From Lacticaseibacillus mingshuiensis (GTDB taxonomy: Bacteria; Bacillota; Bacilli; Lactobacillales; Lactobacillaceae), in contig NZ_BOLS01000002.1 of NCBI RefSeq assembly GCF_016861785.1, positions 1 through 64,000 of the forward strand: 64,000 nucleotides of DNA. Reading direction: 5' to 3'. This document shows, one piece after another, positions 1-64,000 of the stretch (position 1 is its first letter; every line of letters starts with the position of its first letter). The notes beneath the pieces were generated by a model, which ran no database searches, was not told the origin of the DNA, and saw only the letters and a list, made by a program, of their open reading frames with translations. The position numbers and the translations under genes were made by a program.

Positions 1-82
1 TTGATCACGCTGTCGCCGTTGAAATCTGATCGCGCCAAGCCCCACAAGCAAGGCGCCCGCAGTATCCTAATCTAAAATCACG

Positions 83-235
83 CAAACACACTGGCCATGC
101 CTGAAAAGACACGTCGACCGGTGTGTTTGTCGTACATAGGGACCAAAATATTCATTTTCGATTCTGACTTTTTTTCAAAAAAGTGAGAATCGGCAAAAAA
201 TCTAAACATGCCCAAAAATTCGCCCGAATTTTGGG
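83..235. repeat. three consecutive intergenic hairpins
   Basis: The first 385 bases hold no gene I can support. Three inverted repeats follow each other. At 83-129, CAAACACAC pairs with GTGTGTTTG across a 29-base loop. At 159-192, CGATTCT-ACTTTTTT pairs with AAAAAAGT-AGAATCG. At 209-235, GCCCAAAA-ATTC pairs with GAAT-TTTGGGC. None ends in a convincing T run in the glnA direction, which has its own terminator at 255-302. Bases 1-75 have short open frames on both strands but no recognisable protein; an edge fragment of a neighbouring gene cannot be excluded. Confidence 0.5.
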
Positions 236-254
236 CACATTGACGAACCGAAAT

Positions 255-302
255 CAAAAAATCGGGTCGAAACTTCACGACGAAGTTCTGACCCGATTTT
301 TA
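255..302. terminator. bidirectional terminator after glnA
   Basis: AAAAAATCGGGTC pairs with GACCCGATTTTT, with an inner arm (GAAACTT/AAGTTC). T runs lie on both strands, so it can end glnA on the minus strand and any transcript arriving from the left. Confidence 0.85.
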
Positions 303-385
303 TCTACCTAACTATTAGCGGTCCGCGTGACTGCGGCTTTTGGGAAGGCATGACGCACTTCACAGTTCGCGCGCGACCGGTGTGA

Positions 386-1726
386 TCAGTACAATTCCAA
401 GTATTGATCGCGTTCCCATTCCGAAACACTTTGCCGGTATGCGGCCCACTCCAAGTCTTTGGAATCCTTGAAGCTCTGATACAAATGCGGGCCAAGCGCG
501 GCCTTCACCACCGGATCATCTTCCAGTGCCTTGATCGCGTTGTGCAAAGTCGACGGCAGATCTTGAATGTGGTTGGCTTTTCGCTCGGAGTCCTGCATGC
601 GGTAAATGTTGCGATCAACAGCCTCTTCCGGCGTCAACTTGTTCTCGATGCCATCAAGTCCGGCCTCAAGAATCGCGGCGATGGCAAGATACGGATTGGC
701 GGTCGGATCGACGCTGCGCAATTCAAGGCGCGTCCCTAACCCGCGGGCAAGTGGGACCCGAATCAGCGGGCTACGATTGGTGCCAGACCAAGCGATGTAG
801 ACCGGGGCCTCAAAGCCCGGGACCAGCCGCTTGTAGGAGTTGACCGTGGGATTATTGATCGCGGTGAGTGCCCGTGCGTGAGCCAGCAGGCCAGCGAGGA
901 AATGCATTGCGCTGTCGGATAATTGGGTGTCGGTCTCGGGATCAAAGAAGAAGTTCTTCTCCCCTTTGAACAGCGACATGTTGATATGCATCCCCGACCC
1001 ATTGATACCATGCAGCGGCTTTGGCATGAAGGTCGCGTACAGCCCATGCTTGCGGGCGATCGTTTTCACGACCAGCTTAAAGGTCTGAATGTGATCGGCG
1101 GCATCGAGCGCATCGGTGTAGCGAAAATCGATCTCATGCTGGCCAGGCGCAACTTCGTGATGTGAGGCCTCGACCTCAAAGCCCATTTTTTCCAGTTCAA
1201 GGACGATATCCCGTCGGCAATTTTCACCCATGTCAAGCGGGGCAAAATCAAAATAGGACCCCTTGTCATTCAGTTGCATCGACGGCTCACCATTCTCGTC
1301 CAGCTTGAAGAGGAAGAATTCCGGCTCCGGGCCGATGTTGAAGGCCGAATAGCCGTCGTCTTTCATATCCTGAATCACGCGGACCAAATTGTTACGCGGA
1401 TCGCCCTCAAACGGCGTGCCATCCATGCGGTGAACACTGCAGATCAGCCGTGCGACCTTGCCGTGATCGTTCTCCCACGGGAAAAGCAGCCAGGTGTTGA
1501 AATCCGGAAACAGCAGCATATCACTTTCCTCGATGCGGACAAACCCGTCGATCGAGGAACCGTCGAAGGCCATCTTGTTCGCCAGCACTTTTTCCAGCTG
1601 GGAAACAGGCACTTCAACGTTTTTGATGATGCCATTGATATCGGTGAACATCAGGCGTAAAAACTGAACGTTCTCCTCTTTGACGCTGGTCCGAATATCA
1701 TCTGCGGTGATCGTTTTTCTTGCCAT
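386..1726 (-). CDS. glnA: glutamine synthetase, type I
   Basis: Makes glutamine from glutamate, ammonia and ATP in the cytoplasm; it also signals nitrogen status to GlnR in Firmicutes. The 446-residue length fits the GSI-alpha class. The N-terminal beta-grasp domain (residues 1-100, with the motif GSSIDGF) is followed by the catalytic domain with PEPEFFLF, the ATP-loop stretch HGINGSGMH and the RSP loop near NRSPLIRVP. The ATG at 1726 is preceded by AGGAAA; the frame continues upstream without a ribosome site. It lies directly downstream of glnR, from which it is probably co-transcribed. Confidence 0.97.
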
Positions 1727-1775
1727 GGATTGTTTCCTTTCCGCAAGGCGACTTGCGCCTGCGTGCCATTGTGGA

Positions 1776-2147
1776 CTACGGCCGAAACCCAAATCCCTGC
1801 GTGACACTGGGACCACTGGGATTTTGGTTCATGCGACTTTGATTGAGCAACTCTGCCCGCAACGCCTGCCGCACCGCGGCGTCGCTGGTCTCGCTGACAG
1901 GCTGGCGCGGCTTGTTCAGCCGTTTGATGTCATCAAAACTGAGCCCGCTTGCCAACTGATCCTTGATATCGATGAGGACATCGACATCATTGAGCGCATA
2001 CATCCGGTGATTGCCGGCGGTGCGCTGGGGATGGACCAGTCCCTGTTTTTCATAATACCTGATCTGGCGCGCCGACAGTGCTGTCAACGTCATGACAGTG
2101 CCGATTGGAAGCACCGCGCGACTGCGTAGATCGACCGTCTCTGCCAT
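1776..2147 (-). CDS. glnR: MerR-family nitrogen regulator GlnR
   Basis: DNA-binding repressor of nitrogen genes, activated by feedback-inhibited glutamine synthetase in Bacillus and lactobacilli. The 123-residue protein has a MerR winged helix ([20 protein letters not shown]), followed by a short dimerisation helix and a C-terminal tail (ending GFGFRP), where GlnR proteins sense GlnA. The start is set by AGGAGG. It forms the glnRA pair with glnA 49 bases downstream, and a good GlnR box lies upstream (2208-2224), which suggests autoregulation. Confidence 0.95.
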
Positions 2148-2171
2148 GGACTCGCCTCCTGTATGGTGTCA

Positions 2172-2200
2172 GACTAACAAACGAGCGCGCCGCCTGTCAA
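2172..2200 (-). promoter_or_regulatory. glnRA promoter
   Basis: A TTGACA -35 box (2195-2200) is 17 bases from a weak TTAGTC -10 (2172-2177). A short dyad TGTCA-N3-TAACA (2168-2180) overlaps the -10 and may be a second GlnR contact, although its spacing is not the usual seven bases. Confidence 0.6.
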
Positions 2201-2207
2201 CCGATGA

Positions 2208-2224
2208 TGTTAGCTTATCTGACA
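2208..2224. promoter_or_regulatory. GlnR operator
   Basis: TGTTA-N7-TGACA matches the GlnR/TnrA consensus TGTNA-N7-TNACA exactly and lies just upstream of the -35 box of glnR. This position fits autorepression of glnRA. Confidence 0.85.
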
Positions 2225-2242
2225 CGGAGGCAAAAAATGTCC

Positions 2243-2268
2243 CATAAAAAAAGGCCGGCCGCAGCCGA
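2243..2268 (-). terminator. terminator after the gamma-lyase-like gene
   Basis: On the minus strand, GTCGGC-TGCG-GCCGGC is followed by CTTTTTTT. The stem is short but GC-rich and lies just after the stop codon at 2282. Confidence 0.65.
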
Positions 2269-2281
2269 CACTTTCCTGATG

Positions 2282-3535
2282 CTATTTGAAAAATGTGGCC
2301 TGCGCCGCCCCGATGATGCCGAGCTTGACATGCGCATAGGTGAGCCCACCCTGCAGATACAGGGTGTATGGCTCACGCAGCGGGCCGTCGCCGGAAAATT
2401 CGATCGTCGCACCGGAGACAAACGAGCCCCCTGCCATGATGACCTCATCCTCGTAGCCAGCCATCACTTCCGGAATCGGCGTGACAAACGAGTCGATCGG
2501 TGAATTTGCCTGCAGGGCCTCGGCGAATGCGACCATGTCGTCGGGATTACCGAAGTTGACGGTCTGAATCAGATCCGTGCGGGGTTCGTTCCATTTTGGA
2601 CTGACATCAAGGCCCAGCGCCTCGAGCAACGCGGCTTCAAAGATCGCCCCTTTGATCGCGTTACCCGTCGTCTGCGGCGCGATGAAGAAGCCCTGGTACA
2701 TGTCGCGCAAAATATCGAGCGTCGCGCCTTCATCAGCCCCGATGCCCGGCACCGTGAAGCGGTACGAAACGCGCTCGACCAGGTCTTTGCGGCCGACAAT
2801 ATAGCCACCTGTTTTGGCCATGCCGCCGCCGCCATTTTTGATCAAGGAGCCTGCCATCAGATCGGCGCCGACATCCAGCGGCTCCTGGGTCTCGGAAAAT
2901 TCGCCATACGCGTTATCTGTGAAGATCCACACATCTGGGGCCACACTGCGCACCGCCTTGATCATCTCGGCGATCTTCGCGATGGTGAAGGATGGTCGCG
3001 TCGCATACCCGCGCGAGCGCTGAATCGCAACGACCTTCGTGTCAGGGCGAATGCGCGCCTTGATCGCATCAAGATCCGCCTCGCCATTTGCCAGCAACGG
3101 GACAAAATCGCTGGTGATGCCATATTCCTTGGCGCTTCCGATGCCGTTGCCGGCCATGCCCAGTACTTCCTGCAAGGTATCATACGGCTCGCCGGTGATG
3201 TAGAGAATCTCATCGCCAGGGCGGGTCAGGCCAAGGAGCGCGGTACCGATCGCATGCGTCCCCGACACGAATTGCGGCCGCACCAAGGCGTCCTCACCGC
3301 CCAAGACGTCAGCAAAGATCGCCTCGAGCTTATCGCGGCCCTCATCGTTGTTGCCATAGCCGGTGGTGCCGGACAGGTCACTTTCGGCCACGTGATGCGC
3401 CTGAAAGCTGGCCAGGACCTTCGCCTGATTAGTCAAGATCTGGGCATCGATCGTCGCTAATTGCGGCGCAATCTTTTGATCGACCGCATCGACTAGCGCC
3501 ATTAACTTTGGGTCATACTTATCTTGCCAAGCCAT
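2282..3535 (-). CDS. methionine gamma-lyase family protein (YnbB-like, PLP-dependent)
   Basis: A 417-residue PLP-dependent enzyme of the fold-type I family annotated as 'methionine gamma-lyase family' or 'aluminium resistance protein'. The likely PLP lysine is in GSLIKNGGGG, preceded by the aspartate-containing stretch WIFTDNAYGEF. The physiological substrate of this family is not settled, so a role in sulfur amino acid breakdown is inferred. The ATG at 3535 follows AAAGGAGAA; the frame extends further upstream without a ribosome site. The start overlaps the 3' end of miaA by 17 bases, as in the miaA-ynbB arrangement of other Firmicutes, which indicates one transcript. Confidence 0.88.
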   Translation of the reverse strand: MAWQDKYDPKLMALVDAVDQKIAPQLATIDAQILTNQAKVLASFQAHHVAESDLSGTTGYGNNDEGRDKLEAIFADVLGGEDALVRPQFVSGTHAIGTALLGLTRPGDEILYITGEPYDTLQEVLGMAGNGIGSAKEYGITSDFVPLLANGEADLDAIKARIRPDTKVVAIQRSRGYATRPSFTIAKIAEMIKAVRSVAPDVWIFTDNAYGEFSETQEPLDVGADLMAGSLIKNGGGGMAKTGGYIVGRKDLVERVSYRFTVPGIGADEGATLDILRDMYQGFFIAPQTTGNAIKGAIFEAALLEALGLDVSPKWNEPRTDLIQTVNFGNPDDMVAFAEALQANSPIDSFVTPIPEVMAGYEDEVIMAGGSFVSGATIEFSGDGPLREPYTLYLQGGLTYAHVKLGIIGAAQATFFK

Positions 3536-4469
3536 TTTGTTCTCCTTTGATAAACGACGCGACAAGCTGATCGATCGCCTCAAGCGCAGTGGGCGTTTGA
3601 AGCAGGTCAAACCAGTTGGTCGGCATCTGATTGCGAAAATACGTCAATTGCCGTTTTGCATAATTGCGTGAATGCTGCTTGATCAGCGCAACGGCCGGCG
3701 CAAGTGGCGCCTGCTCCTGGAGCACCGGTACAAGCTCCTTGTAGCCGATCGCCTTAAATGCTTGGGCATCCGGCGACACCGTTTCAAGCAAGCCGGCCAC
3801 TTCCTGAAGAAGCCCTTGCTGCATCATCTGATCAACGCGCTGTTCGATGCGCCGATACAGCAGCGCGCGGTCCGTGGTCAGGCCGATCACCAGTGGCTGA
3901 TATGGCTCTGTCGGCGGCGATTGGGCGGAAAACAGTTGGCCGGTCTGCTCGATCACTTCAAGCGCCCGCACCACGCGCCGGGAATTGGCCGCTGGAATCT
4001 TGGCGGCTGCGGCGGGGTCGCGCGCCGCGAGCTGGTCGTGCAGCCAATCCTCCCCATGCGCCGCCAGTTCGGCCTCCCACCGCTGCCGAGCTGAGGTCGT
4101 CGCCGCCACACCTAAAGGCAGCCCCTTCGCCAAAGCATTCAGGTAAAAACCGGTGCCGCCGACCACGATCGGCAGTTTTCCCTGGGCCACCAGCGCTTGA
4201 ATCACGGTCCCGGCACGGGTCTGAAACTGAGCCGCAGTGAAAGGCGTCCCGGGATCCACAATATCAATGAGATGATGGGGCACCCCATCCATTTCCGTCG
4301 GGGTCACTTTGGCGGTGCCAATATCCATGCCGCGATAGATTTGATAGGCGTCGCCGTTGATCACTTCGCCGTTGAACTGTTGCGCAAGCTTGACCGCCAG
4401 CGCACTTTTTCCCACGGCAGTCGGACCGCCGATGAGAATGATCTTGGGTTTTAAAGCAGTTTTATTCAT
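3519..4469 (-). CDS. miaA: tRNA dimethylallyltransferase
   Basis: Transfers a dimethylallyl group to A37 of tRNAs that read UNN codons. The 316-residue protein starts with the P-loop GGPTAVGKSALA, followed by the substrate-binding DAYQIYRGMDIGTAK and the conserved NSRRVVRALEV and FKAIGYKEL stretches. The ATG at 4469 was chosen by homology; only a modest GGTGA precedes it. It is transcribed divergently from the DUF3042 gene and reads into the PLP enzyme gene. Confidence 0.95.
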   Translation of the reverse strand: MNKTALKPKIILIGGPTAVGKSALAVKLAQQFNGEVINGDAYQIYRGMDIGTAKVTPTEMDGVPHHLIDIVDPGTPFTAAQFQTRAGTVIQALVAQGKLPIVVGGTGFYLNALAKGLPLGVAATTSARQRWEAELAAHGEDWLHDQLAARDPAAAAKIPAANSRRVVRALEVIEQTGQLFSAQSPPTEPYQPLVIGLTTDRALLYRRIEQRVDQMMQQGLLQEVAGLLETVSPDAQAFKAIGYKELVPVLQEQAPLAPAVALIKQHSRNYAKRQLTYFRNQMPTNWFDLLQTPTALEAIDQLVASFIKGEQNGLAR

Positions 4470-4487
4470 TTCATCACCAGCTTCTAG

Positions 4488-4493
4488 TATAAT
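4488..4493 (+). promoter_or_regulatory. -10 box of the DUF3042 gene
   Basis: A perfect TATAAT lies about 40 bases before the DUF3042 start codon; no good -35 box is visible. Confidence 0.55.
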
Positions 4494-4532
4494 GAACCTA
4501 GCGATAAAGTTCAGCAGAATGGAGGGATTTTC

Positions 4533-4712
4533 ATGAAGCACAAATTTTTTGGTGGTTTTCTTCTTGGCACTTTGATGACGGCCAGCGCCGTTGCAGGCAG
4601 TTTGATCGCCTTCAAGAAGTCTTACATCGAACCTGTGGAAGATAAAGTCGACGAGATCAACACCAACCGCAAAAAAGCCAACCGCAAGCAGCATGCTGCT
4701 CACCAAGGCTGA
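4533..4712 (+). CDS. DUF3042 family membrane microprotein
   Basis: A 59-residue protein starting MKHKFFGGFLLGTLMTASAV. One N-terminal transmembrane helix (about residues 7-26) is followed by a charged tail (KKSYIEPVEDKVDEIN and a Lys/Arg/Asn/His-rich end). This matches the DUF3042 family of lactic acid bacteria; its function is unknown. GGAGGG sits six bases before the ATG, a TATAAT lies upstream and an excellent terminator follows, so it is a complete monocistronic unit. It was located by eye because of its small size. Confidence 0.88.
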   Translation: MKHKFFGGFLLGTLMTASAVAGSLIAFKKSYIEPVEDKVDEINTNRKKANRKQHAAHQG

Positions 4713-4724
4713 AAACCTGTTTAT

Positions 4725-4749
4725 GCCAGCCGTGATGCTGGCTTTTTTT
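4725..4749 (+). terminator. terminator of the DUF3042 gene
   Basis: GCCAGC-CGTGAT-GCTGGC is followed by seven T residues, 12 bases after the stop codon. Confidence 0.92.
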
Positions 4750-4807
4750 GTGGCGTCGCGCAGATCTGGATCTCCGCTCGGCCGCTTGTTTTGGCTGACC
4801 CGAACAC

Positions 4808-4858
4808 AAAAAAATCCGGGCAAGCACATTGAACTCGTGCGCCGACCCGGACTTTTTT
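4808..4858. terminator. bidirectional terminator after the rhodanese gene
   Basis: AAAAAAATCCGGG pairs with CCCGGACTTTTTT, with an inner GCAC/GTGC arm. It separates the converging DUF3042 and rhodanese transcripts. Confidence 0.88.
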
Positions 4859-4873
4859 GATATGGCCGCAGAC

Positions 4874-5299
4874 CTATTTCTTGTCTTCGAGCCCTTTTTT
4901 CTTCTTAGTCTTGCCCGACCAGGCATTGTAGCCGCCCTTCAGCAGATAGATCTGGGTGAATCCAGCTTTTTTCAAGCGGTAAGCCGCACTGACGGAACCG
5001 GTGCCGGTCAGATCATACAGATAAACTGGCAGATCCTTGCGCAGCTCGCTCATCCACTGCTTGATCGTGCTGGCAGGCAGGCTCCGGGCGCCCAGAATAT
5101 GACCGGCGTCGAAGTCCTTTTTTTCACGCAGGTCGGCGATGGTCGCCTTGCGCATGCCCGCTTCAAATTCTTCCGGGGTGAGCTCGCCGCCGACAGACTT
5201 CAGGCGATTTTTGCGAATGCGGATATAAAACCAGTTGGCGGCCCAGACGATCAGGAAAACGCCGACCAGGGTGAGTAAAAATCCAGTGATGTCGTTCAA
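4874..5299 (-). CDS. membrane-anchored rhodanese-like protein without active-site cysteine (YqhL-like)
   Basis: A 141-residue protein with an N-terminal transmembrane helix (residues 6-25) and a cytoplasmic rhodanese fold (about residues 40-130; motifs ATIADLREKKDFDAGHI and LLKGGYNAW). In active sulfurtransferases the loop after the central strand reads Cys-Arg-x-Gly-x-Arg; here it is YDLTGTGSVSA, with no cysteine anywhere in the protein. It should therefore not be a classical sulfurtransferase, and a binding or scaffold role is inferred. It is the last gene of the rhomboid-yqgQ-glcK operon, 11 bases after glcK. Confidence 0.88.
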   Translation of the reverse strand: MNDITGFLLTLVGVFLIVWAANWFYIRIRKNRLKSVGGELTPEEFEAGMRKATIADLREKKDFDAGHILGARSLPASTIKQWMSELRKDLPVYLYDLTGTGSVSAAYRLKKAGFTQIYLLKGGYNAWSGKTKKKKGLEDKK

Positions 5300-5310
5300 A
5301 TGATCGCCCC

Positions 5311-6270
5311 TTACTTCAATGCCAGGCTGGCCGCGCCGATCACGCCAGCTGTGTTGCCCAAGGTCGCCAAGCGAATGTGCGTCGTGTTACGGACATTCGG
5401 GAAAGTGAACTGTTCAAAATAGCTCTGCACGCGCGTCAACAGGAAGTCGCCAGCCGCAGACACGCCGCCGCCGATCAAAATGTACTCAGGGTTGAGCATG
5501 TTGCCCAGGTTGCCCAGTGCAAGGCCGAGGTAATAGCACACTTTGTCGACGATCATCAGGGCCAGCTTGTCGCCGCTCTTGGCGCAGTCGAACACGATCT
5601 TGCTGGAGATCTCGTCGCCATTGTCAAGAATCTGCTTCAGCTGAGAATCACCGGCAAATTCTTCCGCCATATCGCGCGCCACACGAACGACACCGGTGGC
5701 GCTGGCCACGGTCTCGAGGCACCCTTTTTTCCCGCAGGTGCACAGATAGCCATTTGGATCGACAGTCACATGGCCGATCTCACCCGCCGAGCCAGCCGTG
5801 CCGTGAAGCAAGAGGCCATCCGCAACAATGCCGCCGCCGATCCCGGTACCCAAAGCGACCAGGGTCACGTTTTTCGACTTGTCGCCGGCACCCTTCCATT
5901 GCTCGCCAAGCGCCGCCACATTGACGTCGTTGTCGATGGCAAATGGAATGCCCGTTGCGGCTTCAATGTCGCGCTTCGGAAACTGCAGCGTTTTCCAGTT
6001 CAGGTTATAGGCGCCAATGACCGTGCCCTGTTCGAGATCGACCGTGCCAGGAGACCCCATGCCGATGCCCAGAAAATCGGATGCATCCATGTTGTACAGT
6101 TTCATGTGGTCCTTCAGTGAGTCGATGATATCCGGGATGATGTGGCTGCCATCATCCAGAATGTTGGTATCGATGCTCCAGCGCTGCTGGATCTCACCAT
6201 CCGCCGTCAAGATCGCAAATTTAGCGGTGGTGCCCCCAAGATCGACACCGATCAGCTTCTTGTCAGTCAT
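5311..6270 (-). CDS. glcK: ROK-family glucokinase
   Basis: Phosphorylates free cytoplasmic glucose to glucose 6-phosphate with ATP. The 319-residue sequence shows the N-terminal phosphate loop (IGVDLGGTTAKFAIL), the catalytic aspartate region AIDNDVNVAALGE and the zinc-binding ROK motif CTCGKKGCLE. The ribosome site CGGAGGC lies at the end of yqgQ, with which the start overlaps by 8 bases, so translation is probably coupled. The rhomboid-yqgQ-glcK-rhodanese order is conserved in bacilli and lactobacilli. Confidence 0.95.
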   Translation of the reverse strand: MTDKKLIGVDLGGTTAKFAILTADGEIQQRWSIDTNILDDGSHIIPDIIDSLKDHMKLYNMDASDFLGIGMGSPGTVDLEQGTVIGAYNLNWKTLQFPKRDIEAATGIPFAIDNDVNVAALGEQWKGAGDKSKNVTLVALGTGIGGGIVADGLLLHGTAGSAGEIGHVTVDPNGYLCTCGKKGCLETVASATGVVRVARDMAEEFAGDSQLKQILDNGDEISSKIVFDCAKSGDKLALMIVDKVCYYLGLALGNLGNMLNPEYILIGGGVSAAGDFLLTRVQSYFEQFTFPNVRNTTHIRLATLGNTAGVIGAASLALK

Positions 6271-6496
6271 TCTCTTGCCTCCGTGTGGTTGTATTTAAGG
6301 GATGTTTTTCTTCTTGTTCATGTTCGTGGCGCAACACGATCTTCGCAGTCGCGTACGTCTTATCGTCGATCAGCTGCAACTTGTGCAAGCGGTCCACTTC
6401 CACTGCAGCCAGCTCAATGTCCCACAGCCGCTCGCCCACGTGGATATAGGTTCCATAGCGTTTCAGCAGCTGGAGCACGTCATAGTAGGTCCTCAT
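6263..6496 (-). CDS. yqgQ: YqgQ family protein (DUF910)
   Basis: A 77-residue soluble helical protein (TYYDVLQLLKRYGTYIHVGE..) of the DUF910 family, found between the rhomboid protease and glucokinase genes in many Firmicutes. The function is unknown; family structures show a small three-helix bundle. Its start overlaps the stop codon of the rhomboid gene (ATGA) and its end overlaps the glcK start, so it sits in a translationally coupled chain. Confidence 0.9.
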   Translation of the reverse strand: MRTYYDVLQLLKRYGTYIHVGERLWDIELAAVEVDRLHKLQLIDDKTYATAKIVLRHEHEQEEKHPLNTTTRRQEND

Positions 6497-7185
6497 AGCA
6501 GCGCCTGCGTGTAGCCGAAGTGAAGCAGGAAGCCAAGCACGCCGATGAGAAAAACACCGGAGATAACTTGGCGCCAGCGCGGCATTTCCCCAATGTTGGG
6601 GGCGCCGAGCAAGCCAGCGATCAAAAAACCGCCGATCGACCCACCAATATGGCCATAAATATCGACCGAAGAAGAAAACAGGTTGAAGATCAAGTTGATC
6701 GCAGCGAACACCGCAAACTGCCGGGCAACGGCCCCCACTTGCGGCTGGTGGCGAAATGTATCGCCCAGCAGCAAAAAGGCGCCCATCAACCCGAACAACG
6801 CCGTGCTGGCCCCGGCGGAAACCACATCAGGATTGAACACGAAGCTCGCCACGTTCCCGGCAATACCGGAAACCAGATAGATCGTGAGAAACCGCCAGTG
6901 GCCGAAGACTTGCTCGCACAAGACTCCCAGAAAATACAGCGTGAGCCCATTCATCAAAATATGAGTCAGGCCAATATGAAGAAAGATCGGCGTGATGAAC
7001 CGCCACCATTCCCCCATCCAGATTGCCGTGTTGTAGCGGGCGCCGAATCGAATCAGGACCGTGACCGACTCACTGCCACCTGCCAGTGTCTCAAGCGCAA
7101 ACACGATGATCGTGATCGCAAGCAACGCATATGTGATAAATGGGGTGCCATCAAGGCGTCTGACCCACCGTGGGGTATTTTGCAT
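6493..7185 (-). CDS. rhomboid-family intramembrane serine protease
   Basis: A 230-residue polytopic membrane protease related to GluP/YqgP. About six or seven hydrophobic helices are present. The catalytic serine is in GASTALFGL and the catalytic histidine in YGHIGGSIGG; HIGLTHILMNGLTLYFLG carries the conserved His/Asn of the oxyanion hole. The ATG at 7185 was preferred over one 18 bases upstream because AAAGGAGC precedes it. There is no N-terminal cytosolic domain or TPR tail, so it is shorter than Bacillus GluP. A terminator-like hairpin lies 25 bases before the start. Confidence 0.92.
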   Translation of the reverse strand: MQNTPRWVRRLDGTPFITYALLAITIIVFALETLAGGSESVTVLIRFGARYNTAIWMGEWWRFITPIFLHIGLTHILMNGLTLYFLGVLCEQVFGHWRFLTIYLVSGIAGNVASFVFNPDVVSAGASTALFGLMGAFLLLGDTFRHQPQVGAVARQFAVFAAINLIFNLFSSSVDIYGHIGGSIGGFLIAGLLGAPNIGEMPRWRQVISGVFLIGVLGFLLHFGYTQALL

Positions 7186-7209
7186 AGCCGCTCCTTTCAG
7201 CATCTCAAC

Positions 7210-7238
7210 AAAAAAGCAACAGGCGCGAACCTGCTGCT
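7210..7238 (-). terminator. terminator-like hairpin in the rhomboid 5' leader
   Basis: On the minus strand, AGCAGCAGG-TTCGCG-CCTGTTGCT is followed by TTTTTT, 25 bases before the rhomboid start codon. It may end transcription arriving from upstream or act as an attenuator. A CAGGCG at 7285-7290 could pair with CGCCTG in the hairpin and form an alternative structure; this is only inferred. Confidence 0.7.
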
Positions 7239-7387
7239 CGCCGCAAACTCAAACCGAGAAAAATCGTATCCCTTGCCAAGCTGACGCCTGACATTCACAG
7301 AATAGTTTAGCATTTTTTGGAAGGGCTGCCTAGTATAACGCGTGTGCCGTCATGTACGGCAAAAAATGATTGGTTGTGTCGGATGTA

Positions 7388-7545
7388 ACGCCCGGGTGGG
7401 TTCCGGCCAGAAATGGCTGGAACGCTCCCAAGTGACTTTAAGCCCGTAAAGTGCACGGTCTTAAAGCTCACTTTCGGTGTAAGCGGCACAGCCGCTAACA
7501 CCGACGAGGGGGCTGAGCCATTTCTGCCCCGGAGCCCACCCTCAT
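7388..7545. repeat. family A structured element, copy A1
   Basis: One of three related 155-165-bp elements (others at 41393-41550 and 61883-62048). The outer stem GGGTGGG..TCCGG..AGAAATGGCT pairs with AGCCATTTCT..CCGGA..CCCACCC. Inside are two further hairpins: AAGTGACTTTAAG/CTTAAAGCTCACTT, and GGTGTAAGCGGC/GCCGCTAACACC. The strand GACGAGGGGGCTGAG is constant and unpaired. Together they fold into a three-way junction. Confidence 0.85.
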
Positions 7546-7751
7546 ACAGCACGTTCAATCTATCAATACAAAACTACCACACAATACAATGGCGCCCACC
7601 ATCCCAGTAAGTAGCACACGAAGCTGGTAAGTCTGTTTCGCGGTCACACTCTCGCTCTCGCGAAAACAATACTTATTCTGAGCCTTAAGTTCAACCTCAC
7701 GCTTTGCTCTCTTCCCCTCTGCATCTCGTCTTACGCCCCCTCCCACGCAAA

Positions 7752-7938
7752 GAAACTGGGCCAAAACTTTTTGTTTTGGCCCAGTTCCTGTATGGTGCAC
7801 TAATGTTACTGCAGTGTCGTGGGCCAAATGTCCGGGTCCGAGCAGCTAAGGTCCCAATCACCTGGTCCAAAGTTCGGACCTGGCGCTTGGAACACTTACC
7901 TGTCGGACCCAAGAGCGACATTTGTCCCACTTCCTTTT
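7752..7938 (-). repeat. family B structured element, copy B1, with terminator
   Basis: Starts two bases after the PBP stop codon. The 112-bp palindromic core is 7819-7930 (outer arms GTGGGCCAAATGTC and GACATTTGTCCCAC; second arms GGGTCCGA/TCGGACCC). Read in the PBP direction, the core is followed by a spacer and a hairpin (AACTGGGCCAAAAC/GTTTTGGCCCAGTT, 7752-7788) with a weak T run. It is about 95% identical to B2 at 26262 by eye. The rest of 7546-7751 holds no gene I can support. Confidence 0.85.
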
Positions 7939-7939
7939 G

Positions 7940-10069
7940 TTAGTTCTTCAATTTGACTTGGTGCGGGGTGTAATTTTTATCTGCCTTGACGTCGTTCATC
8001 TTGTAGTAATCGCTGAACATTTGCTTGGCGACGACTTGGGCGTAATTGCCGTCTGTGTCCGCTTCTAGGTTCGGGAAGACGACGGCGATCGCGATCTGTG
8101 GGTTCGTCGCTGGAGCGAAACCGACGAAGCTCAGGGTCGTGGTCTCAAGCAGCTTCGAGGTGCTGTCTTCGGGATCGGCCCGGGTGAAGGTCTGGGCGGT
8201 CCCTGTTTTGCCAGCAACGCCTGGGTTGAGGGTGTTCAGGCTGGTCGCGGTGGTCCAACCGTTGGTACCATGGACGACCTGCCACATCCCCTGCTTGACG
8301 AGGTCGATCTGGGCCTGGATATTGGGGATCTTGCCCAAGATCGTCGGCGTGGTCACGTTTGTCGTCGCGGTCGCCTTGCCATTGTTGGCGGTCTGGCTGA
8401 TCGACTGGACGATGTAGGGCTTCATGCGGTAGCCGTTGTTGGCCACAGCCGAGACGTATTGCGCCATTTGCATCAGCGTGTACGTATCGTAGTTCCCGTA
8501 AGACAAGTCCAGCGCCGAGCCGACTGCCAGCTGGCCATTCAAAGTGGTGGCGCCTTGCAGCCCGGAGATCTCCCCAGGCAGATCGATGCCGGTGGTCAAG
8601 CCGAGTCCGAACTCGGCAAAGTACCGCCGCATTTTGTCAAAAATATCGCTGTCCATGGTCATGGAGACCTTTGGCGAATATTTCGCGTTGGCTTCGCGCA
8701 TCGCTAAATGCATCATGTAGATGTTTGAGGACACTTCCAGCGCCGAGGCGGCATTCAGTGAGCTGAACGTCCCGACTGGATAAACGGACTTTTTGACCGG
8801 GGTGGCTGGCAGATAGATCGGTGTATCGGCGATCGTATTATCTGAAACGGAGATGACGCCATCCTGCAGCGCGCCGAGAATCATGGCGGGCTTGACCGCC
8901 GACCCCATGGCAAACGCGCGGTTTAACACGCCGAGGGCATCATCCGAGACCTTGTGTGACTTCGTGTTTTGCGCTTCGCCGGCAATGGCCAACACCGCGC
9001 CGGTGCTTGGGTTCATTGCGACGGCATAGGCACCATCCGCATTGGCGGCTTCCCCGTCGGAAACGGCGCTTGCGAATGTCTTTTTCAAAATTGCTTCGAC
9101 TTTTTGCTGATAAGCCGAATCAATGGTCAAGGTGAGGTTTGCGCCTTGTTGGCCTTTGAATTTCTGCACCGAGTTGATGATCTCATTGTCGCTGCCTATC
9201 TCAACTTGGGTGCGGCTCTTGGCGCCTTTGAGGACATTTTCGTAAGCTTTTTCCAGGTAACTGATGCCGACACGGTCATTGCGGGCATAGCCATTGGCGA
9301 GGTAACCGGTCAGGCCATCGGATGGCAGGCCGGATTTTTCGCTGGAAACAGTCCCGATGATACTGGTCATGGACGCCCCATTTGGATAATGGCGTTCCCA
9401 GTCGGTGCCCAAGTTCACGCCTGGCATTTCGGTCAAATGCTCGCCGACCAGCGCCAATTCCTTTTCAGTCAATCCAGTATTTTTCAGATAGACTGTGGTC
9501 AGCGAGGTCGCCCCGTTCATGATCTTGTACAGCGCCACGCTTTGTTTCTGCTTGGCGGTGAAGGTCGGCATGTGCTTTTCGACATACTCGGTCTGGGCGG
9601 TATAAAGTTTGCCTGTATCATTTTTATATTTCGTCGCCGCATCTGGAATCTTCTGAATGACCGCGTCTGAAGCATCGCTGTCGGAAAGATAATAATCCGC
9701 GTAGTCGCGCGGCTGAAGGTTATCGGTGTCGACGGTGATGTAGGTGACCAGCTTATCGGCCACGGCGCGCATCGACGCGGCCGTCACGCCCATGCTCTTG
9801 GTGTAAGTGATCGCGTTGTTGGCCTGATTGGTGACCAGCGGCCGGCCCTGGCTGTCGAAGATCAAGCCACGAGGCACGGCGCCGGTGACCAAGGTCTGGT
9901 CGGTGCGATCGACTTCGGTCCGGAATTTTTCCCCATTGAAGATCTGCAGGTAGGCGAGCTGGGCGACCAAGGCGGCCAGCAGTAAAAAGACGAAAAAGAA
10001 GAGCAGGTTCAGCCGCAGCGGAATCTGCGACTTCACGCGTTTTGGTTTTTGTGTCCGAATGTATTTCAA
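7940..10069 (-). CDS. class B penicillin-binding protein (transpeptidase)
   Basis: A D,D-transpeptidase that cross-links peptidoglycan outside the membrane. The 709-residue protein has one N-terminal transmembrane helix (residues 22-44), a PBP dimer domain and a C-terminal transpeptidase domain with SAVK (catalytic serine), SSN and KTGTAQ motifs. Length and order fit PBP2b/PBP2-type enzymes of lactobacilli (elongation or division). The start is TTG at 10069, placed seven bases after GGGGAGA. No C-terminal PASTA repeats are present. Element B1 follows the stop codon directly. Confidence 0.93.
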   Translation of the reverse strand: MKYIRTQKPKRVKSQIPLRLNLLFFFVFLLLAALVAQLAYLQIFNGEKFRTEVDRTDQTLVTGAVPRGLIFDSQGRPLVTNQANNAITYTKSMGVTAASMRAVADKLVTYITVDTDNLQPRDYADYYLSDSDASDAVIQKIPDAATKYKNDTGKLYTAQTEYVEKHMPTFTAKQKQSVALYKIMNGATSLTTVYLKNTGLTEKELALVGEHLTEMPGVNLGTDWERHYPNGASMTSIIGTVSSEKSGLPSDGLTGYLANGYARNDRVGISYLEKAYENVLKGAKSRTQVEIGSDNEIINSVQKFKGQQGANLTLTIDSAYQQKVEAILKKTFASAVSDGEAANADGAYAVAMNPSTGAVLAIAGEAQNTKSHKVSDDALGVLNRAFAMGSAVKPAMILGALQDGVISVSDNTIADTPIYLPATPVKKSVYPVGTFSSLNAASALEVSSNIYMMHLAMREANAKYSPKVSMTMDSDIFDKMRRYFAEFGLGLTTGIDLPGEISGLQGATTLNGQLAVGSALDLSYGNYDTYTLMQMAQYVSAVANNGYRMKPYIVQSISQTANNGKATATTNVTTPTILGKIPNIQAQIDLVKQGMWQVVHGTNGWTTATSLNTLNPGVAGKTGTAQTFTRADPEDSTSKLLETTTLSFVGFAPATNPQIAIAVVFPNLEADTDGNYAQVVAKQMFSDYYKMNDVKADKNYTPHQVKLKN

Positions 10070-10113
10070 AAGCGATCTCCCCTACTCAGCGTCACGGTCA
10101 GTTTCTAAACACG

Positions 10114-10119
10114 AGTGTA
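10114..10119 (-). promoter_or_regulatory. extended -10 of the PBP gene
   Basis: TGC-TACACT on the minus strand, about 45 bases before the TTG start. The -35 region is not recognisable. Confidence 0.45.
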
Positions 10120-10157
10120 GCAAAAACCCCGCCCGAAAGCGAGGCGCTCGCCATCTA

Positions 10158-10166
10158 TGGTATAGT
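10158..10166 (+). promoter_or_regulatory. extended -10 of yfhO
   Basis: TGG-TATAGT on the plus strand, 65 bases before the yfhO start; it lies back-to-back with the PBP promoter. Confidence 0.5.
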
Positions 10167-10180
10167 AAAAGGTGTTTTTG

Positions 10181-10203
10181 TGCCGCGACGTCGCGGCATT
10201 TTT
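10181..10203 (+). terminator. terminator-like palindrome in the yfhO leader
   Basis: TGCCGCGACGTCGCGGCA, a perfect 18-base palindrome, is followed by five T residues between the yfhO promoter and its start codon. It could attenuate transcription, or it could be an operator followed by a chance T run. Confidence 0.6.
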
Positions 10204-10230
10204 AAGGTTTCTTTAGGTTGGGAGAAAAAC

Positions 10231-12852
10231 ATGCGACTGAAGCGTTTCTGGGAACGACATATCTTACTGCTCGCCTTCTTGCTGCCATGTCTGGTGATGG
10301 GCGTGTATTTCATCGTGCGCGGGGTGTGGCCATTTGGCAACAGCTCCGTCCTCACCGTGGATATGGGCCAGCAGTACATCGATTTTTACAGCTATTATCG
10401 CCAGACACTGCTCGGGCATCCCGGCCAGCTGTTTTACGCCTTCAACAACGCGCTTGGCGGCGACATGTTCGGCACATGGGCGTATTATCTCGCCAGTCCG
10501 TTCAATCTCGTGCTGCTGCTTTTTCCAAAAACGATGCTGGATCTCGCCGTCGCGGTGATGACCCTGCTCAAATATGGGGCGGCTGGCCTCACCATGGCCT
10601 ATTACCTGCGCCGCCGCGGCTGGCGCAGTCTGTGGCCCGCCACGTTCGGCTTCGCCTATGCGCTGTCCGGCTGGATGGTCGCCAACCAGTTGAACCTGAT
10701 GTGGTTTGACGGTGCAGTCTTCTTGCCGCTGGTGCTGGATGGCGTCGAGCGGCTCATCGAAGAGCGGCGCCCGTTTCGCTTCATTTTCTGGCTGACCGTC
10801 GCGATCGTTTCCAACTATTATATGGGCTACATGATCTGCCTATTCGTCGTCGGTTACTTCTTTTGGGCGGCCAGCGCCCGCAAACGCGCCTGGAAATTGC
10901 GGGTCAAGGAATTTCTGCGATTCGCCGGGGCAAGTTTGCTGGCCGGCGCGGCAAGTGCGGTGCTACTTTTGCCGACACTGTTTCAGTTGACGCAAAGCAA
11001 GGGCACCTACACGATCAAGACCATTCACTGGAAATTCGAGTATCAGCCGTGGAAAATGCTGGGCAAATTTTTCGCCGGCAGCTTTAACTTTGACCAAATG
11101 CCCAATGGCCAGCCGAATGTGTTCGTCGGCAGCCTCGTGGTGATCGCGTTTGTCCTGTATTTTGTCCTGGGCAAAATTCGCTGGCAGGAGCGGCTCACGG
11201 CCCTGGTTTGGACTGGCATTCTGGCGCTGTCGTTGATGTTTGAGCCGCTGGATCTCCTGTGGCATGGCATGCAGTTCCCCGTTTGGTACAACTACCGCTT
11301 TTCCTTTGTCGTCTGCGCCTGGCTGATCTTGCTGGCGGCGCGGGCGCTGCGCTTTTTGCCGGATGGCATCAACGTGTGGCAGCTGGCCCTCAGCTTGGCG
11401 GTTGTGCTGGCCTTGTGCGGCATGGTCTGGCTGAATGTCGATCAATTTCCGTATCTATCTGATCAACAAGTCCTGACGACCTTCCTCTTTAGCGTCGCGG
11501 CCATTGTCCTGCTGTCTGTGCGCGCCGATCAACGAAAATGGACGCCGCTTTTATTCATGGTGCTCATTCTTGGTGAAAGTACCAGCAACATGGCCCTTTC
11601 CCTGAATCAGATCAGTTACGTGTCGCACAGCGATTATCACACCTACACCGAAGCCCTGCGCGAAGGCGTCGACAAGCTGAACGTCACGACGCCGGATCGC
11701 ATCGGCAAAACAGTCTTACGGACGAAAAACGATGCGATGCAGGTCGGCTACTGGGGCACGGACCAATTCAGCTCGCTGTTTGAGCCCAGCGTGCCGCAAT
11801 TTTTCGGCAACATCGGCCAATCCGCAGGGGACAATTTTGCCGCCTACACCAACGGCACCGTGATCACCGATGCCTTGCTCGACATCCGCTACTGGCTGAC
11901 GCCCCGGACCGACGTGATCGCCACCAGCGAAAGTCCATTCCTGCCGCCACTTTCCCCGCGCCCGGACCTGCAGCGTGAGACGCACCGCGGGCAGACACGC
12001 TGGCTGACAGGCTATGAAAATGACAACGCGCTGGGTCTGGGCTTTGCGGCCAGCGACCAGATCTTGAAGACCAAATTGATCGATGGCATGCCGGTCACGA
12101 ACCAGGAAATGATCATGGCCGCGCTGACTGACCGTGATTACCAGACGCTTTTTGATAAGATCGATCTGGCGAAACCGGCGATCAAAGGCGGCACTTGGAG
12201 CGCCGGCATCGTCTCCAAGAAGAAGATCGCCAGCACCACCACCGTGACCTACACCTTCGAAGCGACTAGCAGCGACCCGTATTACCTGAAGATCGGATCC
12301 GATTTTACCGATAATCTCGTCTCGCTCACGCAAAATGGGGTGGCGGTGCCGATCTATGACACCTTCCGCGATAGCGAGCTGTTAAATATCACCCCCGGCG
12401 AGATCGGCAAAAAACAGACGCTGGTCTTCACGCTGAATAAGGACACCGCCAATTTCAGCAGTGTCGTCTTGTATCGCCTCGACCAAAGCAAAGTCACAGC
12501 CGATCTGGCCACCTTGAAACAATCCCCGTGGCGCATCGATGATTCAGGCGCCCGCCATCTTTCGGGCACCGTTTCGATCACTAAGAAAAATCAGGTCCTG
12601 ATGACCACCGTTCCAACGAGCCCGGGCTGGCACGTGACGGTCGATGGCCAGGCCGTCACCCCCCATAAGGTTCTCGGCTTGTTCATGGCACTCGAGTTGA
12701 GTCGCGGGACGCACCGCATCTCGATGACCTACACTCCGCCCTATTTGTGGGTGGGCCTCGTTGTCACAGTGATCGCCTTGCTGCTGATTTTGCTGTGGTG
12801 GTGGCTGACCCCGCGCGGTCGCCACAGCCGCGGCGCGATACGCCCAGAATAA
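10231..12852 (+). CDS. yfhO: YfhO family multi-pass membrane protein
   Basis: An 873-residue membrane protein with about a dozen hydrophobic helices in residues 10-480, a large extracytoplasmic domain (about 490-840) and a last helix (YLWVGLVVTVIALLLILLWW). YfhO proteins are GT-C-like glycosyltransferases implicated in glycosylation of teichoic acids in Bacillus and Listeria. The motif VDMGQQYIDFYSYYRQ, typical of the family, follows the first helix; its aspartate fits the metal-binding role in GT-C enzymes. GGTTGGGAG precedes the ATG. The gene is transcribed divergently from the PBP gene. Confidence 0.9.
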   Translation: MRLKRFWERHILLLAFLLPCLVMGVYFIVRGVWPFGNSSVLTVDMGQQYIDFYSYYRQTLLGHPGQLFYAFNNALGGDMFGTWAYYLASPFNLVLLLFPKTMLDLAVAVMTLLKYGAAGLTMAYYLRRRGWRSLWPATFGFAYALSGWMVANQLNLMWFDGAVFLPLVLDGVERLIEERRPFRFIFWLTVAIVSNYYMGYMICLFVVGYFFWAASARKRAWKLRVKEFLRFAGASLLAGAASAVLLLPTLFQLTQSKGTYTIKTIHWKFEYQPWKMLGKFFAGSFNFDQMPNGQPNVFVGSLVVIAFVLYFVLGKIRWQERLTALVWTGILALSLMFEPLDLLWHGMQFPVWYNYRFSFVVCAWLILLAARALRFLPDGINVWQLALSLAVVLALCGMVWLNVDQFPYLSDQQVLTTFLFSVAAIVLLSVRADQRKWTPLLFMVLILGESTSNMALSLNQISYVSHSDYHTYTEALREGVDKLNVTTPDRIGKTVLRTKNDAMQVGYWGTDQFSSLFEPSVPQFFGNIGQSAGDNFAAYTNGTVITDALLDIRYWLTPRTDVIATSESPFLPPLSPRPDLQRETHRGQTRWLTGYENDNALGLGFAASDQILKTKLIDGMPVTNQEMIMAALTDRDYQTLFDKIDLAKPAIKGGTWSAGIVSKKKIASTTTVTYTFEATSSDPYYLKIGSDFTDNLVSLTQNGVAVPIYDTFRDSELLNITPGEIGKKQTLVFTLNKDTANFSSVVLYRLDQSKVTADLATLKQSPWRIDDSGARHLSGTVSITKKNQVLMTTVPTSPGWHVTVDGQAVTPHKVLGLFMALELSRGTHRISMTYTPPYLWVGLVVTVIALLLILLWWWLTPRGRHSRGAIRPE

Positions 12853-12866
12853 ACTAGGGTCGACTC

Positions 12867-12928
12867 AAAAAAGCCAAGACCGTTACGCTCGGAGCTCTCT
12901 CCGATTGCAGCGTGTCTTGGCTTTTTTA
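12867..12928. terminator. bidirectional terminator
   Basis: AAAAAAGCCAAGAC pairs with GTCTTGGCTTTTTT around an inner arm. It serves yfhO (plus) and the GIY-YIG gene (minus). Confidence 0.9.
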
Positions 12929-12990
12929 GTAGGTGCTAGAATTAGGGCGATGATTGCCGCGCGGTCATGACGCAACGAGGCGGCCTACAG

Positions 12991-13350
12991 TCAGCGGCTT
13001 TTCGGCCGGGTATTATACCCGCGGTCATCAAAAGGTTGCAGGCGCTCGAGCCATTCCTCTTTCAGCAGTTTGACGGCATGGCGCAGATTGACAACATCGT
13101 CGGTCTTTTCTTCCCACAACACCGCATAGGAAAAGGCATCCGCGCCATATTCATCCCAATCACGCTGCAAGGCAGTCTGCCCATACGCGTGGTTGTTGAG
13201 GTTCGTCTGATAATAGCCCCACCGATTTTTGGTGTTCGGCACCGCATCGATATAGATCTTATGAGTCACGGTATTCGTGAGCTGAATCACGCCGTAATAG
13301 GTCGGCTGCAGCTTATAGTCGCGAATTTTAGCTTTCCGGTCTTCGTTCAT
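12991..13350 (-). CDS. GIY-YIG nuclease family protein
   Basis: A 119-residue protein with a small GIY-YIG-like domain: YYGVIQL (GIY position), KIYIDAVP (YIG position), the arginine in NTKNRWGYYQ and the glutamate in LWEEK. Related single-domain proteins are common in Firmicutes and lack a known substrate. The start at 13350 follows TAAGGAGA. It is the second gene of an operon with the DUF2087 regulator (10-base gap) and is probably controlled by the operator at 14090-14114. Confidence 0.8.
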   Translation of the reverse strand: MNEDRKAKIRDYKLQPTYYGVIQLTNTVTHKIYIDAVPNTKNRWGYYQTNLNNHAYGQTALQRDWDEYGADAFSYAVLWEEKTDDVVNLRHAVKLLKEEWLERLQPFDDRGYNTRPKSR

Positions 13351-13360
13351 AGTCGTCTCC

Positions 13361-14062
13361 TTAAAAGATCCGCCAATAGGTCCGCTCATCGGCTGTCCGC
13401 GCCAAAAATTGATAATCGACGAGGTAGCGTTTGAGTGTGGTGTGGTCGGAAAAAATTGTGTGGAGCAGCTGATCGACTTGCGCCCGCGAGTAATGCCGGT
13501 CAAAAATAAATTCCTGCCTGAGCCGGTACAGCACGGCAATGATCTTTTTCTGTCCTTTTGGCAACCGGGTGAGCGTCAAGCGACCATTTTCTTCATCAAA
13601 GAATTTGTCGACAATGGTCTGATACTCGGCGGGCGTGATCTTGAAGCGCGCATCTTGGCGTTCAACGCCCGGTGGCATCGGCAACCACCGCTGCGGCTTA
13701 ACTTGGCCAAACACTGCCTGATATTGCGCGAGATACAGCCGCGCTTGCTTCGCCTTTTCCCGAAATGTGAAGCGCTGGTGCCGGACTGTCGCCAAGCTCA
13801 CCTGCAGTTTTGCGGCGATCTGCGCATCGGTCTCCCCTGCGGCAAACGCGGCTAACAAGGTCTGCTGCGTGGCTGTGAGCGTGTTATATTTGTCCGTGGT
13901 CGCCAATAGCGCGTGATCCGCTCCTCCGTGGACCTGTTGGACATGCGCGGTGATCGACTCACGAGAAGGCGAGGTGTGCGAACAATAAAGGCACACCCAG
14001 AGATCCCCAACTTGGTGGTACCCCTGCGCCAACGCTTCTGTTGTCAGTGTCAATGGATCCAT
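13361..14062 (-). CDS. DUF2087 transcriptional regulator with zinc-finger-like N-terminus
   Basis: A 233-residue protein of three parts. Residues 24-46 (CLYC..H...H) look like a C2H2 zinc finger. Residues 60-110 form a LuxR-type helix-turn-helix (TATQQTLLAAFAAGETDAQI, then AAKLQVSLATVRHQ). The C-terminal 80 residues are a DUF2087 domain (KGQKKIIAVLYRL..TLKRYLVDYQFLAR..YWR). It is likely a transcription factor that binds its own promoter. ATG at 14062 lies seven bases after GAGGTG; a TTG one codon earlier is less likely. It leads the operon with the GIY-YIG gene. Confidence 0.85.
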   Translation of the reverse strand: MDPLTLTTEALAQGYHQVGDLWVCLYCSHTSPSRESITAHVQQVHGGADHALLATTDKYNTLTATQQTLLAAFAAGETDAQIAAKLQVSLATVRHQRFTFREKAKQARLYLAQYQAVFGQVKPQRWLPMPPGVERQDARFKITPAEYQTIVDKFFDEENGRLTLTRLPKGQKKIIAVLYRLRQEFIFDRHYSRAQVDQLLHTIFSDHTTLKRYLVDYQFLARTADERTYWRIF

Positions 14063-14081
14063 CAACGATCACCTCGTCAAA

Positions 14082-14110
14082 AATATACCGTTGTTGACGA
14101 ATACTGTCAA
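14082..14110 (-). promoter_or_regulatory. promoter of the DUF2087/GIY-YIG operon
   Basis: TTGACA (14105-14110), a 17-base spacer and TATATT (14082-14087): close to the consensus for a sigma-A promoter. Confidence 0.88.
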
Positions 14111-14114
14111 CAAC
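14090..14114. promoter_or_regulatory. palindromic operator GTTGTTGAC-N7-GTCAACAAC
   Basis: Perfect 9-base arms around a 7-base centre cover the -35 box and most of the spacer of the DUF2087 promoter. A protein bound here would block RNA polymerase, so autorepression by the DUF2087 protein is the simplest model. Confidence 0.82.
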
Positions 14115-14187
14115 CTTTAAGAGTTTGACGCAACTCCCCTTACGCCTCAACTTCCAACCGATTCAGGCGCGACCTCCACCGACAGTC

Positions 14188-14251
14188 AAAAAAATAGCGC
14201 CAAGCCATGGGCCTCCGAGTATTTCGGTGGCGTCATAGCTTAGCGCTTTTT
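14188..14251. terminator. bidirectional terminator after the HesB-like gene
   Basis: AAAAAAATAGCGC-CAAGC pairs with GCTTAGCGCTTTTT; inner arms extend the stem. The stretch from 14115 to 14187 shows no gene. Confidence 0.8.
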
Positions 14252-14276
14252 GTGTCTGATCTTGCAAGACTCTTTT

Positions 14277-14576
14277 TTATCCCTGCTCACTAAACGTATA
14301 GACGGGCTCATCGCGGTGCGCGTCATAATCGACCGCCATATCGAGGCCATTGAAAAACCAGGCATCGCCGGCCGTCACATAGTAATGAATCCCGTCTTTA
14401 AGAAAGTCTTCAACGACTTCTGCAGGCTTGTCGTCCCGTGTCATACCAACGGAAAAACCATCATGCACATTTGTCTTACCGTACACTTTGCCAAAAAAGC
14501 GAATGCCTGCGCCGGCTGGCAACGCGAGCTCGTCGCGAAACCACTTGCTTGCGGCGTCTGTCATTGTGATGGCCAT
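14277..14576 (-). CDS. HesB/YadR/YfhF-like protein without cysteines
   Basis: A 99-residue protein with the fold signature of the iron-sulfur biogenesis (HesB/IscA) superfamily: MTDAASKWFRDEL at the start, GAGIRFFGKVYG and the C-terminal strand GLDMAVDYD. True IscA proteins bind iron or clusters with three cysteines; this one has none. It therefore cannot bind a cluster in the usual way, and its function is unknown. The start at 14576 is fixed by AAGGAGGAATT. Family C element C1 lies upstream. Confidence 0.85.
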   Translation of the reverse strand: MAITMTDAASKWFRDELALPAGAGIRFFGKVYGKTNVHDGFSVGMTRDDKPAEVVEDFLKDGIHYYVTAGDAWFFNGLDMAVDYDAHRDEPVYTFSEQG

Positions 14577-14621
14577 TTGAATTCCTCCTTGTAACTTTGC
14601 GGTGAGCAGGGGTGTCAAAAT

Positions 14622-14987
14622 AGCGGGTGACCCGCCATCCCGCGGGCCTCCGCACCCTATTCAGTCGGGCTCCGCGGGGCAGGCCTGAGTCAGCTAGTCG
14701 GCCCAGGCCTAAACGCCCCGCTCCGCACCCATTTTCCGTTGGGCTTTGGTGCGCATGGGTGGGACATTTAGCTGGCCCTGGCACTCGATGGCCAAGTACG
14801 CCATCCAGCGCCAGGGCCATGCTAACTGCCCACCCATAAACGCGCACCTCCGCACCCTATTCCAGTCGGGTTCCGGCCCGCATGGCAGAAACATCTAGGC
14901 GTCTCATGCACTCACTGGCCAACTGCGCCAGCAAGCGCATGAGCCGACCTAGCTGTTCTGCCATCCCGCGGACCTCCGCACCCTATT
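14622..14987. repeat. family C structured element, C1 (three tandem units)
   Basis: Fills the interval between liaR and the HesB-like gene. Three palindromic units (14675-14719, 14749-14847, 14877-14972) are joined by a conserved linker, CTCCGCACCCTATTC, then GTCGGGYTCCG. The second and third units have the arms ATGGGTGGG/CCCACCCAT and ATGGCAGAA/TTCTGCCAT in the same place, plus distinct inner arms (TGGCCCTGGC/GCCAGGGCCA and CTCATGC/GCATGAG). The unpaired ACATYTAG is conserved. The last linker touches the liaR stop codon. Confidence 0.87.
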
Positions 14988-15621
14988 CTTTTTCCACTAT
15001 TCCGTGCTGGAAGGCGTAGATCGCGGCTTGGGTGCGGTCTTCAACTTCTAGCTTGGCCAAGATGTTTGAGACGTGGGTCTTGACGGTTTTGAGCGTGATG
15101 AACAACTCGTCCGCGATCTCCTGGTTGGAGCGGCCCTTGGCGATCAGTTGCAGCACCTCTCGCTCGCGATTGGTCAGATCATCGTAGAGTTCCTGCTTCG
15201 GTTTTTGCGTCAGCCGGTTCATCATTTTCGTGGTGACCTGGGGCTCAAGGACTGATTCCCCTTTGGCGGTCTGCCGAATCGCGCTGGCAATCTCCTCGGC
15301 CGTTGCGGTCTTCAATATGTAGCTCGCTGCGCCGGCTTCAAGAGCAGGATAAACTTTTTCATCATCGATAAAGCTGGTGAGGATGATGATGCGCGCCTCG
15401 GGCCATGCTGCCAAGATGCGCTTAGTAGCCTCGATGCCGTCCATATTGGGCATCACAAGGTCCATCAAGATCACATCAGGTCGCAACGCCAAGGCCATAT
15501 CGAGGCCTTCTTGTCCGTCTTTGGCTTCGCCGGCCACGGTGAGGTCTGGCTGAACGCCTAAATAGGTCGAGATACCCAAGCGCACCATTTCGTGGTCGTC
15601 CACGATCAATACTTTAATCAT
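14983..15621 (-). CDS. liaR: NarL-family response regulator LiaR/VraR-like
   Basis: Cell-envelope stress response regulator. The 212-residue protein has a receiver domain (acidic pocket DD at 8-9, phospho-acceptor aspartate in ILMDLVMP) and a C-terminal LuxR helix-turn-helix (NREREVLQLIAKGRSNQEIA). Phosphorylation by LiaS would switch on cell-wall stress genes. The start overlaps the 3' end of liaS by 8 bases and follows AAGGAAG. The order liaF-liaS-liaR is canonical. Confidence 0.94.
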   Translation of the reverse strand: MIKVLIVDDHEMVRLGISTYLGVQPDLTVAGEAKDGQEGLDMALALRPDVILMDLVMPNMDGIEATKRILAAWPEARIIILTSFIDDEKVYPALEAGAASYILKTATAEEIASAIRQTAKGESVLEPQVTTKMMNRLTQKPKQELYDDLTNREREVLQLIAKGRSNQEIADELFITLKTVKTHVSNILAKLEVEDRTQAAIYAFQHGIVEKE

Positions 15622-16678
15622 TGCTTACTTCCTTTGATAATGGGACGCGCACTTCCACGCTGGTCCCTTGGTCTGGAAAACTGATCACCTTTGCCGTTCC
15701 GCCGAGGCTTTCAGCGCGTTCCTTGATGTTCGACAACCCATAGCTCCCGGTCGTATTCTCGGTGGCCGGATCAAAGCCGACCCCGTCGTCGACCACGCGC
15801 AATACAACGCTGGTGTCGAGGTCTTTGAGATAGACCTCCAGCGTTTTCGCCTTCGCGTGGCGCAAGGTATTACTGAGGAGTTCCTGCACGATCCGAAACA
15901 GATTGTCTTCGCTGGCCGCGGACAGGTGGACATCCGCAAGCTCCCATTTGATCTGAATGCGGATCTTCGTCTGCAGTTCCTGCAAAAGCGCGATGATGCC
16001 CTGCTTCAGGGACTTGCCCTCAAGCGTCGTCGGCCGCAAATGCAAAAGCAGCGCCCGCATTTCGGCTTGCGCCTCGTTGATCACGCCTTCGATGGTCGTG
16101 ATCTGTTTGAGCTCCGGCGCTTCCGGCGTATTCTGATTCACAACTGAACGCAGCGCCGACAGCATCATCATCGCGGCAAAAAGCTGTTGTGAAACGGAGT
16201 CGTGCAGCTCGCGGGCCAAACGATGGCGCTCCTGCGTCAGAATCTCTTCCTTCGTTTCACCGGCGATCACGACAGGCGACGCCGAATAACGGGCGACCTC
16301 GCGCTGTAAGCGTATCATTTTTTGCCGCAACGCTTCAAGCATCTTTGCAACATCGCCGCCAAGCGCCGTTTCGGCCTCACCTTGCCGGGCAAAAACAGGG
16401 GCCTCAAGCTGGCCAGCCGTCAGTTGGGACAGTCGTTTGGTCAACTGATTGTGTTGGTAACGCGCCAGCCCATAACTAGTCGCCGCCACCAACACCGCGA
16501 TCAACAAGGCGCCTGCGATCACATAGGTCAAAAGTGGCGCGCCAAAAGTGGTCTGTTGAAGCAGCGCCCACATTTTATCGAGATGGCCACTGGCAACCGC
16601 CAGCATCAAAAACAGTTCCAACAGCAAGATCGAGATAAGCGCGATGAAAAATTGCCAAGCCAATCGGATCCAATTCAT
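15614..16678 (-). CDS. liaS: sensor histidine kinase LiaS/VraS-like
   Basis: A 354-residue kinase that senses envelope damage. Two N-terminal transmembrane helices (about 9-31 and 47-69) flank a very short external loop, which marks it as an intramembrane-sensing kinase. A HAMP-like linker precedes the HisKA_3 domain (HRLARELHDSVSQQLFAAMM, phospho-histidine in ELHD) and the HATPase domain (VVDDGVGFDP, GSYGLSNIKERAESLGG). It overlaps liaF by ATGA and liaR by 8 bases. Confidence 0.94.
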   Translation of the reverse strand: MNWIRLAWQFFIALISILLLELFLMLAVASGHLDKMWALLQQTTFGAPLLTYVIAGALLIAVLVAATSYGLARYQHNQLTKRLSQLTAGQLEAPVFARQGEAETALGGDVAKMLEALRQKMIRLQREVARYSASPVVIAGETKEEILTQERHRLARELHDSVSQQLFAAMMMLSALRSVVNQNTPEAPELKQITTIEGVINEAQAEMRALLLHLRPTTLEGKSLKQGIIALLQELQTKIRIQIKWELADVHLSAASEDNLFRIVQELLSNTLRHAKAKTLEVYLKDLDTSVVLRVVDDGVGFDPATENTTGSYGLSNIKERAESLGGTAKVISFPDQGTSVEVRVPLSKEVSND

Positions 16679-17391
16679 ACGCGCAACACCTCCACATCCC
16701 CGACCAAGACGTTGAGAATCAAATGCACGCGGCGGGTGGTGTCATCATAGTCGCTGCTGAAATGCTTGACCGTTTCATTTTGCAAATGGAACTCCTGGTC
16801 ATCGATCGTCAAGGTCCCCAGCATCGCGGAATGGTCGATCATCACGCCGACACCGATTGGCACCAGCACGCGGGTCTTCCCAAACCCCTTGCGAACGACC
16901 ACCACATTGTCGCCGGCCGGCAAAAACGTATTGCCAAGGTCGATGATGGTGTCGCCCATGCCAACGGTGAGATTGATGTCATCCCATTCAAAAACTTCGG
17001 CCCCAATCGTTTCATTCCCAAACCAAGGGTGCCGCTTCACCTGACCCGCTTTGGCAGACGGATCCGTGGTCTCCACCGAGACAAAGCGTTTTTGCTGCCA
17101 AGGCTTCTTGACGGTCGTTTCGCCATTTGGCTTGCTGGACAAGGCGATGATCGCGACCAAGGCCGCAAATAGCACCAGCCAAAACGCCGGATTGATCATG
17201 ACCGAAACGGCCAGCGTGATGCCGCCGATCGTGCACCACACCCCTGCCGCGCGATGGCTCTTCACCCCGATCGCAAGCAATAAGGCGCCGAGCACGACGC
17301 CGATCAGTGCCGGTGGGTTCGTCACGATCTGAAAACCGAGCCAAAGCAGTAGCCCGCCTTCAAGTAGCCAAAACACGCGCCAATGTGACAT
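16675..17391 (-). CDS. liaF: LiaF, membrane inhibitor of LiaSR
   Basis: A 238-residue protein with four short transmembrane helices in residues 5-95 and a C-terminal 'cell wall-active antibiotics response' domain (about 125-238; GDTIIDLGNTFLPAGDNVV, GKTRVLVPIGVGVMIDHSAM). In Bacillus, LiaF keeps LiaS inactive in the absence of stress. GGGGAGGTG precedes the start. First gene of liaFSR; a TATAAT lies upstream at 17419-17424. Confidence 0.93.
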   Translation of the reverse strand: MSHWRVFWLLEGGLLLWLGFQIVTNPPALIGVVLGALLLAIGVKSHRAAGVWCTIGGITLAVSVMINPAFWLVLFAALVAIIALSSKPNGETTVKKPWQQKRFVSVETTDPSAKAGQVKRHPWFGNETIGAEVFEWDDINLTVGMGDTIIDLGNTFLPAGDNVVVVRKGFGKTRVLVPIGVGVMIDHSAMLGTLTIDDQEFHLQNETVKHFSSDYDDTTRRVHLILNVLVGDVEVLRV

Positions 17392-17418
17392 CTCTCAACA
17401 CCTCCCCTTTTGACATCT

Positions 17419-17424
17419 ATTATA
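17419..17424 (-). promoter_or_regulatory. -10 box of liaFSR
   Basis: TATAAT on the minus strand, 28 bases before liaF. No clear -35 box is visible, which fits a promoter needing an activator such as LiaR. Confidence 0.5.
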
Positions 17425-17518
17425 CCGAAAACTGCGACGCTGAGCTTACGGCTTGCGACTGATTTCACGCGGGATGGCCCGCCGCGTTCGCAGTTGGGCG
17501 CCGCGCGCCGTACCGCAT

Positions 17519-17544
17519 AAAAAAACACGCCGCAGCGTGTTTTT
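17519..17544. terminator. terminator of greA
   Basis: AAAACACGC-CGCA-GCGTGTTTTT, with a run of A residues on the other side, so it works on both strands. Confidence 0.88.
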
Positions 17545-17555
17545 AGCGCGAAGTC

Positions 17556-18032
17556 TTAGCCTTCGACTTTGGTGATCTTAACGGTCATGTCGCCGCCAGG
17601 GGTGTTAATGGTGACCACATCCCCAACTTTTTTGCCGATCAGGCCCGCTGCGATCGGTGAATCGTTGGAGATCTTGCCGTTAAACGCGTCAGCCTCCGCG
17701 GAACCCACGATCTCATATGTTTCAGGTTCGTCGTCGCCTTCTTCAACAAAGGTGATCTTCTTGCCGATCGACACTTCATCCGCGGCTACGGAATTGGCGT
17801 CGATGATCTGCGCATAACGCAGCTGCGTTTCGATGGTAATGATCCGTGTCTCAAGGGTGCTTTGTTCGTCCTTGGCACTTTCGTATTCAGAGTTTTCGGA
17901 CAGATCGCCGAATCCACGTGCGACCTTGATACGTTCGATCACTTCTGGGCGCTTCACTGTTTTTAAGTTTTCTAGTTCTTGTTCCAGCTTGACTTTGCCG
18001 TCAGCTGTCATCGGATAGACTTTATCCGCCAT
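17556..18032 (-). CDS. greA: transcript cleavage factor GreA
   Basis: Rescues backtracked RNA polymerase by stimulating cleavage of the transcript. The 158 residues comprise an N-terminal coiled coil (about 8-75, with the acidic tip [18 protein letters not shown]) and a C-terminal FKBP-like domain (ending [20 protein letters not shown]). It is the last gene of the mltG-udk-greA run and is followed by its own terminator. Confidence 0.96.
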
Positions 18033-18108
18033 AACGATCCCTCAATTCCATTTTTTGTGTATCTAAACAACGATGCTACGTGCTGACGTGCGCAATGTCA
18101 ATGAAAAT

Positions 18109-18747
18109 TCACTCGCGCAGGCCACGCTCGGCCAAGATCGCCCGAATCTTGGTGACCAGCAGATCGATCGCGACCGTGTTCCGCCCGCCCTCTGGCACGA
18201 TGATGTCGGCGTAGCGCTTGGTCGGCTCGATGAACTGATGATAGGACGGTTTGACCGTGGTCAGATACTGCTGAATCACATCATCCAGACTGCGCCCGCG
18301 TTCGGCCATGTCCCGCTTGATGCGCCGAATCACGCGAATGTCATCGTCGGTGTCAACATAGACCTTGATATCCATCAGGTCGCGCAGAGTCTCATCTGCC
18401 AGAATCAGGATGCCTTCGACAATGATCACATCGCGTGGCGCGACATGGACCACTTCACTCGCCCGGTTATGAATCGTGTAATCATAGACCGGCTTTTCGA
18501 TCGGCCGCCGTGCGATCAGATCGGTGAGCTGCTGATGAAGTAGCGGCGTGTCGAAGGCCAGGGGATGATCGTAATTGATCTTCCGCCGCTCCTCAAACGG
18601 CAAGTCGCTGTGTTTGTAATACGAATCCTGCTCGAGCAACAAGAGCGAGTGCCCGGAAAAATTGTCGAAGATCGCCCGGGCGACCGACGTCTTCCCACTG
18701 GCTGAGCCACCTGTCACCCCGATCACGATCGGTTTTTGTGCATCCAC
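18109..18747 (-). CDS. udk: uridine kinase
   Basis: Phosphorylates uridine and cytidine in pyrimidine salvage. The 212-residue protein has the P-loop [14 protein letters not shown], the substrate motif [14 protein letters not shown] and [12 protein letters not shown]. The start is GTG at 18747, seven bases after GGAGGC; no ATG is available at this position, and the longer frame upstream crosses a terminator. The gene lies between mltG and greA in the same orientation. Confidence 0.94.
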
Positions 18748-18820
18748 TAAAAAGCCTCCACTATCAAAATTCTGAGACGGGTTCAGATCTCTCAAGCCCG
18801 CCACCTGGCCCACTGCCAAC

Positions 18821-18852
18821 AAAAACTGGATCAGCCCAGCTGATCCAGTTTT
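18821..18852. terminator. terminator between mltG and udk
   Basis: AAAACTGGATCAGC-CCA-GCTGATCCAGTTTT is a perfect 14-base-arm hairpin able to terminate on both strands. It should lower read-through from mltG into udk-greA. Confidence 0.88.
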
Positions 18853-18858
18853 GCTCGG

Positions 18859-20007
18859 TCACTGACCGTTATCTGCCGCAAATTTTGCCACATTGGCATC
18901 ATGAGCCTCGCGCGTTGTCGCGTACAAGATCTCACCGGTCTTGAGGTTCGCGACGAAGTACAGATAATTCTTATCGCGATCCAGCGGCGAGAGCACCGCG
19001 GAGATCGACGCTTCACTTGGCGAGTCAAACGGCCCAGGTCCGTAGCCGGTATTGACGTACAGGTTATACGGGCTGTCCACCGCGGTATCGGTGTTGGTCA
19101 AATGCGTTTTATGCGTATTCAACGCGTACATGACCGAAATATCGGATTGAAGCGGCATCTTGACCGCAAGCCGGTTCAGGAAGACGCCTGCGATCGTGCG
19201 CCGATCGTTGGCCGTGCTGCCTTCGCGTTCGACCAGACTGGCCAGCGTCATCACTTCTTGGACCTTGTAGCCCTGCTTGTTGATGCTGGTGTAATACTGC
19301 TGCAGGATGCTGTCAGTCTTTTGCACCATTTGCGCAACCAGCGTCTTCAAGGTCTCTTTCTTGGTGATCGTGTAGGTCGCCGGGAATAGATAGCCTTCGA
19401 GGCGATACCGCACATCCTTGGCCTGCGCCGCCGACGTCAACAGCTTCGGATAATCCTTGGCCAGCTTGGCGAAAAATGTCTCATTCTTCATCAAGTCGAG
19501 GAACTTCTCCTTGGACATATTGGCGTTCTTTGACTTCAGCTTGTCGATCACATCGCCGATCTGCTCGACTGTGACGCCTTCCTTGACCAACACGGTACCG
19601 ATCTGGTTATCCCCCGTGCTCCCGGCACGAAGCTCACCGACGATCTGCTGCAAGGTGTTCGCCTGGGTAAAGGTATAGTCGCCCGCTTTAAAATTCGTAT
19701 AACTATGAAATTTCACATAGTAGTTGAACACAGTGGCCGACTTGATGATCTTTTTGTTTTGCAGCGTGGCCCCGATCTCTTTGGTGCTTGAGCCGATCGG
19801 AATGTGCACGGTGATGCGGTCAGTGGCTTTTTCGTTGACCGGCTCCAGCGAAGACTTCACATACCGATAGCCCATGAGCCCGACGATCACGAGCAACACG
19901 ACCACAATGCCCACGACCCACAGCACGATGCGGTTGACGACCCGCGATTCCGCCTGATGCAGCGATTTTTTTCGAGATCCTTGATCATTTGGCGTCTGAT
20001 TATCCAC
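18859..20007 (-). CDS. mltG: endolytic murein transglycosylase MltG
   Basis: Cuts nascent glycan strands at the membrane and so limits peptidoglycan chain length. The 382-residue protein has a cytoplasmic N-terminus, one transmembrane helix (about residues 25-50), a LysM-like subdomain and the YceG catalytic domain (TLASLVEREGSTANDRRTIA, with the catalytic glutamate in VEREG; YNLYVNTGYGPGPFDSPSEA). It follows pheT; its own -10 box overlaps the pheT terminator. Confidence 0.95.
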   Translation of the reverse strand: MDNQTPNDQGSRKKSLHQAESRVVNRIVLWVVGIVVVLLVIVGLMGYRYVKSSLEPVNEKATDRITVHIPIGSSTKEIGATLQNKKIIKSATVFNYYVKFHSYTNFKAGDYTFTQANTLQQIVGELRAGSTGDNQIGTVLVKEGVTVEQIGDVIDKLKSKNANMSKEKFLDLMKNETFFAKLAKDYPKLLTSAAQAKDVRYRLEGYLFPATYTITKKETLKTLVAQMVQKTDSILQQYYTSINKQGYKVQEVMTLASLVEREGSTANDRRTIAGVFLNRLAVKMPLQSDISVMYALNTHKTHLTNTDTAVDSPYNLYVNTGYGPGPFDSPSEASISAVLSPLDRDKNYLYFVANLKTGEILYATTREAHDANVAKFAADNGQ

Positions 20008-20041
20008 GAGTCGCCCTCCTCATTGCAAACATACTGCTGAT

Positions 20042-20047
20042 ATTATA
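20042..20047 (-). promoter_or_regulatory. -10 box of mltG
   Basis: TATAAT on the minus strand, 35 bases before the mltG start, placed directly at the end of the pheT terminator. Confidence 0.5.
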
Positions 20048-20048
20048 C

Positions 20049-20075
20049 AAAAACCTGCCGCAAAAAGCGACAGGC
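20049..20075 (-). terminator. terminator of pheST
   Basis: GCCTGTCGC-TTTTT-GCGGCAGG followed by TTTTTGT, 10 bases after the pheT stop codon. Confidence 0.85.
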
Positions 20076-20084
20076 TCCCGTGAT

Positions 20085-22496
20085 TTAGCGAATCACCGCG
20101 TGCAGCTCAGTCTCAAGCGCCGCCTGAACTTTGGCGAATGCGGCATTGACTTCATCTTCCGTCAACGTCTGATCATCGCGCCGGTACGTCAGGGTGTACG
20201 CCATGCTCTTTTGCCCAAACGGCAGGTTCTTGCCGTGATAGACGTCAAACAAATGGCTGTCCTGAAGATACTTCCCAGCATTTTGCCAAATGACGGCCTC
20301 GATCGCCGCATGCTCGACTTCGATGCCGACTTGAATCGCGATGTCGCGGGTCACGCTTGGGTACTTCGGCGCAGGAGCCGCAGTCATGTCGCTGCGATCC
20401 GCAGCCAGCAGCGCATCCAGGTCCAGCTCAAACACGAAGGTATCCGGCAGGCTGTGCGCTTTGGCGTAGCCCGGATGAATCCGACCGATCAAGCCGATGC
20501 GTTTGTCGCCAAGAAGAATGCTGGCGCTTTGCCCAGGGTGCAGGGTCGGGTCGTCGGTCAAGGCCACATACCGCACAGGTTCGTTCAGCCGATAATCACC
20601 CAGTAGCGTTTCGACAATGCCTTTGACATTATAAAAATCGACAGCTTGCGCGGCTTCGTGCCAGCTCTTTTGCCGCGTGAGCCCGGTGATGGCACCGGCG
20701 ACATATTCTTTTTCAACCGGGCGCGTCTGATCTTTGCTACGCAGGAAGACACGGCCTTGTTCGTAAAGCGCCAAGTCATTTTGCGAGCGCGCTACATTGT
20801 AAGCGATCGCGTTGAGCAGGCCCGTGACCAGATTTTGCCGCAACGTGCTGTGGTCATTGGTCATCGGCCAGGCCACCTGGGTCGGTTCGCTGGCTTCAAG
20901 CGCAAACGCAGGGGCGTCCGCTTCGGCCACCAGACTGTACGTGATTGCCTGGGTCAGCCCCAGGCCCTCCAGCAATTTGCGGGTCCGGCGGCGGCGCGTC
21001 TGGCTCGGGGTAAATTGGCCGATCGTCATCGTGGTCGTCGGCAAGGTGCTCGGCAGCTCGTCGTAGCCATAGATGCGGGCGATCTCCTCGATCAGGTCGG
21101 CTTCGATACTGATGTCCCAGCGCCGCGTTGGAATCGACACGGTGAAAAGACCATCCGCTTCGGTCACGCCAAAACCCAGCCGCTTGAAGATCGTGGTCAC
21201 CGTTTCCGCGGTCAGCTCTGCGCCGAGCACGTGGTTGATGCGGGCCAGCGAAATGTTGACGATCACAGGCTCCGGTTTGATCGCCGAAGCAGATAAGGTC
21301 CCCGTCGCAACGGCGCCGTGACCCAGCGTGGCCATTTGCCGCGCCGCCTCATCCAGCGCGAGATTGATGCTGCCCACATCCACCCCTTTTTCAAAACGGG
21401 AAGAGGCTTCTGAACGCAGGTTGTAGCGAAGGGCCGTGCGCCGAATGTTGACAGGCGCAAACTTGGCCGCCTCGATCACGACGGTCTTGGTGCTGGCCGT
21501 GATCTCGGTGTCCAAGCCCCCCATCACGCCGGCGAGCGCAACGGGCCGCGTGCCATCGGTGATCACGATGTCGTCGTCGATCAGCTCATGGTCATTGCCA
21601 TCAAGGGTGGTCAGATGCTCGCCATTTGTCGCGCGGCGCACCAGAATCTGATGGCTAGCGAGCTTGTCATAATCAAACGCATGCAGCGGCTGGCCGTATT
21701 CGAGCATGATCAAGTTGGTCACGTCGACAATGTTATTGACCGGGCGCACGCCGGCATTCCAAAGGCGGCGCTGCAGCCACAGCGGGCTCTCTTCGATCGT
21801 GACGTCGCTGACTACCCGCATCTGATAAGCCGGCGCATCATTTTCATCCGTCACGGTGGCGGTCAAAAGATCGGTGATCGGCTTACCCGTTTCTTCCACA
21901 GGAATATCCTTGAAGTGCGGCTTTTCATCATAGGTGGCGCCAACTTCCCACGCCACCCCGCGCATCCCCAGCGCATCCGCGCGGTTCGGCGTGATCTCAA
22001 AATCGAGAATCGCATCAGTCATCCCCAGCGCTTCAAGCGCATCCGTGCCGGGCGCGATCGCTTCATTGAAGACATAGATCCCAGCGGAATAAGCCTTCGG
22101 AGAGACCGAGTCGCTGAAACCAAGCTCCTGCAAGGCACAGATCATCCCATTGCTTTCCACGCCGCGCATCTTGCTCTTCTTGATCTTCGTGTGGCCGCCG
22201 ACCCAGGAATTGGGCAGCGCCACGATCACAGTCTGCCCCGCCGCAATGTTTGGGGCGCCGCAAACGATCTGAAGCGGCGCCTCCTCGCCAACATCGACCT
22301 GCGCGACATGAAGGTGATCGGAATCGGGGTGGTCGGCCAGGCTCAAGACTTTGCCCACCACGATCTTTTTCAAGCCCGCATCCGGGTGTGTGACGCTATC
22401 CACTTCGATGCCGGTGCGTGAGACCTTGTCCGCCAATTCTTCCGGGGAGACTGGCACATCGACTAACTCTTTCAACCATTCATATGACACATCCAT
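20085..22496 (-). CDS. pheT: phenylalanine-tRNA ligase beta subunit
   Basis: Structural and editing subunit of the alpha2-beta2 PheRS. The 803 residues contain the N-terminal tRNA-binding/EMAP-like domain (about 40-150), the B3/B4 editing domain (HAFDYDKLASHQILVRRA), B5, the catalytic-like module and the C-terminal ferredoxin-fold anticodon-binding domain (YPSVTRDIAIQV to the end). It begins four bases after pheS and is co-transcribed under the T-box. Confidence 0.97.
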   Translation of the reverse strand: MDVSYEWLKELVDVPVSPEELADKVSRTGIEVDSVTHPDAGLKKIVVGKVLSLADHPDSDHLHVAQVDVGEEAPLQIVCGAPNIAAGQTVIVALPNSWVGGHTKIKKSKMRGVESNGMICALQELGFSDSVSPKAYSAGIYVFNEAIAPGTDALEALGMTDAILDFEITPNRADALGMRGVAWEVGATYDEKPHFKDIPVEETGKPITDLLTATVTDENDAPAYQMRVVSDVTIEESPLWLQRRLWNAGVRPVNNIVDVTNLIMLEYGQPLHAFDYDKLASHQILVRRATNGEHLTTLDGNDHELIDDDIVITDGTRPVALAGVMGGLDTEITASTKTVVIEAAKFAPVNIRRTALRYNLRSEASSRFEKGVDVGSINLALDEAARQMATLGHGAVATGTLSASAIKPEPVIVNISLARINHVLGAELTAETVTTIFKRLGFGVTEADGLFTVSIPTRRWDISIEADLIEEIARIYGYDELPSTLPTTTMTIGQFTPSQTRRRRTRKLLEGLGLTQAITYSLVAEADAPAFALEASEPTQVAWPMTNDHSTLRQNLVTGLLNAIAYNVARSQNDLALYEQGRVFLRSKDQTRPVEKEYVAGAITGLTRQKSWHEAAQAVDFYNVKGIVETLLGDYRLNEPVRYVALTDDPTLHPGQSASILLGDKRIGLIGRIHPGYAKAHSLPDTFVFELDLDALLAADRSDMTAAPAPKYPSVTRDIAIQVGIEVEHAAIEAVIWQNAGKYLQDSHLFDVYHGKNLPFGQKSMAYTLTYRRDDQTLTEDEVNAAFAKVQAALETELHAVIR

Positions 22497-22500
22497 GTGC

Positions 22501-23547
22501 TTAACCCTCCTGTTGGAATTGACTCAAGAAGCGAATGTCGCCTTGGTAAAAACTCCGAATATCATCGATGCCATATTTGAGCATCGCAAACCGATCCGGG
22601 CCAAGGCCAAACGCAAACCCGCCGTAAACATCCGCATCCACGCCCGCGTTGGTCAGAACGTTGGGATGCACCATCCCCGCGCCGAGCACCTCGATCCAGC
22701 CGCTGTACTTGCAGATCGCACAGCCTTTCCCGCCGCAGCGGAAACAGGATACATCGACCTCAACGGAAGGCTCGGTGAATGGGAAAAAGCTTGGGCGCAG
22801 GCGAATCTGGCGGTCCGCGCCAAACACATGCTGAGCCAGGGCCAACAGCGTCCCCTTCAGATCCGCCATGGTGATGTGCTTGTCGATCACAAGCCCTTCG
22901 ACCTGATGGAACTGATGGCTATGCGTCGCGTCATCATTATCGCGGCGATACACGCGCCCTGGGGAGATCATCTTCAGCGGGCCTTTGGAAAAATCGTGGA
23001 TCTCCAGCGTCCGCGCCTGCACTGGGCTCGTCTGAGAGCGCATCAGCAGCTGGTCATCCAGGTAAAAAGTATCCTGCATGTCCCGCGCCGGGTGGTCCTT
23101 TGGGATGTTGAGCATCTCAAAGTTGTAGTGATCCTCTTCCACTTCCGGCCCATCAACGACCTGATAGCCTTGGCCAATGAAAAAGTCTTCGATGTCATCC
23201 ATGATCTGATCGAGAATATGTGGGGTGCCGACCTGTTTTTGATCGCCTGGCAGCGTGACATCGATCGTTTCTTTGGCCAGTTGGGCGTGAATCGCCAATT
23301 GCTCGAGCAACGCCTTACGCTCCGCAATGGATTCTTGCAAGTTTGCTTTGACTTGGTTGGCAAACTCGCCGATCTTTGGCCGTTCTTCTGGGGCAAGGTC
23401 GCGCATGCCGCGCAAGGCCTCGGTGATCGGCCCTTTTTTGCCCAGCAGTTCCACCCTGATCTTATTTAATTCATCGAGTTCTTTGACACTTTTGATTCGT
23501 TTCTGATTCTCCTGATCCAGTTGCTCCAGCTTGGTTTTCAGATCCAT
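22501..23547 (-). CDS. pheS: phenylalanine-tRNA ligase alpha subunit
   Basis: Catalytic subunit of PheRS. The 348-residue protein has an N-terminal coiled coil (1-85) that contacts tRNA, and the class II catalytic core with motif 2 ([20 protein letters not shown]-like [13 protein letters not shown]) and motif 3 ([20 protein letters not shown]). The residue in FAFGLG is alanine. The ATG at 23547 follows AAAGGAGGCC; the longer frame upstream lies inside the T-box leader and is not coding. Confidence 0.97.
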
Positions 23548-23577
23548 GCCGGTGGCCTCCTTTGTGTTTTTGACCAA

Positions 23578-23812
23578 AATAAAAACGCCTCGCCCAAGAA
23601 GGGACGAAGCGTCGCGGTACCACCCTTGTTCACGCAAAAAACGTGCACTCAACTTGATAACGGCGATGCCGGAGCTTTCCGCAAGCGAAAAGTCTACTCG
23701 AGAAGTGAAAACAAGCCTTGGTCCCATCGATGGTTTGCAGTCATGACCATCGTTCCCTGGCTGGGCCGCCAGCTTGAGCTTCCGTCTTCGTATTTGGTTG
23801 TTTGATTACTTT
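23578..23812 (-). promoter_or_regulatory. T-box leader of pheST
   Basis: A tRNA-sensing riboswitch. The conserved T-box AAGGGTGGTACCGCG is at 23612-23630, followed by the terminator CGCTTCG/CGAGGCG with TTTTT (23580-23608). Stem I lies upstream; a TTC triplet in TTTTCAC is the probable Phe specifier. Uncharged tRNA-Phe would stabilise the antiterminator. Confidence 0.93.
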
Positions 23813-23813
23813 C

Positions 23814-23841
23814 AGCATAGCAAAAATGGCGGGCGCGTCAA
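23814..23841 (-). promoter_or_regulatory. promoter of the pheST T-box transcript
   Basis: TTGACG (23836-23841), 16-base spacer, and extended TGC-TATGCT (23814-23819). Confidence 0.7.
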
Positions 23842-23866
23842 GCCCCCACCGCATTTTTGCTGAAAA

Positions 23867-24229
23867 TTACTCGCATTCCTCGTCTGACAGCCAGGTATCG
23901 CCCCAGACATGTGCGGCTTCAAGGACAGGCGCCAAGGCCGCCCCTTTGTCCGTCAGGCGATATTCGATCAAGGAGCTGTCCGCATGCGTCTCACGGTCGA
24001 CCAGCCCTTCCGCCTCGAGTTCCTTGAGCCGTTCAACCAGCACACGATCGGAGCATTTGGTGACGGTGCTCGCGATATCCTTAAAGCGAGACGCCCCATT
24101 TTGCATCAGGACCTCAAGAATCAGGCCCATCCATTTCTTACCAAGAATGACAAATGTTTTTGTAAACTTTGGACACAGCGACAACGTATCCCCTGTACAA
24201 GTTTCGGTACCTACTACGGCGTTAGCCAT
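23867..24229 (-). CDS. HxlR-family transcriptional regulator
   Basis: A 120-residue winged-helix regulator (CPKFTKTFVILGKKWMGLIL, then NGASRFKDIASTVTKCSDRV). The HxlR family often senses quinones, aldehydes or oxidants through a conserved cysteine; cysteines here are in ETCTGD, SLCPKF and TKCSDR. The ATG at 24229 was chosen over a GTG nine bases upstream because GGGGTG is well spaced from it. The mhq-like operon at 42 kb is a possible target by function, but nothing local shows this. Confidence 0.88.
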   Translation of the reverse strand: MANAVVGTETCTGDTLSLCPKFTKTFVILGKKWMGLILEVLMQNGASRFKDIASTVTKCSDRVLVERLKELEAEGLVDRETHADSSLIEYRLTDKGAALAPVLEAAHVWGDTWLSDEECE

Positions 24230-24314
24230 CTTATTCACCCCATCAAATCGTTACTTACATTTAGATAGTATCAGTATAACTCATTTAAAAAGGAAAACAA
24301 GCTTTTTGAAAAAA

Positions 24315-24453
24315 GGGCGCGAAGGCTCGAGTGCCCAAGACAGTTAGATGTCCCACCCCTGCGAGCCGGAGCCCGACTATAAAGGGTGCGGCGCGGGCCG
24401 TTTTGGTCTGAGCGAATAGTTTGGCCTGGGTGCTTGATGGCGCACTTGGCCAT
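24315..24453. repeat. family C structured element, C2 (truncated units)
   Basis: Read on the minus strand: the 3' half of one C unit (GCGCCATCAAGCACCC..), the linker (GCCGCACCCTTTATAGTCGGGCTCCG-like, in two parts CCGCACCC and GTCGGGCTCCG), then the 5' half of another (GGGGTGGGACATCTAACTG, CTTGGGCACTCGAG). The units lack their pairing partners, so C2 looks decayed. Confidence 0.75.
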
Positions 24454-24454
24454 A

Positions 24455-24488
24455 CAAAAAACGCCGACCTATATAAGCGTCGGCGCTT
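24455..24488 (-). terminator. terminator of the HD-domain gene
   Basis: CGCCGAC-N10-GTCGGCG followed by TTTTTTG on the minus strand. Confidence 0.88.
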
Positions 24489-24491
24489 GAC

Positions 24492-24986
24492 CTAACTAAG
24501 ACGAGTCCGGAACGGATGGCGCACCTTTTGCAACCATGGAATGAGCACTTCATCGACTGCTTCCCAGTCATCGACTAGGGACACGACCACGCTTTCGCGG
24601 TACTTGGGAACACCCAAGGCCGCACCCCACATGTGCTTGACAATAATGTCTTTTTCCATTGGCGACAGGTCGGTGATCTTTTCGGCGTTACGCAGGGCAA
24701 TGCGCGGATGGATATACGCATGTGTCCCAAGTGAGAACTTGGTGACCCGCCAGTCGTAATAGAATAGGTCGTGCAAGAGGCCGGCACGGGCCAAAGCGCG
24801 CACGTTGAGGTGCCACTTTTTCCCGAGCAGGTAGCTCTGATACGAGACACTGATCGAATGTGAAAGCCGATCCGAATAATGGTGCTGCGGGAAGTTCGCG
24901 AGCTTTTGCACCGCTGGCTGGGCCAGCAGGTCAGAGACATAGCTCATGTACTCGGTATCGGTTTCCCATCCATGAGACTTCTGCAT
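24492..24986 (-). CDS. HD-domain phosphohydrolase
   Basis: A 164-residue protein with an HD metal-binding core: the first histidine in RLSHSISVSYQS, the HD dyad in AGLLHDLFYYDW, a histidine in GTHAYIHPR and a late aspartate in VVVSLVDDWEAVDE. This fits the family of small uncharacterised HD hydrolases; the substrate is unknown. ATG at 24986 follows AAAAGGAGCG. The gene is read by itself with its own terminator. Confidence 0.85.
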   Translation of the reverse strand: MQKSHGWETDTEYMSYVSDLLAQPAVQKLANFPQHHYSDRLSHSISVSYQSYLLGKKWHLNVRALARAGLLHDLFYYDWRVTKFSLGTHAYIHPRIALRNAEKITDLSPMEKDIIVKHMWGAALGVPKYRESVVVSLVDDWEAVDEVLIPWLQKVRHPFRTRLS

Positions 24987-25069
24987 GCAATCGCTCCTTT
25001 TCAACTGTCGTTCAACACACCTTTATTATATCAGGTCCGCCCCGCTTCGTGCATCCTCGCAAGATTTTC

Positions 25070-25828
25070 TTAAGCGGTCAGGTGAAAAAGCACGACCGCA
25101 GCCGCGATCGCCACATTCAGCGACTCCGCTTGGCCCTTGATTGGGATGTAGAGATTGGTGTCTGTGGCGGCCAGAAGCTCCTGGCTCATCCCATTGCCTT
25201 CATTGCCGACGATCAGCGCAAACTGAGAGGCAGACTCAACTGCCAGATACGGTTTTGCGTTCACGTTCAGCTCTGTGCCATAGACAGGAATCTTGGCGGT
25301 CTGAAGCTGCGCGACCAGCGGCGGCAGTGGCGCCGAAACAATGTTAACGTGGAACTGACTGCCCTGCATCGCCCGCAGCACTTTCGGGTTGTAAGGATCC
25401 GCGGTGCCCGCGCCAAACACAATTGTTTTGACCCCGGCCGCATCCGCTGTCCGCACCAAGGTCCCAACGTTGCCCGGATCCTGAATCTGATCCAGCAAGA
25501 GAAATTGGCCGGACAGGGTCTTCGGCAGACTGCCAAGCACCAGTGGCATCACCGCAAAAATTCCCTGCGGCGTCTCCGTTTCGCCCAGATGCTTGGCAAC
25601 AGCCTCCGAGATCTCGCTGGTCTGTTCGTAAAATGGGCGCAGTTCAATTTTATCGAGGAACTTTTTGGTCGCATAAATGCGGCGCGGCGTCTGACCGGCT
25701 GCCAGGGCTTCCTGAACCAGGTGCCATCCTTCCAGTAAATAGAAGCCGGTCTCCTTTTGGTACTTTTTGACCGTTAATTTTTTCGCATTTTTAATATGCT
25801 CGTTTTTCGCTGACGCAATATATTCCAT
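25070..25828 (-). CDS. TrmH/SpoU-family RNA 2'-O-methyltransferase (YsgA-like)
   Basis: A 252-residue SPOUT methyltransferase. The N-terminal L30e-like RNA-binding region (1-100) leads to the knotted catalytic domain with LLLDQIQDPGNVGTLVRTAD, IVGNEGNGMS and the C-terminal SAM loop IPIKGQAESLNVAIAAAVVL. Length and sequence resemble Bacillus YsgA, which is also a neighbour of pheS. The modified rRNA or tRNA site is unknown. It is transcribed divergently from acyP. Confidence 0.92.
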   Translation of the reverse strand: MEYIASAKNEHIKNAKKLTVKKYQKETGFYLLEGWHLVQEALAAGQTPRRIYATKKFLDKIELRPFYEQTSEISEAVAKHLGETETPQGIFAVMPLVLGSLPKTLSGQFLLLDQIQDPGNVGTLVRTADAAGVKTIVFGAGTADPYNPKVLRAMQGSQFHVNIVSAPLPPLVAQLQTAKIPVYGTELNVNAKPYLAVESASQFALIVGNEGNGMSQELLAATDTNLYIPIKGQAESLNVAIAAAVVLFHLTA

Positions 25829-25854
25829 AATAGCCTCCTTGACTTGTCTGGTTT

Positions 25855-25889
25855 AGTCTACCATATGGCACGCCGGATTATGCTAAACT
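25855..25889. promoter_or_regulatory. divergent promoters of ysgA-like gene and acyP
   Basis: An extended -10 on the minus strand (TGG-TAGACT, box at 25855-25860) faces an extended -10 on the plus strand (TGC-TAAACT, box at 25884-25889). The -35 boxes are not clear. Confidence 0.45.
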
Positions 25890-25933
25890 AGAGAAGAAAT
25901 CGACAGCAGACCACTGTCGAAAGGAGGCGCCAG

Positions 25934-26215
25934 ATGACAAAAATCGCAAGATCGATGCTGGTCTCCGGCCGCGTGCAAGGCGTCGGATTCCGCTGGATGG
26001 CCAAAATGGTCGCAGATAAACTCCAGATCACTGGAAAGGTCGAGAATCGCGACGACGGGTCTGTGTATATCGAAGCGGTCGGCGAGCCCGTCAACATGGC
26101 CAAATTTGCGGCAGCGATCAAGGCCAGCCCAACGCCAAGCGGCCGCGTCGACCACTATGAAGAACATGCGCTTGACCCGATTCCCGCGTACGACAGATTT
26201 CGGGTGACCGGCTGA
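25934..26215 (+). CDS. acyP: acylphosphatase
   Basis: Hydrolyses acyl phosphates in the cytoplasm. The 93 residues show the signature GRVQGVGFRW with the catalytic arginine, and the catalytic asparagine in KVENRDDGSVYIEAVG. AAAGGAGGCGCC precedes the ATG. It lies next to the ysgA-like gene and upstream of yidC, a common neighbourhood in bacilli. Element B2 follows 46 bases after the stop codon. Confidence 0.95.
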   Translation: MTKIARSMLVSGRVQGVGFRWMAKMVADKLQITGKVENRDDGSVYIEAVGEPVNMAKFAAAIKASPTPSGRVDHYEEHALDPIPAYDRFRVTG

Positions 26216-26261
26216 TCGTGTGACGCATCGCCGCATGCACAAGCAGCCACCACCAAAGGAA

Positions 26262-26448
26262 GTGGGACAAATGTCGCTTTTGGGCCCGACAGGTAAGTGT
26301 TCCAAGCGCCAGGTCCGAACTTTGGACTAGGTGATTGGGACCTTAGCTGCTCGGACCCGGACATTTGGCCCACGACACTGCATTAACATTAGTGCACTAT
26401 ACAGGAACTGGGACAAACAAAAGTTTTGTTCTAGTTCCATTTTTTTGG
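26262..26448 (+). repeat. family B structured element, copy B2, with terminator
   Basis: Core 26262-26373 (112 bp), nearly identical to B1, same orientation relative to the upstream gene. It is followed by the hairpin GGAACTGGGACAAAC/GTTTTGTTCTAGTTCC and ATTTTTTT (26403-26448), which is a good intrinsic terminator for acyP. Confidence 0.88.
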
Positions 26449-26512
26449 CCAGTGGCCCTCCAACTTTAGTCTGATTTTTTCCAAATGTCGTGTCTGTACG
26501 CCGGCTGAGCGG

Positions 26513-26541
26513 TTGAAAGCGGTGCGCCCTTCAAGTATAGT
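26513..26541 (+). promoter_or_regulatory. promoter of yidC
   Basis: TTGAAA (26513-26518), 17-base spacer, TATAGT (26536-26541). Confidence 0.8.
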
Positions 26542-26578
26542 TATTTCCAGTATCAAACTTATTAAGGGGATAAAACAT

Positions 26579-27556
26579 ATGCACAAAATGAAACGCTGGC
26601 TCACGTTCGGCGGGCTGGGCAGTCTGGCGCTGTTTTTGACTGCTTGCGGTAACCAGACGCTACAACGAGCGACGCAGCTCAAGGCGCCGACAAGCGGGAT
26701 CTACGGCTGGATGTACAAGGTGTTCGGCCTACCGATCGCGCACCTGATGCAATGGCTGGCCGGCATCATCGGCGGCCCCAGCGCATACGGCATCGCGATT
26801 CTCGTCATCACGCTGGTCGTGCGCCTCGTCCTGTTGCCGCTGATGCTCAACCAGCAGCGCAAGATGACGATCTCGCAGGAAAAAATGAAAGTGCTCAAGC
26901 CGCAGATCGACATTTTGCAGGCCGAGATGAAAAAGCACCAGGGCGATCAACAGGCCACGTTGCAGCTGAACACCACGATGCAGGAAGTTTACCGGAAAAA
27001 CAACACCAGCATGATCCCATCGATGGGTTGCTTGACCTTGCTGATCCAGTTGCCGATCTTCTCCGGTCTGTATCAGGCGGTCGCCTATTCCCCAGAAATC
27101 TCCAAGAGTACCTTCTTCGGTATTCCGCTGGGCCATACGAACATCATCATCACCATTGTTGCGACCCTGTTGTATCTGGTGCAAAGCTGGCTGATGATGC
27201 AAAGCGTCCCGGCCGAACAGCGCCAGGCGATGCGCGTTTCCGCCCTGCTGTCACCCGCGATGACCTTCTTCTTCTGCTTGATGTATAACGCAGGCCTCGG
27301 CCTTTACTTCCTGGCCGGCGGTGTCATCATCGTCATTCAGCAGATCATTGTCACCTACATCATCACCCCGAACATTCGCAAGAAGATGGACGCCGACCTG
27401 GTCGATAATCCGCCAGTCATCGTCGTCGATGAAACTACTTTTGCAAAACCAGCACAACCGCTTTATGAAACTGAAACGAGCACCGGCGATCACACAACGG
27501 GCAAGTCTCGCCCAACTGGCCATGGCCGAAACGCCGGCCGGCAAAATCACCGCTAA
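26579..27556 (+). CDS. yidC: membrane protein insertase YidC/OxaA
   Basis: Inserts and folds membrane proteins, alone or with SecYEG. The 325-residue protein is a lipoprotein: a signal peptide ends in the lipobox LTAC-G at residue 22. Five transmembrane helices follow (starting near 60, 130, 170, 210 and 235), with the hydrophilic arginine of the groove in TLVVRLVLLPLM and a cytoplasmic helical hairpin rich in Lys/Gln (QQRKMTISQEKMKVLKPQID). The C-terminal tail is long and hydrophilic. AAGGGGA precedes the ATG at 26579. Confidence 0.95.
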   Translation: MHKMKRWLTFGGLGSLALFLTACGNQTLQRATQLKAPTSGIYGWMYKVFGLPIAHLMQWLAGIIGGPSAYGIAILVITLVVRLVLLPLMLNQQRKMTISQEKMKVLKPQIDILQAEMKKHQGDQQATLQLNTTMQEVYRKNNTSMIPSMGCLTLLIQLPIFSGLYQAVAYSPEISKSTFFGIPLGHTNIIITIVATLLYLVQSWLMMQSVPAEQRQAMRVSALLSPAMTFFFCLMYNAGLGLYFLAGGVIIVIQQIIVTYIITPNIRKKMDADLVDNPPVIVVDETTFAKPAQPLYETETSTGDHTTGKSRPTGHGRNAGRQNHR

Positions 27557-27577
27557 GTCGTTTCACCAGGTCAAATA

Positions 27578-27617
27578 AATAGTGCCCCAGCGAAAATTTC
27601 GCCGAGGCACTTTTTTA
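27578..27617. terminator. bidirectional terminator between yidC and the marR gene
   Basis: AGTGCC..GCGAAAATTTCGC..GGCACTTTTTT; the stem is interrupted but strong. Confidence 0.8.
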
Positions 27618-27621
27618 ATGC

Positions 27622-28065
27622 TTATTTCTGTTCTTTGGCAATGATCTCCTGCCCGACCCGCCGCATGATGCGTAGCAGGTCCTGGGCGTCTGGTTCGCCG
27701 ATCACATCGATCCAGCCCGCAAAGCGCGTGCTGATCGCCTGATTGACTCGGCTGACAAGCGCCTGGCCGCTAGTCGTCAGCTGCAGTTCCTGGCGGCGCC
27801 CATCGTTGGGGTCGCGCACCTGGATCATGTAGTGATGTTCCATCAGCGTTTTGATCTGGCGAGAGATCGCCGCCCGCGTTACATGCCGCGCCTTGGCGAT
27901 CTCAGACAAGCTCAGATCGTGGCCGGCTGCGATGTCGCGCAGAATGAGAAACTGTTCAAACGAAATGTCATCATCCCGCATCGGCGCCGACACGAGCTCA
28001 CCGACGTATTTGAACGCACTCAGATACACTTCAATATAATCTTCAAGCAGTTTATCGTCGGCCAT
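27622..28065 (-). CDS. MarR-family transcriptional regulator
   Basis: A 147-residue winged-helix dimeric repressor (LSLSEIAKARHVTRAAISRQ for the recognition helix, RDPNDGRRQELQLTTSG for the wing). The gene follows the YhgE/Pip gene after element B3 and has the same orientation; AGGAGG precedes the ATG. By position it may control the YhgE/Pip promoter, which carries a dyad (30592-30610). Effector unknown. Confidence 0.9.
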   Translation of the reverse strand: MADDKLLEDYIEVYLSAFKYVGELVSAPMRDDDISFEQFLILRDIAAGHDLSLSEIAKARHVTRAAISRQIKTLMEHHYMIQVRDPNDGRRQELQLTTSGQALVSRVNQAISTRFAGWIDVIGEPDAQDLLRIMRRVGQEIIAKEQK

Positions 28066-28103
28066 GATGGCGCCTCCTCAGGTCAGATCGCAGTCTCATT
28101 GTC

Positions 28104-28228
28104 GTGGGCCAACTGTCCGAGTCAGCAGCGAAGGTCCTCAAGCGCCTGGTCCAACGCGCGAACCTGGTGCTTAAGAACACTTACCTAGCGAACCGGCGCT
28201 CGATCGTTGTCCCACTTCTGTTTTAAGC
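28104..28228 (-). repeat. family B structured element, copy B3
   Basis: Core 28104-28215, again exactly 112 bp, starting shortly after the stop codon of the YhgE/Pip gene. It is the most divergent copy, yet its stems are kept by paired changes, e.g. CTTAAGC/GCTTGAG in the upper arm. No terminator hairpin follows before the marR ribosome site. Confidence 0.8.
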
Positions 28229-28236
28229 CTACCACA

Positions 28237-30558
28237 TTATTCGGTCACTTGGGTGCGTTTTTGGTGAAGCGCCAGCAGGCCGGCAAAAATCGCGGCCATC
28301 ACCGCCAAGACCACGATGGTGACAACAGACATTGTGTTGAGTCCATTCACGGCGGCATTGAGGCCATCCAGCAGATAGGTGCCCGGCATCAATTTACCCA
28401 GGAACTGGTAGAACCCTGACAGCATCGCGTTTGGCAACAGCCCACCCGAGACGATCAGCTGCAGGAACAAGATCGCCAAAGAGAGGAGAACGCCCACGGT
28501 GCCCAGCCATACGTCCAAGGCAAAAATGATCAAGGTGAACAGCGCCTCGGCGATCAGCAAAAGTAGGAACAAGCCAACTGCACTCGCCACGCTGATGCCC
28601 ATGCCCAGCACAACAAGCGTGATGCCCAGTGCGGAGACCACCAAGGTGCCGGCGATCCACAAGCTGCGTTGCAACAGGTTTGCCTTTTTGAAGCTGGCGC
28701 TGTAGCGATTGAAGCCCAATTCCGTGAGCAACGCAGCCACAAAGGCGACCAGCAGCAGGACCATCGGCGACAGCACATCCAGCAGCGGCTTGGCCAGTGG
28801 ATCGGACTGTGTCTTATTCGCGATCGGGGTGACAAAATGCGCCACGTTGGCTTTGCCGGTGTACAGGCCTGACGTTTGCTTGGCGCCATCGCCTAACTTC
28901 ACATTCAGCTGCGTGACGCCAGCGGCTAATTGACTCGTCCCAGAGGCCACTTGCCCCGCACCGTCATTCAACTTCGCCACGCCATCGACCAACGCCGGCA
29001 CCTGGCCGTTCAATTGACCGAGGCCGGTATCGAGCTGCGTCGCACCACTTGCGGCTTGGGCGACCCCATCCGTGTACTGCGCCAAGCCATCGATCAGACC
29101 AGCATTGGTATCGGTGCCCTTGAGCCCGGCCAAGATCTGCTTCAAACCATCCGAGATCTCGCCGCTTCCTTGAATGGCGCCCTTCGTCTCGATCGTGGTG
29201 CCCTTTTTGGTCAACCCATCATCGACATCTTCCAGGCCGGCCTTGAGCTGCGTGATCGCCTGCCGAGTGCCGGCGGTCAGGGTCGGCACTTGGTCGTTGA
29301 GCTGGTTCAGCGCAGCTTTCAGTTTCGCGGTCGAAGCACTCAGCGTGGTCAACTCGCCGCCAGTTTTTTGGAGCTTAGCGCCGGCTGCTTCGAGATTGGT
29401 CTTGCCTGCGTTCATATTCTTTTCGATATCCGGCTGCAAGGTCAACAGCTTCAAGCCAGACGCCATGTGATTTTTCAAAATAACCGCCATCACATCTTTG
29501 TCCGCCATCAATTCGTTCATGATGGACTTGAGTTGCGTCAGGTCATCCCCCGCCTTGAGGAAATTCGCCCCGGCGGCTTGCAGGCTGGTGCCGGTCGCGG
29601 TCATGTCGGCCGTGATCGCCGCGGACAGGTCATCATTGCGCTTCGCGTTGATGCCCGCCGTGATCTGGGAGACCCCACTTTGAAGCGCGGTCAACCCTTC
29701 GTCGAGTTCCTTGAGTTTTGGCGCGCCACTTGCTAACTGCTTCTCGATCTTCGTCGAAGCAAGTTGAAGCTGTTCGTGTAGGTAATCGTTGCCCGGAATC
29801 ATCTGTTGGATGGCGCCTTGCAACTTGGCCACGCCGCCAGTCAAAGTCGCGTTGTTGGCGACGATCGTCTGAAGCCCATCATTGAGCTGCTGGCCGCCAT
29901 CTGCGAGTTTCGTCACACCGTCCTGCAGCGTGCCGGATTTGCCCGCCAGCGTGGTGAGGCCATCGCTGACCTGGCCGCTGCCGTCTTCCAGCTGGTCGGC
30001 GCCGGCCTTCAGCTGGTCCGTCCCAGCCGCCGCCTCGCCGATGCCGCTCGCCAACTGGCTGAAACTGTCCAGCAGCGATTTGTTGTACGCCTCTTGGACT
30101 TTGGCTGCGACCTGCGCCTGCAGCTTATCGGCCACGATGCCTGTGATCATGTGCGACGTGAAATTGTTGTGCGCCGACATATCAAGGCCGATGGTGCTTT
30201 GCTTCGGCGCCTTGCTCAGCGCGGTGGTTGCGTTTTGTGAAAAATCTTCCGGCAACGTCACCTTCATCAGGTACGCACCATTTTTCAAGCCGGCGTCCGC
30301 CTGTTTGGCAGAGACCAGGTGCCAGGTCACTTCCTTGCTGCGCTTGAGCTGACTTTCAACGCCTTCGCCCAGGGCAACGGCTTGGCCCTGGAACTGCGCT
30401 GGTTGGTCAAGATCGACCACCGCCACGTCGATGTGTTTGGTGCTCGTCTGCTGTTCATAGCTGACAAACTTTAACGCGATGAACAAAAGAAGTAGCGGAA
30501 TGGCGACGATGAGCGCGATGAGGCTCCCTCGCCTGACAAGTTGCTTGCTTGCGTGCAT
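28237..30558 (-). CDS. YhgE/Pip-family membrane protein with X-Leu-X-X-Gly heptads
   Basis: A 773-residue protein with one N-terminal helix (about 12-34), a long extracytoplasmic region and about five C-terminal helices (from about 600), the ABC-2/Pip architecture. The outside region carries many heptads such as DQLEDGSGQVSDGLTTLAGK, expected to form a long rod. Family members include the phage infection protein of lactococci and EsaA-like secretion components; a role in export or phage adsorption is inferred. The ATG at 30558 was chosen by the hydrophobic start (RRGSLIALIVAIPLLLLF) and GGGGGT upstream. Confidence 0.9.
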   Translation of the reverse strand: MHASKQLVRRGSLIALIVAIPLLLLFIALKFVSYEQQTSTKHIDVAVVDLDQPAQFQGQAVALGEGVESQLKRSKEVTWHLVSAKQADAGLKNGAYLMKVTLPEDFSQNATTALSKAPKQSTIGLDMSAHNNFTSHMITGIVADKLQAQVAAKVQEAYNKSLLDSFSQLASGIGEAAAGTDQLKAGADQLEDGSGQVSDGLTTLAGKSGTLQDGVTKLADGGQQLNDGLQTIVANNATLTGGVAKLQGAIQQMIPGNDYLHEQLQLASTKIEKQLASGAPKLKELDEGLTALQSGVSQITAGINAKRNDDLSAAITADMTATGTSLQAAGANFLKAGDDLTQLKSIMNELMADKDVMAVILKNHMASGLKLLTLQPDIEKNMNAGKTNLEAAGAKLQKTGGELTTLSASTAKLKAALNQLNDQVPTLTAGTRQAITQLKAGLEDVDDGLTKKGTTIETKGAIQGSGEISDGLKQILAGLKGTDTNAGLIDGLAQYTDGVAQAASGATQLDTGLGQLNGQVPALVDGVAKLNDGAGQVASGTSQLAAGVTQLNVKLGDGAKQTSGLYTGKANVAHFVTPIANKTQSDPLAKPLLDVLSPMVLLLVAFVAALLTELGFNRYSASFKKANLLQRSLWIAGTLVVSALGITLVVLGMGISVASAVGLFLLLLIAEALFTLIIFALDVWLGTVGVLLSLAILFLQLIVSGGLLPNAMLSGFYQFLGKLMPGTYLLDGLNAAVNGLNTMSVVTIVVLAVMAAIFAGLLALHQKRTQVTE

Positions 30559-30577
30559 TGTATGACCCCCAAAATAC

Positions 30578-30610
30578 GAGTTATTTGTCACGGCATTAGT
30601 TGTCAATGCC
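30578..30610 (-). promoter_or_regulatory. promoter and dyad upstream of the YhgE/Pip gene
   Basis: TTGACA (30601-30606), 17-base spacer and TAACTC (30578-30583). GGCATT-N7-AATGCC (30592-30610) overlaps the -35 box; it is a candidate MarR operator. Confidence 0.6.
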
Positions 30611-30671
30611 ATTAACAGTCTCATAGTTTGCTCGTTTTTGTTAAGGGTGTCAACAATTTTTTCTCGTCCAT

Positions 30672-30706
30672 GCAAAAAACCGCCGAGACGAGGTCAGCGG
30701 CTTAGG
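30672..30706 (-). terminator. terminator of the two-component operon
   Basis: GCCGC..N13..GCGGTTTTTT on the minus strand just after the kinase stop codon; A runs on the other side. Confidence 0.65.
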
Positions 30707-30713
30707 AAAAAAC

Positions 30714-32255
30714 TTAGTCATGCAATTCTGGTTTGGCCGGCGCGCTGGCCTGCAGCGCAGTGGCTTTCGCCTCGGTGATCGTCGGCAGCGTAATGCGGAA
30801 GATCGAGCCATGCCCCAGTGCGGAATCCACTGAGATGTGACCGTGATAGCTTTCGACCAACCGCTGGGCGATGGCCAGGCCCAGGCCATTGCCGCCTGCC
30901 TCGCGACTGCGCGCCTTATCGACCCGGTAGAACCGATTGAAGACGCGCTCGCGATCCTTGGGGCTGATGCCTTCGCCAAAATCCTGCACGGCGATCGCGA
31001 TCGCCCCTTCTTCGGCGCCAGCTGAGACCTGGATCTCTTTGCGGTCCTTGGAATATTTCACCGCATTGTCGAGCAAAATGATCAGGACTTGCTCCAAGTG
31101 GTTGCGATACATCCGCACCCAGACCGGCCCATCCAGTTCGTTGTCCAGCAAAAATGTGAATTCAGGGTGGACCATCTTGAAGTCGTTGACGACTTGATCG
31201 ATGGCCTGGTGAATATCGCAGACCGCATTTGGAAATTGCACATCGACCTGATCCGCCCGCGTCAGATCCAGCATCTCCCGAATCAGGCGCTTCATGCGCG
31301 TGATCTCCTGCAGCGAGGCCGCCAGCGATTCATCGAGCACCTGAGGATCGTCCTTGCCCCAGCGGTTGAGCAACTGCAAATGCCCTTCCAGCACCGCAAC
31401 CGGCGTCCGCAACTCATGCGAGACATCCTGGACGAACTCGCCTTGCTGATCAATGAATTGCTGAATGCGATCCAGCATGCCATTGAATTCGTTCACGAGA
31501 TCACCGAGCTCATCATTGCGCCGAAGTTCCGGAATCCGCACACTGCTTTGCGGCTCCTCGTTGACGATGTCGATCGTATTCGTGATCAACTTGATTGGCT
31601 GCATGAACCGCCGTGTCATGAAAAACGCCAGCGCAAGCGCGATCGCCAAGGCGGCCGCCGCCAACACGGTGATGATGAGATAGACCTGGTGCATGGTGCT
31701 GTGAAAGGCATCCATTTGGTCGGTGATCTGAACATAGCCGATCACCTCGCCAGTCCGGCTGGACGTGATCGGCCCGCCACCGATCAACCCGGAAAAGCCA
31801 TCGCCGCGCTGCTCGTAGATCTTCATCTCGGACGTCCGGTTCAGCGGCTGATCATTTGCCCGGGAGGAAAAGATCACCTCGCCTTGCTTGTTGTAGATCG
31901 CCAGACTGATATCCTCACGCGAGATCTTGGTGACCACGGAATCGGAAAAAATCGACGTACTCGGCTGCACGGCCTTGGTGCCACCGACCGCCGGCGCTGT
32001 GGTGGCAGACACATCGATGCGCGGGACCACGCTCGCGATGGTCAAATTGCTGGCAACTGGGGATAATCGCTGCTCGACTGCATTGAGCGTGTCCTGCACA
32101 TTATTTTGTTCCTCTTGAATCAAAATGGCCCGCATGAACGCGACGAGGATGAGCGCCAGCACGATAAAGGTGGTGAACACCCCGGTCGTGACGACTGCGG
32201 TCCATTTGACACTGAGCGAAAAGCGACGTGGCCGCTTCTGCGCCTGTTTTTTCAT
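30714..32255 (-). CDS. OmpR-system sensor histidine kinase
   Basis: A 513-residue kinase with two transmembrane helices (about 20-42 and 190-212), an external sensor domain of about 145 residues, a HAMP domain, HisKA (DVSHELRTPVAVLEGHL, phospho-histidine) and HATPase (NAVKYS, DFGEGISPKDRERVF, GNGLGLAIAQRLVESY). The layout resembles ArlS/CsrS-like kinases, but orthology is not proved. The start codon overlaps the stop of the response regulator gene (TGATG). Confidence 0.92.
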   Translation of the reverse strand: MKKQAQKRPRRFSLSVKWTAVVTTGVFTTFIVLALILVAFMRAILIQEEQNNVQDTLNAVEQRLSPVASNLTIASVVPRIDVSATTAPAVGGTKAVQPSTSIFSDSVVTKISREDISLAIYNKQGEVIFSSRANDQPLNRTSEMKIYEQRGDGFSGLIGGGPITSSRTGEVIGYVQITDQMDAFHSTMHQVYLIITVLAAAALAIALALAFFMTRRFMQPIKLITNTIDIVNEEPQSSVRIPELRRNDELGDLVNEFNGMLDRIQQFIDQQGEFVQDVSHELRTPVAVLEGHLQLLNRWGKDDPQVLDESLAASLQEITRMKRLIREMLDLTRADQVDVQFPNAVCDIHQAIDQVVNDFKMVHPEFTFLLDNELDGPVWVRMYRNHLEQVLIILLDNAVKYSKDRKEIQVSAGAEEGAIAIAVQDFGEGISPKDRERVFNRFYRVDKARSREAGGNGLGLAIAQRLVESYHGHISVDSALGHGSIFRITLPTITEAKATALQASAPAKPELHD

Positions 32256-32941
32256 CAGGAACGCATCACGTAGCCGGTTCCCCGCACCGTTTGAATGTAG
32301 CTCGGCTCGCCTGGGCGATCGATCTTGTTGCGGATGTAACGGACATACACATCCACGACATTCGTCTCAACATCCGAGTTATAGCCCCAGACCTTGGACA
32401 AAAGCACGTCGCGGGCAAGCACAACATTGATGTTTTCCATCAGCGTCAGCAGTAATTCGTATTCGCGCTTGGTCAGTTCGATGATGTCATCGCCGCGCCG
32501 AACGACCCGATTTTCCTTTTCGATAGTCAGGTCGCGGTACGTGATAGTCGTCTGCTTGGCGGCATTGTGTTCGCCTTCGATGCTGATGCGGCGAAGCAAG
32601 GCACGCAGGCGCGCCAGCAGCTCCTCGATTGCAAACGGCTTCACGATATAATCATCGGCGCCGTGATCCAGTCCGGAGACCCGGTCGATCACGGAATCGC
32701 GCGCCGTCATCATGATGATCGGCGTGTTTTTCACCTGACGCACGCGCCGGCAAACTTCCAGCCCGTTGAGCTCAGGTAACATCAGATCGAGCAAAATGGC
32801 GTCCCAGTCCTCGGCCAAAGCGGCTTCCAGCCCTGTGCGCCCGTTGAAATGCACGGCGGTCTCGTAACCTTCATGCTTCAATTCGAGTTCGACGAAGCGG
32901 GCGAGGTTTTTCTCATCTTCAATAATTAAAATACGACTCAT
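32255..32941 (-). CDS. OmpR-family response regulator
   Basis: A 228-residue regulator: receiver domain (acidic EDE at 7-9, phospho-acceptor aspartate in AILLDLMLPELNG, KPF at about 104-106) and winged-helix output domain (TKREYELLLTLMENINVVLA, VRGTGYVMRS). The last residues are typical of ArlR/CsrR-type regulators. The ATG at 32941 follows AAGGAG. First gene of the pair with the kinase. Confidence 0.93.
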   Translation of the reverse strand: MSRILIIEDEKNLARFVELELKHEGYETAVHFNGRTGLEAALAEDWDAILLDLMLPELNGLEVCRRVRQVKNTPIIMMTARDSVIDRVSGLDHGADDYIVKPFAIEELLARLRALLRRISIEGEHNAAKQTTITYRDLTIEKENRVVRRGDDIIELTKREYELLLTLMENINVVLARDVLLSKVWGYNSDVETNVVDVYVRYIRNKIDRPGEPSYIQTVRGTGYVMRS

Positions 32942-33045
32942 CTGAATACTCCTTATCAAGGTGATTTATCATTTGCCGACTGTGTTCGATTCTCATACCC
33001 CGCGGTTCTCACCGCATATTTTCTCATCAAATCGATACTGCGCTT

Positions 33046-33051
33046 ATTGTA
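33046..33051 (-). promoter_or_regulatory. extended -10 of the two-component operon
   Basis: TGC-TACAAT on the minus strand, 105 bases before the regulator start, giving a long leader. GAGAAC repeats in the leader (33004-33030 region) could be regulator contacts. Confidence 0.45.
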
Positions 33052-33263
33052 GCACAGGGACCAAATTTTGCCTATCACACGTGTCTCACATTCTGAAAAA
33101 TAAGATGAAATGAGAGATAAAAGAGGCCCTTCACATTGGTCTATCCCAGATATTTACGAAAGTTAAATAAAGATTGGCTCACTTAAATTGGCATAGTCCT
33201 CTGCACACGACTCACCGACGCGTAGTTGTCTATGCCCGATCTTCCACCAGTTTTTTGATCAGG

Positions 33264-33312
33264 GGCGCGTGCAAAGGAGGGACAGTATCGCTTGTCCCCC
33301 CTTTTGCACCGC
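33264..33312. repeat. long imperfect hairpin in the regulator/gnd intergenic region
   Basis: GGCGCGTGCAAAGGAGGGACA pairs (with small bulges) with TTGTCCCCCCTTTTGCACCGCC around a short loop; T runs do not follow on either strand. It is not a terminator; a small RNA or a repeat remnant is possible. The rest of 33060-33340 shows no gene. Confidence 0.6.
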
Positions 33313-33338
33313 CTAAATCGCAGATCCAGTCGTTTTTT

Positions 33339-33408
33339 GCAAAAAAAGACGACCCCCGCCGCCCGCATGAATGCTGGGCTGACGGAGGTCGTCGTCAAAT
33401 TTTTGGCA
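33339..33408 (-). terminator. terminator of gnd
   Basis: GACGACGACCTCCG pairs with CGGCGGGGGTCGTC, followed by TTTTTTT on the minus strand. Confidence 0.85.
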
Positions 33409-33415
33409 AAAACTC

Positions 33416-34840
33416 TTATTGTTCCTCGTACCAGGTGTAGTGATAGGTACCTTCCTTATCGGTGCGCTGATACGTATGTGCACCAAAGTAATCGCGCTGG
33501 GCCTGAATCAGGTTCGCGGGAAGCACTTCGCTTCGGTAGGAATCGTAGTAGCTGATCGCCGCTTCAAAGCCTGGGACTGGGACACCGGCTTTGACAGCCA
33601 GGCCAACCAGATCACGGACATCTTCCTGATAGTTCTTGGCGATGTCCTTGAAATAGTCATCCAGCAACAGGTTCTTCAGTTCAGGATCCTTGTTGTAAGC
33701 ATCCGTGATGTTTTGCAGGAACTTCGCGCGGATAATGCAGCCGGCGCGCCAGATGCGAGCGAGCTCGCCGTATTGGAGATTCCAGCTGTATTTTTCAGAA
33801 GCGACACGCATCTGCTCGAAGCCTTGCGCATAGCTCATGAGCTTGCTGAAGTAAAGGGCCTTGCGAATGGTCTCAATGGCCTGCTTCTTGTCGGCGATCG
33901 TCACATTGCCAACCGGCTTTGGCAGCACTTTGCTGGCGGCCACACGCTCATCCTTCATCGCGGAGATGTAACGGGCGTAGACGGATTCAGTGATCACGCT
34001 TTGCGGCACCCCGAGCTCAAGGGCGCTTTGAGAGCTCCACTTGCCGGTGCCTTTGTTGCCCGCAGCATCCAAGATCAGATCCACGATCGGGGTATCGGAG
34101 CCCAGGTCGTCTTTGCGGGTCAAGATCTCGGCGGTGATGTCGATCAGATAGGAGCTCAGTTCGCCTTCGCTCCATTCCTTGAAGACGCCGGCGATCTCGT
34201 CGACCGACATATGCAACATGTTGCGCATCACGGAATAGCTTTCCGAGATCAACTCCATGTCGCCATATTCGATGCCGTTATGGACCATCTTAACGTAATG
34301 GCCTGCGCCGTTGGGGCCGATGTAAGCCACGCATGGGGCACCATCTTCAGGGGCCTTGGCCGCGATCTGCTCCAGAATCGGGGCAACAAGGTCATAGGCC
34401 TCTTTTTGGCCACCTGGCATGATGGAAGGACCCTGCAATGCGCCGAGCTCGCCACCTGAAACGCCCATGCCGATGAAGTTGATGCCGGACTTGTCCAGCT
34501 CCTGATTGCGGCGAACGGTGTCTTCAAAGAAGGTGTTCCCGCCGTCGATCAAGACGTCGCCCTTGTCCAAAAGTGGCAGGAGTTCTGCGATCACAGCGTC
34601 CGTCCCAGCCCCAGCTTTGACCATCATCAAAATGCGGCGCGGCTTTTCCAGTGACGCCACAAAATCCTCGATCGTATAGCTTGGCACCAAATGCTTGTCT
34701 GGGTGATCTGCAACGACCGCCTCAGTTTTGCTCCCGGTCCGGTTATAAATTGCAACGGTGTATCCGCGACTTTCGATGTTCAGGGCCAAGTTCTTGCCCA
34801 TGACCGCCATGCCGATAACGCCGATGGTTGGTTTATCCAT
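33416..34840 (-). CDS. gnd: 6-phosphogluconate dehydrogenase (decarboxylating)
   Basis: Oxidises 6-phosphogluconate to ribulose 5-phosphate and CO2 in the pentose phosphate/phosphoketolase route. The 474-residue protein has the Rossmann motif [16 protein letters not shown], the substrate loop [19 protein letters not shown], and the catalytic lysine and asparagine region [19 protein letters not shown] sits nine bases before the ATG at 34840; a TTG six bases upstream is in frame but too close. The gene follows yceD with 66 bases between. Confidence 0.97.
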
Positions 34841-34906
34841 GATCAATTGCCTCCTAATTTATAGTCATGTTCATCCTAGCAGAATGAAAGCACTAATGAA
34901 AGCTCA

Positions 34907-35464
34907 TCACTTTTTTGATTCGTCGTCATCTTCTGGAAAAAGCTGCTTCAACTTCGCAAATGCCGGGTTCGCCGTTTGCTGTTCGGCTTTGCCGGCCTCA
35001 TAGTCCGCTTCGCCGACCACAGACCAGTCATCCCCCTCTGGCATCGCCTCACCAGCCGCTTCTGCCGGTGTCAGCACCTGCATCGGAATCGACAATAGCA
35101 CATGATCCGCGATCGCCGGATGCAGATCCAGCTCGCTACCTTCCAGGTCGATCAACAGCTGGCCGTCATCGTATTTATCTTTATCCGCTGGGTTCAGCAA
35201 ATAGATCTCGGTAAAGGTGAAATCCAGTGGCCAATCCACCGGCGTCAAACTCCGAGTCGACGGAATGACCAACTTGCCGCCGAGCGTGACGGAGACCAGC
35301 AAGTCACCCTTATCATAGGAGATGTAACCATCCACCGTCAGTGACGTCATATCCAAGATCTCGGGGTCGCGGGCCATCAATTCTTTTTTCAAGTCGAGCG
35401 TGGTTGTAAAATGCAGTGGCTGATCGCGATATTTGACCAGTTCACTGATAGACCATTTAAGCAT
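34907..35464 (-). CDS. YceD family protein (DUF177)
   Basis: A 185-residue protein starting MLKWSISELVKYRDQPLHF, typical of the DUF177/YceD family, which is linked to 23S rRNA or ribosome assembly. It usually precedes rpmF (L32); here gnd follows instead and no L32 gene lies in the 66-base gap. The C-terminus is acidic and ends in DDDESKK. Element C3 lies upstream, between it and tmcAL. Confidence 0.9.
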   Translation of the reverse strand: MLKWSISELVKYRDQPLHFTTTLDLKKELMARDPEILDMTSLTVDGYISYDKGDLLVSVTLGGKLVIPSTRSLTPVDWPLDFTFTEIYLLNPADKDKYDDGQLLIDLEGSELDLHPAIADHVLLSIPMQVLTPAEAAGEAMPEGDDWSVVGEADYEAGKAEQQTANPAFAKLKQLFPEDDDESKK

Positions 35465-35504
35465 GGCGAGCTCCTTTCATGAGTGATGCGAAAAACGCAT
35501 CGAT

Positions 35505-35768
35505 TTGTATGCTGCGGACCTACGCACCTTCTAATTGGGCTTCGGTCCGCATAGTGGGGATGTCTAACTGTCTCGTGCACTCGATGGCGAAGGGCGCCAT
35601 CAAGCACCCGAGCCAAGTTAGCCACCCCACTATCCCGCGGACCTACGCACCTTCTAATTGGGCTTCCCCGAGCAGGGTCATGACATCTAGGCCATCAGCC
35701 ACGCGAGGCGAAAGCGCCTCACGCGTCTGCTGGACCTACCTGCATGACCCTAAACGCTCGGCTACGCA
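35505..35768. repeat. family C structured element, C3 (two tandem units)
   Basis: Units at 35542-35643 and 35669-35761, joined by the linker ACCTACGCACCTTCTAATTG-GGCTTC (also present once before the first unit). Arms at the same place as in C1 are ATAGTGGGG/CCCCACTAT and AGGGTCATG/CATGACCCT; outer arms GGTCCGC/GCGGACC and CCGAGC/GCTCGG. The last linker copy runs into tmcAL and supplies its final codons and TAG stop. Confidence 0.87.
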
Positions 35769-36901
35769 CCTTGTTGAATTGGTCTGCGTGCAAAATTCTG
35801 CTGCGTCCCTGTCAGCGTTTCGATCAGGCGGTCGCATCGCGCGGTCAGCGCCATTTCGCCGCCTGGAGCCAGCATCGGCAGACTCGGCCGCGAGATGAGC
35901 GGCAGGCTGGCCGTTTTTTTCACCTGATGCAGGTAGGCTTGGCCGGCCGGCGTAAAGCCCAGCACGTGAATAAGTCGCGGCGCCGCGGCCACGTCTGTCG
36001 CCCGCAAATTGAGCACCACGGCCAGACACAACCGACGCAACCGGGCATACGTGTAACGCTTAGATTTGATGCGCGCCATGAAGGTCGAAAAATCGTCAGC
36101 ACCGGCGATCTGTTGCGTCAGCCGAAATTCCAATCCCTCGGTCATCCCCAAGATGCCGCGCAACTCATCCAAGCTCGCCGTTTCCAGCCGGTAGCGTAGC
36201 CATGGGAAAAAATCATCCCAGGTCAGCTGCCGCGCCGTTTTCAGCCCGTCCGCAGTGGCAGGTGGCACCAGGGCACTGACGTCTTCGCCGGCCGCCAGTT
36301 TTGCTCGGATCTGACTGCCACTGGCCAAGTCGCCGTCCACCGCCGTCTCGTCGTGTCCAGCCCCACGCCGCGCAAATGGCACCAACTGCATGGCAGCGCC
36401 GAGGGTCTGAATTGCTTGGGCATAACTGATGCCAAGCAAGAGATTCGGACTGGTCAAGCTGACGCCGACCGTTTTTTCATAAAACGCGTTGACCTGCGTC
36501 GCATACGTCTTGGTATGATCGGCAAAATCAGGAGGCGCCGCCTGCAAGTCAGCTAGCTTCGCCGCGACCGCCGCATGATCCAGCACCGCGTTTTCCGTGC
36601 CGAATGCCAAGGATGAGACGCCCAATGCGGCAAGCAGCTGGACCCCGCCCATCGCAAACTGCGGGGCGGCCTGGACCGCTTGCGCCGGTGGCAATTCGAT
36701 CACCAGGTCCGCGCCACTGGCCAACGCCATTTGCGTGCGCGTCCATTTATCGACCAGCGCGGGTTCGCCGCGTTGAACGTAATTGCCCGCCATCGCGACC
36801 ACCACGCAATCGGCACCGCTTCGCTTGCGGGCCTGCGCCAGCGCGTACACATGGCCGCGATGCAGCGGATTGAACTCCGCGATCATCCCGACAGCCTGCA
36901 T
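35762..36901 (-). CDS. tmcAL: tRNA(Met) cytidine acetate ligase
   Basis: Makes N4-acetylcytidine at the wobble position of elongator tRNA-Met, using acetate and ATP. The 379-residue protein has the nucleotidyltransferase motif IAEFNPLHRGH and GNYVQRGEPALVDKW, with a C-terminal tRNA-binding part. It was formerly YlbM. It is the last gene of the yqeG operon, two bases after the methyltransferase gene. Its last codons (GGT GCG TAG) lie in the family C linker, so the C-terminus may be altered by repeat insertion. Confidence 0.93.
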   Translation of the reverse strand: MQAVGMIAEFNPLHRGHVYALAQARKRSGADCVVVAMAGNYVQRGEPALVDKWTRTQMALASGADLVIELPPAQAVQAAPQFAMGGVQLLAALGVSSLAFGTENAVLDHAAVAAKLADLQAAPPDFADHTKTYATQVNAFYEKTVGVSLTSPNLLLGISYAQAIQTLGAAMQLVPFARRGAGHDETAVDGDLASGSQIRAKLAAGEDVSALVPPATADGLKTARQLTWDDFFPWLRYRLETASLDELRGILGMTEGLEFRLTQQIAGADDFSTFMARIKSKRYTYARLRRLCLAVVLNLRATDVAAAPRLIHVLGFTPAGQAYLHQVKKTASLPLISRPSLPMLAPGGEMALTARCDRLIETLTGTQQNFARRPIQQGA

Positions 36902-36903
36902 GC

Positions 36904-37647
36904 CTACTCCTTTCTCGCGTGGAAAAACCAGCGGGTGCTGGCAGGCGTGATCGTTGCCTTGCCAAAGTCAGCGGTGGCCGACACCAGCTTGAAGCCGGCC
37001 TGCGCCAACGTCTTTTCAAAATCCGCCTGCGGATAGGTCCGCTCCTTGTGCGTTTCGGCCAACGGATGGTAGGCGTCGATCGCCTCGTCATAAAGGAAGA
37101 AGGTCAGATCGTGCTCGATGCTGTGCGGGACCTCGCCTTCATAGCTGGTCCACAAAAATGCCTGCGTCTCCGTCTGGTCGTTGTACATGAAGCCGGGAAA
37201 AATATCATCCATTTGATGTAGCGAATGCGCATCAAAAAAGAAGTCGCCCCCCGCCGGCAACAGCTTGGCGACTTGCTGGAAGACTTGCGCGACGCTGGCC
37301 AGATCTGGCATGTAGCACAGCGAGTCGTCAAAACAGGTCACCACATCAAATGGGGCCAGCCCGATCGCATCCAGTGCCAACATGTCGCCTTGCACCAGTG
37401 GTACGTCCACGCCAGCCGCCTCGATCTTTGGCTCAGCCAGCGCCAGCATGTCACCCGACAGATCAAGATCCGTCACGGCAAACCCCGCTTGTGCCAACAG
37501 CACCGCCAAACTGCCGGAGCCGCCAGCCAATTCCAGCAAGCGCTGGCCGCGCGGCGCCACCCGGGCGGTCACGTAATCGCACCAGCGGCTGTACAAGCTG
37601 TCATCCATCAAGCGGTCATAGACTTCGGCAAACGTCGTGTAGATCAT
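36904..37647 (-). CDS. class I SAM-dependent methyltransferase
   Basis: A 247-residue methyltransferase (YqeM-like by position). Motif I is LLELAGGSGSLAVLLAQAG, followed by DLDLSGDMLALA and CFDDSLCYM. The substrate is unknown. The ATG at 37647 overlaps the stop of rsfS (ATGA) and follows CAGGAAG. It is conserved between rsfS and tmcAL in the yqeG operon. Confidence 0.9.
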   Translation of the reverse strand: MIYTTFAEVYDRLMDDSLYSRWCDYVTARVAPRGQRLLELAGGSGSLAVLLAQAGFAVTDLDLSGDMLALAEPKIEAAGVDVPLVQGDMLALDAIGLAPFDVVTCFDDSLCYMPDLASVAQVFQQVAKLLPAGGDFFFDAHSLHQMDDIFPGFMYNDQTETQAFLWTSYEGEVPHSIEHDLTFFLYDEAIDAYHPLAETHKERTYPQADFEKTLAQAGFKLVSATADFGKATITPASTRWFFHARKE

Positions 37648-38003
37648 GCTTCCTGGACCCAGGCCGACACATCCACCAGCGGCGCGTCGGACCACAGTTT
37701 TTCAAGATTGTAAAACGCGCGTTCCTCTGGCAAAAAGACATGGACCACGATATCCGTGTAGTCCATCAACAGCCATTTGGAATCCTTGGTTCCTTCGATG
37801 CGCGGAATCGGGCCACCAGCGGCCTTCACTTTTTCATCGATCGCATCCACGATCGCATCGATCTGCCGCTGGGAGCCGGCGCTCATGATCACAAAGTAAT
37901 CGGCGAGCAGGGAGACCTTGGTCATATCCAGGGTCACAATATCGTCAGCGCGTTTGTCATCAGCGGCCAGGACGATCGTTTCGAGTAACTTTTCTGCGTT
38001 CAG
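37644..38003 (-). CDS. rsfS: ribosome silencing factor RsfS, CTG start
   Basis: Binds L14 on the 50S subunit and blocks subunit joining in stationary phase. The 119-residue protein reads (start)NAEKLLETIVLAADDKRADD, then DYFVIMSAGSQRQID and WLLMDYTDIVVHVF. The known N-terminal helix is only complete if translation begins at CTG (38001-38003), nine bases after AAAGGAG and forming a CTGA overlap with the yqeK stop. A GTG at 37937 would remove 22 conserved residues and lacks a ribosome site. Confidence 0.92.
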   Translation of the reverse strand: MNAEKLLETIVLAADDKRADDIVTLDMTKVSLLADYFVIMSAGSQRQIDAIVDAIDEKVKAAGGPIPRIEGTKDSKWLLMDYTDIVVHVFLPEERAFYNLEKLWSDAPLVDVSAWVQEA

Positions 38004-38608
38004 TTTGACTCACTCCTTTGAAGTAGTGCGTTATAAGTGTCAAGTGTCTTGGGGAAGATCAGTTTGCGTGCGCCGACCAGATACGTCAAGGTCGACGACA
38101 GCTCGATCAAGGTCGCCTCGGTCAAGTCCGTCTTGGCGGCTTTGCGCGCCTGTTTTTCACTGTCCAGCGTGCGCGCCGGCTCGATGAAATCCGCAAGAAA
38201 AATGATCTCATCAAGCGGCGTCATTTCAGGGTCGCCAGTCGTGTGGCGGGCGATCGCCTGGAGCACCCGTTTGTCGGTGATACCGACTTCGCGTTCAATG
38301 TAGGCAATGCCGACCACCCCATGCCAGACCCCGCGGCCATACACCAACAACGCGGGATCATAAGGCCCTGTTTTGATCAGCTGGCGATAGTCCGCGACTG
38401 GAATCTGTTTGGCATAGTCATGGAGCAGCCCGGCCAATCCGGCGCGGTCGACGTCTTCATGATACCGTCGCGCCAATTCCCGGGCCGTTTTTTCGACCCG
38501 CAGGCAATGTTGAAAACGCACCTCGTCCAGCCGTTTTTGCAATAGCCGGACGATCTCGTCGCGTGTTTTGCCATTGGTCAAGGTGCTTGGATAAACGATC
38601 TCATCCAC
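38000..38608 (-). CDS. yqeK: HD-domain bis(5'-nucleosyl)-tetraphosphatase YqeK
   Basis: Cleaves Ap4A symmetrically to two ADP and so tunes stress signalling. The 202-residue protein has the HD fold: HCLRVEKTARELA, the HD dyad in GLLHDYAKQIP, HGVVGIAYIE, RHTTGDPEMTPLDEIIFLAD. The start is GTG at 38608, six bases after AAGGGGC, overlapping the 3' end of nadD by 8 bases. The long frame upstream is nadD in another phase. Confidence 0.93.
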   Translation of the reverse strand: MDEIVYPSTLTNGKTRDEIVRLLQKRLDEVRFQHCLRVEKTARELARRYHEDVDRAGLAGLLHDYAKQIPVADYRQLIKTGPYDPALLVYGRGVWHGVVGIAYIEREVGITDKRVLQAIARHTTGDPEMTPLDEIIFLADFIEPARTLDSEKQARKAAKTDLTEATLIELSSTLTYLVGARKLIFPKTLDTYNALLQRSESN

Positions 38609-39299
38609 GATAAAGCCCCTTTTCTTCGATGTAGTGCCGCACGCCATCCGGCACCAGGTAGCGAATGCTGAGGCCGCATGCCAGACGCTGCCGGATCTGC
38701 GTGGACGAGATATCCACCAGAGGCGCATCCACCCAGACGATCGGGTACGGGCTTTGCGGCGCGTATCCGCGGCGCTTGACGCCGACAAACGTGACCAGCT
38801 TCGCCAGTTCATCGATCGCGTGCCATTTCGGCAGATACGCGACCATGTCCGCACCAATGATGAAGTAATAATCGATGTCCGGATGCAAGTGCGTCAGCGC
38901 CCGCATCGTATCGACCGTGTACGACACCCCGCCGCGCCGAATCTCAGCGAGCTCCAGGCCAAAGAGCGGGTTATCCTTGATGGCGGATTCCACCATGGCC
39001 ACGCGGTCGCGGGCGGCGATCGCCTCTTTTTTGTCGACATGCGGCGGCTGGTTATCCGGCAAAAACAGGACCTGCGAAAGCCCCAGCTGGGTGCCAGCGG
39101 CCTCGGCCATGATCAAATGCCCGATGTGAATCGGATTGAATGTCCCGCCGAAAATGCCGACTTGACGGCGCTTGCCAGCAAGTGGTTGCGCCGTGACTTC
39201 TTCCTCGATCACCGCATGGACCGCGGGGCGGGTCAGCGGCTGAACCGTGGTCCGAGCCGCCGCCGCGTCATGCGTGTCTTGAGCCTTCCTTGTCGCCAT
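38601..39299 (-). CDS. nadD: nicotinate-nucleotide adenylyltransferase with N-terminal extension
   Basis: Joins ATP and nicotinate mononucleotide in NAD synthesis. The catalytic core begins at VGIFGGTFNPIHIGH, with ISSTQIRQRL near the end. About 45 residues precede the core (rich in Ala, Thr, Arg, Gln), while most NadD proteins start within five residues of this motif. The ATG at 39299 is used here; a GTG at 39308, overlapping the yhbY stop as GTGA, is an alternative. No good internal start close to the core is visible. Confidence 0.92.
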   Translation of the reverse strand: MATRKAQDTHDAAAARTTVQPLTRPAVHAVIEEEVTAQPLAGKRRQVGIFGGTFNPIHIGHLIMAEAAGTQLGLSQVLFLPDNQPPHVDKKEAIAARDRVAMVESAIKDNPLFGLELAEIRRGGVSYTVDTMRALTHLHPDIDYYFIIGADMVAYLPKWHAIDELAKLVTFVGVKRRGYAPQSPYPIVWVDAPLVDISSTQIRQRLACGLSIRYLVPDGVRHYIEEKGLYRG

Positions 39300-39304
39300 G
39301 GGGC

Positions 39305-39619
39305 TCACCCGCGCTTGGCGACTTCAAGGGACAATTTGCGGTGTTTTTCGTGCTCAGCCGGCCGGAAGACGACGAGCGTGCGCCCGATGATCTGCGCCAC
39401 CTCAAGCCCCGGCAATGCCTCAGCCAAAAAGTCGGCCACCATCGCCGGCGTTTCCTCGGCACTTGGCAAAAGCGCGATCTTCACCATTTCCCGAGGTTCA
39501 AGCACATCCGCCACCCCCTGGGCAAATTGCGTGGTCAACCCATTTTTGCCGACATTGATCAGCGGCTTTTGGGTCATTGCCAAACTGCGTAAATACCGTT
39601 TCTGCTTTCCAGTTAACAT
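39305..39619 (-). CDS. yhbY: ribosome assembly RNA-binding protein YhbY
   Basis: A 104-residue CRM-domain protein that binds pre-50S rRNA. The start MLTGKQKRYLRSLAM and INVGKNGLT are the family signature; the GxxG-like loop is in VGKNG. AAAGGAG precedes the ATG. It lies between yqeH and nadD in the conserved operon. Confidence 0.94.
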   Translation of the reverse strand: MLTGKQKRYLRSLAMTQKPLINVGKNGLTTQFAQGVADVLEPREMVKIALLPSAEETPAMVADFLAEALPGLEVAQIIGRTLVVFRPAEHEKHRKLSLEVAKRG

Positions 39620-39630
39620 AGAGACTCCTT

Positions 39631-40749
39631 TCAGATCAAGGCGCGGCGCAACAAGACGTCGACACCTTCTGGGGCATAACCCGCAACGGTGACACCGGCC
39701 GGCACCACGATCCAGCCGAGCCCGGCAAACACCAGGTCGGATTTTTCCTTAGGCGTGAATTCGAATCGGGCCAGCTTGGGAAAATCAGCAAGATCTTCCG
39801 GCCGCGGCGGTGTCAGCAGGTCGCCGCGGTGTTTTTCATAAAAGACATCCGCATTGGCCAGCTTGGTGCGGTGCAACAGCAGTTGATTGTCCGCATAGAT
39901 CGTGAAGCCACTGCGGCGTCCACGGATGAAATCAAACCGCGCAAGCCCCGCCAAGAAGATCGTCTGACCCGCTTCAAGCTGATAGACTTTCGGCTTGATC
40001 GTCTTGGTCGGCGTCACCAACCGCAGATCTTTGGCGCCCAGGTAATGCGCCATTTGGTGGCGGTGAATGATGCCCGGCGTGTCGATGAGAAAATGGCCAT
40101 CGTCCAGCGGAATCTGGATCCGATCCAAAGTCGTCCCAGGAAAACGCGACGTCGTGATCAGATCCTCGACCCCTGTCAGTTCCTTAATAATGCGATTGAT
40201 CAGCGTCGATTTCCCGGTATTGGTGACACCCACCACATACACGTCGCGGCCGGCGCGCAGGTCTTCGATCGTTTCCAGCAAGTCATCGACCGCATCGCCG
40301 CGTTTGGCAGAGGTCAAAATGGTTTTCACCGGCCGCAGCCCTTGCGCATGGGCGGCCTGCGTCAGCCAGTTCGTCAGTTTGTTGTGATTGAGGTCGCGCG
40401 GCAGGACATCCGCCTTGTTGCCGACCAGCACCACCGGGTTATCGCCGACAAAGCGGTGGAGACCAGGAATCACCGAGCCGTTGAAGTCAAAAATATCGAC
40501 CACGTTGACGATCAACGCATTGCTTTCACCGATCGTGTTGAGCAGGCGCAAAAAATCATCGTCGGTCAACTGAACATCGGCGACCTCGTTGTAATGGCGT
40601 AGGCGGAAGCAGCGCTGGCAATAAAGCTCCTCACCGTCTTCTGCTTTCGCCAGGGACGCAGCCGGCAGATACCCAGCCTTGGCCGGATCTGTGGTCTGCA
40701 GCTGCGCACCGCAGCCAATACAAAAAAGTGCCGTTTCGTTATTTTCCAT
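39631..40749 (-). CDS. yqeH: ribosome biogenesis GTPase YqeH
   Basis: Circularly permuted GTPase needed for 30S assembly. The 372 residues contain an N-terminal zinc finger (CIGCG..CQRC), then G4 (VGNKADVLPRD), G5, G1 (GVTNTGKSTLINR) and G3 (DTPGIIHRH) in permuted order, and a C-terminal domain. CGGAGG precedes the ATG, which overlaps the 3' end of yqeG by 11 bases. Confidence 0.95.
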   Translation of the reverse strand: MENNETALFCIGCGAQLQTTDPAKAGYLPAASLAKAEDGEELYCQRCFRLRHYNEVADVQLTDDDFLRLLNTIGESNALIVNVVDIFDFNGSVIPGLHRFVGDNPVVLVGNKADVLPRDLNHNKLTNWLTQAAHAQGLRPVKTILTSAKRGDAVDDLLETIEDLRAGRDVYVVGVTNTGKSTLINRIIKELTGVEDLITTSRFPGTTLDRIQIPLDDGHFLIDTPGIIHRHQMAHYLGAKDLRLVTPTKTIKPKVYQLEAGQTIFLAGLARFDFIRGRRSGFTIYADNQLLLHRTKLANADVFYEKHRGDLLTPPRPEDLADFPKLARFEFTPKEKSDLVFAGLGWIVVPAGVTVAGYAPEGVDVLLRRALI

Positions 40750-41266
40750 TCAGATCCTCCGAATAATGCAGGTGTTTTTTCCCGCCGAGCGTCATGAAGA
40801 CGAATTTTTCCAAAAAGCGGTTGATGCTGGTGTTCCAGGCGTCGCTTTCGATCAGCGGCTGGACCAAAATGGTGCGCACCCCGGCAAGATTGCCGGCCGC
40901 CACATCCGTCAGCAGTTGGTCGCCCACCATCACGCATTCCTGTTTGGCAAGGCCAAGATAATTGACGGCTTTGTTGATTCCGATCGGCAATGGCTTCATC
41001 GCCCGCGCGACAAATGGCAAGTCCAATTTTTCCAGGGCCCGGCCGACGCGCTTGGCGTTGTTGTTCGACACGACCATCACGGTGATGTCGGCGTCGTGCA
41101 TGGCGGCGAGCCAGTCGCGCAGTTCTGCGGAGCCGTCGGGGTTGTTCCACACCAGCAAGGTGTTATCTAGGTCGCAAAAAACCGCGCGGATGCCTTGCTC
41201 TTTCAAGCGCGCGGCGGTCAAGCCGTAGACAGCCTGGACCAGCCAGGTAGGTTTGAAAAGTGACAC
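40739..41266 (-). CDS. yqeG: YqeG family HAD-IIIA phosphatase
   Basis: A 175-residue HAD-superfamily phosphatase (FCDLDNTLLVWN with the nucleophile aspartate, VVSNNN, MVGDQLLTDV), related to phosphatidylglycerophosphate phosphatases. The start is GTG at 41266 (V-S-L-F-K-P-T), six bases after AGGAGG. The ATG at 41281 is part of the ribosome site itself (ATGAGGAGG), so it is not the start. First gene of the yqeG-tmcAL operon. Confidence 0.93.
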   Translation of the reverse strand: MSLFKPTWLVQAVYGLTAARLKEQGIRAVFCDLDNTLLVWNNPDGSAELRDWLAAMHDADITVMVVSNNNAKRVGRALEKLDLPFVARAMKPLPIGINKAVNYLGLAKQECVMVGDQLLTDVAAGNLAGVRTILVQPLIESDAWNTSINRFLEKFVFMTLGGKKHLHYSEDLNGK

Positions 41267-41392
41267 GTTGTTCCTCCTCATGACAAAAGGTCATATCAGC
41301 TCATTATACTACGCGCGCAATGTCTTGCCCAACCGGAAACGGATTCAGGCGCACTGGTGAGTTCAAGCATATAAGTTGCGGGTTGGGCTTAG

Positions 41393-41550
41393 CGCCCGGG
41401 TGGGCTCCGACCAGAAACTGGCTGGAACGCTCCCAAGTGACTTTGAGCCCGCCAAGTACGCGGTCTCAAAGCTCACTTTCGGCGTAAGCGGCACAGCCGC
41501 TAACGCCGACGAGGGGGCTGAGCCGTTTCTGGCCGGAGCCCACCCTCATA
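41393..41550. repeat. family A structured element, copy A2
   Basis: Same layout as A1. Paired changes relative to A1: TTTGAG/CTCAAA for TTTAAG/CTTAAA and GGCGTAAG../CTAACGCC for GGTGTAAG../CTAACACC. It is also flanked by CCAACC/GGTTGG at 41329-41388. Confidence 0.85.
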
Positions 41551-41958
41551 TCGTGGTTCCATTGTTTCTTTGAATCAGGCCAAAGAGTGTACTTTCATTT
41601 TCGATTCTGCAAAACTATTTCCGCTCAGGATGAAATCGGTTTGTCCCGTTTAAAAGAACTCATCAACAATGATCGTACACTTGCCTCTGCTCTGTCTTGT
41701 CCTGCCTTTATCGGCCAAAGCAGCAATCTTTTTGCCAAATTGTTGCGTTCAGATATCGTCCAATCCCTTGTCCCCCAACACTTTTCGCTCACAGCCCCGC
41801 CGCGCGCTGACTTTTTTTCTTCTATTATATTAGCGTGATCGACGCACGCAGCCATCCGCCGGCGGTCCCAGTTGTGACTGCCCGCGACAACAGCCGTGCC
41901 ATCCCCCCGAGTGCTTTTGTTTCCTCTTTTGGGCGGCCCCCTATACAATAAAGGTAGG
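41551..41958. other. intergenic stretch without a supported gene
   Basis: The region between element A2 and the mhq-like promoter has an open frame on the plus strand (41587-41838, GTG start, no ribosome site) and one on the minus strand, neither resembling a known protein. Its base composition is lower in GC than the surroundings. It may be a remnant of transferred DNA. Confidence 0.4.
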
Positions 41959-42000
41959 TTGCTTTTTATGACATGCTTGATATACTTACTATAAATAAGT
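41959..42000 (+). promoter_or_regulatory. promoter and dyad of the mhq-like operon
   Basis: TTGCTT (41959-41964), 16-base spacer, extended TGA-TATACT (41981-41986). ACTTA-N7-TAAGT (41984-42000) overlaps the -10 and start site and may be an operator for a quinone-sensing repressor. Confidence 0.6.
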
Positions 42001-42015
42001 TAGGAGGCGATGGCG

Positions 42016-42837
42016 ATGTTGCATCATGTTTCTTTGCTCACTGGGTCGGCCGCGGCCACGCGTGCTTATTACGAGGACCGGTTGGGGCTGCGGTTGGTGA
42101 AAAATACGGTCAATCAGGAAGATCTGAAGATGCGCCATTTATTTTTCGGCGACCGCTTCGGCACACCGGGAACGGTGATCTCGTTTTTTGTCATCGATCA
42201 TCTTGGGCCGCGGTATGATGATGGCGATTTTCTGACCGGTGTGACGTTGGGCATTCCAGATGGCTCCGCCGCCTACTGGACCGCGCGGCTCGGTGGGCTG
42301 ACGGTCACGGATCCAAATGATGTTGCGATCACGTTGGTTGAAAATGGGCCGGCGTTGCCCGCGGCGCGGCAGGTCGCAGGGTCTGTGCCCGGCGATCATC
42401 AGATCACCGGGCTGGTCGACACCACACTTGAGACCACATCGACCGCCGAGGCGCAGCGGTTTTCCTCGACGATGCTGGCGGATGATCCGGGGCTGATCTT
42501 GCGGCCCGGCCACGCCGGCACCCATCGCTTCGGTCGCGGCAGCATGGATCATGTCGCATTTGTCGCACCTGATAAGGCGGCGCTTGACGACTTGGCCGCC
42601 CGCGCCGCCGCCAACCAGTTTGTCATTGAAAAATTTGCGGATCGCGGCTGGTTCACAAGTTTGTATGTGCTCACGCCGGGCGGGGTACGCATCGAGTTTG
42701 CCACGCCAGGCCCCGGCTTTACGCTGGATGACCCGGTCGAGACGCTGGGCCAAGGGCTTGGCCTGCCACCATTTTTAGAGGCAAAACGACCAGTGATCAC
42801 TGCCTATTTTCACGATAAAGGAGTCGATTTCTCATGA
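42016..42837 (+). CDS. VOC-family ring-cleaving dioxygenase (MhqO-like), first copy
   Basis: A 273-residue protein with two vicinal-oxygen-chelate modules (LHHVSLLTGSAAATRAYYE; MDHVAFVAPDKAALDDLA), with metal ligands His in HHVS, His in DHVAF and Glu in RIEFATPGPGF. Family members open hydroquinone or catechol rings. ATG at 42016 is eight bases after AGGAGG; an ATG at 42010 is too close. The stop overlaps the start of the second dioxygenase (ATGA). Confidence 0.9.
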   Translation: MLHHVSLLTGSAAATRAYYEDRLGLRLVKNTVNQEDLKMRHLFFGDRFGTPGTVISFFVIDHLGPRYDDGDFLTGVTLGIPDGSAAYWTARLGGLTVTDPNDVAITLVENGPALPAARQVAGSVPGDHQITGLVDTTLETTSTAEAQRFSSTMLADDPGLILRPGHAGTHRFGRGSMDHVAFVAPDKAALDDLAARAAANQFVIEKFADRGWFTSLYVLTPGGVRIEFATPGPGFTLDDPVETLGQGLGLPPFLEAKRPVITAYFHDKGVDFS

Positions 42838-43802
42838 TCAAACATCCCCTACTTGGCATGAACCACGTGACCGCGATGGCCAGCTCGCCGCAAACCATTT
42901 TTGACTTGATGAGCAAAACACTCGGCCTGCATCTGATCAAAAAGACCGTCAACCAGGATGCCATCGACACGTATCATCTGTATTTCACGGACGACACTGG
43001 GACGGCTGGCACCGACATGACCTTTTTCACTTTTCCCAATCAGCTGCCGGGTATTCGCGGGACGAATATGATCTCGCGTGTTAGCTTCCGCGTGCCCAAC
43101 GACGCGGCGCTCGATTTTTGGGAAGACCGGTTGAATGACCGCGGCATCGAGCATGATCCGGCTGAGAGCCAATTCGGCAGCCGCCATCTGAATTTCCGCG
43201 ATGAAGACGGTCAGGAATATCAGCTCCTTTCTGATGAAAATAATCAAGGCGTGGCAGGCGGCACCCCATGGCGGCATAGCGATGTCCCAGCCGACATGGC
43301 GATCGTGGGCCTGGGTCCGGTCACCGTGACCGTCGCCGACCAGGAACATATGCATTTCGTCGTGACCGATCTGATGGGTTATCGACAGCTGGCCGCAGAT
43401 GGCAACTTTACCTTGTACGAGACAGGCGAAGGTGGCCACGGCGCGCAGCTGATCGTCGAACATCGCGATGACCTCCCCCTGGCCGTGGAAGGCTTTGGCC
43501 AGATTCATCATGCGGCCTTCAACACCGAGGACCGTGAGACCCTGCAATTTTGGATCGACCGCATTTCCGATTATCGCTTGCCGCAATCCGGATTTGTGGA
43601 GCGCTACTACTTCCAGTCCGAATACTTCCGGGCGGCGCCGCAGATCCTGTTTGAGATCGCCACCGCGGGCCCCGGCTTCTTACAAGACGAAACATATGAT
43701 GAAGCCGGGATTCACCTGGAGCTGCCACCATTTTTGGAAGCGCAGCGGGCCAGCATCGAAGCCGGCCTCACCCCCATCGACACCAGCTGGCGCGGCCGCT
43801 GA
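42834..43802 (+). CDS. VOC-family ring-cleaving dioxygenase (MhqO-like), second copy
   Basis: A 322-residue paralogue of the preceding protein, with two VOC modules (GMNHVTAMASSPQTIFDLM; QIHHAAFNTEDRETLQFW) and the C-terminal ligand in LFEIATAGPGF. It is 50 residues longer because of insertions in the centre. The two share the closing motif LPPFLEA. They may act as separate enzymes with different substrates or form a heteromer; both are inferences. Confidence 0.9.
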   Translation: MIKHPLLGMNHVTAMASSPQTIFDLMSKTLGLHLIKKTVNQDAIDTYHLYFTDDTGTAGTDMTFFTFPNQLPGIRGTNMISRVSFRVPNDAALDFWEDRLNDRGIEHDPAESQFGSRHLNFRDEDGQEYQLLSDENNQGVAGGTPWRHSDVPADMAIVGLGPVTVTVADQEHMHFVVTDLMGYRQLAADGNFTLYETGEGGHGAQLIVEHRDDLPLAVEGFGQIHHAAFNTEDRETLQFWIDRISDYRLPQSGFVERYYFQSEYFRAAPQILFEIATAGPGFLQDETYDEAGIHLELPPFLEAQRASIEAGLTPIDTSWRGR

Positions 43803-43813
43803 GAAAGGAACGT

Positions 43814-44431
43814 ATGGCTGAGATCAAATTTGTTTCCGGCTCGCCGTTGCGCGCGCCACTCATCGTTCTTCACGGCACCGGCGGCTCGGTGGATGACCTG
43901 ATTCCCATCGGCCGGTTTCTTGCGCCTGGTAGCCCCATCATCAGCATCGGCGCGCCCCTGATCGAGGATGGCCAGAGCCGCTATTTTCGCCATTTGCCAA
44001 AGGGCGGCTTTGACCTCGCCGACCTGGCCATTCAAACGGATTGGCTGCTGGATGAAATGAGTGCCGCTGCCGCGGAAAATCGGGTGCCACTTGCGGCCGC
44101 GATCGTGATCGGCTATTCAAACGGCGCCAACGTGGCGGTTCGGGCGCTGATGACGCGGACCGTGCCATATCGCACCGCCGTCCTTTTCCACCCGATGAGC
44201 TTGGGGGCGATCACAAGTTTTGCCAGGCCCGCCGACGCCGAAGTCTGGGTCTCTCATGGCAGCCGCGATGCGATCGTTTCGGCCGCCAATTTCACCGCGC
44301 TGACGGACGACCTCACCCAGGCCGGCGTTCGGACAACGATTTTTACCCATGACCAGGACCACAATCTCAACGAAGACGAGTTGAAAAGTGCGCGCACCTG
44401 GCTTCAAGAATCCGGGCGCCTACATCTTTAA
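43814..44431 (+). CDS. alpha/beta hydrolase (MhqD-like carboxylesterase)
   Basis: A 205-residue hydrolase of the phospholipase/carboxylesterase family: oxyanion region LIVLHGTGGSVDD, nucleophile serine in IGYSNGANVA, aspartate in SHGSRDAIV, histidine in DQDHNLNEDE. In Bacillus, mhqD lies with mhqO in a quinone-stress operon. A GAAAGG ribosome site precedes the ATG by a few bases. Confidence 0.9.
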   Translation: MAEIKFVSGSPLRAPLIVLHGTGGSVDDLIPIGRFLAPGSPIISIGAPLIEDGQSRYFRHLPKGGFDLADLAIQTDWLLDEMSAAAAENRVPLAAAIVIGYSNGANVAVRALMTRTVPYRTAVLFHPMSLGAITSFARPADAEVWVSHGSRDAIVSAANFTALTDDLTQAGVRTTIFTHDQDHNLNEDELKSARTWLQESGRLHL

Positions 44432-44448
44432 AAGAAGGAAGCGATACA

Positions 44449-45378
44449 ATGAAACGCTATGGATTTTCAACCTTTGGCGCGCCATCAGTCTTCGAGGCGA
44501 TCGATGCCAAGGCGCTTCCGCCAAAAGCGGGAGTGGTGCAGATCACGGTCCAAGGGGTCGGTCTCAATCCGTATGATGGCGCGTTGCGGCGCGGTGAACA
44601 AGCCAAAATGCGGCCGCTCACTTTTCCTATCGTGCCGGGAACGGATGTCGTCGGCACGGTCACTGCACTCGGCGAAGGCGTCACCGAATTTTCGCTTGGC
44701 GACACGGTGATCAACTACCGGCCGATCGGTGGGTACAGTGAAGTCTTGAACGCCTCGGCTTCCAAGGTCGCCAAAATGCCAGACGCGATGCCGCTCGCCC
44801 AGGCTGCCGGATTGCCGCAAGCTGGCGTGGCGGCGCTTGCGGCGTTGAAGCAGGTCAACCTGCGCCCCGGCGCGACCCTTGCGATTCAAGGCGCGACGGG
44901 TGGCGTCGGCAGCTTGTTGGTCCAACTCGCGCGAAACGCTGGCCTACATGTGATCGCGATCGCCAGCCGACCGAACCTCCCCTTGTTAACAAAATGGGGC
45001 GCCGACTTAGCATTGGCGACTGATGACTTGGGCAAGATCGCCGATGTTTTTGGCACCGCCGACGCCGTGATCAATGCGACCGGTGGCGGCCATGAGCTGG
45101 CCACCAGCATCGAATTGGTCAAGCCGGATGGAAAATTGCTTACAACAGCCTGGGTCGACGTCGATCTCAGCACGCGTCCACATGTGACCCGCCTGCAGCT
45201 AGGCACGATCAAAGTCGACAACGGGGAATTACTCCATGAGCTGGTCGATGCCGTGGCGGCCGGCGCGTTGGTCGTCCCGCTGGCGGATGTTCTGCCGTTT
45301 GACCTCGACGGCGTGATCCGCGGCCACGAATTGCTGGAGACCCGGCATGCTCCAGGGAAAATTGTGCTAGTGAAGTAG
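44449..45378 (+). CDS. zinc-type NADP-dependent quinone oxidoreductase
   Basis: A 309-residue medium-chain reductase of the quinone oxidoreductase group. It lacks structural zinc cysteines. The N-terminal GroES-like domain contains VGLNPYDGALRRGEQ and FPIVPGTDVVGTV; the NADP motif is IQGATGGVGSLLVQLA. It would reduce quinones with NADPH, completing the detoxification set with the two dioxygenases and the hydrolase. AGAAGGAAG precedes the ATG. Confidence 0.92.
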   Translation: MKRYGFSTFGAPSVFEAIDAKALPPKAGVVQITVQGVGLNPYDGALRRGEQAKMRPLTFPIVPGTDVVGTVTALGEGVTEFSLGDTVINYRPIGGYSEVLNASASKVAKMPDAMPLAQAAGLPQAGVAALAALKQVNLRPGATLAIQGATGGVGSLLVQLARNAGLHVIAIASRPNLPLLTKWGADLALATDDLGKIADVFGTADAVINATGGGHELATSIELVKPDGKLLTTAWVDVDLSTRPHVTRLQLGTIKVDNGELLHELVDAVAAGALVVPLADVLPFDLDGVIRGHELLETRHAPGKIVLVK

Positions 45379-45386
45379 TTGACACG

Positions 45387-45438
45387 AAAAAAGGCAGGAT
45401 CTGCGCAACTTCGCGGTTGCGCAGGATCCTGTCTTTTT
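45387..45438. terminator. bidirectional terminator
   Basis: AAAAAAGGCAGGATC-TGCGCAAC pairs with GTTGCGCA-GGATCCTGTCTTTTT; a long strong hairpin shared by the mhq-like operon and the convergent membrane protein gene. Confidence 0.93.
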
Positions 45439-45493
45439 AGTTTGGCCAATTTTGGACACCAAGGCCGTTGAAGCACCGACTGCATGAGGCGAT

Positions 45494-46606
45494 CTAATCT
45501 TTGGCTGGCCGCTGCGTTTCTTGATCAAAATTATTGCGCACGACCCGCACCGGTTTCGCCGCCGGATCAAGGACCAGCACCAGATCATGATAACTGCCAT
45601 CGCTGCTCGGCCAGATCAAATCACGATGCTCTTCGGTGAGGCCCAAGAACGTCACGTCTGGTTCGGCTTTTGCCAGCAAATTTTCCAGTCGTCCTTCAGT
45701 GGTGGTCATCGAGTCCCCACTGTCATCGCTGCCATCATTGATCATCGCGACGATCTCGTGCCAATCCACACGCGCCGACTCCGGCCACTTTTTCATCCGT
45801 TGAGGCAGAAGTGGCCCGCCGTTTGTTAACTGGTAAACGAGCCGGTACGGTTTGACCGGCATACTATGCGTGATCGTGATCAAAGTCGGGTTTTCGCGCA
45901 TCCTACTGGCATATTTACGGATCGCATTTTTCACATAATACCAACGGGCGGCGGCCAGAATCACCGCTATCATCACTGCGTAAAAGCCCAAGCACAAGAA
46001 GTCCACGTCAAATGGGTACCGAACGAGTAATGTGAATTCCAGCTTAAAATATCGCCAGTCAAAGCCAGTGCTAGAGGTCATATGGTACGCAAACCAGACC
46101 AAAAAGCCAAACCAGACCACGCTGACGCGGCCATACCAGGCGAGCATCCGGTCGAGGGTCGTGCTGACTGAATACGACTTGCCCAAGACACGGTCATCGC
46201 TCAGCGTTTCGCGAATACGCGCGAGATATGGCAGGGCCGTCAGATCTTCGGTTGTGTCAGCCTCTTCTTGTGTCGTCGGCGCCGTCGCTGTTTCGGAGAC
46301 GGCGACTTGGCCGACGTCGGGAATCGAAGTACTGTTTGAGTCGGTCGGATCGTTACCTTCCCTTTCAGTTGGCACTGCGGCGATGTTGGTTGTTTCCTCT
46401 GCCTCGGATTCAGCTGAAAATGCCCCGGCTACGGATTCAGCACCAGAGTTTTCATCATTGGCTGGAGCGTTCGTTTGCACTCGATCATCGGAGGCCAACT
46501 GGCTCGCCGACTCACCTGTCAGTGTATTGTCATCGTTGTCGGTCAGTTCATCACTATTATTGTGCAGATCTGTTTGGTCATCTTGTGTGGGTCTACCAAT
46601 TGTCAT
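45494..46606 (-). CDS. unknown membrane protein with acidic disordered N-terminus
   Basis: A 370-residue protein I cannot assign. Residues 1-130 are disordered and rich in Asp, Glu, Thr, Ser, Asn and Ala. Two transmembrane helices follow (about 160-180, YGRVSVVWFGFLVWFAYHM; about 205-228, FDVDFLCLGFYAVMIAVILA), then a cytoplasmic-looking domain (RLVYQLTNGGPLLPQRMKKW to the end). The start (MTIGRPTQ) was chosen by GAGG seven bases before; an ATG one codon earlier is possible. Two 15-bp palindromes lie 107-162 bases upstream. Confidence 0.7.
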   Translation of the reverse strand: MTIGRPTQDDQTDLHNNSDELTDNDDNTLTGESASQLASDDRVQTNAPANDENSGAESVAGAFSAESEAEETTNIAAVPTEREGNDPTDSNSTSIPDVGQVAVSETATAPTTQEEADTTEDLTALPYLARIRETLSDDRVLGKSYSVSTTLDRMLAWYGRVSVVWFGFLVWFAYHMTSSTGFDWRYFKLEFTLLVRYPFDVDFLCLGFYAVMIAVILAAARWYYVKNAIRKYASRMRENPTLITITHSMPVKPYRLVYQLTNGGPLLPQRMKKWPESARVDWHEIVAMINDGSDDSGDSMTTTEGRLENLLAKAEPDVTFLGLTEEHRDLIWPSSDGSYHDLVLVLDPAAKPVRVVRNNFDQETQRPAKD

Positions 46607-46712
46607 CATGGCGCCTCGCTTTTTCCAGAATGGTAAAAGCATAACACGCGTGGCTCGGCAGATCTCGTCAAGGACGACAAAATACAGTTTGATAAATGAC
46701 ACGTCTGGCGGT

Positions 46713-46768
46713 TGTGATGCTGTCACATTATTTAGCACGCGCCCCGACAATTATGTGATGGCGTCACA
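46713..46768. promoter_or_regulatory. two palindromic operators upstream of the unknown membrane protein
   Basis: TGTGATGCTGTCACA (46713-46727) and TGTGATGGCGTCACA (46754-46768), 41 bases apart, about four helical turns. They are variants of the palindrome in the array at 47.3-48.5 kb. An extended -10-like TGC-TAAATA lies between them on the minus strand. Confidence 0.75.
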
Positions 46769-47329
46769 CTGATGTTGTCTGAATTCCGCAATGTCCGCAG
46801 TGGCACTGACTCTATGTCCCAAAAAGAGATCTACAAGTATGGCGACATTTGCTTGGGCGCAACCCACTCACGCGCATTCTACGACATTTTCATCACCAAT
46901 TCATCGACTTCGATGCGAACGCGACCTTCTAGCGCGAATCTCAGGGTCTTAATTAGCAGTCGAAAACAGCGGTATATCAGCGTTTTCCCCAAAGCTCTCT
47001 GGACAAGTCCCATGCAGAGATAATCCACGTTGTACGAAATACCGTCAACTCAACGCTTTGACAGTCGAGGCTTGATCTGTGATCGAAGCAGTTTAGCCCA
47101 CTGAATAGACGACCAGTTCCTCTTGGAATGTCGAGATTTTCCCTGGGAAAAGCAGAATGGCAGTCTCCGAGAGTGCAAGCTCTCATCATGATCGGTTTGT
47201 CCGGTCTCCGAGTTCACTGCGAACGGACCCATTCACTGAGAACAACTTAATGACAATTGATAGTGTCAGGCGATACCAGTCAGAGATGTTGGTTCTCTAC
47301 TAGATATGCAAAGCCACCAGCTGCTTGTT
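46769..47329. other. gene-free stretch next to the palindrome array
   Basis: No protein of any length is supported. Short dyads occur (e.g. GGTCTCCGAGTTC..GAAC..GGACC near 47200-47228) and may be heavily decayed array units. Confidence 0.4.
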
Positions 47330-48545
47330 ATGCGCGTACTCCGGGTATGCGAATATCCTGATTTAACCCTAAAGAGGAAACTTCGCATTCGCAGGTACGC
47401 GGCGCACGCCCCTGTCATCACCCTGACAAATAATGTGATGCCATCCCACCGATTCACCGGCCAGAATCCTGGCGTGCCACGAGTCGTAATATCTGAGAAC
47501 AAAAAACTGCACTAACTTATGAAATAGGCGGCTCTTCGTATTCTTAGAGAACCCCAGACAAGGCCCTGTTTGCCGTACAAGGTTTTTGCGCGTACCCGGG
47601 GTATGCAAATATCGTGCTTTGACCAGTCAAAACATAACTCCACATACTCGGGGTACGCAGAGTTGCATACGCCCTCTAATTTCCTCGGACAAATAATGGG
47701 ATACCATCACACCAATTCGCCTAGCGCCCCTCATCACCGATATATTGGTGTGATGCCATCACACAACTTGGTACCGAGCTCCAAGGGGCATGCGGCCGCG
47801 ATCTCAGAGAACGCGAAACAGAGCACCACCTACCGCGCCAGTTTTCCTTGTGTGTACTCCGGGTATGCGGATATCACATTGTATGCCCCAAAAACACAAC
47901 TCCGCATACCCGGAGTTCGCAGAGTTGCACGCCCCTCGGATTTCCCCCGAAAATAATGTGATGCCATCACACCAGGTCACCGTTCATCTGGAGGGCGTTC
48001 CAAGACCCACGATCTCAGAGATCGCAAATTTGCTCTTAGAAGCGAAAATCATTGATAGTTGCGATCTCAGAGATCGTCAGGCAGGTCACCGTCTACCGCG
48101 CAGTTTTCCCTGCGCGTACTCCGGGTATGCGGATAGCACATTGTGGGCCTCAAAAACACAACTCCGCATACCCGGAGTTTGCGGAGTTGCACGCCTCTCG
48201 GATTTCCCCCGAAAATAATGTGATGCCATCACACCAAGTCGCCGCCCCCTCTCGTCACTGCTACATTAGTGTGATGCCATCACAAAACTTGATATCGCCC
48301 CCAAGTGTTAAGACCGGCAATCTCAGAGACCACAAACTTGCTCTCAGACGAGAAAATCATTGCTACTCGCAATCTCAGAGATTGCCAGACTGAGCACCAC
48401 CAACCGCGCCAGTTTTACCCCGCGTACTCCGGGTATACGGATATCACATTCTATGCCCAAAAAACCTAACGCCGCATACCCGGGGTACGCGGCGTCACCG
48501 CACGCCCCGATTCGGCTCCAAAAAAATAATGTGATGCCATCACAC
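47330..48545. repeat. tandem array of five palindromic 260-bp units
   Basis: Each unit has (1) inverted arms ACTCCGGGTATGCGGA / TCCGCATACCCGGAGT about 34 bases apart, starting near 47336, 47591, 47856, 48117 and 48425; (2) the motif AATAATGTGATGCCATCACA; and (3) in the better units a pair of 15-17-base palindromes, GCGATCTCAGAGATCGC or GCAATCTCAGAGATTGC. Units grow more degenerate toward the left. The 15-bp operator occurs at 47434, 47697, 47749, 47957, 48219, 48270 and 48530. No gene is supported; reading frames through the repeats are products of the repetition. Confidence 0.9.
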
Positions 48546-48625
48546 CCGCACAATACCAATCCCACGGGCGGCCGGACTCGCCACACCGCACACAACCTCA
48601 CACCTTTTTCCGCAAAAAAGGCAAA

Positions 48626-48656
48626 TAAAAAACCGCCCCCGAAAGGACGGTTATCG
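48626..48656 (-). terminator. terminator of infC-rpmI-rplT
   Basis: AACCGTCC-TTTCG-GGGGCGGTT followed by TTTTA on the minus strand, just after the rplT stop. Confidence 0.88.
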
Positions 48657-48661
48657 ATCTG

Positions 48662-49018
48662 TTATGCCAAAGCTTTCTTTGCGGCGTCTGCCAGAGCGGT
48701 GAAGCCCTCTGGATCGGCGATCGCGATGTCGGCAAGCATCTTACGGTTCATGTCGATGTTGGCCACTTTCAGACCGTGCATCAACTTGCTGTAAGAAATG
48801 TCGTTCATACGGGCTGCGGCGTTGATCCGTGCGATCCACAGGCTGCGGAAGTTGCGCTTGGTCGCGCGACGGTCGCGGAATGCGTAACGATAGGATACCA
48901 TGACCTGGGCATTGGCTGCCTTGAACAACAGATGCTTGGCCCCACGATAACCCTTGGCGAGCTTCAAGACCTTCTTACGACGCTTACGAGTAACAGTTCC
49001 ACCTTTAACACGTGGCAT
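48662..49018 (-). CDS. rplT: 50S ribosomal protein L20
   Basis: A 118-residue basic protein ([20 protein letters not shown], then [20 protein letters not shown]) that binds 23S rRNA early in 50S assembly and represses its own operon by binding the leader in Bacillus. AGGAGG precedes the ATG. Last gene of infC-rpmI-rplT. Confidence 0.97.
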
Positions 49019-49099
49019 AGGAAATTCCTCCTCTAATAAATACGAATACGTTCTGCGGTGCGACGCTCGTTTTCAGATGCGTCCTGCACTGGCAGGCAA

Positions 49100-49300
49100 T
49101 TACTTCATCTGGCTGAGCATCTGGCGGATCCGCTTCATATCGGAATGGGATACCAGTGCGGACTTGCGAAGCTGACGACGCTGCTTCTTAGTCTTGCCGT
49201 GGAAACGGTGGCTGGTGTACGCGTGACCGCGCTTCAGCGCACCACTAGCAGTTTTCTTGAAACGCTTTGCAGATGCACGGTGTGTCTTGAATTTTGGCAT
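49100..49300 (-). CDS. rpmI: 50S ribosomal protein L35
   Basis: A 66-residue basic protein, [20 protein letters not shown] to the end [15 protein letters not shown], the usual length for L35. AGGAGGAAG precedes the ATG. It lies between infC and rplT as in almost all Firmicutes. Confidence 0.97.
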
Positions 49301-49330
49301 AACGATCTTCCTCCTAAACTTCTTCCCTGA

Positions 49331-49858
49331 TCACTTTTTTGCGTTGGTGTCAGGTTTTGGTGCGAGCATCATGAACATGCTCCGGCCATCCATCTTCGGA
49401 CGAGCCTCAACGTTGGCGATGTCTTTTACGGCTGTCGCCATCTGTTCCAGAACTTTTTGCCCCAAGTCCTTATGGGTGATCGCACGTCCGCGGAAACGGA
49501 CGGAGACCTTTACCTTGTCCCCTTTTTCAAGGAACTTGGTCGCGTTTTTGAGGCGCGTGTTGAAATCCGCTTCACCGATGGTCGGAGACAGGCGAATTTC
49601 TTTGATGCTGATGGTTTTCTGTTTCTTGCGTGCTTCACGCTGCTTTTTTTGCAGCTCGAAGCGGAACTTGCCGTAATCCATGATGCGAGCGACAGGCGGC
49701 TTCGCGGTCGGAGAAACCAGGACCAGGTCCAAGTTTGCATCCTGCGCCAGCTGCAGGGCTTCGCGGGTTTCCTTGACGCCAAGCTGTTCGCCGGTCGAAG
49801 AGATCAGGCGTACTTCGCGTGAACGAATCCCATCATTGACCATCATATCTCGTGCTAT
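49331..49858 (-). CDS. infC: translation initiation factor IF-3, non-AUG start
   Basis: Binds the 30S subunit, checks the start codon and prevents premature 50S joining. The N-domain starts [15 protein letters not shown] and leads through a lysine-rich linker ([15 protein letters not shown]) to the C-domain with [15 protein letters not shown]. The only strong ribosome site, GGAGGTGA (49865-49872), is 21 bases from the first ATG (49846) but fits an in-frame ATA (49858), or less well ATT (49864). Both codons are among those rejected by IF-3, so autoregulation as in E. coli (AUU) is inferred. Related proteins read M-T-I-A-K-D-M-M here. Confidence 0.93.
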
Positions 49859-49874
49859 GGCAATTCACCTCCGA

Positions 49875-50030
49875 ATAAATTTCGAGAAAACGGGGCCATC
49901 TGCCCGTTAACAGAATACGGCGAAGACCATATAAAGGTCCCCGCCGTATGTATATACCGTACATATGAGCCTAGCGGTGCAAAGCACGTGGGCGAGAAGC
50001 GGGAACTTCTGCTTGTTTTCTCAACTTGAA
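49875..50030 (-). promoter_or_regulatory. structured leader of infC-rpmI-rplT (probable L20-responsive)
   Basis: The leader of about 160 bases holds ACGGCG..GACC..GGTC..CGCCGT and then a terminator-like hairpin AACGGG..CCCGTTTTCTC just before the infC ribosome site. By position and family knowledge it is an L20-type autogenous leader; I cannot confirm the match to the known model by eye. Confidence 0.7.
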
Positions 50031-50031
50031 T

Positions 50032-50060
50032 AGTATACGGGAAAAATCAGCCAGCGTCAA
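50032..50060 (-). promoter_or_regulatory. promoter of infC-rpmI-rplT
   Basis: TTGACG (50055-50060), 17-base spacer, TATACT (50032-50037). Confidence 0.88.
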
Positions 50061-50110
50061 GATTCTTTGTGGGAGGCATTCGCACTTTCATTTTGCCTCA
50101 AATACTCGGG

Positions 50111-50482
50111 TCATTCTTCCCCATCATCATTCCAATGCGACAGCTGGTCGATCATGTCCTGCCGGCTGTGGAAAAAGCGCATCCCCCAGGTCAGCGCGCA
50201 GATGCCGACCGCTCCAAACACCGCGATCCAGACTGGGTAAAAATGGATGGCGCGGAACCAGGCCGCGGCGATAAACCCTGTGGCCACCAGCGCCAACACC
50301 AATGCGACTGCCAAAATGGTCATTAACCCGCGCCCATTTTTTGCGGCTAACCGCTGGAAGCGTGTCTCGCGATCACCGGGGAGCACCGCAGCCAAAAGAA
50401 TGATCGCCGTGGTGATCAAGGCGCCGACCACCCTTGCGATCAGATACAAAAGAAGCCAGGAACCCCAAAGCGCGATCAACAT
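50111..50482 (-). CDS. small membrane protein, unknown
   Basis: A 123-residue protein with three or four hydrophobic helices: about 3-36 (ALWGSWLLLYLIARVVGALI, likely bent), 53-74 (GLMTILAVALVLALVATGFI) and 80-98, with a charged C-terminus (HSRQDMIDQLSHWNDDGEE). I do not recognise the family. The ATG at 50482 is six bases after GGAGG; the longer frame begins without a ribosome site. It is alone and opposite to rsgA. Confidence 0.7.
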   Translation of the reverse strand: MLIALWGSWLLLYLIARVVGALITTAIILLAAVLPGDRETRFQRLAAKNGRGLMTILAVALVLALVATGFIAAAWFRAIHFYPVWIAVFGAVGICALTWGMRFFHSRQDMIDQLSHWNDDGEE

Positions 50483-50610
50483 TTTCCGCCTCCACAAGAA
50501 ACCAGTCTATCATAACGGGGCCAGCGTGCGGGCAGAAAATTGCGGGCCGCTCTGTGGAAATGGCAAGTGGAAAAACCGGCTGGCACTATTAATTTTATAA
50601 TTAACCATGC

Positions 50611-50616
50611 TATACT
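50611..50616 (+). promoter_or_regulatory. extended -10 of rsgA
   Basis: TGC-TATACT. It precedes a leader of about 150 bases. Confidence 0.5.
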
Positions 50617-50671
50617 GGCGACAACAGCCGCGCAGACGTCGCGGCGACTTCGGAAAGGATGTGTGCATGCT

Positions 50672-50734
50672 ATGACAAATAAGTTGAGCATTGTGATGGG
50701 CGTTGGCCCGTCGGTGGAGGGAAGCGCCTTCTAG
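50672..50734 (+). CDS. possible 20-residue leader peptide before rsgA
   Basis: ATG at 50672 opens MTNKLSIVMGVGPSVEGSAF, ending at TAG. GGAAAGGA lies 12 bases upstream, a little far. The stop falls inside a hairpin (GGAGGG..CCCTCC, 50717-50743) that ends just before the rsgA ribosome site. It may tune rsgA translation; it may also be chance. Confidence 0.3.
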   Translation: MTNKLSIVMGVGPSVEGSAF

Positions 50735-50769
50735 CAGCCCTCCAGATCTAGTAGGAGGAACACACGAAA

Positions 50770-51834
50770 TTGACATTAACTGAATATGGTCTCACCCCAG
50801 CCCGCGCGGCCCAGCAGCCGGCCGGGCTCACTCTTGCGCGCATCACCACGCAGGACCGCACGTTGTATACCGCTGTCGTGGAAACCGGGTCGGTGCGCGC
50901 CGAAGTGGCTGGCCGGCTTGCGAATATGGCGGCCGGGCCGGAAGATTTTCCCGCGGTCGGCGACTGGGTCCTGCTTCGCGGCACGCCAACTGCTGGCGAT
51001 GTGGCGATCATCGAACGACTCCTGCCGCGCACCAGCGTTTTCAGTCGCGTGGCGGCCGGGCGTAGCGGCACAGAACAGGTGGTCGCAGCCAATGTGGACA
51101 CGCTGATGCTGTGCATGGCGCTGGATGAGAATTTCAACCTGCGCCGCATGGAGCGCTATTTGGCCGTGGCCAATGCGAGTGGCGCAATGCCGGCGATCGT
51201 TTTGACCAAAGCGGACAAGGCGCCCGACCTCACTGGCCAACTGAGCGCCGTCCGTGCCCTTAGCGGCGAGGCGGCTGTCGTATTTTGCGACGCGACTCGC
51301 ACGGATGGCATCGCAGCGCTGGCTGCCTTGATCGATCCAGGCAAAACAGTGGCCTTCCTTGGATCATCAGGGGTGGGGAAAACCACGCTGATCAACCGGC
51401 TCCTTGGTGAAGACCGCTTGGCGACTGGCGCGATTCGCGAAAATGATGCGCATGGTCGCCACACCACCACAAGTCGCGACCTCTTGCTTCTACCCAGCGG
51501 CGGCATCGTGATCGACACGCCGGGCATGCGGGCGCTGTCGCTGCTTGACGCCGACACGGAAACGACTTTTGCGGATATCACGGACCTGGCCGCGCATTGC
51601 CGGTTCAATGATTGCACGCATCAGCAAGAACCCGGATGCGCGGTGCAGGCGGCGATCGCAGCGGAGACGCTTGACCCTGAGCGCCTGGCCAGTTTCCGCC
51701 GCCTGCAACAAGAGCAAGCCGTGAATGTGGCGTTGCGCGGACGGGCCCGGGAGCGCGCGAAGATCGACCAGATCTTTGGCAGTCGCAAACAGATGAAACA
51801 GGTCATGCGGGCATCCAAGCAGCGGCGCAGATAA
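50770..51834 (+). CDS. rsgA: ribosome small subunit-dependent GTPase A
   Basis: Circularly permuted GTPase that checks maturation of the 30S subunit. The 354-residue protein has an OB domain (to about 100), G4 (VLTKADKAPD), G1 (FLGSSGVGKTTLINRLLG), G3 (DTPGMRALSL) and a zinc knuckle (CRFNDCTHQQEPGC). The start is TTG, eleven bases after AGGAGG. The sequence is closer to the extra RsgA-type paralogue seen in some lactobacilli; whether another copy exists lies outside this window. Confidence 0.92.
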   Translation: MTLTEYGLTPARAAQQPAGLTLARITTQDRTLYTAVVETGSVRAEVAGRLANMAAGPEDFPAVGDWVLLRGTPTAGDVAIIERLLPRTSVFSRVAAGRSGTEQVVAANVDTLMLCMALDENFNLRRMERYLAVANASGAMPAIVLTKADKAPDLTGQLSAVRALSGEAAVVFCDATRTDGIAALAALIDPGKTVAFLGSSGVGKTTLINRLLGEDRLATGAIRENDAHGRHTTTSRDLLLLPSGGIVIDTPGMRALSLLDADTETTFADITDLAAHCRFNDCTHQQEPGCAVQAAIAAETLDPERLASFRRLQQEQAVNVALRGRARERAKIDQIFGSRKQMKQVMRASKQRRR

Positions 51835-51885
51835 CTGCGACTCACATAGCTACCAGATGTCCTATATGTATAATAGAAGAAACAC

Positions 51886-51925
51886 AACGGCGTTACCCTG
51901 CAAAATGGGGCAACGCCGTTTTTTA
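51886..51925 (+). terminator. terminator of rsgA
   Basis: AACGGCGTT..GCCCC-like inner pairing..AACGCCGTTTTTT. A TATAAT (51869-51874) lies between the rsgA stop and this hairpin, so a very short separate transcript is conceivable. Confidence 0.88.
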
Positions 51926-51987
51926 ATCATTCGAGCTGTTTTCAACCACCAGGGAAAATGTCTCGGGACTGTTTTTTAACTGGCAGC

Positions 51988-52024
51988 AAAAACCGCCACA
52001 ACGCGATCACGCTTTGCGGCGGTT
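51988..52024 (-). terminator. terminator of thrS
   Basis: AACCGCC..N..GGCGGTTTTTG on the minus strand, about 20 bases after the stop codon. Confidence 0.82.
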
Positions 52025-52045
52025 CAAGACAGACAATTTTAGTTG

Positions 52046-54019
52046 TTAGTCAGCGAGCTGGCTGCCTTCGCCACGCTTGTGTTTGCCATCGCGGCTGAAG
52101 TTATTGATCTCAGCTTGGACGGAATCCATAAACATGTTGGCCGGCATTTCTTCCGCCTTGCTTTGGCCAAACTTACGAACGGAGACAGTCGCGGCGTTCA
52201 ATTCCTCTTCCCCGACAACGATCGTGAATGGAATCTTACGGGTCTGCGAGTCGCGGATCTTGTAGTTCATCTTTTCGTTACGGCTGTCGAGCTCAACGCG
52301 GAAGCCCTTCTTGAGCATTTCTTCCTTGAGCTGCTTGGCATAGGCCATGTGCGCGTCGAGGTTGACCGGCACGATCACGACCTGCGTTGGGGCGAGCCAG
52401 GTTGGGAAAGCCCCCTTGTAGATCTCGGTCAGATACGCGATGAAGCGCTCCATGGTGCCGACGATTCCGCGGTGAATCATGACTGGGCGATGTTCCTGGC
52501 CATCCGCGCCGACATAGGTCAAGCCGAAGCGCTCCGGCAGCATGAAGTCCAGCTGAATGGTGGACATCGTTTCGTCGTTGCCCAGCGCCGTTTTGGTCTG
52601 GATGTCAAGCTTCGGGCCGTAGAACGCAGCCTCGCCTTCTGCTTCGTAATAGTCCAGGCCAAGGTCATCCATGGCGGCCTTCAACATGCTTTGGCTACGC
52701 GTCCACATTTCCTCATCGTCAAAATACTTTTCGGTATTCTTCGGATCGCGGTAGGAAAGACGGAAACTGTAATCGGAAATATTGAAGTCTTCATACACCG
52801 CCATGATCAGGCGCAAGATCTTTTTGAATTCCTCCTGCACTTGGTCAAGGGCGACAAACGTGTGGCCATCGTTCAAGGTCATTTCGCGGACGCGCTGAAG
52901 CCCGGAAAGCGCGCCGGATTTTTCATAACGATGCATCATGCCGAGTTCGGCAATGCGCAGTGGCAATTCGCGATACGAGCGAATGTGGTGCTTGTAGATC
53001 TGGATGTGGCTCGGGCAGTTCATCGGCCGCAATTCCAGCATCTCGCCATCGCCCATGTCCATCGGCGGGAACATGTCTTCGCGGTAGTGTTCCCAGTGGC
53101 CGGATGTCTTATACGCGCTCAGGTTCATCAGCACTGGGGTGTAGACGTGCTCATAGCCGTCCGCGAGCTCCTTGTCGATGATGTAGCGCTCGATCACGCG
53201 GCGAATGGTGGCGCCATTTGGCATCCAGTATGGCAGGCCGGCGCCGACGTTTGGATCAACGAAAAACAGATCCTGGTCGCGCCCGATCACACGGTGGTCA
53301 CGCTCCTTAGCCTCTTCGCGGCGCTTGGCGTCTGCTTCAAGGTCGGCTTCCTTGTAGTAAGCCGTCGCGTAGATCCGCTGGAGCATTGGATTGCTGGATT
53401 TGCCCTGCCAGTATGCGCCGGCAACGGACAACAACTTGAAATGCTTGAGGTCCTTCAGACTTGGCAACAGAACTGCTTCTTCAAAGTCGAAAAAGTCGCC
53501 CAGCTTAAAGCCTTCCACCGTGTCGCCTTCGATCGCATCGATCAGCTCGAGCTTGTATGGGTCGTTTGCAAACAGCTGCTTCGCCTCAGCCTTGGTCAGA
53601 GACGCTTTTTCGATTGTCGGGGCTTCCTTGACGATCGCCGCCATTTTGGCTTCGATCGCCGGCAATTGATCGATCGTCAGCTGGCCATCATCGCGGTCGG
53701 TGTCGTAGAAAAAGCCATCCTCATCTGCCTGGCCTTCGCCGAGCCGCACTTCTGGATGCAGGTCCTTGATCGCAGCAGCCAGCACAAACGCCGCGGTTTG
53801 CCGCAGAACGTTAAGGCCGTCTTCGCTGTCTTTGGTAATGATCTCGATGGCGCCGTCTGCTGTCAGGCTGTCTTGAAGGCCGACGAATGCGCCGTTGAAT
53901 TTGCCCGCGACGGCTTTTTTCGCCAGCGAGGTGCTGATGGCCTTGGCCACCGCCTCAACGGTCACGCCGTCATCGTATTCCTTGACGCTGTTATCTGGAA
54001 ATGTGAGCTTGATCGACAT
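52046..54019 (-). CDS. thrS: threonine-tRNA ligase
   Basis: Charges tRNA-Thr. The 657 residues have a TGS domain (1-65), the SAD editing domain (about 70-230, with [19 protein letters not shown]), the class II catalytic core (motif 2 FRMHHRYEKSG-like [20 protein letters not shown], zinc-site cysteine in [13 protein letters not shown]) and the anticodon-binding domain ([20 protein letters not shown]). GGGAG precedes the ATG. A T-box leader lies upstream. Confidence 0.97.
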
Positions 54020-54072
54020 TGTAAAAACTCCCTTTGTTTAAATTTGAAAGCTGTGTCCATTTTCGAACACTT

Positions 54073-54297
54073 GACCATAAAAAAACGCCTCGGATATCTT
54101 TACCGATACCCGGGACGATCTCTCGCGGTTCCACCCGACTTGAAAGCACTGCTTTCCACTCTATGCTCGTAACCTGAGCACTGGGCCATTGCTGGCACAC
54201 TCGGAAAGCGGTGCGGATCAGGTCTTGCTCGGCTTTCAGCCACGGCCGGGGCTCTCTGGTGAAACATGATCCTTTAACTTTCGTCTTTGATACCCTG
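54073..54297 (-). promoter_or_regulatory. T-box leader of thrS
   Basis: Conserved GGGTGGAACCGCG (54123-54136 region) is followed by the terminator CCCGG-TATC..GATA-CCG..GGCGTTTTTTT (54076-54115). A candidate specifier ACC (Thr) lies in CCGCACCGC near 54210. Confidence 0.93.
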
Positions 54298-54326
54298 ATT
54301 AAACCACAGCCAGCAAAACGGCGCAA
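54298..54326 (-). promoter_or_regulatory. promoter of the thrS T-box transcript
   Basis: TTGCGC (54321-54326), 17-base spacer, TTTAAT (54298-54303). Confidence 0.65.
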
Positions 54327-54381
54327 GCGCGAGTTTGAAAAAAGTTTTCGGCTCGGCGAAAAATGGGCGTGCGATCAGGCT

Positions 54382-55317
54382 TCATCGCGGCCCGTTTCGC
54401 CGGTCTTGCCCGCCGACATGAATCTCATCAGCCAAAAACCGAATGCGCGCCATGATGCGACGCGCGCGGACCTCTTCCAGGTCCTTCCCGGCTTCCTTGC
54501 CCGACAAGAAATCGGTGAGTTCAGCCATGGTCTTGTTGGAGGTGAAAAGCGTTGGCAATTCCTCTTGCATCCGGTACTGCAGCAGCACCCCAAGCACCTC
54601 ATCGCGCATCCAAGCGCTATAGGACTCGGCGCCGATGTCATCGAGCATCAAAACAGGCACCTTTTTCAGCCGGTCGAGCTTGTCCTCGGTGGTGTGATCA
54701 TTGATCGCGTTTTTGATCTCAAGGGCAAAACTTGGAAAATGCACCATGGTCGAGGCAATGCCCCGGTCGGCGAGATGATTGGCAATCGCACCCAAAAGAT
54801 AAGTCTTGCCCACGCCAAACGGACCGGTCAGATACAGGCCGCGGTGAAACGCCTGCGGGGCCTCGTCCATCGCGTCGGTAAAGCGGGTCGCCGCTAACAG
54901 CGCCGCGGCCCGGCCGGTTCGATCATAGTCTTCAAGCGCCGCGGTGCGAATCGCCTTGGGCATGTTGACCGAGGTGATGAGCGACGCCTGATGTGCCACC
55001 TGGGCAGCCGCGATCTTGGCCGGCGTCGGCTCATACATGATGTCGATCAGCCGGTTGGACACGACGAGCTGAGGCATGTAGCCGGAATTTGGCAACGCCT
55101 GGTCCTCGCCTTTGCCATCGCGGGCGGTCACATATTCGTAGATCTTGGCCGCGCCGCGAGTTACCGCATCGTCCGCCAATTCATCCTTGTGCGCCGTCAG
55201 CCAGGCCTGCACCGACGGATCTGCGACTGCCTGTTTGACCAGCTCGGCATATCTGCCGGTCAGTTGGCGTTGGTCCATGATCGCGGCGATCTGGTCGCGT
55301 ACATTTGTCAGATTCAT
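54382..55317 (-). CDS. dnaI: primosomal protein DnaI, helicase loader
   Basis: Loads the replicative helicase DnaC at origins. The 311-residue protein has an N-terminal helicase-binding domain (1-130, ending before a variable linker) and a AAA+ domain with Walker A GPFGVGKTYLLGAIA, Walker B VLMLDDIGAE and the arginine region near the end. The zinc-coordinating cysteines of the Bacillus N-domain are absent. It overlaps dnaB by ATGA. Confidence 0.95.
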   Translation of the reverse strand: MNLTNVRDQIAAIMDQRQLTGRYAELVKQAVADPSVQAWLTAHKDELADDAVTRGAAKIYEYVTARDGKGEDQALPNSGYMPQLVVSNRLIDIMYEPTPAKIAAAQVAHQASLITSVNMPKAIRTAALEDYDRTGRAAALLAATRFTDAMDEAPQAFHRGLYLTGPFGVGKTYLLGAIANHLADRGIASTMVHFPSFALEIKNAINDHTTEDKLDRLKKVPVLMLDDIGAESYSAWMRDEVLGVLLQYRMQEELPTLFTSNKTMAELTDFLSGKEAGKDLEEVRARRIMARIRFLADEIHVGGQDRRNGPR

Positions 55318-56750
55318 TGCTGGTTGCCGCCTTTCTTATCCGTCTGTTTGATCCGCGCGAGCCGCGCATCGAGCTCAGCTTGTTGGGCCGGGGTCAACGC
55401 ATCCCCTTGCGCCTGGTAATCATCCTTCAACCAATCCGGCACTGCCTCTTGTCGACTCGGGCGCCCGCTGTTTCGGCGGGTGCGCGACTGCGAAGCTGTC
55501 GTCGGGTTGGCGGCCGCCGTTTTAAGATAGGCCAGCGCCGCATCGGGTGAGCTGACCCCGGCCTTCGCCCATTCATTGGCCACCTTATTCAGGTATTTTT
55601 CATTGATCGTGTCGTTGGTCTGATAGATCAAGTCGATCAGGACATTCAGCGTCGCATCGTCAAACACATGGCGCCGGCTGAGGTCGCGCACCGCCCATTC
55701 TTCATCGCGCGAGACAAACATGCTCGGCCCTTTTTGCTTCTTGCGCTGTTCCATGAACTCGCGCACCGGCAAGTCGCGTGCCTGCTTGAGGAGCGCCGTT
55801 TCGACCGGCGTGTATGTGGTGGCCGGCCGGGGCTGCGTCTGCGTCTGGGCGGCTGTCCCTGACTGTGTTTGAGTGGCACCGCCCGCCTGTGGCTGGGCGG
55901 CTGCCTGGACTTGATTCTGCGCCGCGGCCGCATTTTCCGCAGGCCGGAAATTGGCCTGGCCGGTGGAAAACTCCTGTTCCGCAAAATTTTGCACAGCCTT
56001 CAACTTGAACTTGCCGGTCAGCGGATCGGCGGCGCGCTGCAAGAGTCGCGCCAGGCTCGGCACATCCAGGCCATAGAACTTCGCCACCTGATAGAGGCCC
56101 GCGCGCTGGGCATCCACGCTACCCTGATCGACGCCGGTTCGCGTGAGCATGGCGGCAAGCAACGCCCAATCATAGCCATCCCCATTGCCCAAGCTGACAG
56201 CCGGCTGCGTTTTTGGCCCGTCTGATTGCGCCGGCCGCTGAAGCACGTGCGTCAGATGAAAGACATCCAGAAACTGGGCAGACACATCTTGCCAGGTGTC
56301 GCGGCGCACCGGATGCAACTCGTATTGCCCTTGCAGCTGAAGGTAGCGCGTCTCCCCGACCTTGTCATACAAAAGCATCCCCAGCAAGTCGTCCGCGAAA
56401 AAACGATCCGGCGCAACCGGGGCATACAGCTCATAGGCAAAGTAGCGGCCGAGCTGATCGACGGTAGAATACGTTTTGAGCAGGCCCACCGCCTCAAGTT
56501 TGACCCGCGCCTCAAATAAGCCATCTAGATCCACGTCGATCAGATCCAGCAACCGGGTCTGGGGTGGCCGTTTGGAAAATTGTTGCGGCTGTTTAGCCTC
56601 GCGCCAAAGCGTCAAATACAAACTGAGCGCCGCCGGGCCGACCAGTGGCTGATACAAACAGATCGCGACGTCTTGATCCAGGTCGCTTAAATACGTGGCC
56701 TGGGTGACGAGATACCCGTCTTGGGCCATAAATGTGGTGGGCCGTTTCAT
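55314..56750 (-). CDS. dnaB: replication initiation and membrane attachment protein DnaB
   Basis: Acts with DnaD and DnaI in helicase loading (Firmicutes DnaB, not the E. coli helicase). The 478-residue protein has DDBH1 (winged helix, about 1-130) and DDBH2 domains (RDLPVREFMEQRKKQKG.. YLNKVANEWAKAGVSSPDAA). Between them is a low-complexity Gln/Ala/Thr-rich linker (about 285-330), longer than usual. The ATG at 56750 follows AAAGGAGC. First gene of the dnaB-dnaI pair. Confidence 0.94.
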   Translation of the reverse strand: MKRPTTFMAQDGYLVTQATYLSDLDQDVAICLYQPLVGPAALSLYLTLWREAKQPQQFSKRPPQTRLLDLIDVDLDGLFEARVKLEAVGLLKTYSTVDQLGRYFAYELYAPVAPDRFFADDLLGMLLYDKVGETRYLQLQGQYELHPVRRDTWQDVSAQFLDVFHLTHVLQRPAQSDGPKTQPAVSLGNGDGYDWALLAAMLTRTGVDQGSVDAQRAGLYQVAKFYGLDVPSLARLLQRAADPLTGKFKLKAVQNFAEQEFSTGQANFRPAENAAAAQNQVQAAAQPQAGGATQTQSGTAAQTQTQPRPATTYTPVETALLKQARDLPVREFMEQRKKQKGPSMFVSRDEEWAVRDLSRRHVFDDATLNVLIDLIYQTNDTINEKYLNKVANEWAKAGVSSPDAALAYLKTAAANPTTASQSRTRRNSGRPSRQEAVPDWLKDDYQAQGDALTPAQQAELDARLARIKQTDKKGGNQQ

Positions 56751-56851
56751 CGGCGTGCTCCTTTCTTTTGACTGGCGCAATCAACTGCGGCAACGCGGTC
56801 GCCCGCCGCAACGCGAGCAGGCGCTCTACCACCGCGGGCAGGCGCTGGCCG

Positions 56852-56884
56852 CAAAATAAAGGGCCTGGCGCGCAGCCAAGCCCC
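56852..56884 (-). terminator. terminator of nrdR
   Basis: GGGGGCTTGGC-TGCGC-GCCAGGCCC followed by TTTATTTT on the minus strand. Confidence 0.8.
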
Positions 56885-56897
56885 CGGCGCTTTTGCG

Positions 56898-57368
56898 CTA
56901 TTTCTGGTCAGTCTGTTCCTTTTTCATCATGTCCTGAAGTTCGGACATGAAAACGGACATATCTTTGAACTGGCGATAGACACTGGCAAAGCGAATATAC
57001 GCCACGTCGTCCACGTCAGCCAACAGCTTCATGACATACTCGCCGATGACTTGACTGGAGACTTCGTTGTCGCCGATCGCCCGCAACTTGTTTTCGACCT
57101 GCTCGACGATGTTTTGCATCTGCTCCATCGTGACGGGCCGCTTTTCCGCTGCTCGAATCAGGCCTTTCAAGATCTTCTCGCGATTGAACTCTTCGCGGGT
57201 CCCATTTTTCTTGATCACCAACAGCGGCGTCTGCTCGACGCGCTCGAAGGTCGTGAAGCGGAAGCCGCAATTCTCGCATTCCCGCCGCCGCCGAATCGCG
57301 CGACCACCATCTGTCGGGCGAGAGTCAACGACGCGCGAACTATTGTGATGACAATGTGGGCATAACAA
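56898..57368 (-). CDS. nrdR: transcriptional repressor NrdR, TTG start
   Basis: ATP/dATP-sensing repressor of ribonucleotide reductase genes. The 156 residues begin with a zinc ribbon ([12 protein letters not shown]) and continue with an ATP-cone ([20 protein letters not shown]). The start must be TTG (57366-57368, giving M-L-C-P-H-C), about six bases after AAGGTGG; the ATG at 57363 is in another frame. The gene lies between dnaB and coaE. Confidence 0.95.
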
Positions 57369-57400
57369 GGCGCCACCTTCTTATCCAGGGTTTATACGTC

Positions 57401-57409
57401 ATTATAGCA
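57401..57409 (-). promoter_or_regulatory. extended -10 of nrdR
   Basis: TGC-TATAAT on the minus strand, 33 bases before the TTG start. Confidence 0.6.
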
Positions 57410-57464
57410 TATTTATTTTGCTGCATAAGCGGCCAAGCTTGAGTTCACAAGAAAAGCGCGGCCA

Positions 57465-58067
57465 TCACGCCATTTTGGTCACAGCCTTGAGCAGCGCATC
57501 GACTTGCTTCTCGCGAATCGCCTGGCCGCGGCTGTTGTCGATGAGAAAATCCGCCCGCGCGACCTTCTCGCGCAGTGGCATCTGCGCCTCAATGCGCGCC
57601 TGGGCCGCCGCCTCGGAAAGGCCATCGCGTGCCATCAGCCGGGTGAGTTGCACAGATTCCGGCAGCGTCACCACCGCTACGCCGTCAAACGCCTTGTCCC
57701 AGTTCGTTTCATACATCAGCGGAATGTCGCCCACGATCACCGGGGCGCCGGTTGCGGCCGCCTCGTCCAGCGCGCGCTTCAACGCGACGCGGATGTGGGG
57801 CTGATCGATGGCATCCAGTTGCCGGCGCTTGGCCGAATCAGCGAAGATCAGCGCCCCTAGCCGTTTGCGATTCAGCGCGCCGTCTGGGGTCAGGACATCC
57901 GCGCCAAACGCCGCCGCGATCTCCTGCAAGACGGGCTCACCCGGGGCCATCACCTGATGCGCGATCACATCCGCATCGACCACGGGGCAGCCGCGCTGTT
58001 TGAACACGGCCGCAACTGTGCTTTTGCCGGTCGCAATGCCGCCGGTCAGCCCGAGCCAATAAGTCAT
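57465..58067 (-). CDS. coaE: dephospho-CoA kinase
   Basis: Last step of CoA synthesis. The 200-residue protein has the P-loop GLTGGIATGKSTVA, the substrate-binding DADVIAHQVMAPG and lid residues around LPESVQLTRLMARDGLS. The ATG at 58067 overlaps the mutM stop (ATGA), and AGAGGC precedes it. The polA-mutM-coaE order is conserved in Firmicutes. Confidence 0.96.
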   Translation of the reverse strand: MTYWLGLTGGIATGKSTVAAVFKQRGCPVVDADVIAHQVMAPGEPVLQEIAAAFGADVLTPDGALNRKRLGALIFADSAKRRQLDAIDQPHIRVALKRALDEAAATGAPVIVGDIPLMYETNWDKAFDGVAVVTLPESVQLTRLMARDGLSEAAAQARIEAQMPLREKVARADFLIDNSRGQAIREKQVDALLKAVTKMA

Positions 58068-58912
58068 GGCAGTTGCCTCTTTCTCAGCGGCTGACAATGC
58101 GGGCAAAAATGGGTCCCGCGCTCGCCGACCTTGGTCTTTTGAATCTCCGTCCCGCAGCGCGCACACGGCGTTCCCTCTTGGCCGTATACATGGAGCTGTT
58201 CCTGGAACCGCCCGGTGTGACCGCCTGCATCCAAAAACGAATGGACGGTGGTGCCGCCGAGTTCGGTGGCCGTGGCCAGCTCCTGGATGATGTTGTCATG
58301 AAGGCGCGCGACTTCCTCACGCTTGAGGGTCGCGGCGGGCTGAAGCGGCGAGAGCTGGCTGAGCCACAGCGTTTCGTCGGCATAGATGTTGCCGATGCCG
58401 GCGACCACCGTTTGATCTAGGAGCACGGACTTGATTGGGGCTTTCCGCCGGTGCAAGGCATCGTAAAAAGTCGCCGAAGTCCAGCTTGGGTCATCCGGTT
58501 CCGGCCCAATTTTCGCCAAGCCAGACACAGCCGTCTCTTCGGTGCCGGTCTGCACCAGCTGCATCCGCCCGAACTTGCGCATGTCGGCGTAGCGCATCTG
58601 CGAGCCATCGCTGAACGTGAACCAGACATGCATGAAGCGCGGCGGTTCCTGACCCGCAGAGGCGGCCAGTTGATATTTACCTTCCATCCGCAGATGAGAC
58701 ACCAGCGTTAAGTCCTGGTCAAACCGGATCAATAAGTATTTGCCGCGGCGGTCGACGCCAGTGATAGTGCGGCCGATCAGCGCGGTGCGAAACGTGGCCA
58801 GCCCGCCGATCAAAGTCTTGGGCCAGTTGGTATCGACGGCCGTCACCGTCTTGCCCACGACCAGTTTGGACAGGCCGCGGCGCACATTTTCGACCTCAGG
58901 TAATTCAGGCAT
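58064..58912 (-). CDS. mutM: formamidopyrimidine-DNA glycosylase
   Basis: Removes 8-oxoguanine and formamidopyrimidines. The 282-residue protein starts MPELPEVENVRRGL, with the catalytic proline 2 and glutamate 3, a lysine near position 57 (RRGKYLLIRF), the helix-two-turn-helix and a C-terminal zinc finger (CARCGT..HFCPHCQ). AAGGAAGAACAAA precedes the ATG. Element B4 separates it from polA. Confidence 0.97.
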   Translation of the reverse strand: MPELPEVENVRRGLSKLVVGKTVTAVDTNWPKTLIGGLATFRTALIGRTITGVDRRGKYLLIRFDQDLTLVSHLRMEGKYQLAASAGQEPPRFMHVWFTFSDGSQMRYADMRKFGRMQLVQTGTEETAVSGLAKIGPEPDDPSWTSATFYDALHRRKAPIKSVLLDQTVVAGIGNIYADETLWLSQLSPLQPAATLKREEVARLHDNIIQELATATELGGTTVHSFLDAGGHTGRFQEQLHVYGQEGTPCARCGTEIQKTKVGERGTHFCPHCQPLRKRQLP

Positions 58913-58952
58913 TTTGTTCTTCCTTTATCTCATGTTAGAAGCGGCCGCATGA

Positions 58953-59002
58953 TCCGGGCCCGAGCTTTTGCAACTCGGACCCAAGATCGACATTTGGCCC
59001 AC
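58953..59002 (-). repeat. mini family B element
   Basis: Holds one outer arm (GTGGGCCAAATGTCGATCT) and a compact hairpin GGGTCCGAG..CTCGGGCCC in place of the upper arms. It lies in tandem with B4 and looks like an internal deletion copy. Confidence 0.7.
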
Positions 59003-59035
59003 TTCAGTAGAATCCACCACTTTGACAACAGTGTC

Positions 59036-59152
59036 GTGGACCAAATGTCCGGGTCCGAGCATCTAAGGTTCGCATCGCCTGGTCCAAAGAACGGACCTGG
59101 TGATGCGGACACTTACCTGTCGGACCCAAGATCGACATTTGGCCCACTTCCC
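59036..59152 (-). repeat. family B structured element, copy B4
   Basis: Core 59036-59147, again 112 bp, three bases from the polA stop codon. The upper arm reads CGCATC/GATGCG, replacing the B1 arm with other paired bases. Confidence 0.85.
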
Positions 59153-59154
59153 AT

Positions 59155-61797
59155 TTATTTTGCGTCGAACCATGTCGGACCGTAATGACTTTCGACCTTC
59201 AGTGGCACCGCCAGTGAAACGGCCGAATCCATCACCTTGGGCACGAGCTCGGCCAGCGTCGCCATTTCCTCCGCCGGCCCCTCGAAGATCAGCTCATCGT
59301 GGACCTGCAGTAACATCCGCGACTGCAAATGATGGTCATCGAGCATCGCCTGCATCCGGATCATCGCCACTTTGATGATATCCGCGGCGCTTCCTTGAAT
59401 CGGCGAGTTCATGGCCGTGCGTTCCGCAAAACTGCGAAGGTTGAAATTGCGCGAGTGGATATCGCCCAGATAACGACGGCGATGCATCAACGTTTCAACA
59501 TACCCCTGCTCGCGGGCGACCTTCACCATTTTTTCCATGTAGTCGTGAACTTGTGGGTATTGCTCGAAATAGCCATCGATGAACGCCTTGGCCTGCTTGC
59601 GGGTGATGCCGATGTTCTTGGCCAAGCCAAAATCGGAGATGCCGTACACGATTCCGAAGTTGGTCGCCTTGGCTTGCCGGCGCATGTCCGGGGTGACCTG
59701 ATCCGGTGAGTCCAGGCCAAAGATCTTCATCGCGGTATTGGCGTGGATGTCGCGATCTTCCTTGAAGGCCTCCTGCATGTTCGCATCGCCTGAAATATGG
59801 GCGAGCACGCGCAACTCGATCTGCGAATAATCGCTGGAAAAGATCTGCCAGCCGGGCTTTGACGGAATGAACGCCTTGCGGACCTGTTTACCTTCGTCGC
59901 GTGCCGGAATGTTTTGCAGATTGGGATCCACAGAAGACAGACGGCCGGTTTGCGTTAAGGTCTGCAGATAGCGCGTGTGAATTTTGCCATCCGCCAGCTG
60001 CGCATTTAATAAGCCAGTGACATAGGTGGAAAAAAGTTTGGCGACTTGCCGGTAATCCAGAATGTCCTGAATGATCGGGCTGGCCGATTTCAGCTCCTCG
60101 AGCACCTCGACGCTGGTGGAATAGCCCGTCTTTGTTTTCTTGATCACAGGCAGGTTGAGTTTTTCAAACAGGACCTCGCCGAGCTGCTTTGGGGAATTTA
60201 GATTGAACTTCACCCCGGCTTCGGAGTAGATCTTTTCCTCCAGGACTGTCTGTGTGCTGCGCCACTGGTCCCCCATCGCCTTGAGGGTCGCCCGCTCAAG
60301 CGTGATGCCGGTGATCTCCATTTGCGCAAGCACCTGCGCGAGCGGCATTTCCAGCTCGGTGAACAGATGGGTCTCTTCCTGTTCCTTCAGCTTGGTGGTC
60401 AACAGCGGCTGCAGGGCTAAGATCGCCCGCCCTTTTTCAACAAAATGCGTGAACAGCTCCGCTTCGTCGGGGACGTGACGCTTGGCCCCTTTTCCATAGA
60501 CAGTTTCATCAAACGGCACGCTGACGCCATGATCTTGTGCGATCTGGCCGAGGTCGTTGGCGTTTTGATCAGGGTTCAGCAAATAAGACGCCAGCAGCGC
60601 ATCAAACGCAAGCGCGGGCAAGGTCACGCCAAGGCGGGCGGCGGCCACGATATCACGCTTGCCGTCAAAGACGGACAGGCTCGCCTTCGTCAGCCAGGTC
60701 TGGACAGCCGGCAAGGTCAACAGCGTGACATCACTGCTGACAAAAGCCTGATCCGCAGTGACAACGAACCAGCCGATCGGGTCTGCGGTATGATAATTTT
60801 CCGTCAGCATCTCCACTTCAAATGCGGCCGGTTCGTCGACATCCAGCAGCGCGGCCAAATTGGCGTCGTCGAGCACTGTGTAGGTAATGGCTTCGTGGAC
60901 CGCCGTTTCCTGCGCGCTGGCCGGCAATTTGGCCAGCGCCTGGCGCATGTCCAGCCGGGTGTATAGCGCACGCAATTTTTCGATGTCCGGGCCGGCATAA
61001 TGCAGGTCGTCCAGGCCGATCGTGAGCGGCGCGTCGACTTTGATCGTCGCAAGGGTCTTGCTGAGGCGGGCCTGGGCCTCGTCGTTCACCAAGTTTTCCT
61101 TCATTTTGCTGGGCTTGAGCTGATCCAGATTGTCATAGAGGTCTTCGATGCTGCCAAACTGGGTGACCAGCTTGATCGCGGTTTTTTCACCGACCTTGCT
61201 AACACCCGGATAATTATCGGAGGTGTCGCCCATCAGCCCCTTCATATCGATGATCTGGGTCGGGGTCAGGCCGAATTTGTCCTCGATGTGCGCCGGCGTG
61301 TACGTCTCAAGTTCCGCGACCCCTTTTTTGGTCACCTGCACCGTGATGTGGTCCGTGGCCAGTTGTGTCAGATCACGGTCGCCCGTCACAATGGTGGTCT
61401 CCCACCCTGCTTTTTCCGCTTCGCGGGAAAGGGTGCCGATAATGTCATCCGCTTCGTAATCCTGTAATTCATAATGGGCCATGCCGTGATCGTCGAGCAG
61501 TTCCTTGATCACGGGCAGCTGCTCGAGCAACTCTGACGGCGCCGCATCGCGCTGGCCTTTGTAGTCGCCGAACATCTTGGTCCGAAATGTGCCGCCACTT
61601 TTATCAAAGGCCACGAGAATCTTGTCGGGCTTTTGCTGGGCGACAATGTTGTCGAGCATGTTATTGAAGGCGAACACCGCGTTTGTGTGCAGGCCTTCGC
61701 TGTTGGTGAAGCGGTCCATCTGGGTGTACAGCGCGTAGAATGCGCGGAACGCGACTGAATTGCCATCGATCAATAATAATTTCACCTTGTCTGCCAT
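59155..61797 (-). CDS. polA: DNA polymerase I
   Basis: Repair and Okazaki-fragment polymerase. The 880 residues comprise a 5'-3' nuclease domain (LLLIDGNSVAFRAFYAL; VTGDRDLTQLA), a 3'-5' exonuclease-like domain (about 300-470) and the polymerase domain (motif A SSDYSQIELRVLAHISGD, motif B RRQAKATNFGIVYG, motif C LLQVHDELIFE). In the exonuclease-like part the D-x-E motif is absent (WFVVTAD..), so proofreading is not expected, as in many Gram-positive PolA proteins. AAGGAGGCC precedes the ATG at 61797. Confidence 0.97.
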   Translation of the reverse strand: MADKVKLLLIDGNSVAFRAFYALYTQMDRFTNSEGLHTNAVFAFNNMLDNIVAQQKPDKILVAFDKSGGTFRTKMFGDYKGQRDAAPSELLEQLPVIKELLDDHGMAHYELQDYEADDIIGTLSREAEKAGWETTIVTGDRDLTQLATDHITVQVTKKGVAELETYTPAHIEDKFGLTPTQIIDMKGLMGDTSDNYPGVSKVGEKTAIKLVTQFGSIEDLYDNLDQLKPSKMKENLVNDEAQARLSKTLATIKVDAPLTIGLDDLHYAGPDIEKLRALYTRLDMRQALAKLPASAQETAVHEAITYTVLDDANLAALLDVDEPAAFEVEMLTENYHTADPIGWFVVTADQAFVSSDVTLLTLPAVQTWLTKASLSVFDGKRDIVAAARLGVTLPALAFDALLASYLLNPDQNANDLGQIAQDHGVSVPFDETVYGKGAKRHVPDEAELFTHFVEKGRAILALQPLLTTKLKEQEETHLFTELEMPLAQVLAQMEITGITLERATLKAMGDQWRSTQTVLEEKIYSEAGVKFNLNSPKQLGEVLFEKLNLPVIKKTKTGYSTSVEVLEELKSASPIIQDILDYRQVAKLFSTYVTGLLNAQLADGKIHTRYLQTLTQTGRLSSVDPNLQNIPARDEGKQVRKAFIPSKPGWQIFSSDYSQIELRVLAHISGDANMQEAFKEDRDIHANTAMKIFGLDSPDQVTPDMRRQAKATNFGIVYGISDFGLAKNIGITRKQAKAFIDGYFEQYPQVHDYMEKMVKVAREQGYVETLMHRRRYLGDIHSRNFNLRSFAERTAMNSPIQGSAADIIKVAMIRMQAMLDDHHLQSRMLLQVHDELIFEGPAEEMATLAELVPKVMDSAVSLAVPLKVESHYGPTWFDAK

Positions 61798-61822
61798 GTG
61801 TGGCCTCCTTTTTCTCGTTTCC

Positions 61823-61831
61823 ATTGTACCA
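61823..61831 (-). promoter_or_regulatory. extended -10 of polA
   Basis: TGG-TACAAT on the minus strand, between element A3 and the polA start. Confidence 0.55.
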
Positions 61832-61882
61832 GATTTTACAGGGTCGTTTGGCGAAAACAGTGGCGAGGGTTGATGGTAAAAA

Positions 61883-62048
61883 TACCCGGGTGGGCTCCGG
61901 GCAGACATGGCTGGCGACCGTAGTAGAGCGGACAAGCAACTTTGAGCCCGCAGAGTGCGCGGTCTCAAAGCTTGCTTTCGGCGTAGGCGGCTTGGCCGCC
62001 AACGCCGACGAGGGGGCTGAGCCATGTCTGCCCTCCGCCCACCCTCAT
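61883..62048. repeat. family A structured element, copy A3
   Basis: Three-way structure as in A1 and A2. Paired changes: AGACATGGCT/AGCCATGTCT for AGAAATGGCT/AGCCATTTCT, AAGCAACTTTGAG/CTCAAAGCTTGCTT, and GGCGTAGGCGGC/GCCGCCAACGCC. It carries an 8-base insertion between the first and second stems. The stretch 62049-62245 shows no supported gene. Confidence 0.85.
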
Positions 62049-62246
62049 ATTGCACACTCGAGATACACACCATATGAAGTCACAAAGGATGTCATCAAAC
62101 TCACAACGCTGGTCTACTCCGATTGCCCTGGTCTTTACACAAATAAAGCCAACAAAGTATCAATCAGAAACTGACAAGAACAGCTCCTCCACTTTGCATT
62201 TAATTTTCGCACATTGCTCCGGTCGTTCAGAATCATCGCCATAAAT

Positions 62247-62284
62247 CAAAAAAAGCACCCACCCGTTTTGTCAGGTGAGTGCTT
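62247..62284. terminator. terminator of the Bax-inhibitor-1 gene
   Basis: AAAAAAAGCACCCACC pairs with GGTGAGTGCTT; T run on the minus strand. Confidence 0.82.
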
Positions 62285-62297
62285 ACGCAAATGCTTA

Positions 62298-63008
62298 CTA
62301 GTCTCGACTCACACCACCGAAGATGCGGAGGATGACGAGGAAGAGGTTCAGGAAATCGAGGTAAAGCATCAAGGCGCCTTGGGTCACAAGGGCGTTTTCC
62401 GCAATGAGACCGTCGCCAGTGCCGCCTGCTGTCAGGTAGACTTGCTTGAGCTTCTGGGTGTCAAAGGCCGTCATCACGATGAAGATCGCGAGGATGGCGT
62501 AGTTGATCAGCCACTGCAAGCCACTCGATGCGATGAACAGGTTGACGAGGGACATCACGATCACGCCCCACAGCGCGGTGTAGGCGATGCTGCCGGCTTT
62601 GCTGAGGTCCTTGTGACCGAACCGACCAACGAGGGACATGGAGACGAAGATCACCGCAGTCACAACGAAGGCCGCGAAGATGTTGATCGTCGGATAGACC
62701 ATCAGGACCAGGCTGATCTGGAAGGCAAAACTGGCGGAGAAGAGGTAGAACATCAGATTACCAAAGGACGTATTTTGCTGTGCGCGCCGGCCGCTGACCA
62801 TAAATGTCATGATAAACGGCAAGAACAGGAAGATCCATGCCAGGATCTGGTGCTGGCCAATGAAGGTCAGATACTGCTGCTGAAACGGTACTGCCAGCAG
62901 ATAGGACAACAGCCCGGTCAACCCAAGGCCGAGACCCATCTTCGTGTAAACCTTGCTAAAGAACGACGCAACGCCCGCGTCGTCATTCACCACTCGACGT
63001 TCATCCAT
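62298..63008 (-). CDS. Bax inhibitor-1/YccA family membrane protein
   Basis: A 236-residue protein with seven hydrophobic helices and the C-terminal aspartate-bearing helix (MTAFDTQKLKQVY; LYLDFLNLFLVILRIFG), typical of the TMBIM/BsYetJ family of pH-sensitive calcium-leak channels. The ATG at 63008 (MDERRVVND) is preferred to the GTG eight codons earlier because AGAAAGGATC precedes it. It has a good promoter that overlaps the murC stop. Confidence 0.93.
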   Translation of the reverse strand: MDERRVVNDDAGVASFFSKVYTKMGLGLGLTGLLSYLLAVPFQQQYLTFIGQHQILAWIFLFLPFIMTFMVSGRRAQQNTSFGNLMFYLFSASFAFQISLVLMVYPTINIFAAFVVTAVIFVSMSLVGRFGHKDLSKAGSIAYTALWGVIVMSLVNLFIASSGLQWLINYAILAIFIVMTAFDTQKLKQVYLTAGGTGDGLIAENALVTQGALMLYLDFLNLFLVILRIFGGVSRD

Positions 63009-63052
63009 TGAATCAGATCCTTTCTGGGACACGTTTTGTTTGTATAGAAGTT

Positions 63053-63081
63053 ATTATACGAAACGCAGGCTGACTTGTCAG
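63053..63081 (-). promoter_or_regulatory. promoter of the Bax-inhibitor-1 gene
   Basis: CTGACA (63076-63081), 17-base spacer, TATAAT (63053-63058). The -35 box covers the murC stop codon. Confidence 0.75.
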
Positions 63082-64000
63082 TTAGACTTTGGACTGAGAT
63101 CGCTCAAAAGATCGGCGAATGCGTTCTCGTATTTTTGCACATCCCCGGCGCCCATGAAGACGAAGACCGCATTTTTGTAATCCAACAGCGGTGACATGTC
63201 TTCAAGCTCGATCACATGTCCGCCTTCTGGAATCTTGGCCGCAAGATCCGCCGCCGAGACCGCACCCGATTTCTCACGCGCAGAGCTGAAGATCGGCGTC
63301 ACGTAAACGGCGTCGGCTGCATTCAAGGTCTTGGCAAAATCATCCAGGTAGGCAATGGTCCGGGAAAAAGTGTGTGGCTGGAAGATCGCCACGATCTGCT
63401 TGTTCGGGAACTTCTGGCGGGCGGCATCAAGGGTCGCGCGAATCTCGCTCGGATGGTGCGCGTAATCGTCGATGATAACGGCATCTGCCACCGTTTTTTG
63501 CGAGAAACGGCGCTTGACGCCGGCAAAACTGGCCAGCTCGCGTGCAATGAATTCTGGGTCGAGATTTTCCGTTGTGGCCACGGCAACGACGGCCAGCGCG
63601 TTCAAAACGCTGTGCTCACCGAACAACGGCACGTGGAAATGGCCGATGAGTTCGCCATGATGGAACGCGTCAAAGCTCGAACCCGTGGTGGTGCGCACCA
63701 CATTTTTTGCGACATAATCATCGCGGTCATCTAAGCCGTAATAATAGATCGGCACCTTTGCGGACAGCTTGCGGAGCCACTTGTCATCGCCCCAGGCAAA
63801 GATCGCCTTCTGGGTCTGATCGGCTTCGGTCTGAAATGCGGAGTAGACGTCTTCGATGCCGGTATAATAATCCGGATGATCATAATCGATGTTGGTCATG
63901 ATCGTATAATCCGGGTGATACGCGAGGAAATGGCGGCGATATTCATCCGCCTCAAAAACAAAGAACTGGGAATCCGGAACGCCTTTGCCGGTGCCATCGC
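63078..64000 (-). CDS. murC: UDP-N-acetylmuramate-L-alanine ligase, 3' part
   Basis: Adds L-alanine to UDP-MurNAc in peptidoglycan synthesis. Only the C-terminal 306 or so residues are inside the window; the frame runs past 64000 (..[33 protein letters not shown]). The Mur ligase central-domain end and the C-terminal domain ([28 protein letters not shown]) are clear. No start codon or upstream gene is visible. Confidence 0.95.

Follow-up and report, generated by a model that had tools for sequence, protein, structure and literature searches.

Gene-free mosaic arrays of odd palindromes in Lacticaseibacillus mingshuiensis are probable landing strips for TetR-type proteins

Results

The repeat block beside rplT in Lacticaseibacillus mingshuiensis is one of many gene-free arrays of short palindromes in this genome. 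These arrays are probably landing strips for TetR-type proteins, and not RNA genes or ordinary transposons, because the same kinds of site are found in front of small TetR-type genes. Many bacteria carry extragenic palindromic repeats, whose purpose has been debated for a long time. The family described here has a likely dedicated DNA-binding protein as its partner, and such a pairing is seen again, with another palindrome, in a further species. What led to the likely protein was the position of its gene, behind an array made of one palindrome type.

The window is a stretch of 64,000 nucleotides (C2:1-64000 of the L. mingshuiensis genome, G000). The host is close to L. yichunensis (G027), and a gene neighbouring the array is 92% identical to its L. 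yichunensis counterpart. The array is a mosaic without a convincing gene that spans 46713-48545, between a minus-strand gene for 372 aa with no Pfam or NCBIfam match (45494-46612) and a minus-strand gene for 118 aa (48662-49018), read as rplT and matched once in each of 30 genus genomes. It contains P1 at nine places and seven elements of about 69 bp. P1 is a 15-bp odd palindrome, TGTGATG-S-CATCACA, and with at most two mismatches it gave 16 strand-matches at these nine places in the window, against a shuffle mean of 0.21. In each element, two odd palindromes of 17 bp, both of one type, follow each other at about 52 bp. P2 (GCRATCTC-N-GAGATYGC) and P3 (GCRTACYC-N-GRGTAYGC) are present in the window array, and P4 (GCGGACYC-N-GRGTCCGC) was found in other arrays. 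The three have a common backbone and differ mainly at a dinucleotide of the half-site, as judged from an ungapped alignment of 86 elements (a selection: 168 at exactly 52 bp, 105 of these below 85% identity, 86 aligned).

The original prediction described five units of about 260 bp, with inverted arms and a 15-bp palindrome, filling 47330-48545. Such units do fill an interval without a convincing gene, and they do repeat, but at 256, 262, 262 and then 308 bp (family D4) rather than uniformly at 260 bp. Of the seven palindrome copies claimed, five are exact P1 (47749-47763, 47957-47971, 48219-48233, 48270-48284 and 48530-48544), one has one mismatch (47434-47448) and one has two (47697-47711). 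The palindrome search also located degenerate P1 copies at 46713-46727 (two mismatches) and 46754-46768 (one mismatch, minus strand), which lie outside the predicted extent and place the start of the array near 46713. Second copies do follow the first by 51-52 bp at 47697/47749 and 48219/48270. The long inverted arms are present, and are themselves odd palindromes of the P3 form repeated 52 bp on. Five bases separate TGTGA from TCACA, as had been stated; CRP operators are TGTGA-N6-TCACA, and CRP was rightly doubted. Repetitive reading frames, which the prediction linked to annotations of the L. casei group, were rejected, as the unit lengths (about 140, 240, 250 and 262 bp) are not multiples of three.

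All seven elements lie on the minus strand. Pairs at 52 bp and the element model identified P3-type elements at 47584-47664, 47846-47926, 48108-48188 and 48416-48496, and P2-type elements at 48003-48083 and 48311-48391. The remaining one is a degenerate P3-type element at 47328-47406 (model stretch including 6-bp flanks, E 1.5e-7), and a possible eighth at 47119-47182 is doubtful (E 0.045). Between P1 sites there is also a longer element, whose conserved core of about 144 bp (46849-46992, plus strand) was recognised from repeat copies in G000 and G027. This core has six copies longer than 100 bp in G000, including that of the window, and one in G027, all within arrays; the further copies are in loci L046, L048, L049, L053, L056 and L076.

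A genome-wide search for the palindrome, as first suggested, revealed 35 exact copies of P1 in G000 (95 with at most one mismatch; 0 for the reversed control) and 8 in G027. All 35 fall inside a set of at least 17 array clusters, at least 16 of them besides that of the window: L044-L057 (14), L082-L083 (2) and L200, the locus of TetR-B (described below). Clusters L057, L083 and L054 (two P1 only) have few sites and are counted but carry little evidence. Exact P1 was found in six of the 30 genus genomes, once each in G005, G024, G025 and G028; these single copies were judged unrelated, with no other array motif in 6-kb stretches. With the element model, which scored no more than 150 candidates in each genome, there were at least 150 matches in G000 and at least 148 in G027, counting both strands, and the other 28 of the 30 Lacticaseibacillus genomes had none. 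A weak match of 27 bp in G095 was dropped, as its sequence showed no motif.

Ten stretches of G027, picked because they carry these motifs, are flanked by the same genes as nine G000 arrays; the comparison covered these ten and left out the G027 clusters at the far end of C31 and on C53, C56 and C67. Where the window array lies, G027 has a much shorter one, so array length varies and place is kept where compared. In the 28 other genomes, generic palindrome and self-repeat counts downstream of rplT flagged nothing like the window array; three of these stretches are only 70-131 bp and one is 779 bp, and the count would hardly flag the short array of G027 itself (4 centres versus 0-9 elsewhere), which leaves the element model as the stronger negative. 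G022 carries its own long inverted repeats downstream of rplT (locus L132), which may belong to a separate family of extragenic repeats.

Genes neighbouring the arrays include rpoD and a PadR gene (Pfam), and glmU, metG, typA, trmFO and others (sequence reading). Most are housekeeping genes, and their arrangements are codirectional, convergent and, once, divergent. This set argues against a classical regulon, and a chromosomal role does not follow from the neighbours alone. The one array loss examined (L071 versus L050) was read as a join at a microhomology, GGAC, within a P4 palindrome. Since this loss does not join P1 to P1, a role of P1 as recombination site was rejected. Inside the L050 array lies a 104-aa orphan frame (4011-4325, plus strand) with no Pfam or NCBIfam match; this stretch is absent from G027 through the deletion joining at GGAC.

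Ten proteins encoded inside or next to arrays were scanned with Pfam, which revealed a TetR_N gene inside the array richest in P1 (L051). The start codon of this gene, encoding TetR-A (212 aa; C7:91405-92040), lies 141 bp after the last centre of 12 P1 sites with at most two mismatches. When P1 sites with up to five mismatches are counted, 10 of 14 gaps in the array measure 36-41 bp; no P2, P3 or P4 with at most three mismatches was found there. The TetR-A array region also contains an exact ATTTCCCGGGAAAT (L051 4704-4717), the Noc-binding site of Bacillus, which was seen in two of 150 loci, both covering the same place.

TetR-A is predicted to have an N-terminal TetR HTH domain. It matched PF00440 (E 3.8e-5; 23.8 bits, just under the cut-off of 24) and, by sequence, a TetR protein in the PDB (E 1.3e-5), and NCBIfam gave weak partial matches only, among them SlmA at E 0.048. 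AlphaFold2 models from shallow alignments have a mean pLDDT of 83.0 for TetR-A and 85.4 for TetR-B, with nine helices each. In a Foldseek search, the TetR-A model resembled TetR regulators in the PDB, with a best E of 8.8e-5 and a TMq of up to 0.69 among the matches listed.

A genus search with TetR-A found one clear paralog in G000, TetR-B (C1:203730-204350), which is 32% identical and shares the C-terminal end GLRQPRRP. Its counterpart in G027 is at C29:24480-25100. Upstream of TetR-B, the G000 array has 24 P4-type sites 52 or 53 bp apart (period 52.17 bp, residual 0.29) and the G027 array has 37 (period 52.10, with one missing site and one 50-bp step). The first sites lie 95-147 bp upstream of the gene, and no P1 or P2 is found in these arrays; where sites resembled P3 too, the P4 fit was better or equal. 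The genus search found no TetR-A in G027 despite the P1 sites of that genome; the gene may have been lost recently or may fall in an assembly gap. Compared with G000, P1 sites in G027 are worse in 11 and better in 4 of 29 cases, a difference that is not significant (p=0.11). We identified no regulator for P2 or P3. Neither TetR-A nor TetR-B had a match in plasmids at 1e-5, nor TetR-B in phages at 1e-5, and window positions 48002-48600 had no plasmid match. Ten viral contigs each had one 17-bp P1 match, with no element better than E 0.2. A phage or plasmid origin was rejected.

A subfamily profile made from six proteins retrieved seven genes at E <1e-20, two in G000, one in G027 and four in G013; six of these are themselves part of the profile and are bound to match, so the gene on G013 C32 is the one new find. 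The next match was at 1.8e-11, followed by generic TetR genes in all 30 genomes. Four of the seven subfamily genes have an upstream array of this kind, versus none of eight other TetR-like genes (from G000, G002, G012, G021 and G027). The strict palindrome scan overlooks most P4 sites, so the repeat scan is more telling for the absence of arrays.

In G013, a third species, one subfamily gene (C2:303723-304298) is preceded by seven copies of TGACGCGT-N-ACGCGTCA spaced 114-116 bp apart, with the first centre 94 bp before the start of the gene. This palindrome, also written TGACGCGTNACGCGTCA, is unrelated to P1-P4. If the system were of the same kind, dispersed copies would be expected in this genome, and this expectation was then searched. 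With at most two mismatches, G013 has 30 copies (reversed control 2), and each of the other 29 genomes has 0-3 (controls 0-4). Ten of the 30 are at the regulator locus and 20 elsewhere, mainly in three intergenic clusters, with one inside a reading frame. Gaps of up to 130 bp measure 51-53, 72-75, 95, 104-105 and 114-116 bp, plus one of 87 bp. Of these 28 short gaps, 27 deviate by 1.5 bp or less from whole 10.5-bp turns, against 8 expected; the gaps are not independent, and counted by locus and class the agreement is 9 of 10. The phase coherence R was 0.864 at 10.5-10.55 bp, the best value in a scan of 8-30 bp, and the maximum of 5000 jittered sets was 0.635. The other three G013 subfamily members have no array by palindrome and repeat scans. 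The C-terminal part of the fourth member (L191 3228-3854, minus strand, on C32) reads like a shifted frame.

Spacing was also measured in the other two species. Across 26 loci from both, consecutive palindromes of the same type are exactly 52 bp apart in 75/81 cases for P2, 57/63 for P4 and 28/35 for P3, and P2 and P4 are separated by 41 bp in 36/52. These distance counts were not preselected, whereas the elements used for spacer identity were preselected at 52 bp; mean spacer identity in them is 60% for P2, 48% for P3 and 59% for P4. A fixed distance combined with 48-60% spacer identity indicates that length is held and sequence drifts. In G000, every junction class has a mean phase that departs from whole 10.45-bp turns by about 1 bp at most, and 249 locus-junction-distance combinations gave an R of 0.512 near 10.6 bp, versus a jitter maximum of 0.249. 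The peak is broad, some junction classes have low coherence (0.25-0.35), and mixed junctions alone fit 12.7 bp slightly better than 10.45 bp (0.454 vs 0.422). Taken by itself, the G000 helical-phase signal is weak.

We compared the identity of sites and surrounding sequence between G000 and G027, with sites defined in G000 and bases treated as independent. Identity was 92.4% for P1 (450 bases), 87.5% for P2 (881), 86.6% for P4 (568) and 85.6% for P3 (153), versus 78.8% for spacers (1397), 81.8% for other array sequence (3656) and 93.7% for flanks. P1, P2 and P4 are thus better conserved than spacers (z 6.5, 5.3 and 4.0) and P3 marginally so (z 2.0); against other array sequence, z was 5.6, 4.0 and 2.8 for P1, P2 and P4, and 1.2 for P3.

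Among non-redundant elements (44 P2, 25 P3, 36 P4), Watson-Crick pairing inside the palindromes of a family did not exceed column shuffles (z 0.7, -1.4, -2.8, -0.9, -3.8 and -4.4), A.C was as common as G.U or commoner, and position 5/13 of P4 was A.A in 24 of 36 left palindromes. Pairing between arms had z values of -1.3, 0.2 and 2.5, P4 alone being mildly above shuffles. Two palindromes of the window had been described as differing by a compensated pair; both sequences exist, but the 44 P2 elements pair no better than shuffles. Aligning the units for covariation, also suggested at the outset, yielded none within families other than the mild P4 arm-to-arm excess. In the pooled alignment of the three families, pairing was above shuffles and slid controls because P2, P3 and P4 differ at the dinucleotide in all four half-sites. 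RNA structure was rejected as the source of a signal that lies across subfamilies and not, except between P4 arms, within them. Rfam gave no match in the window at gathering score.

Discussion

On balance, we favour the view that these are dispersed mosaic operator arrays bound by dedicated TetR-type homodimers, with a probable role at the level of the chromosome. Each odd palindrome (15 bp in P1; 17 bp in P2, P3 and P4) would be the site of one homodimer. TetR-A is the candidate protein for P1 and TetR-B for P4, each predicted to act on the site that alone makes up the array before its gene, and P2 and P3 may be TetR-B sites since they have the P4 backbone in common. Most sites are spaced by whole helical turns (52, 41, about 94 and 104 bp), which would put bound dimers on the same face of the double helix; they could then pack as neighbours or form loops from one array to another. 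An array at a regulator's own promoter would allow autoregulation, and the dispersed arrays, that of the window among them, would be mixed binding platforms. We infer binding, autoregulation and function from site, spacing, place, conservation, linkage to the genes and recurrence with another palindrome in a third species. As for function, by analogy, chromosome-level organisation in the manner of SlmA and RefZ seems most likely, because the neighbours are unrelated and mostly housekeeping genes. More tentatively, this might be a chromosome-organising or nucleoid-occlusion-like TetR system in Lacticaseibacillus, whose paralogs would nucleate on the phased arrays of their own genes and bridge to dispersed mosaics, with protein and palindrome changing together between species; we regard this fuller version as possible but doubtful. 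The three arrayless subfamily genes of G013, P1 in G027 without TetR-A, and P2 and P3 without a regulator count against the proposal.

The arrays could instead be extragenic repeats of a BIME or NIME kind, with no protein dedicated to them: modules, selfish or neutral, whose spread is old and whose copies are amplified by unequal recombination, with the TetR-type genes there by chance. Their mosaic, intergenic and lineage-specific nature and changing copy number would fit, and Neisseria NIME arrays follow the same plan (PMC3898611). We nevertheless find this rather unlikely: at four loci, spread over three species, a single-type array stands exactly at the promoter of a TetR-type gene (the palindrome being a different one in G013), gaps are whole turns, and palindromes are more conserved than spacers. 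It is also unlikely that the TetR-type regulators simply control adjacent genes, as a normal regulon whose sites are unusually numerous. Repression is the usual role of TetR proteins, and several arrays do adjoin promoters, for example upstream of the PadR gene in L055; however, the neighbours are functionally unrelated, some arrays lie between convergent genes (by sequence reading), and to our knowledge an array length of 1-3 kb exceeds that of any operator.

Mobility and RNA were the other two options raised by the original prediction, and neither fared well. REPIN-like elements moved in trans by a Y1 transposase would account for extragenic inverted palindrome pairs in high copy number, and both genomes have Y1 transposase matches (three in G000, two in G027). 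We consider this explanation very improbable, as two of the five Y1 loci were read and both look like IS605 with no array motif nearby, the consensus of 86 elements has no GTAG tag, and the array places compared are common to both species, with one loss by microhomology rather than precise excision; a currently mobile repeat is disfavoured by the same observations. A bank of small structured RNAs, suggested by the long inverted arms and the pooled pairing, is hardly credible given that the pooled signal comes from differences between subfamilies, that palindromes within a family do not exceed shuffles and that the window has no Rfam match. The predicted protein-binding platform is the option that gains support, indirectly, from degenerate DNA-level motifs, near-whole-turn spacing, conserved palindromes and single-type arrays upstream of TetR-type genes.

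We found no description of such an array and TetR system in the accessible portions of open-licence PMC papers; a survey of 40 genomes included, in the part available, one Lactobacillus, L. johnsonii (PMC2267715). Operators of TetR-family proteins such as tetO have one or two sites. Like them, our arrays place a short odd palindrome upstream of a regulator gene, but here the regulator has 7 to 37 sites, plus many dispersed ones. REP, BIME and REPIN elements (PMC2817692, PMC3733652) are likewise regularly spaced extragenic palindromes in inverted pairs with more than 100 copies. The present arrays differ in that we identified no RAYT (two of five Y1 matches read), that they are clustered with whole-turn spacing and linked to TetR-type genes, and that the consensus of the 86 elements has no GTAG (or CGTC) tetranucleotide beside the palindrome. 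NIMEs are intergenic mosaic arrays of dRS3 and RS sequences in Neisseria, 200-2700 bp long (PMC3898611). There too, short inverted repeats delimit modules in arrays of comparable size, as P1 stands between modules here. In contrast, dRS3 is ATTCCC-N8-GGGAAT, P1-P4 differ from it and are odd-length, our modules are palindrome pairs at a fixed 52 bp, and TetR-type genes stand behind single-type arrays.

SlmA of E. coli and RefZ of Bacillus belong to the TetR family, occupy sites on the chromosome and act on FtsZ (PMC3573117, PMC6657595). The likeness lies in a TetR-family protein with (near-)palindromic sites across the chromosome, RefZ being a Firmicutes case, and palindromic sites at many chromosomal places are found here as well. 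Unlike those systems, the sites here form long phased arrays and mosaics with several palindrome types per genome, the regulator gene lies behind its own array, and the sequence likeness to SlmA is the weak HTH match. If the binding is true, it would show an extragenic repeat family held in place by protein binding, and an array-based, TetR-type way to mark chromosomes would stand beside SlmA and RefZ.
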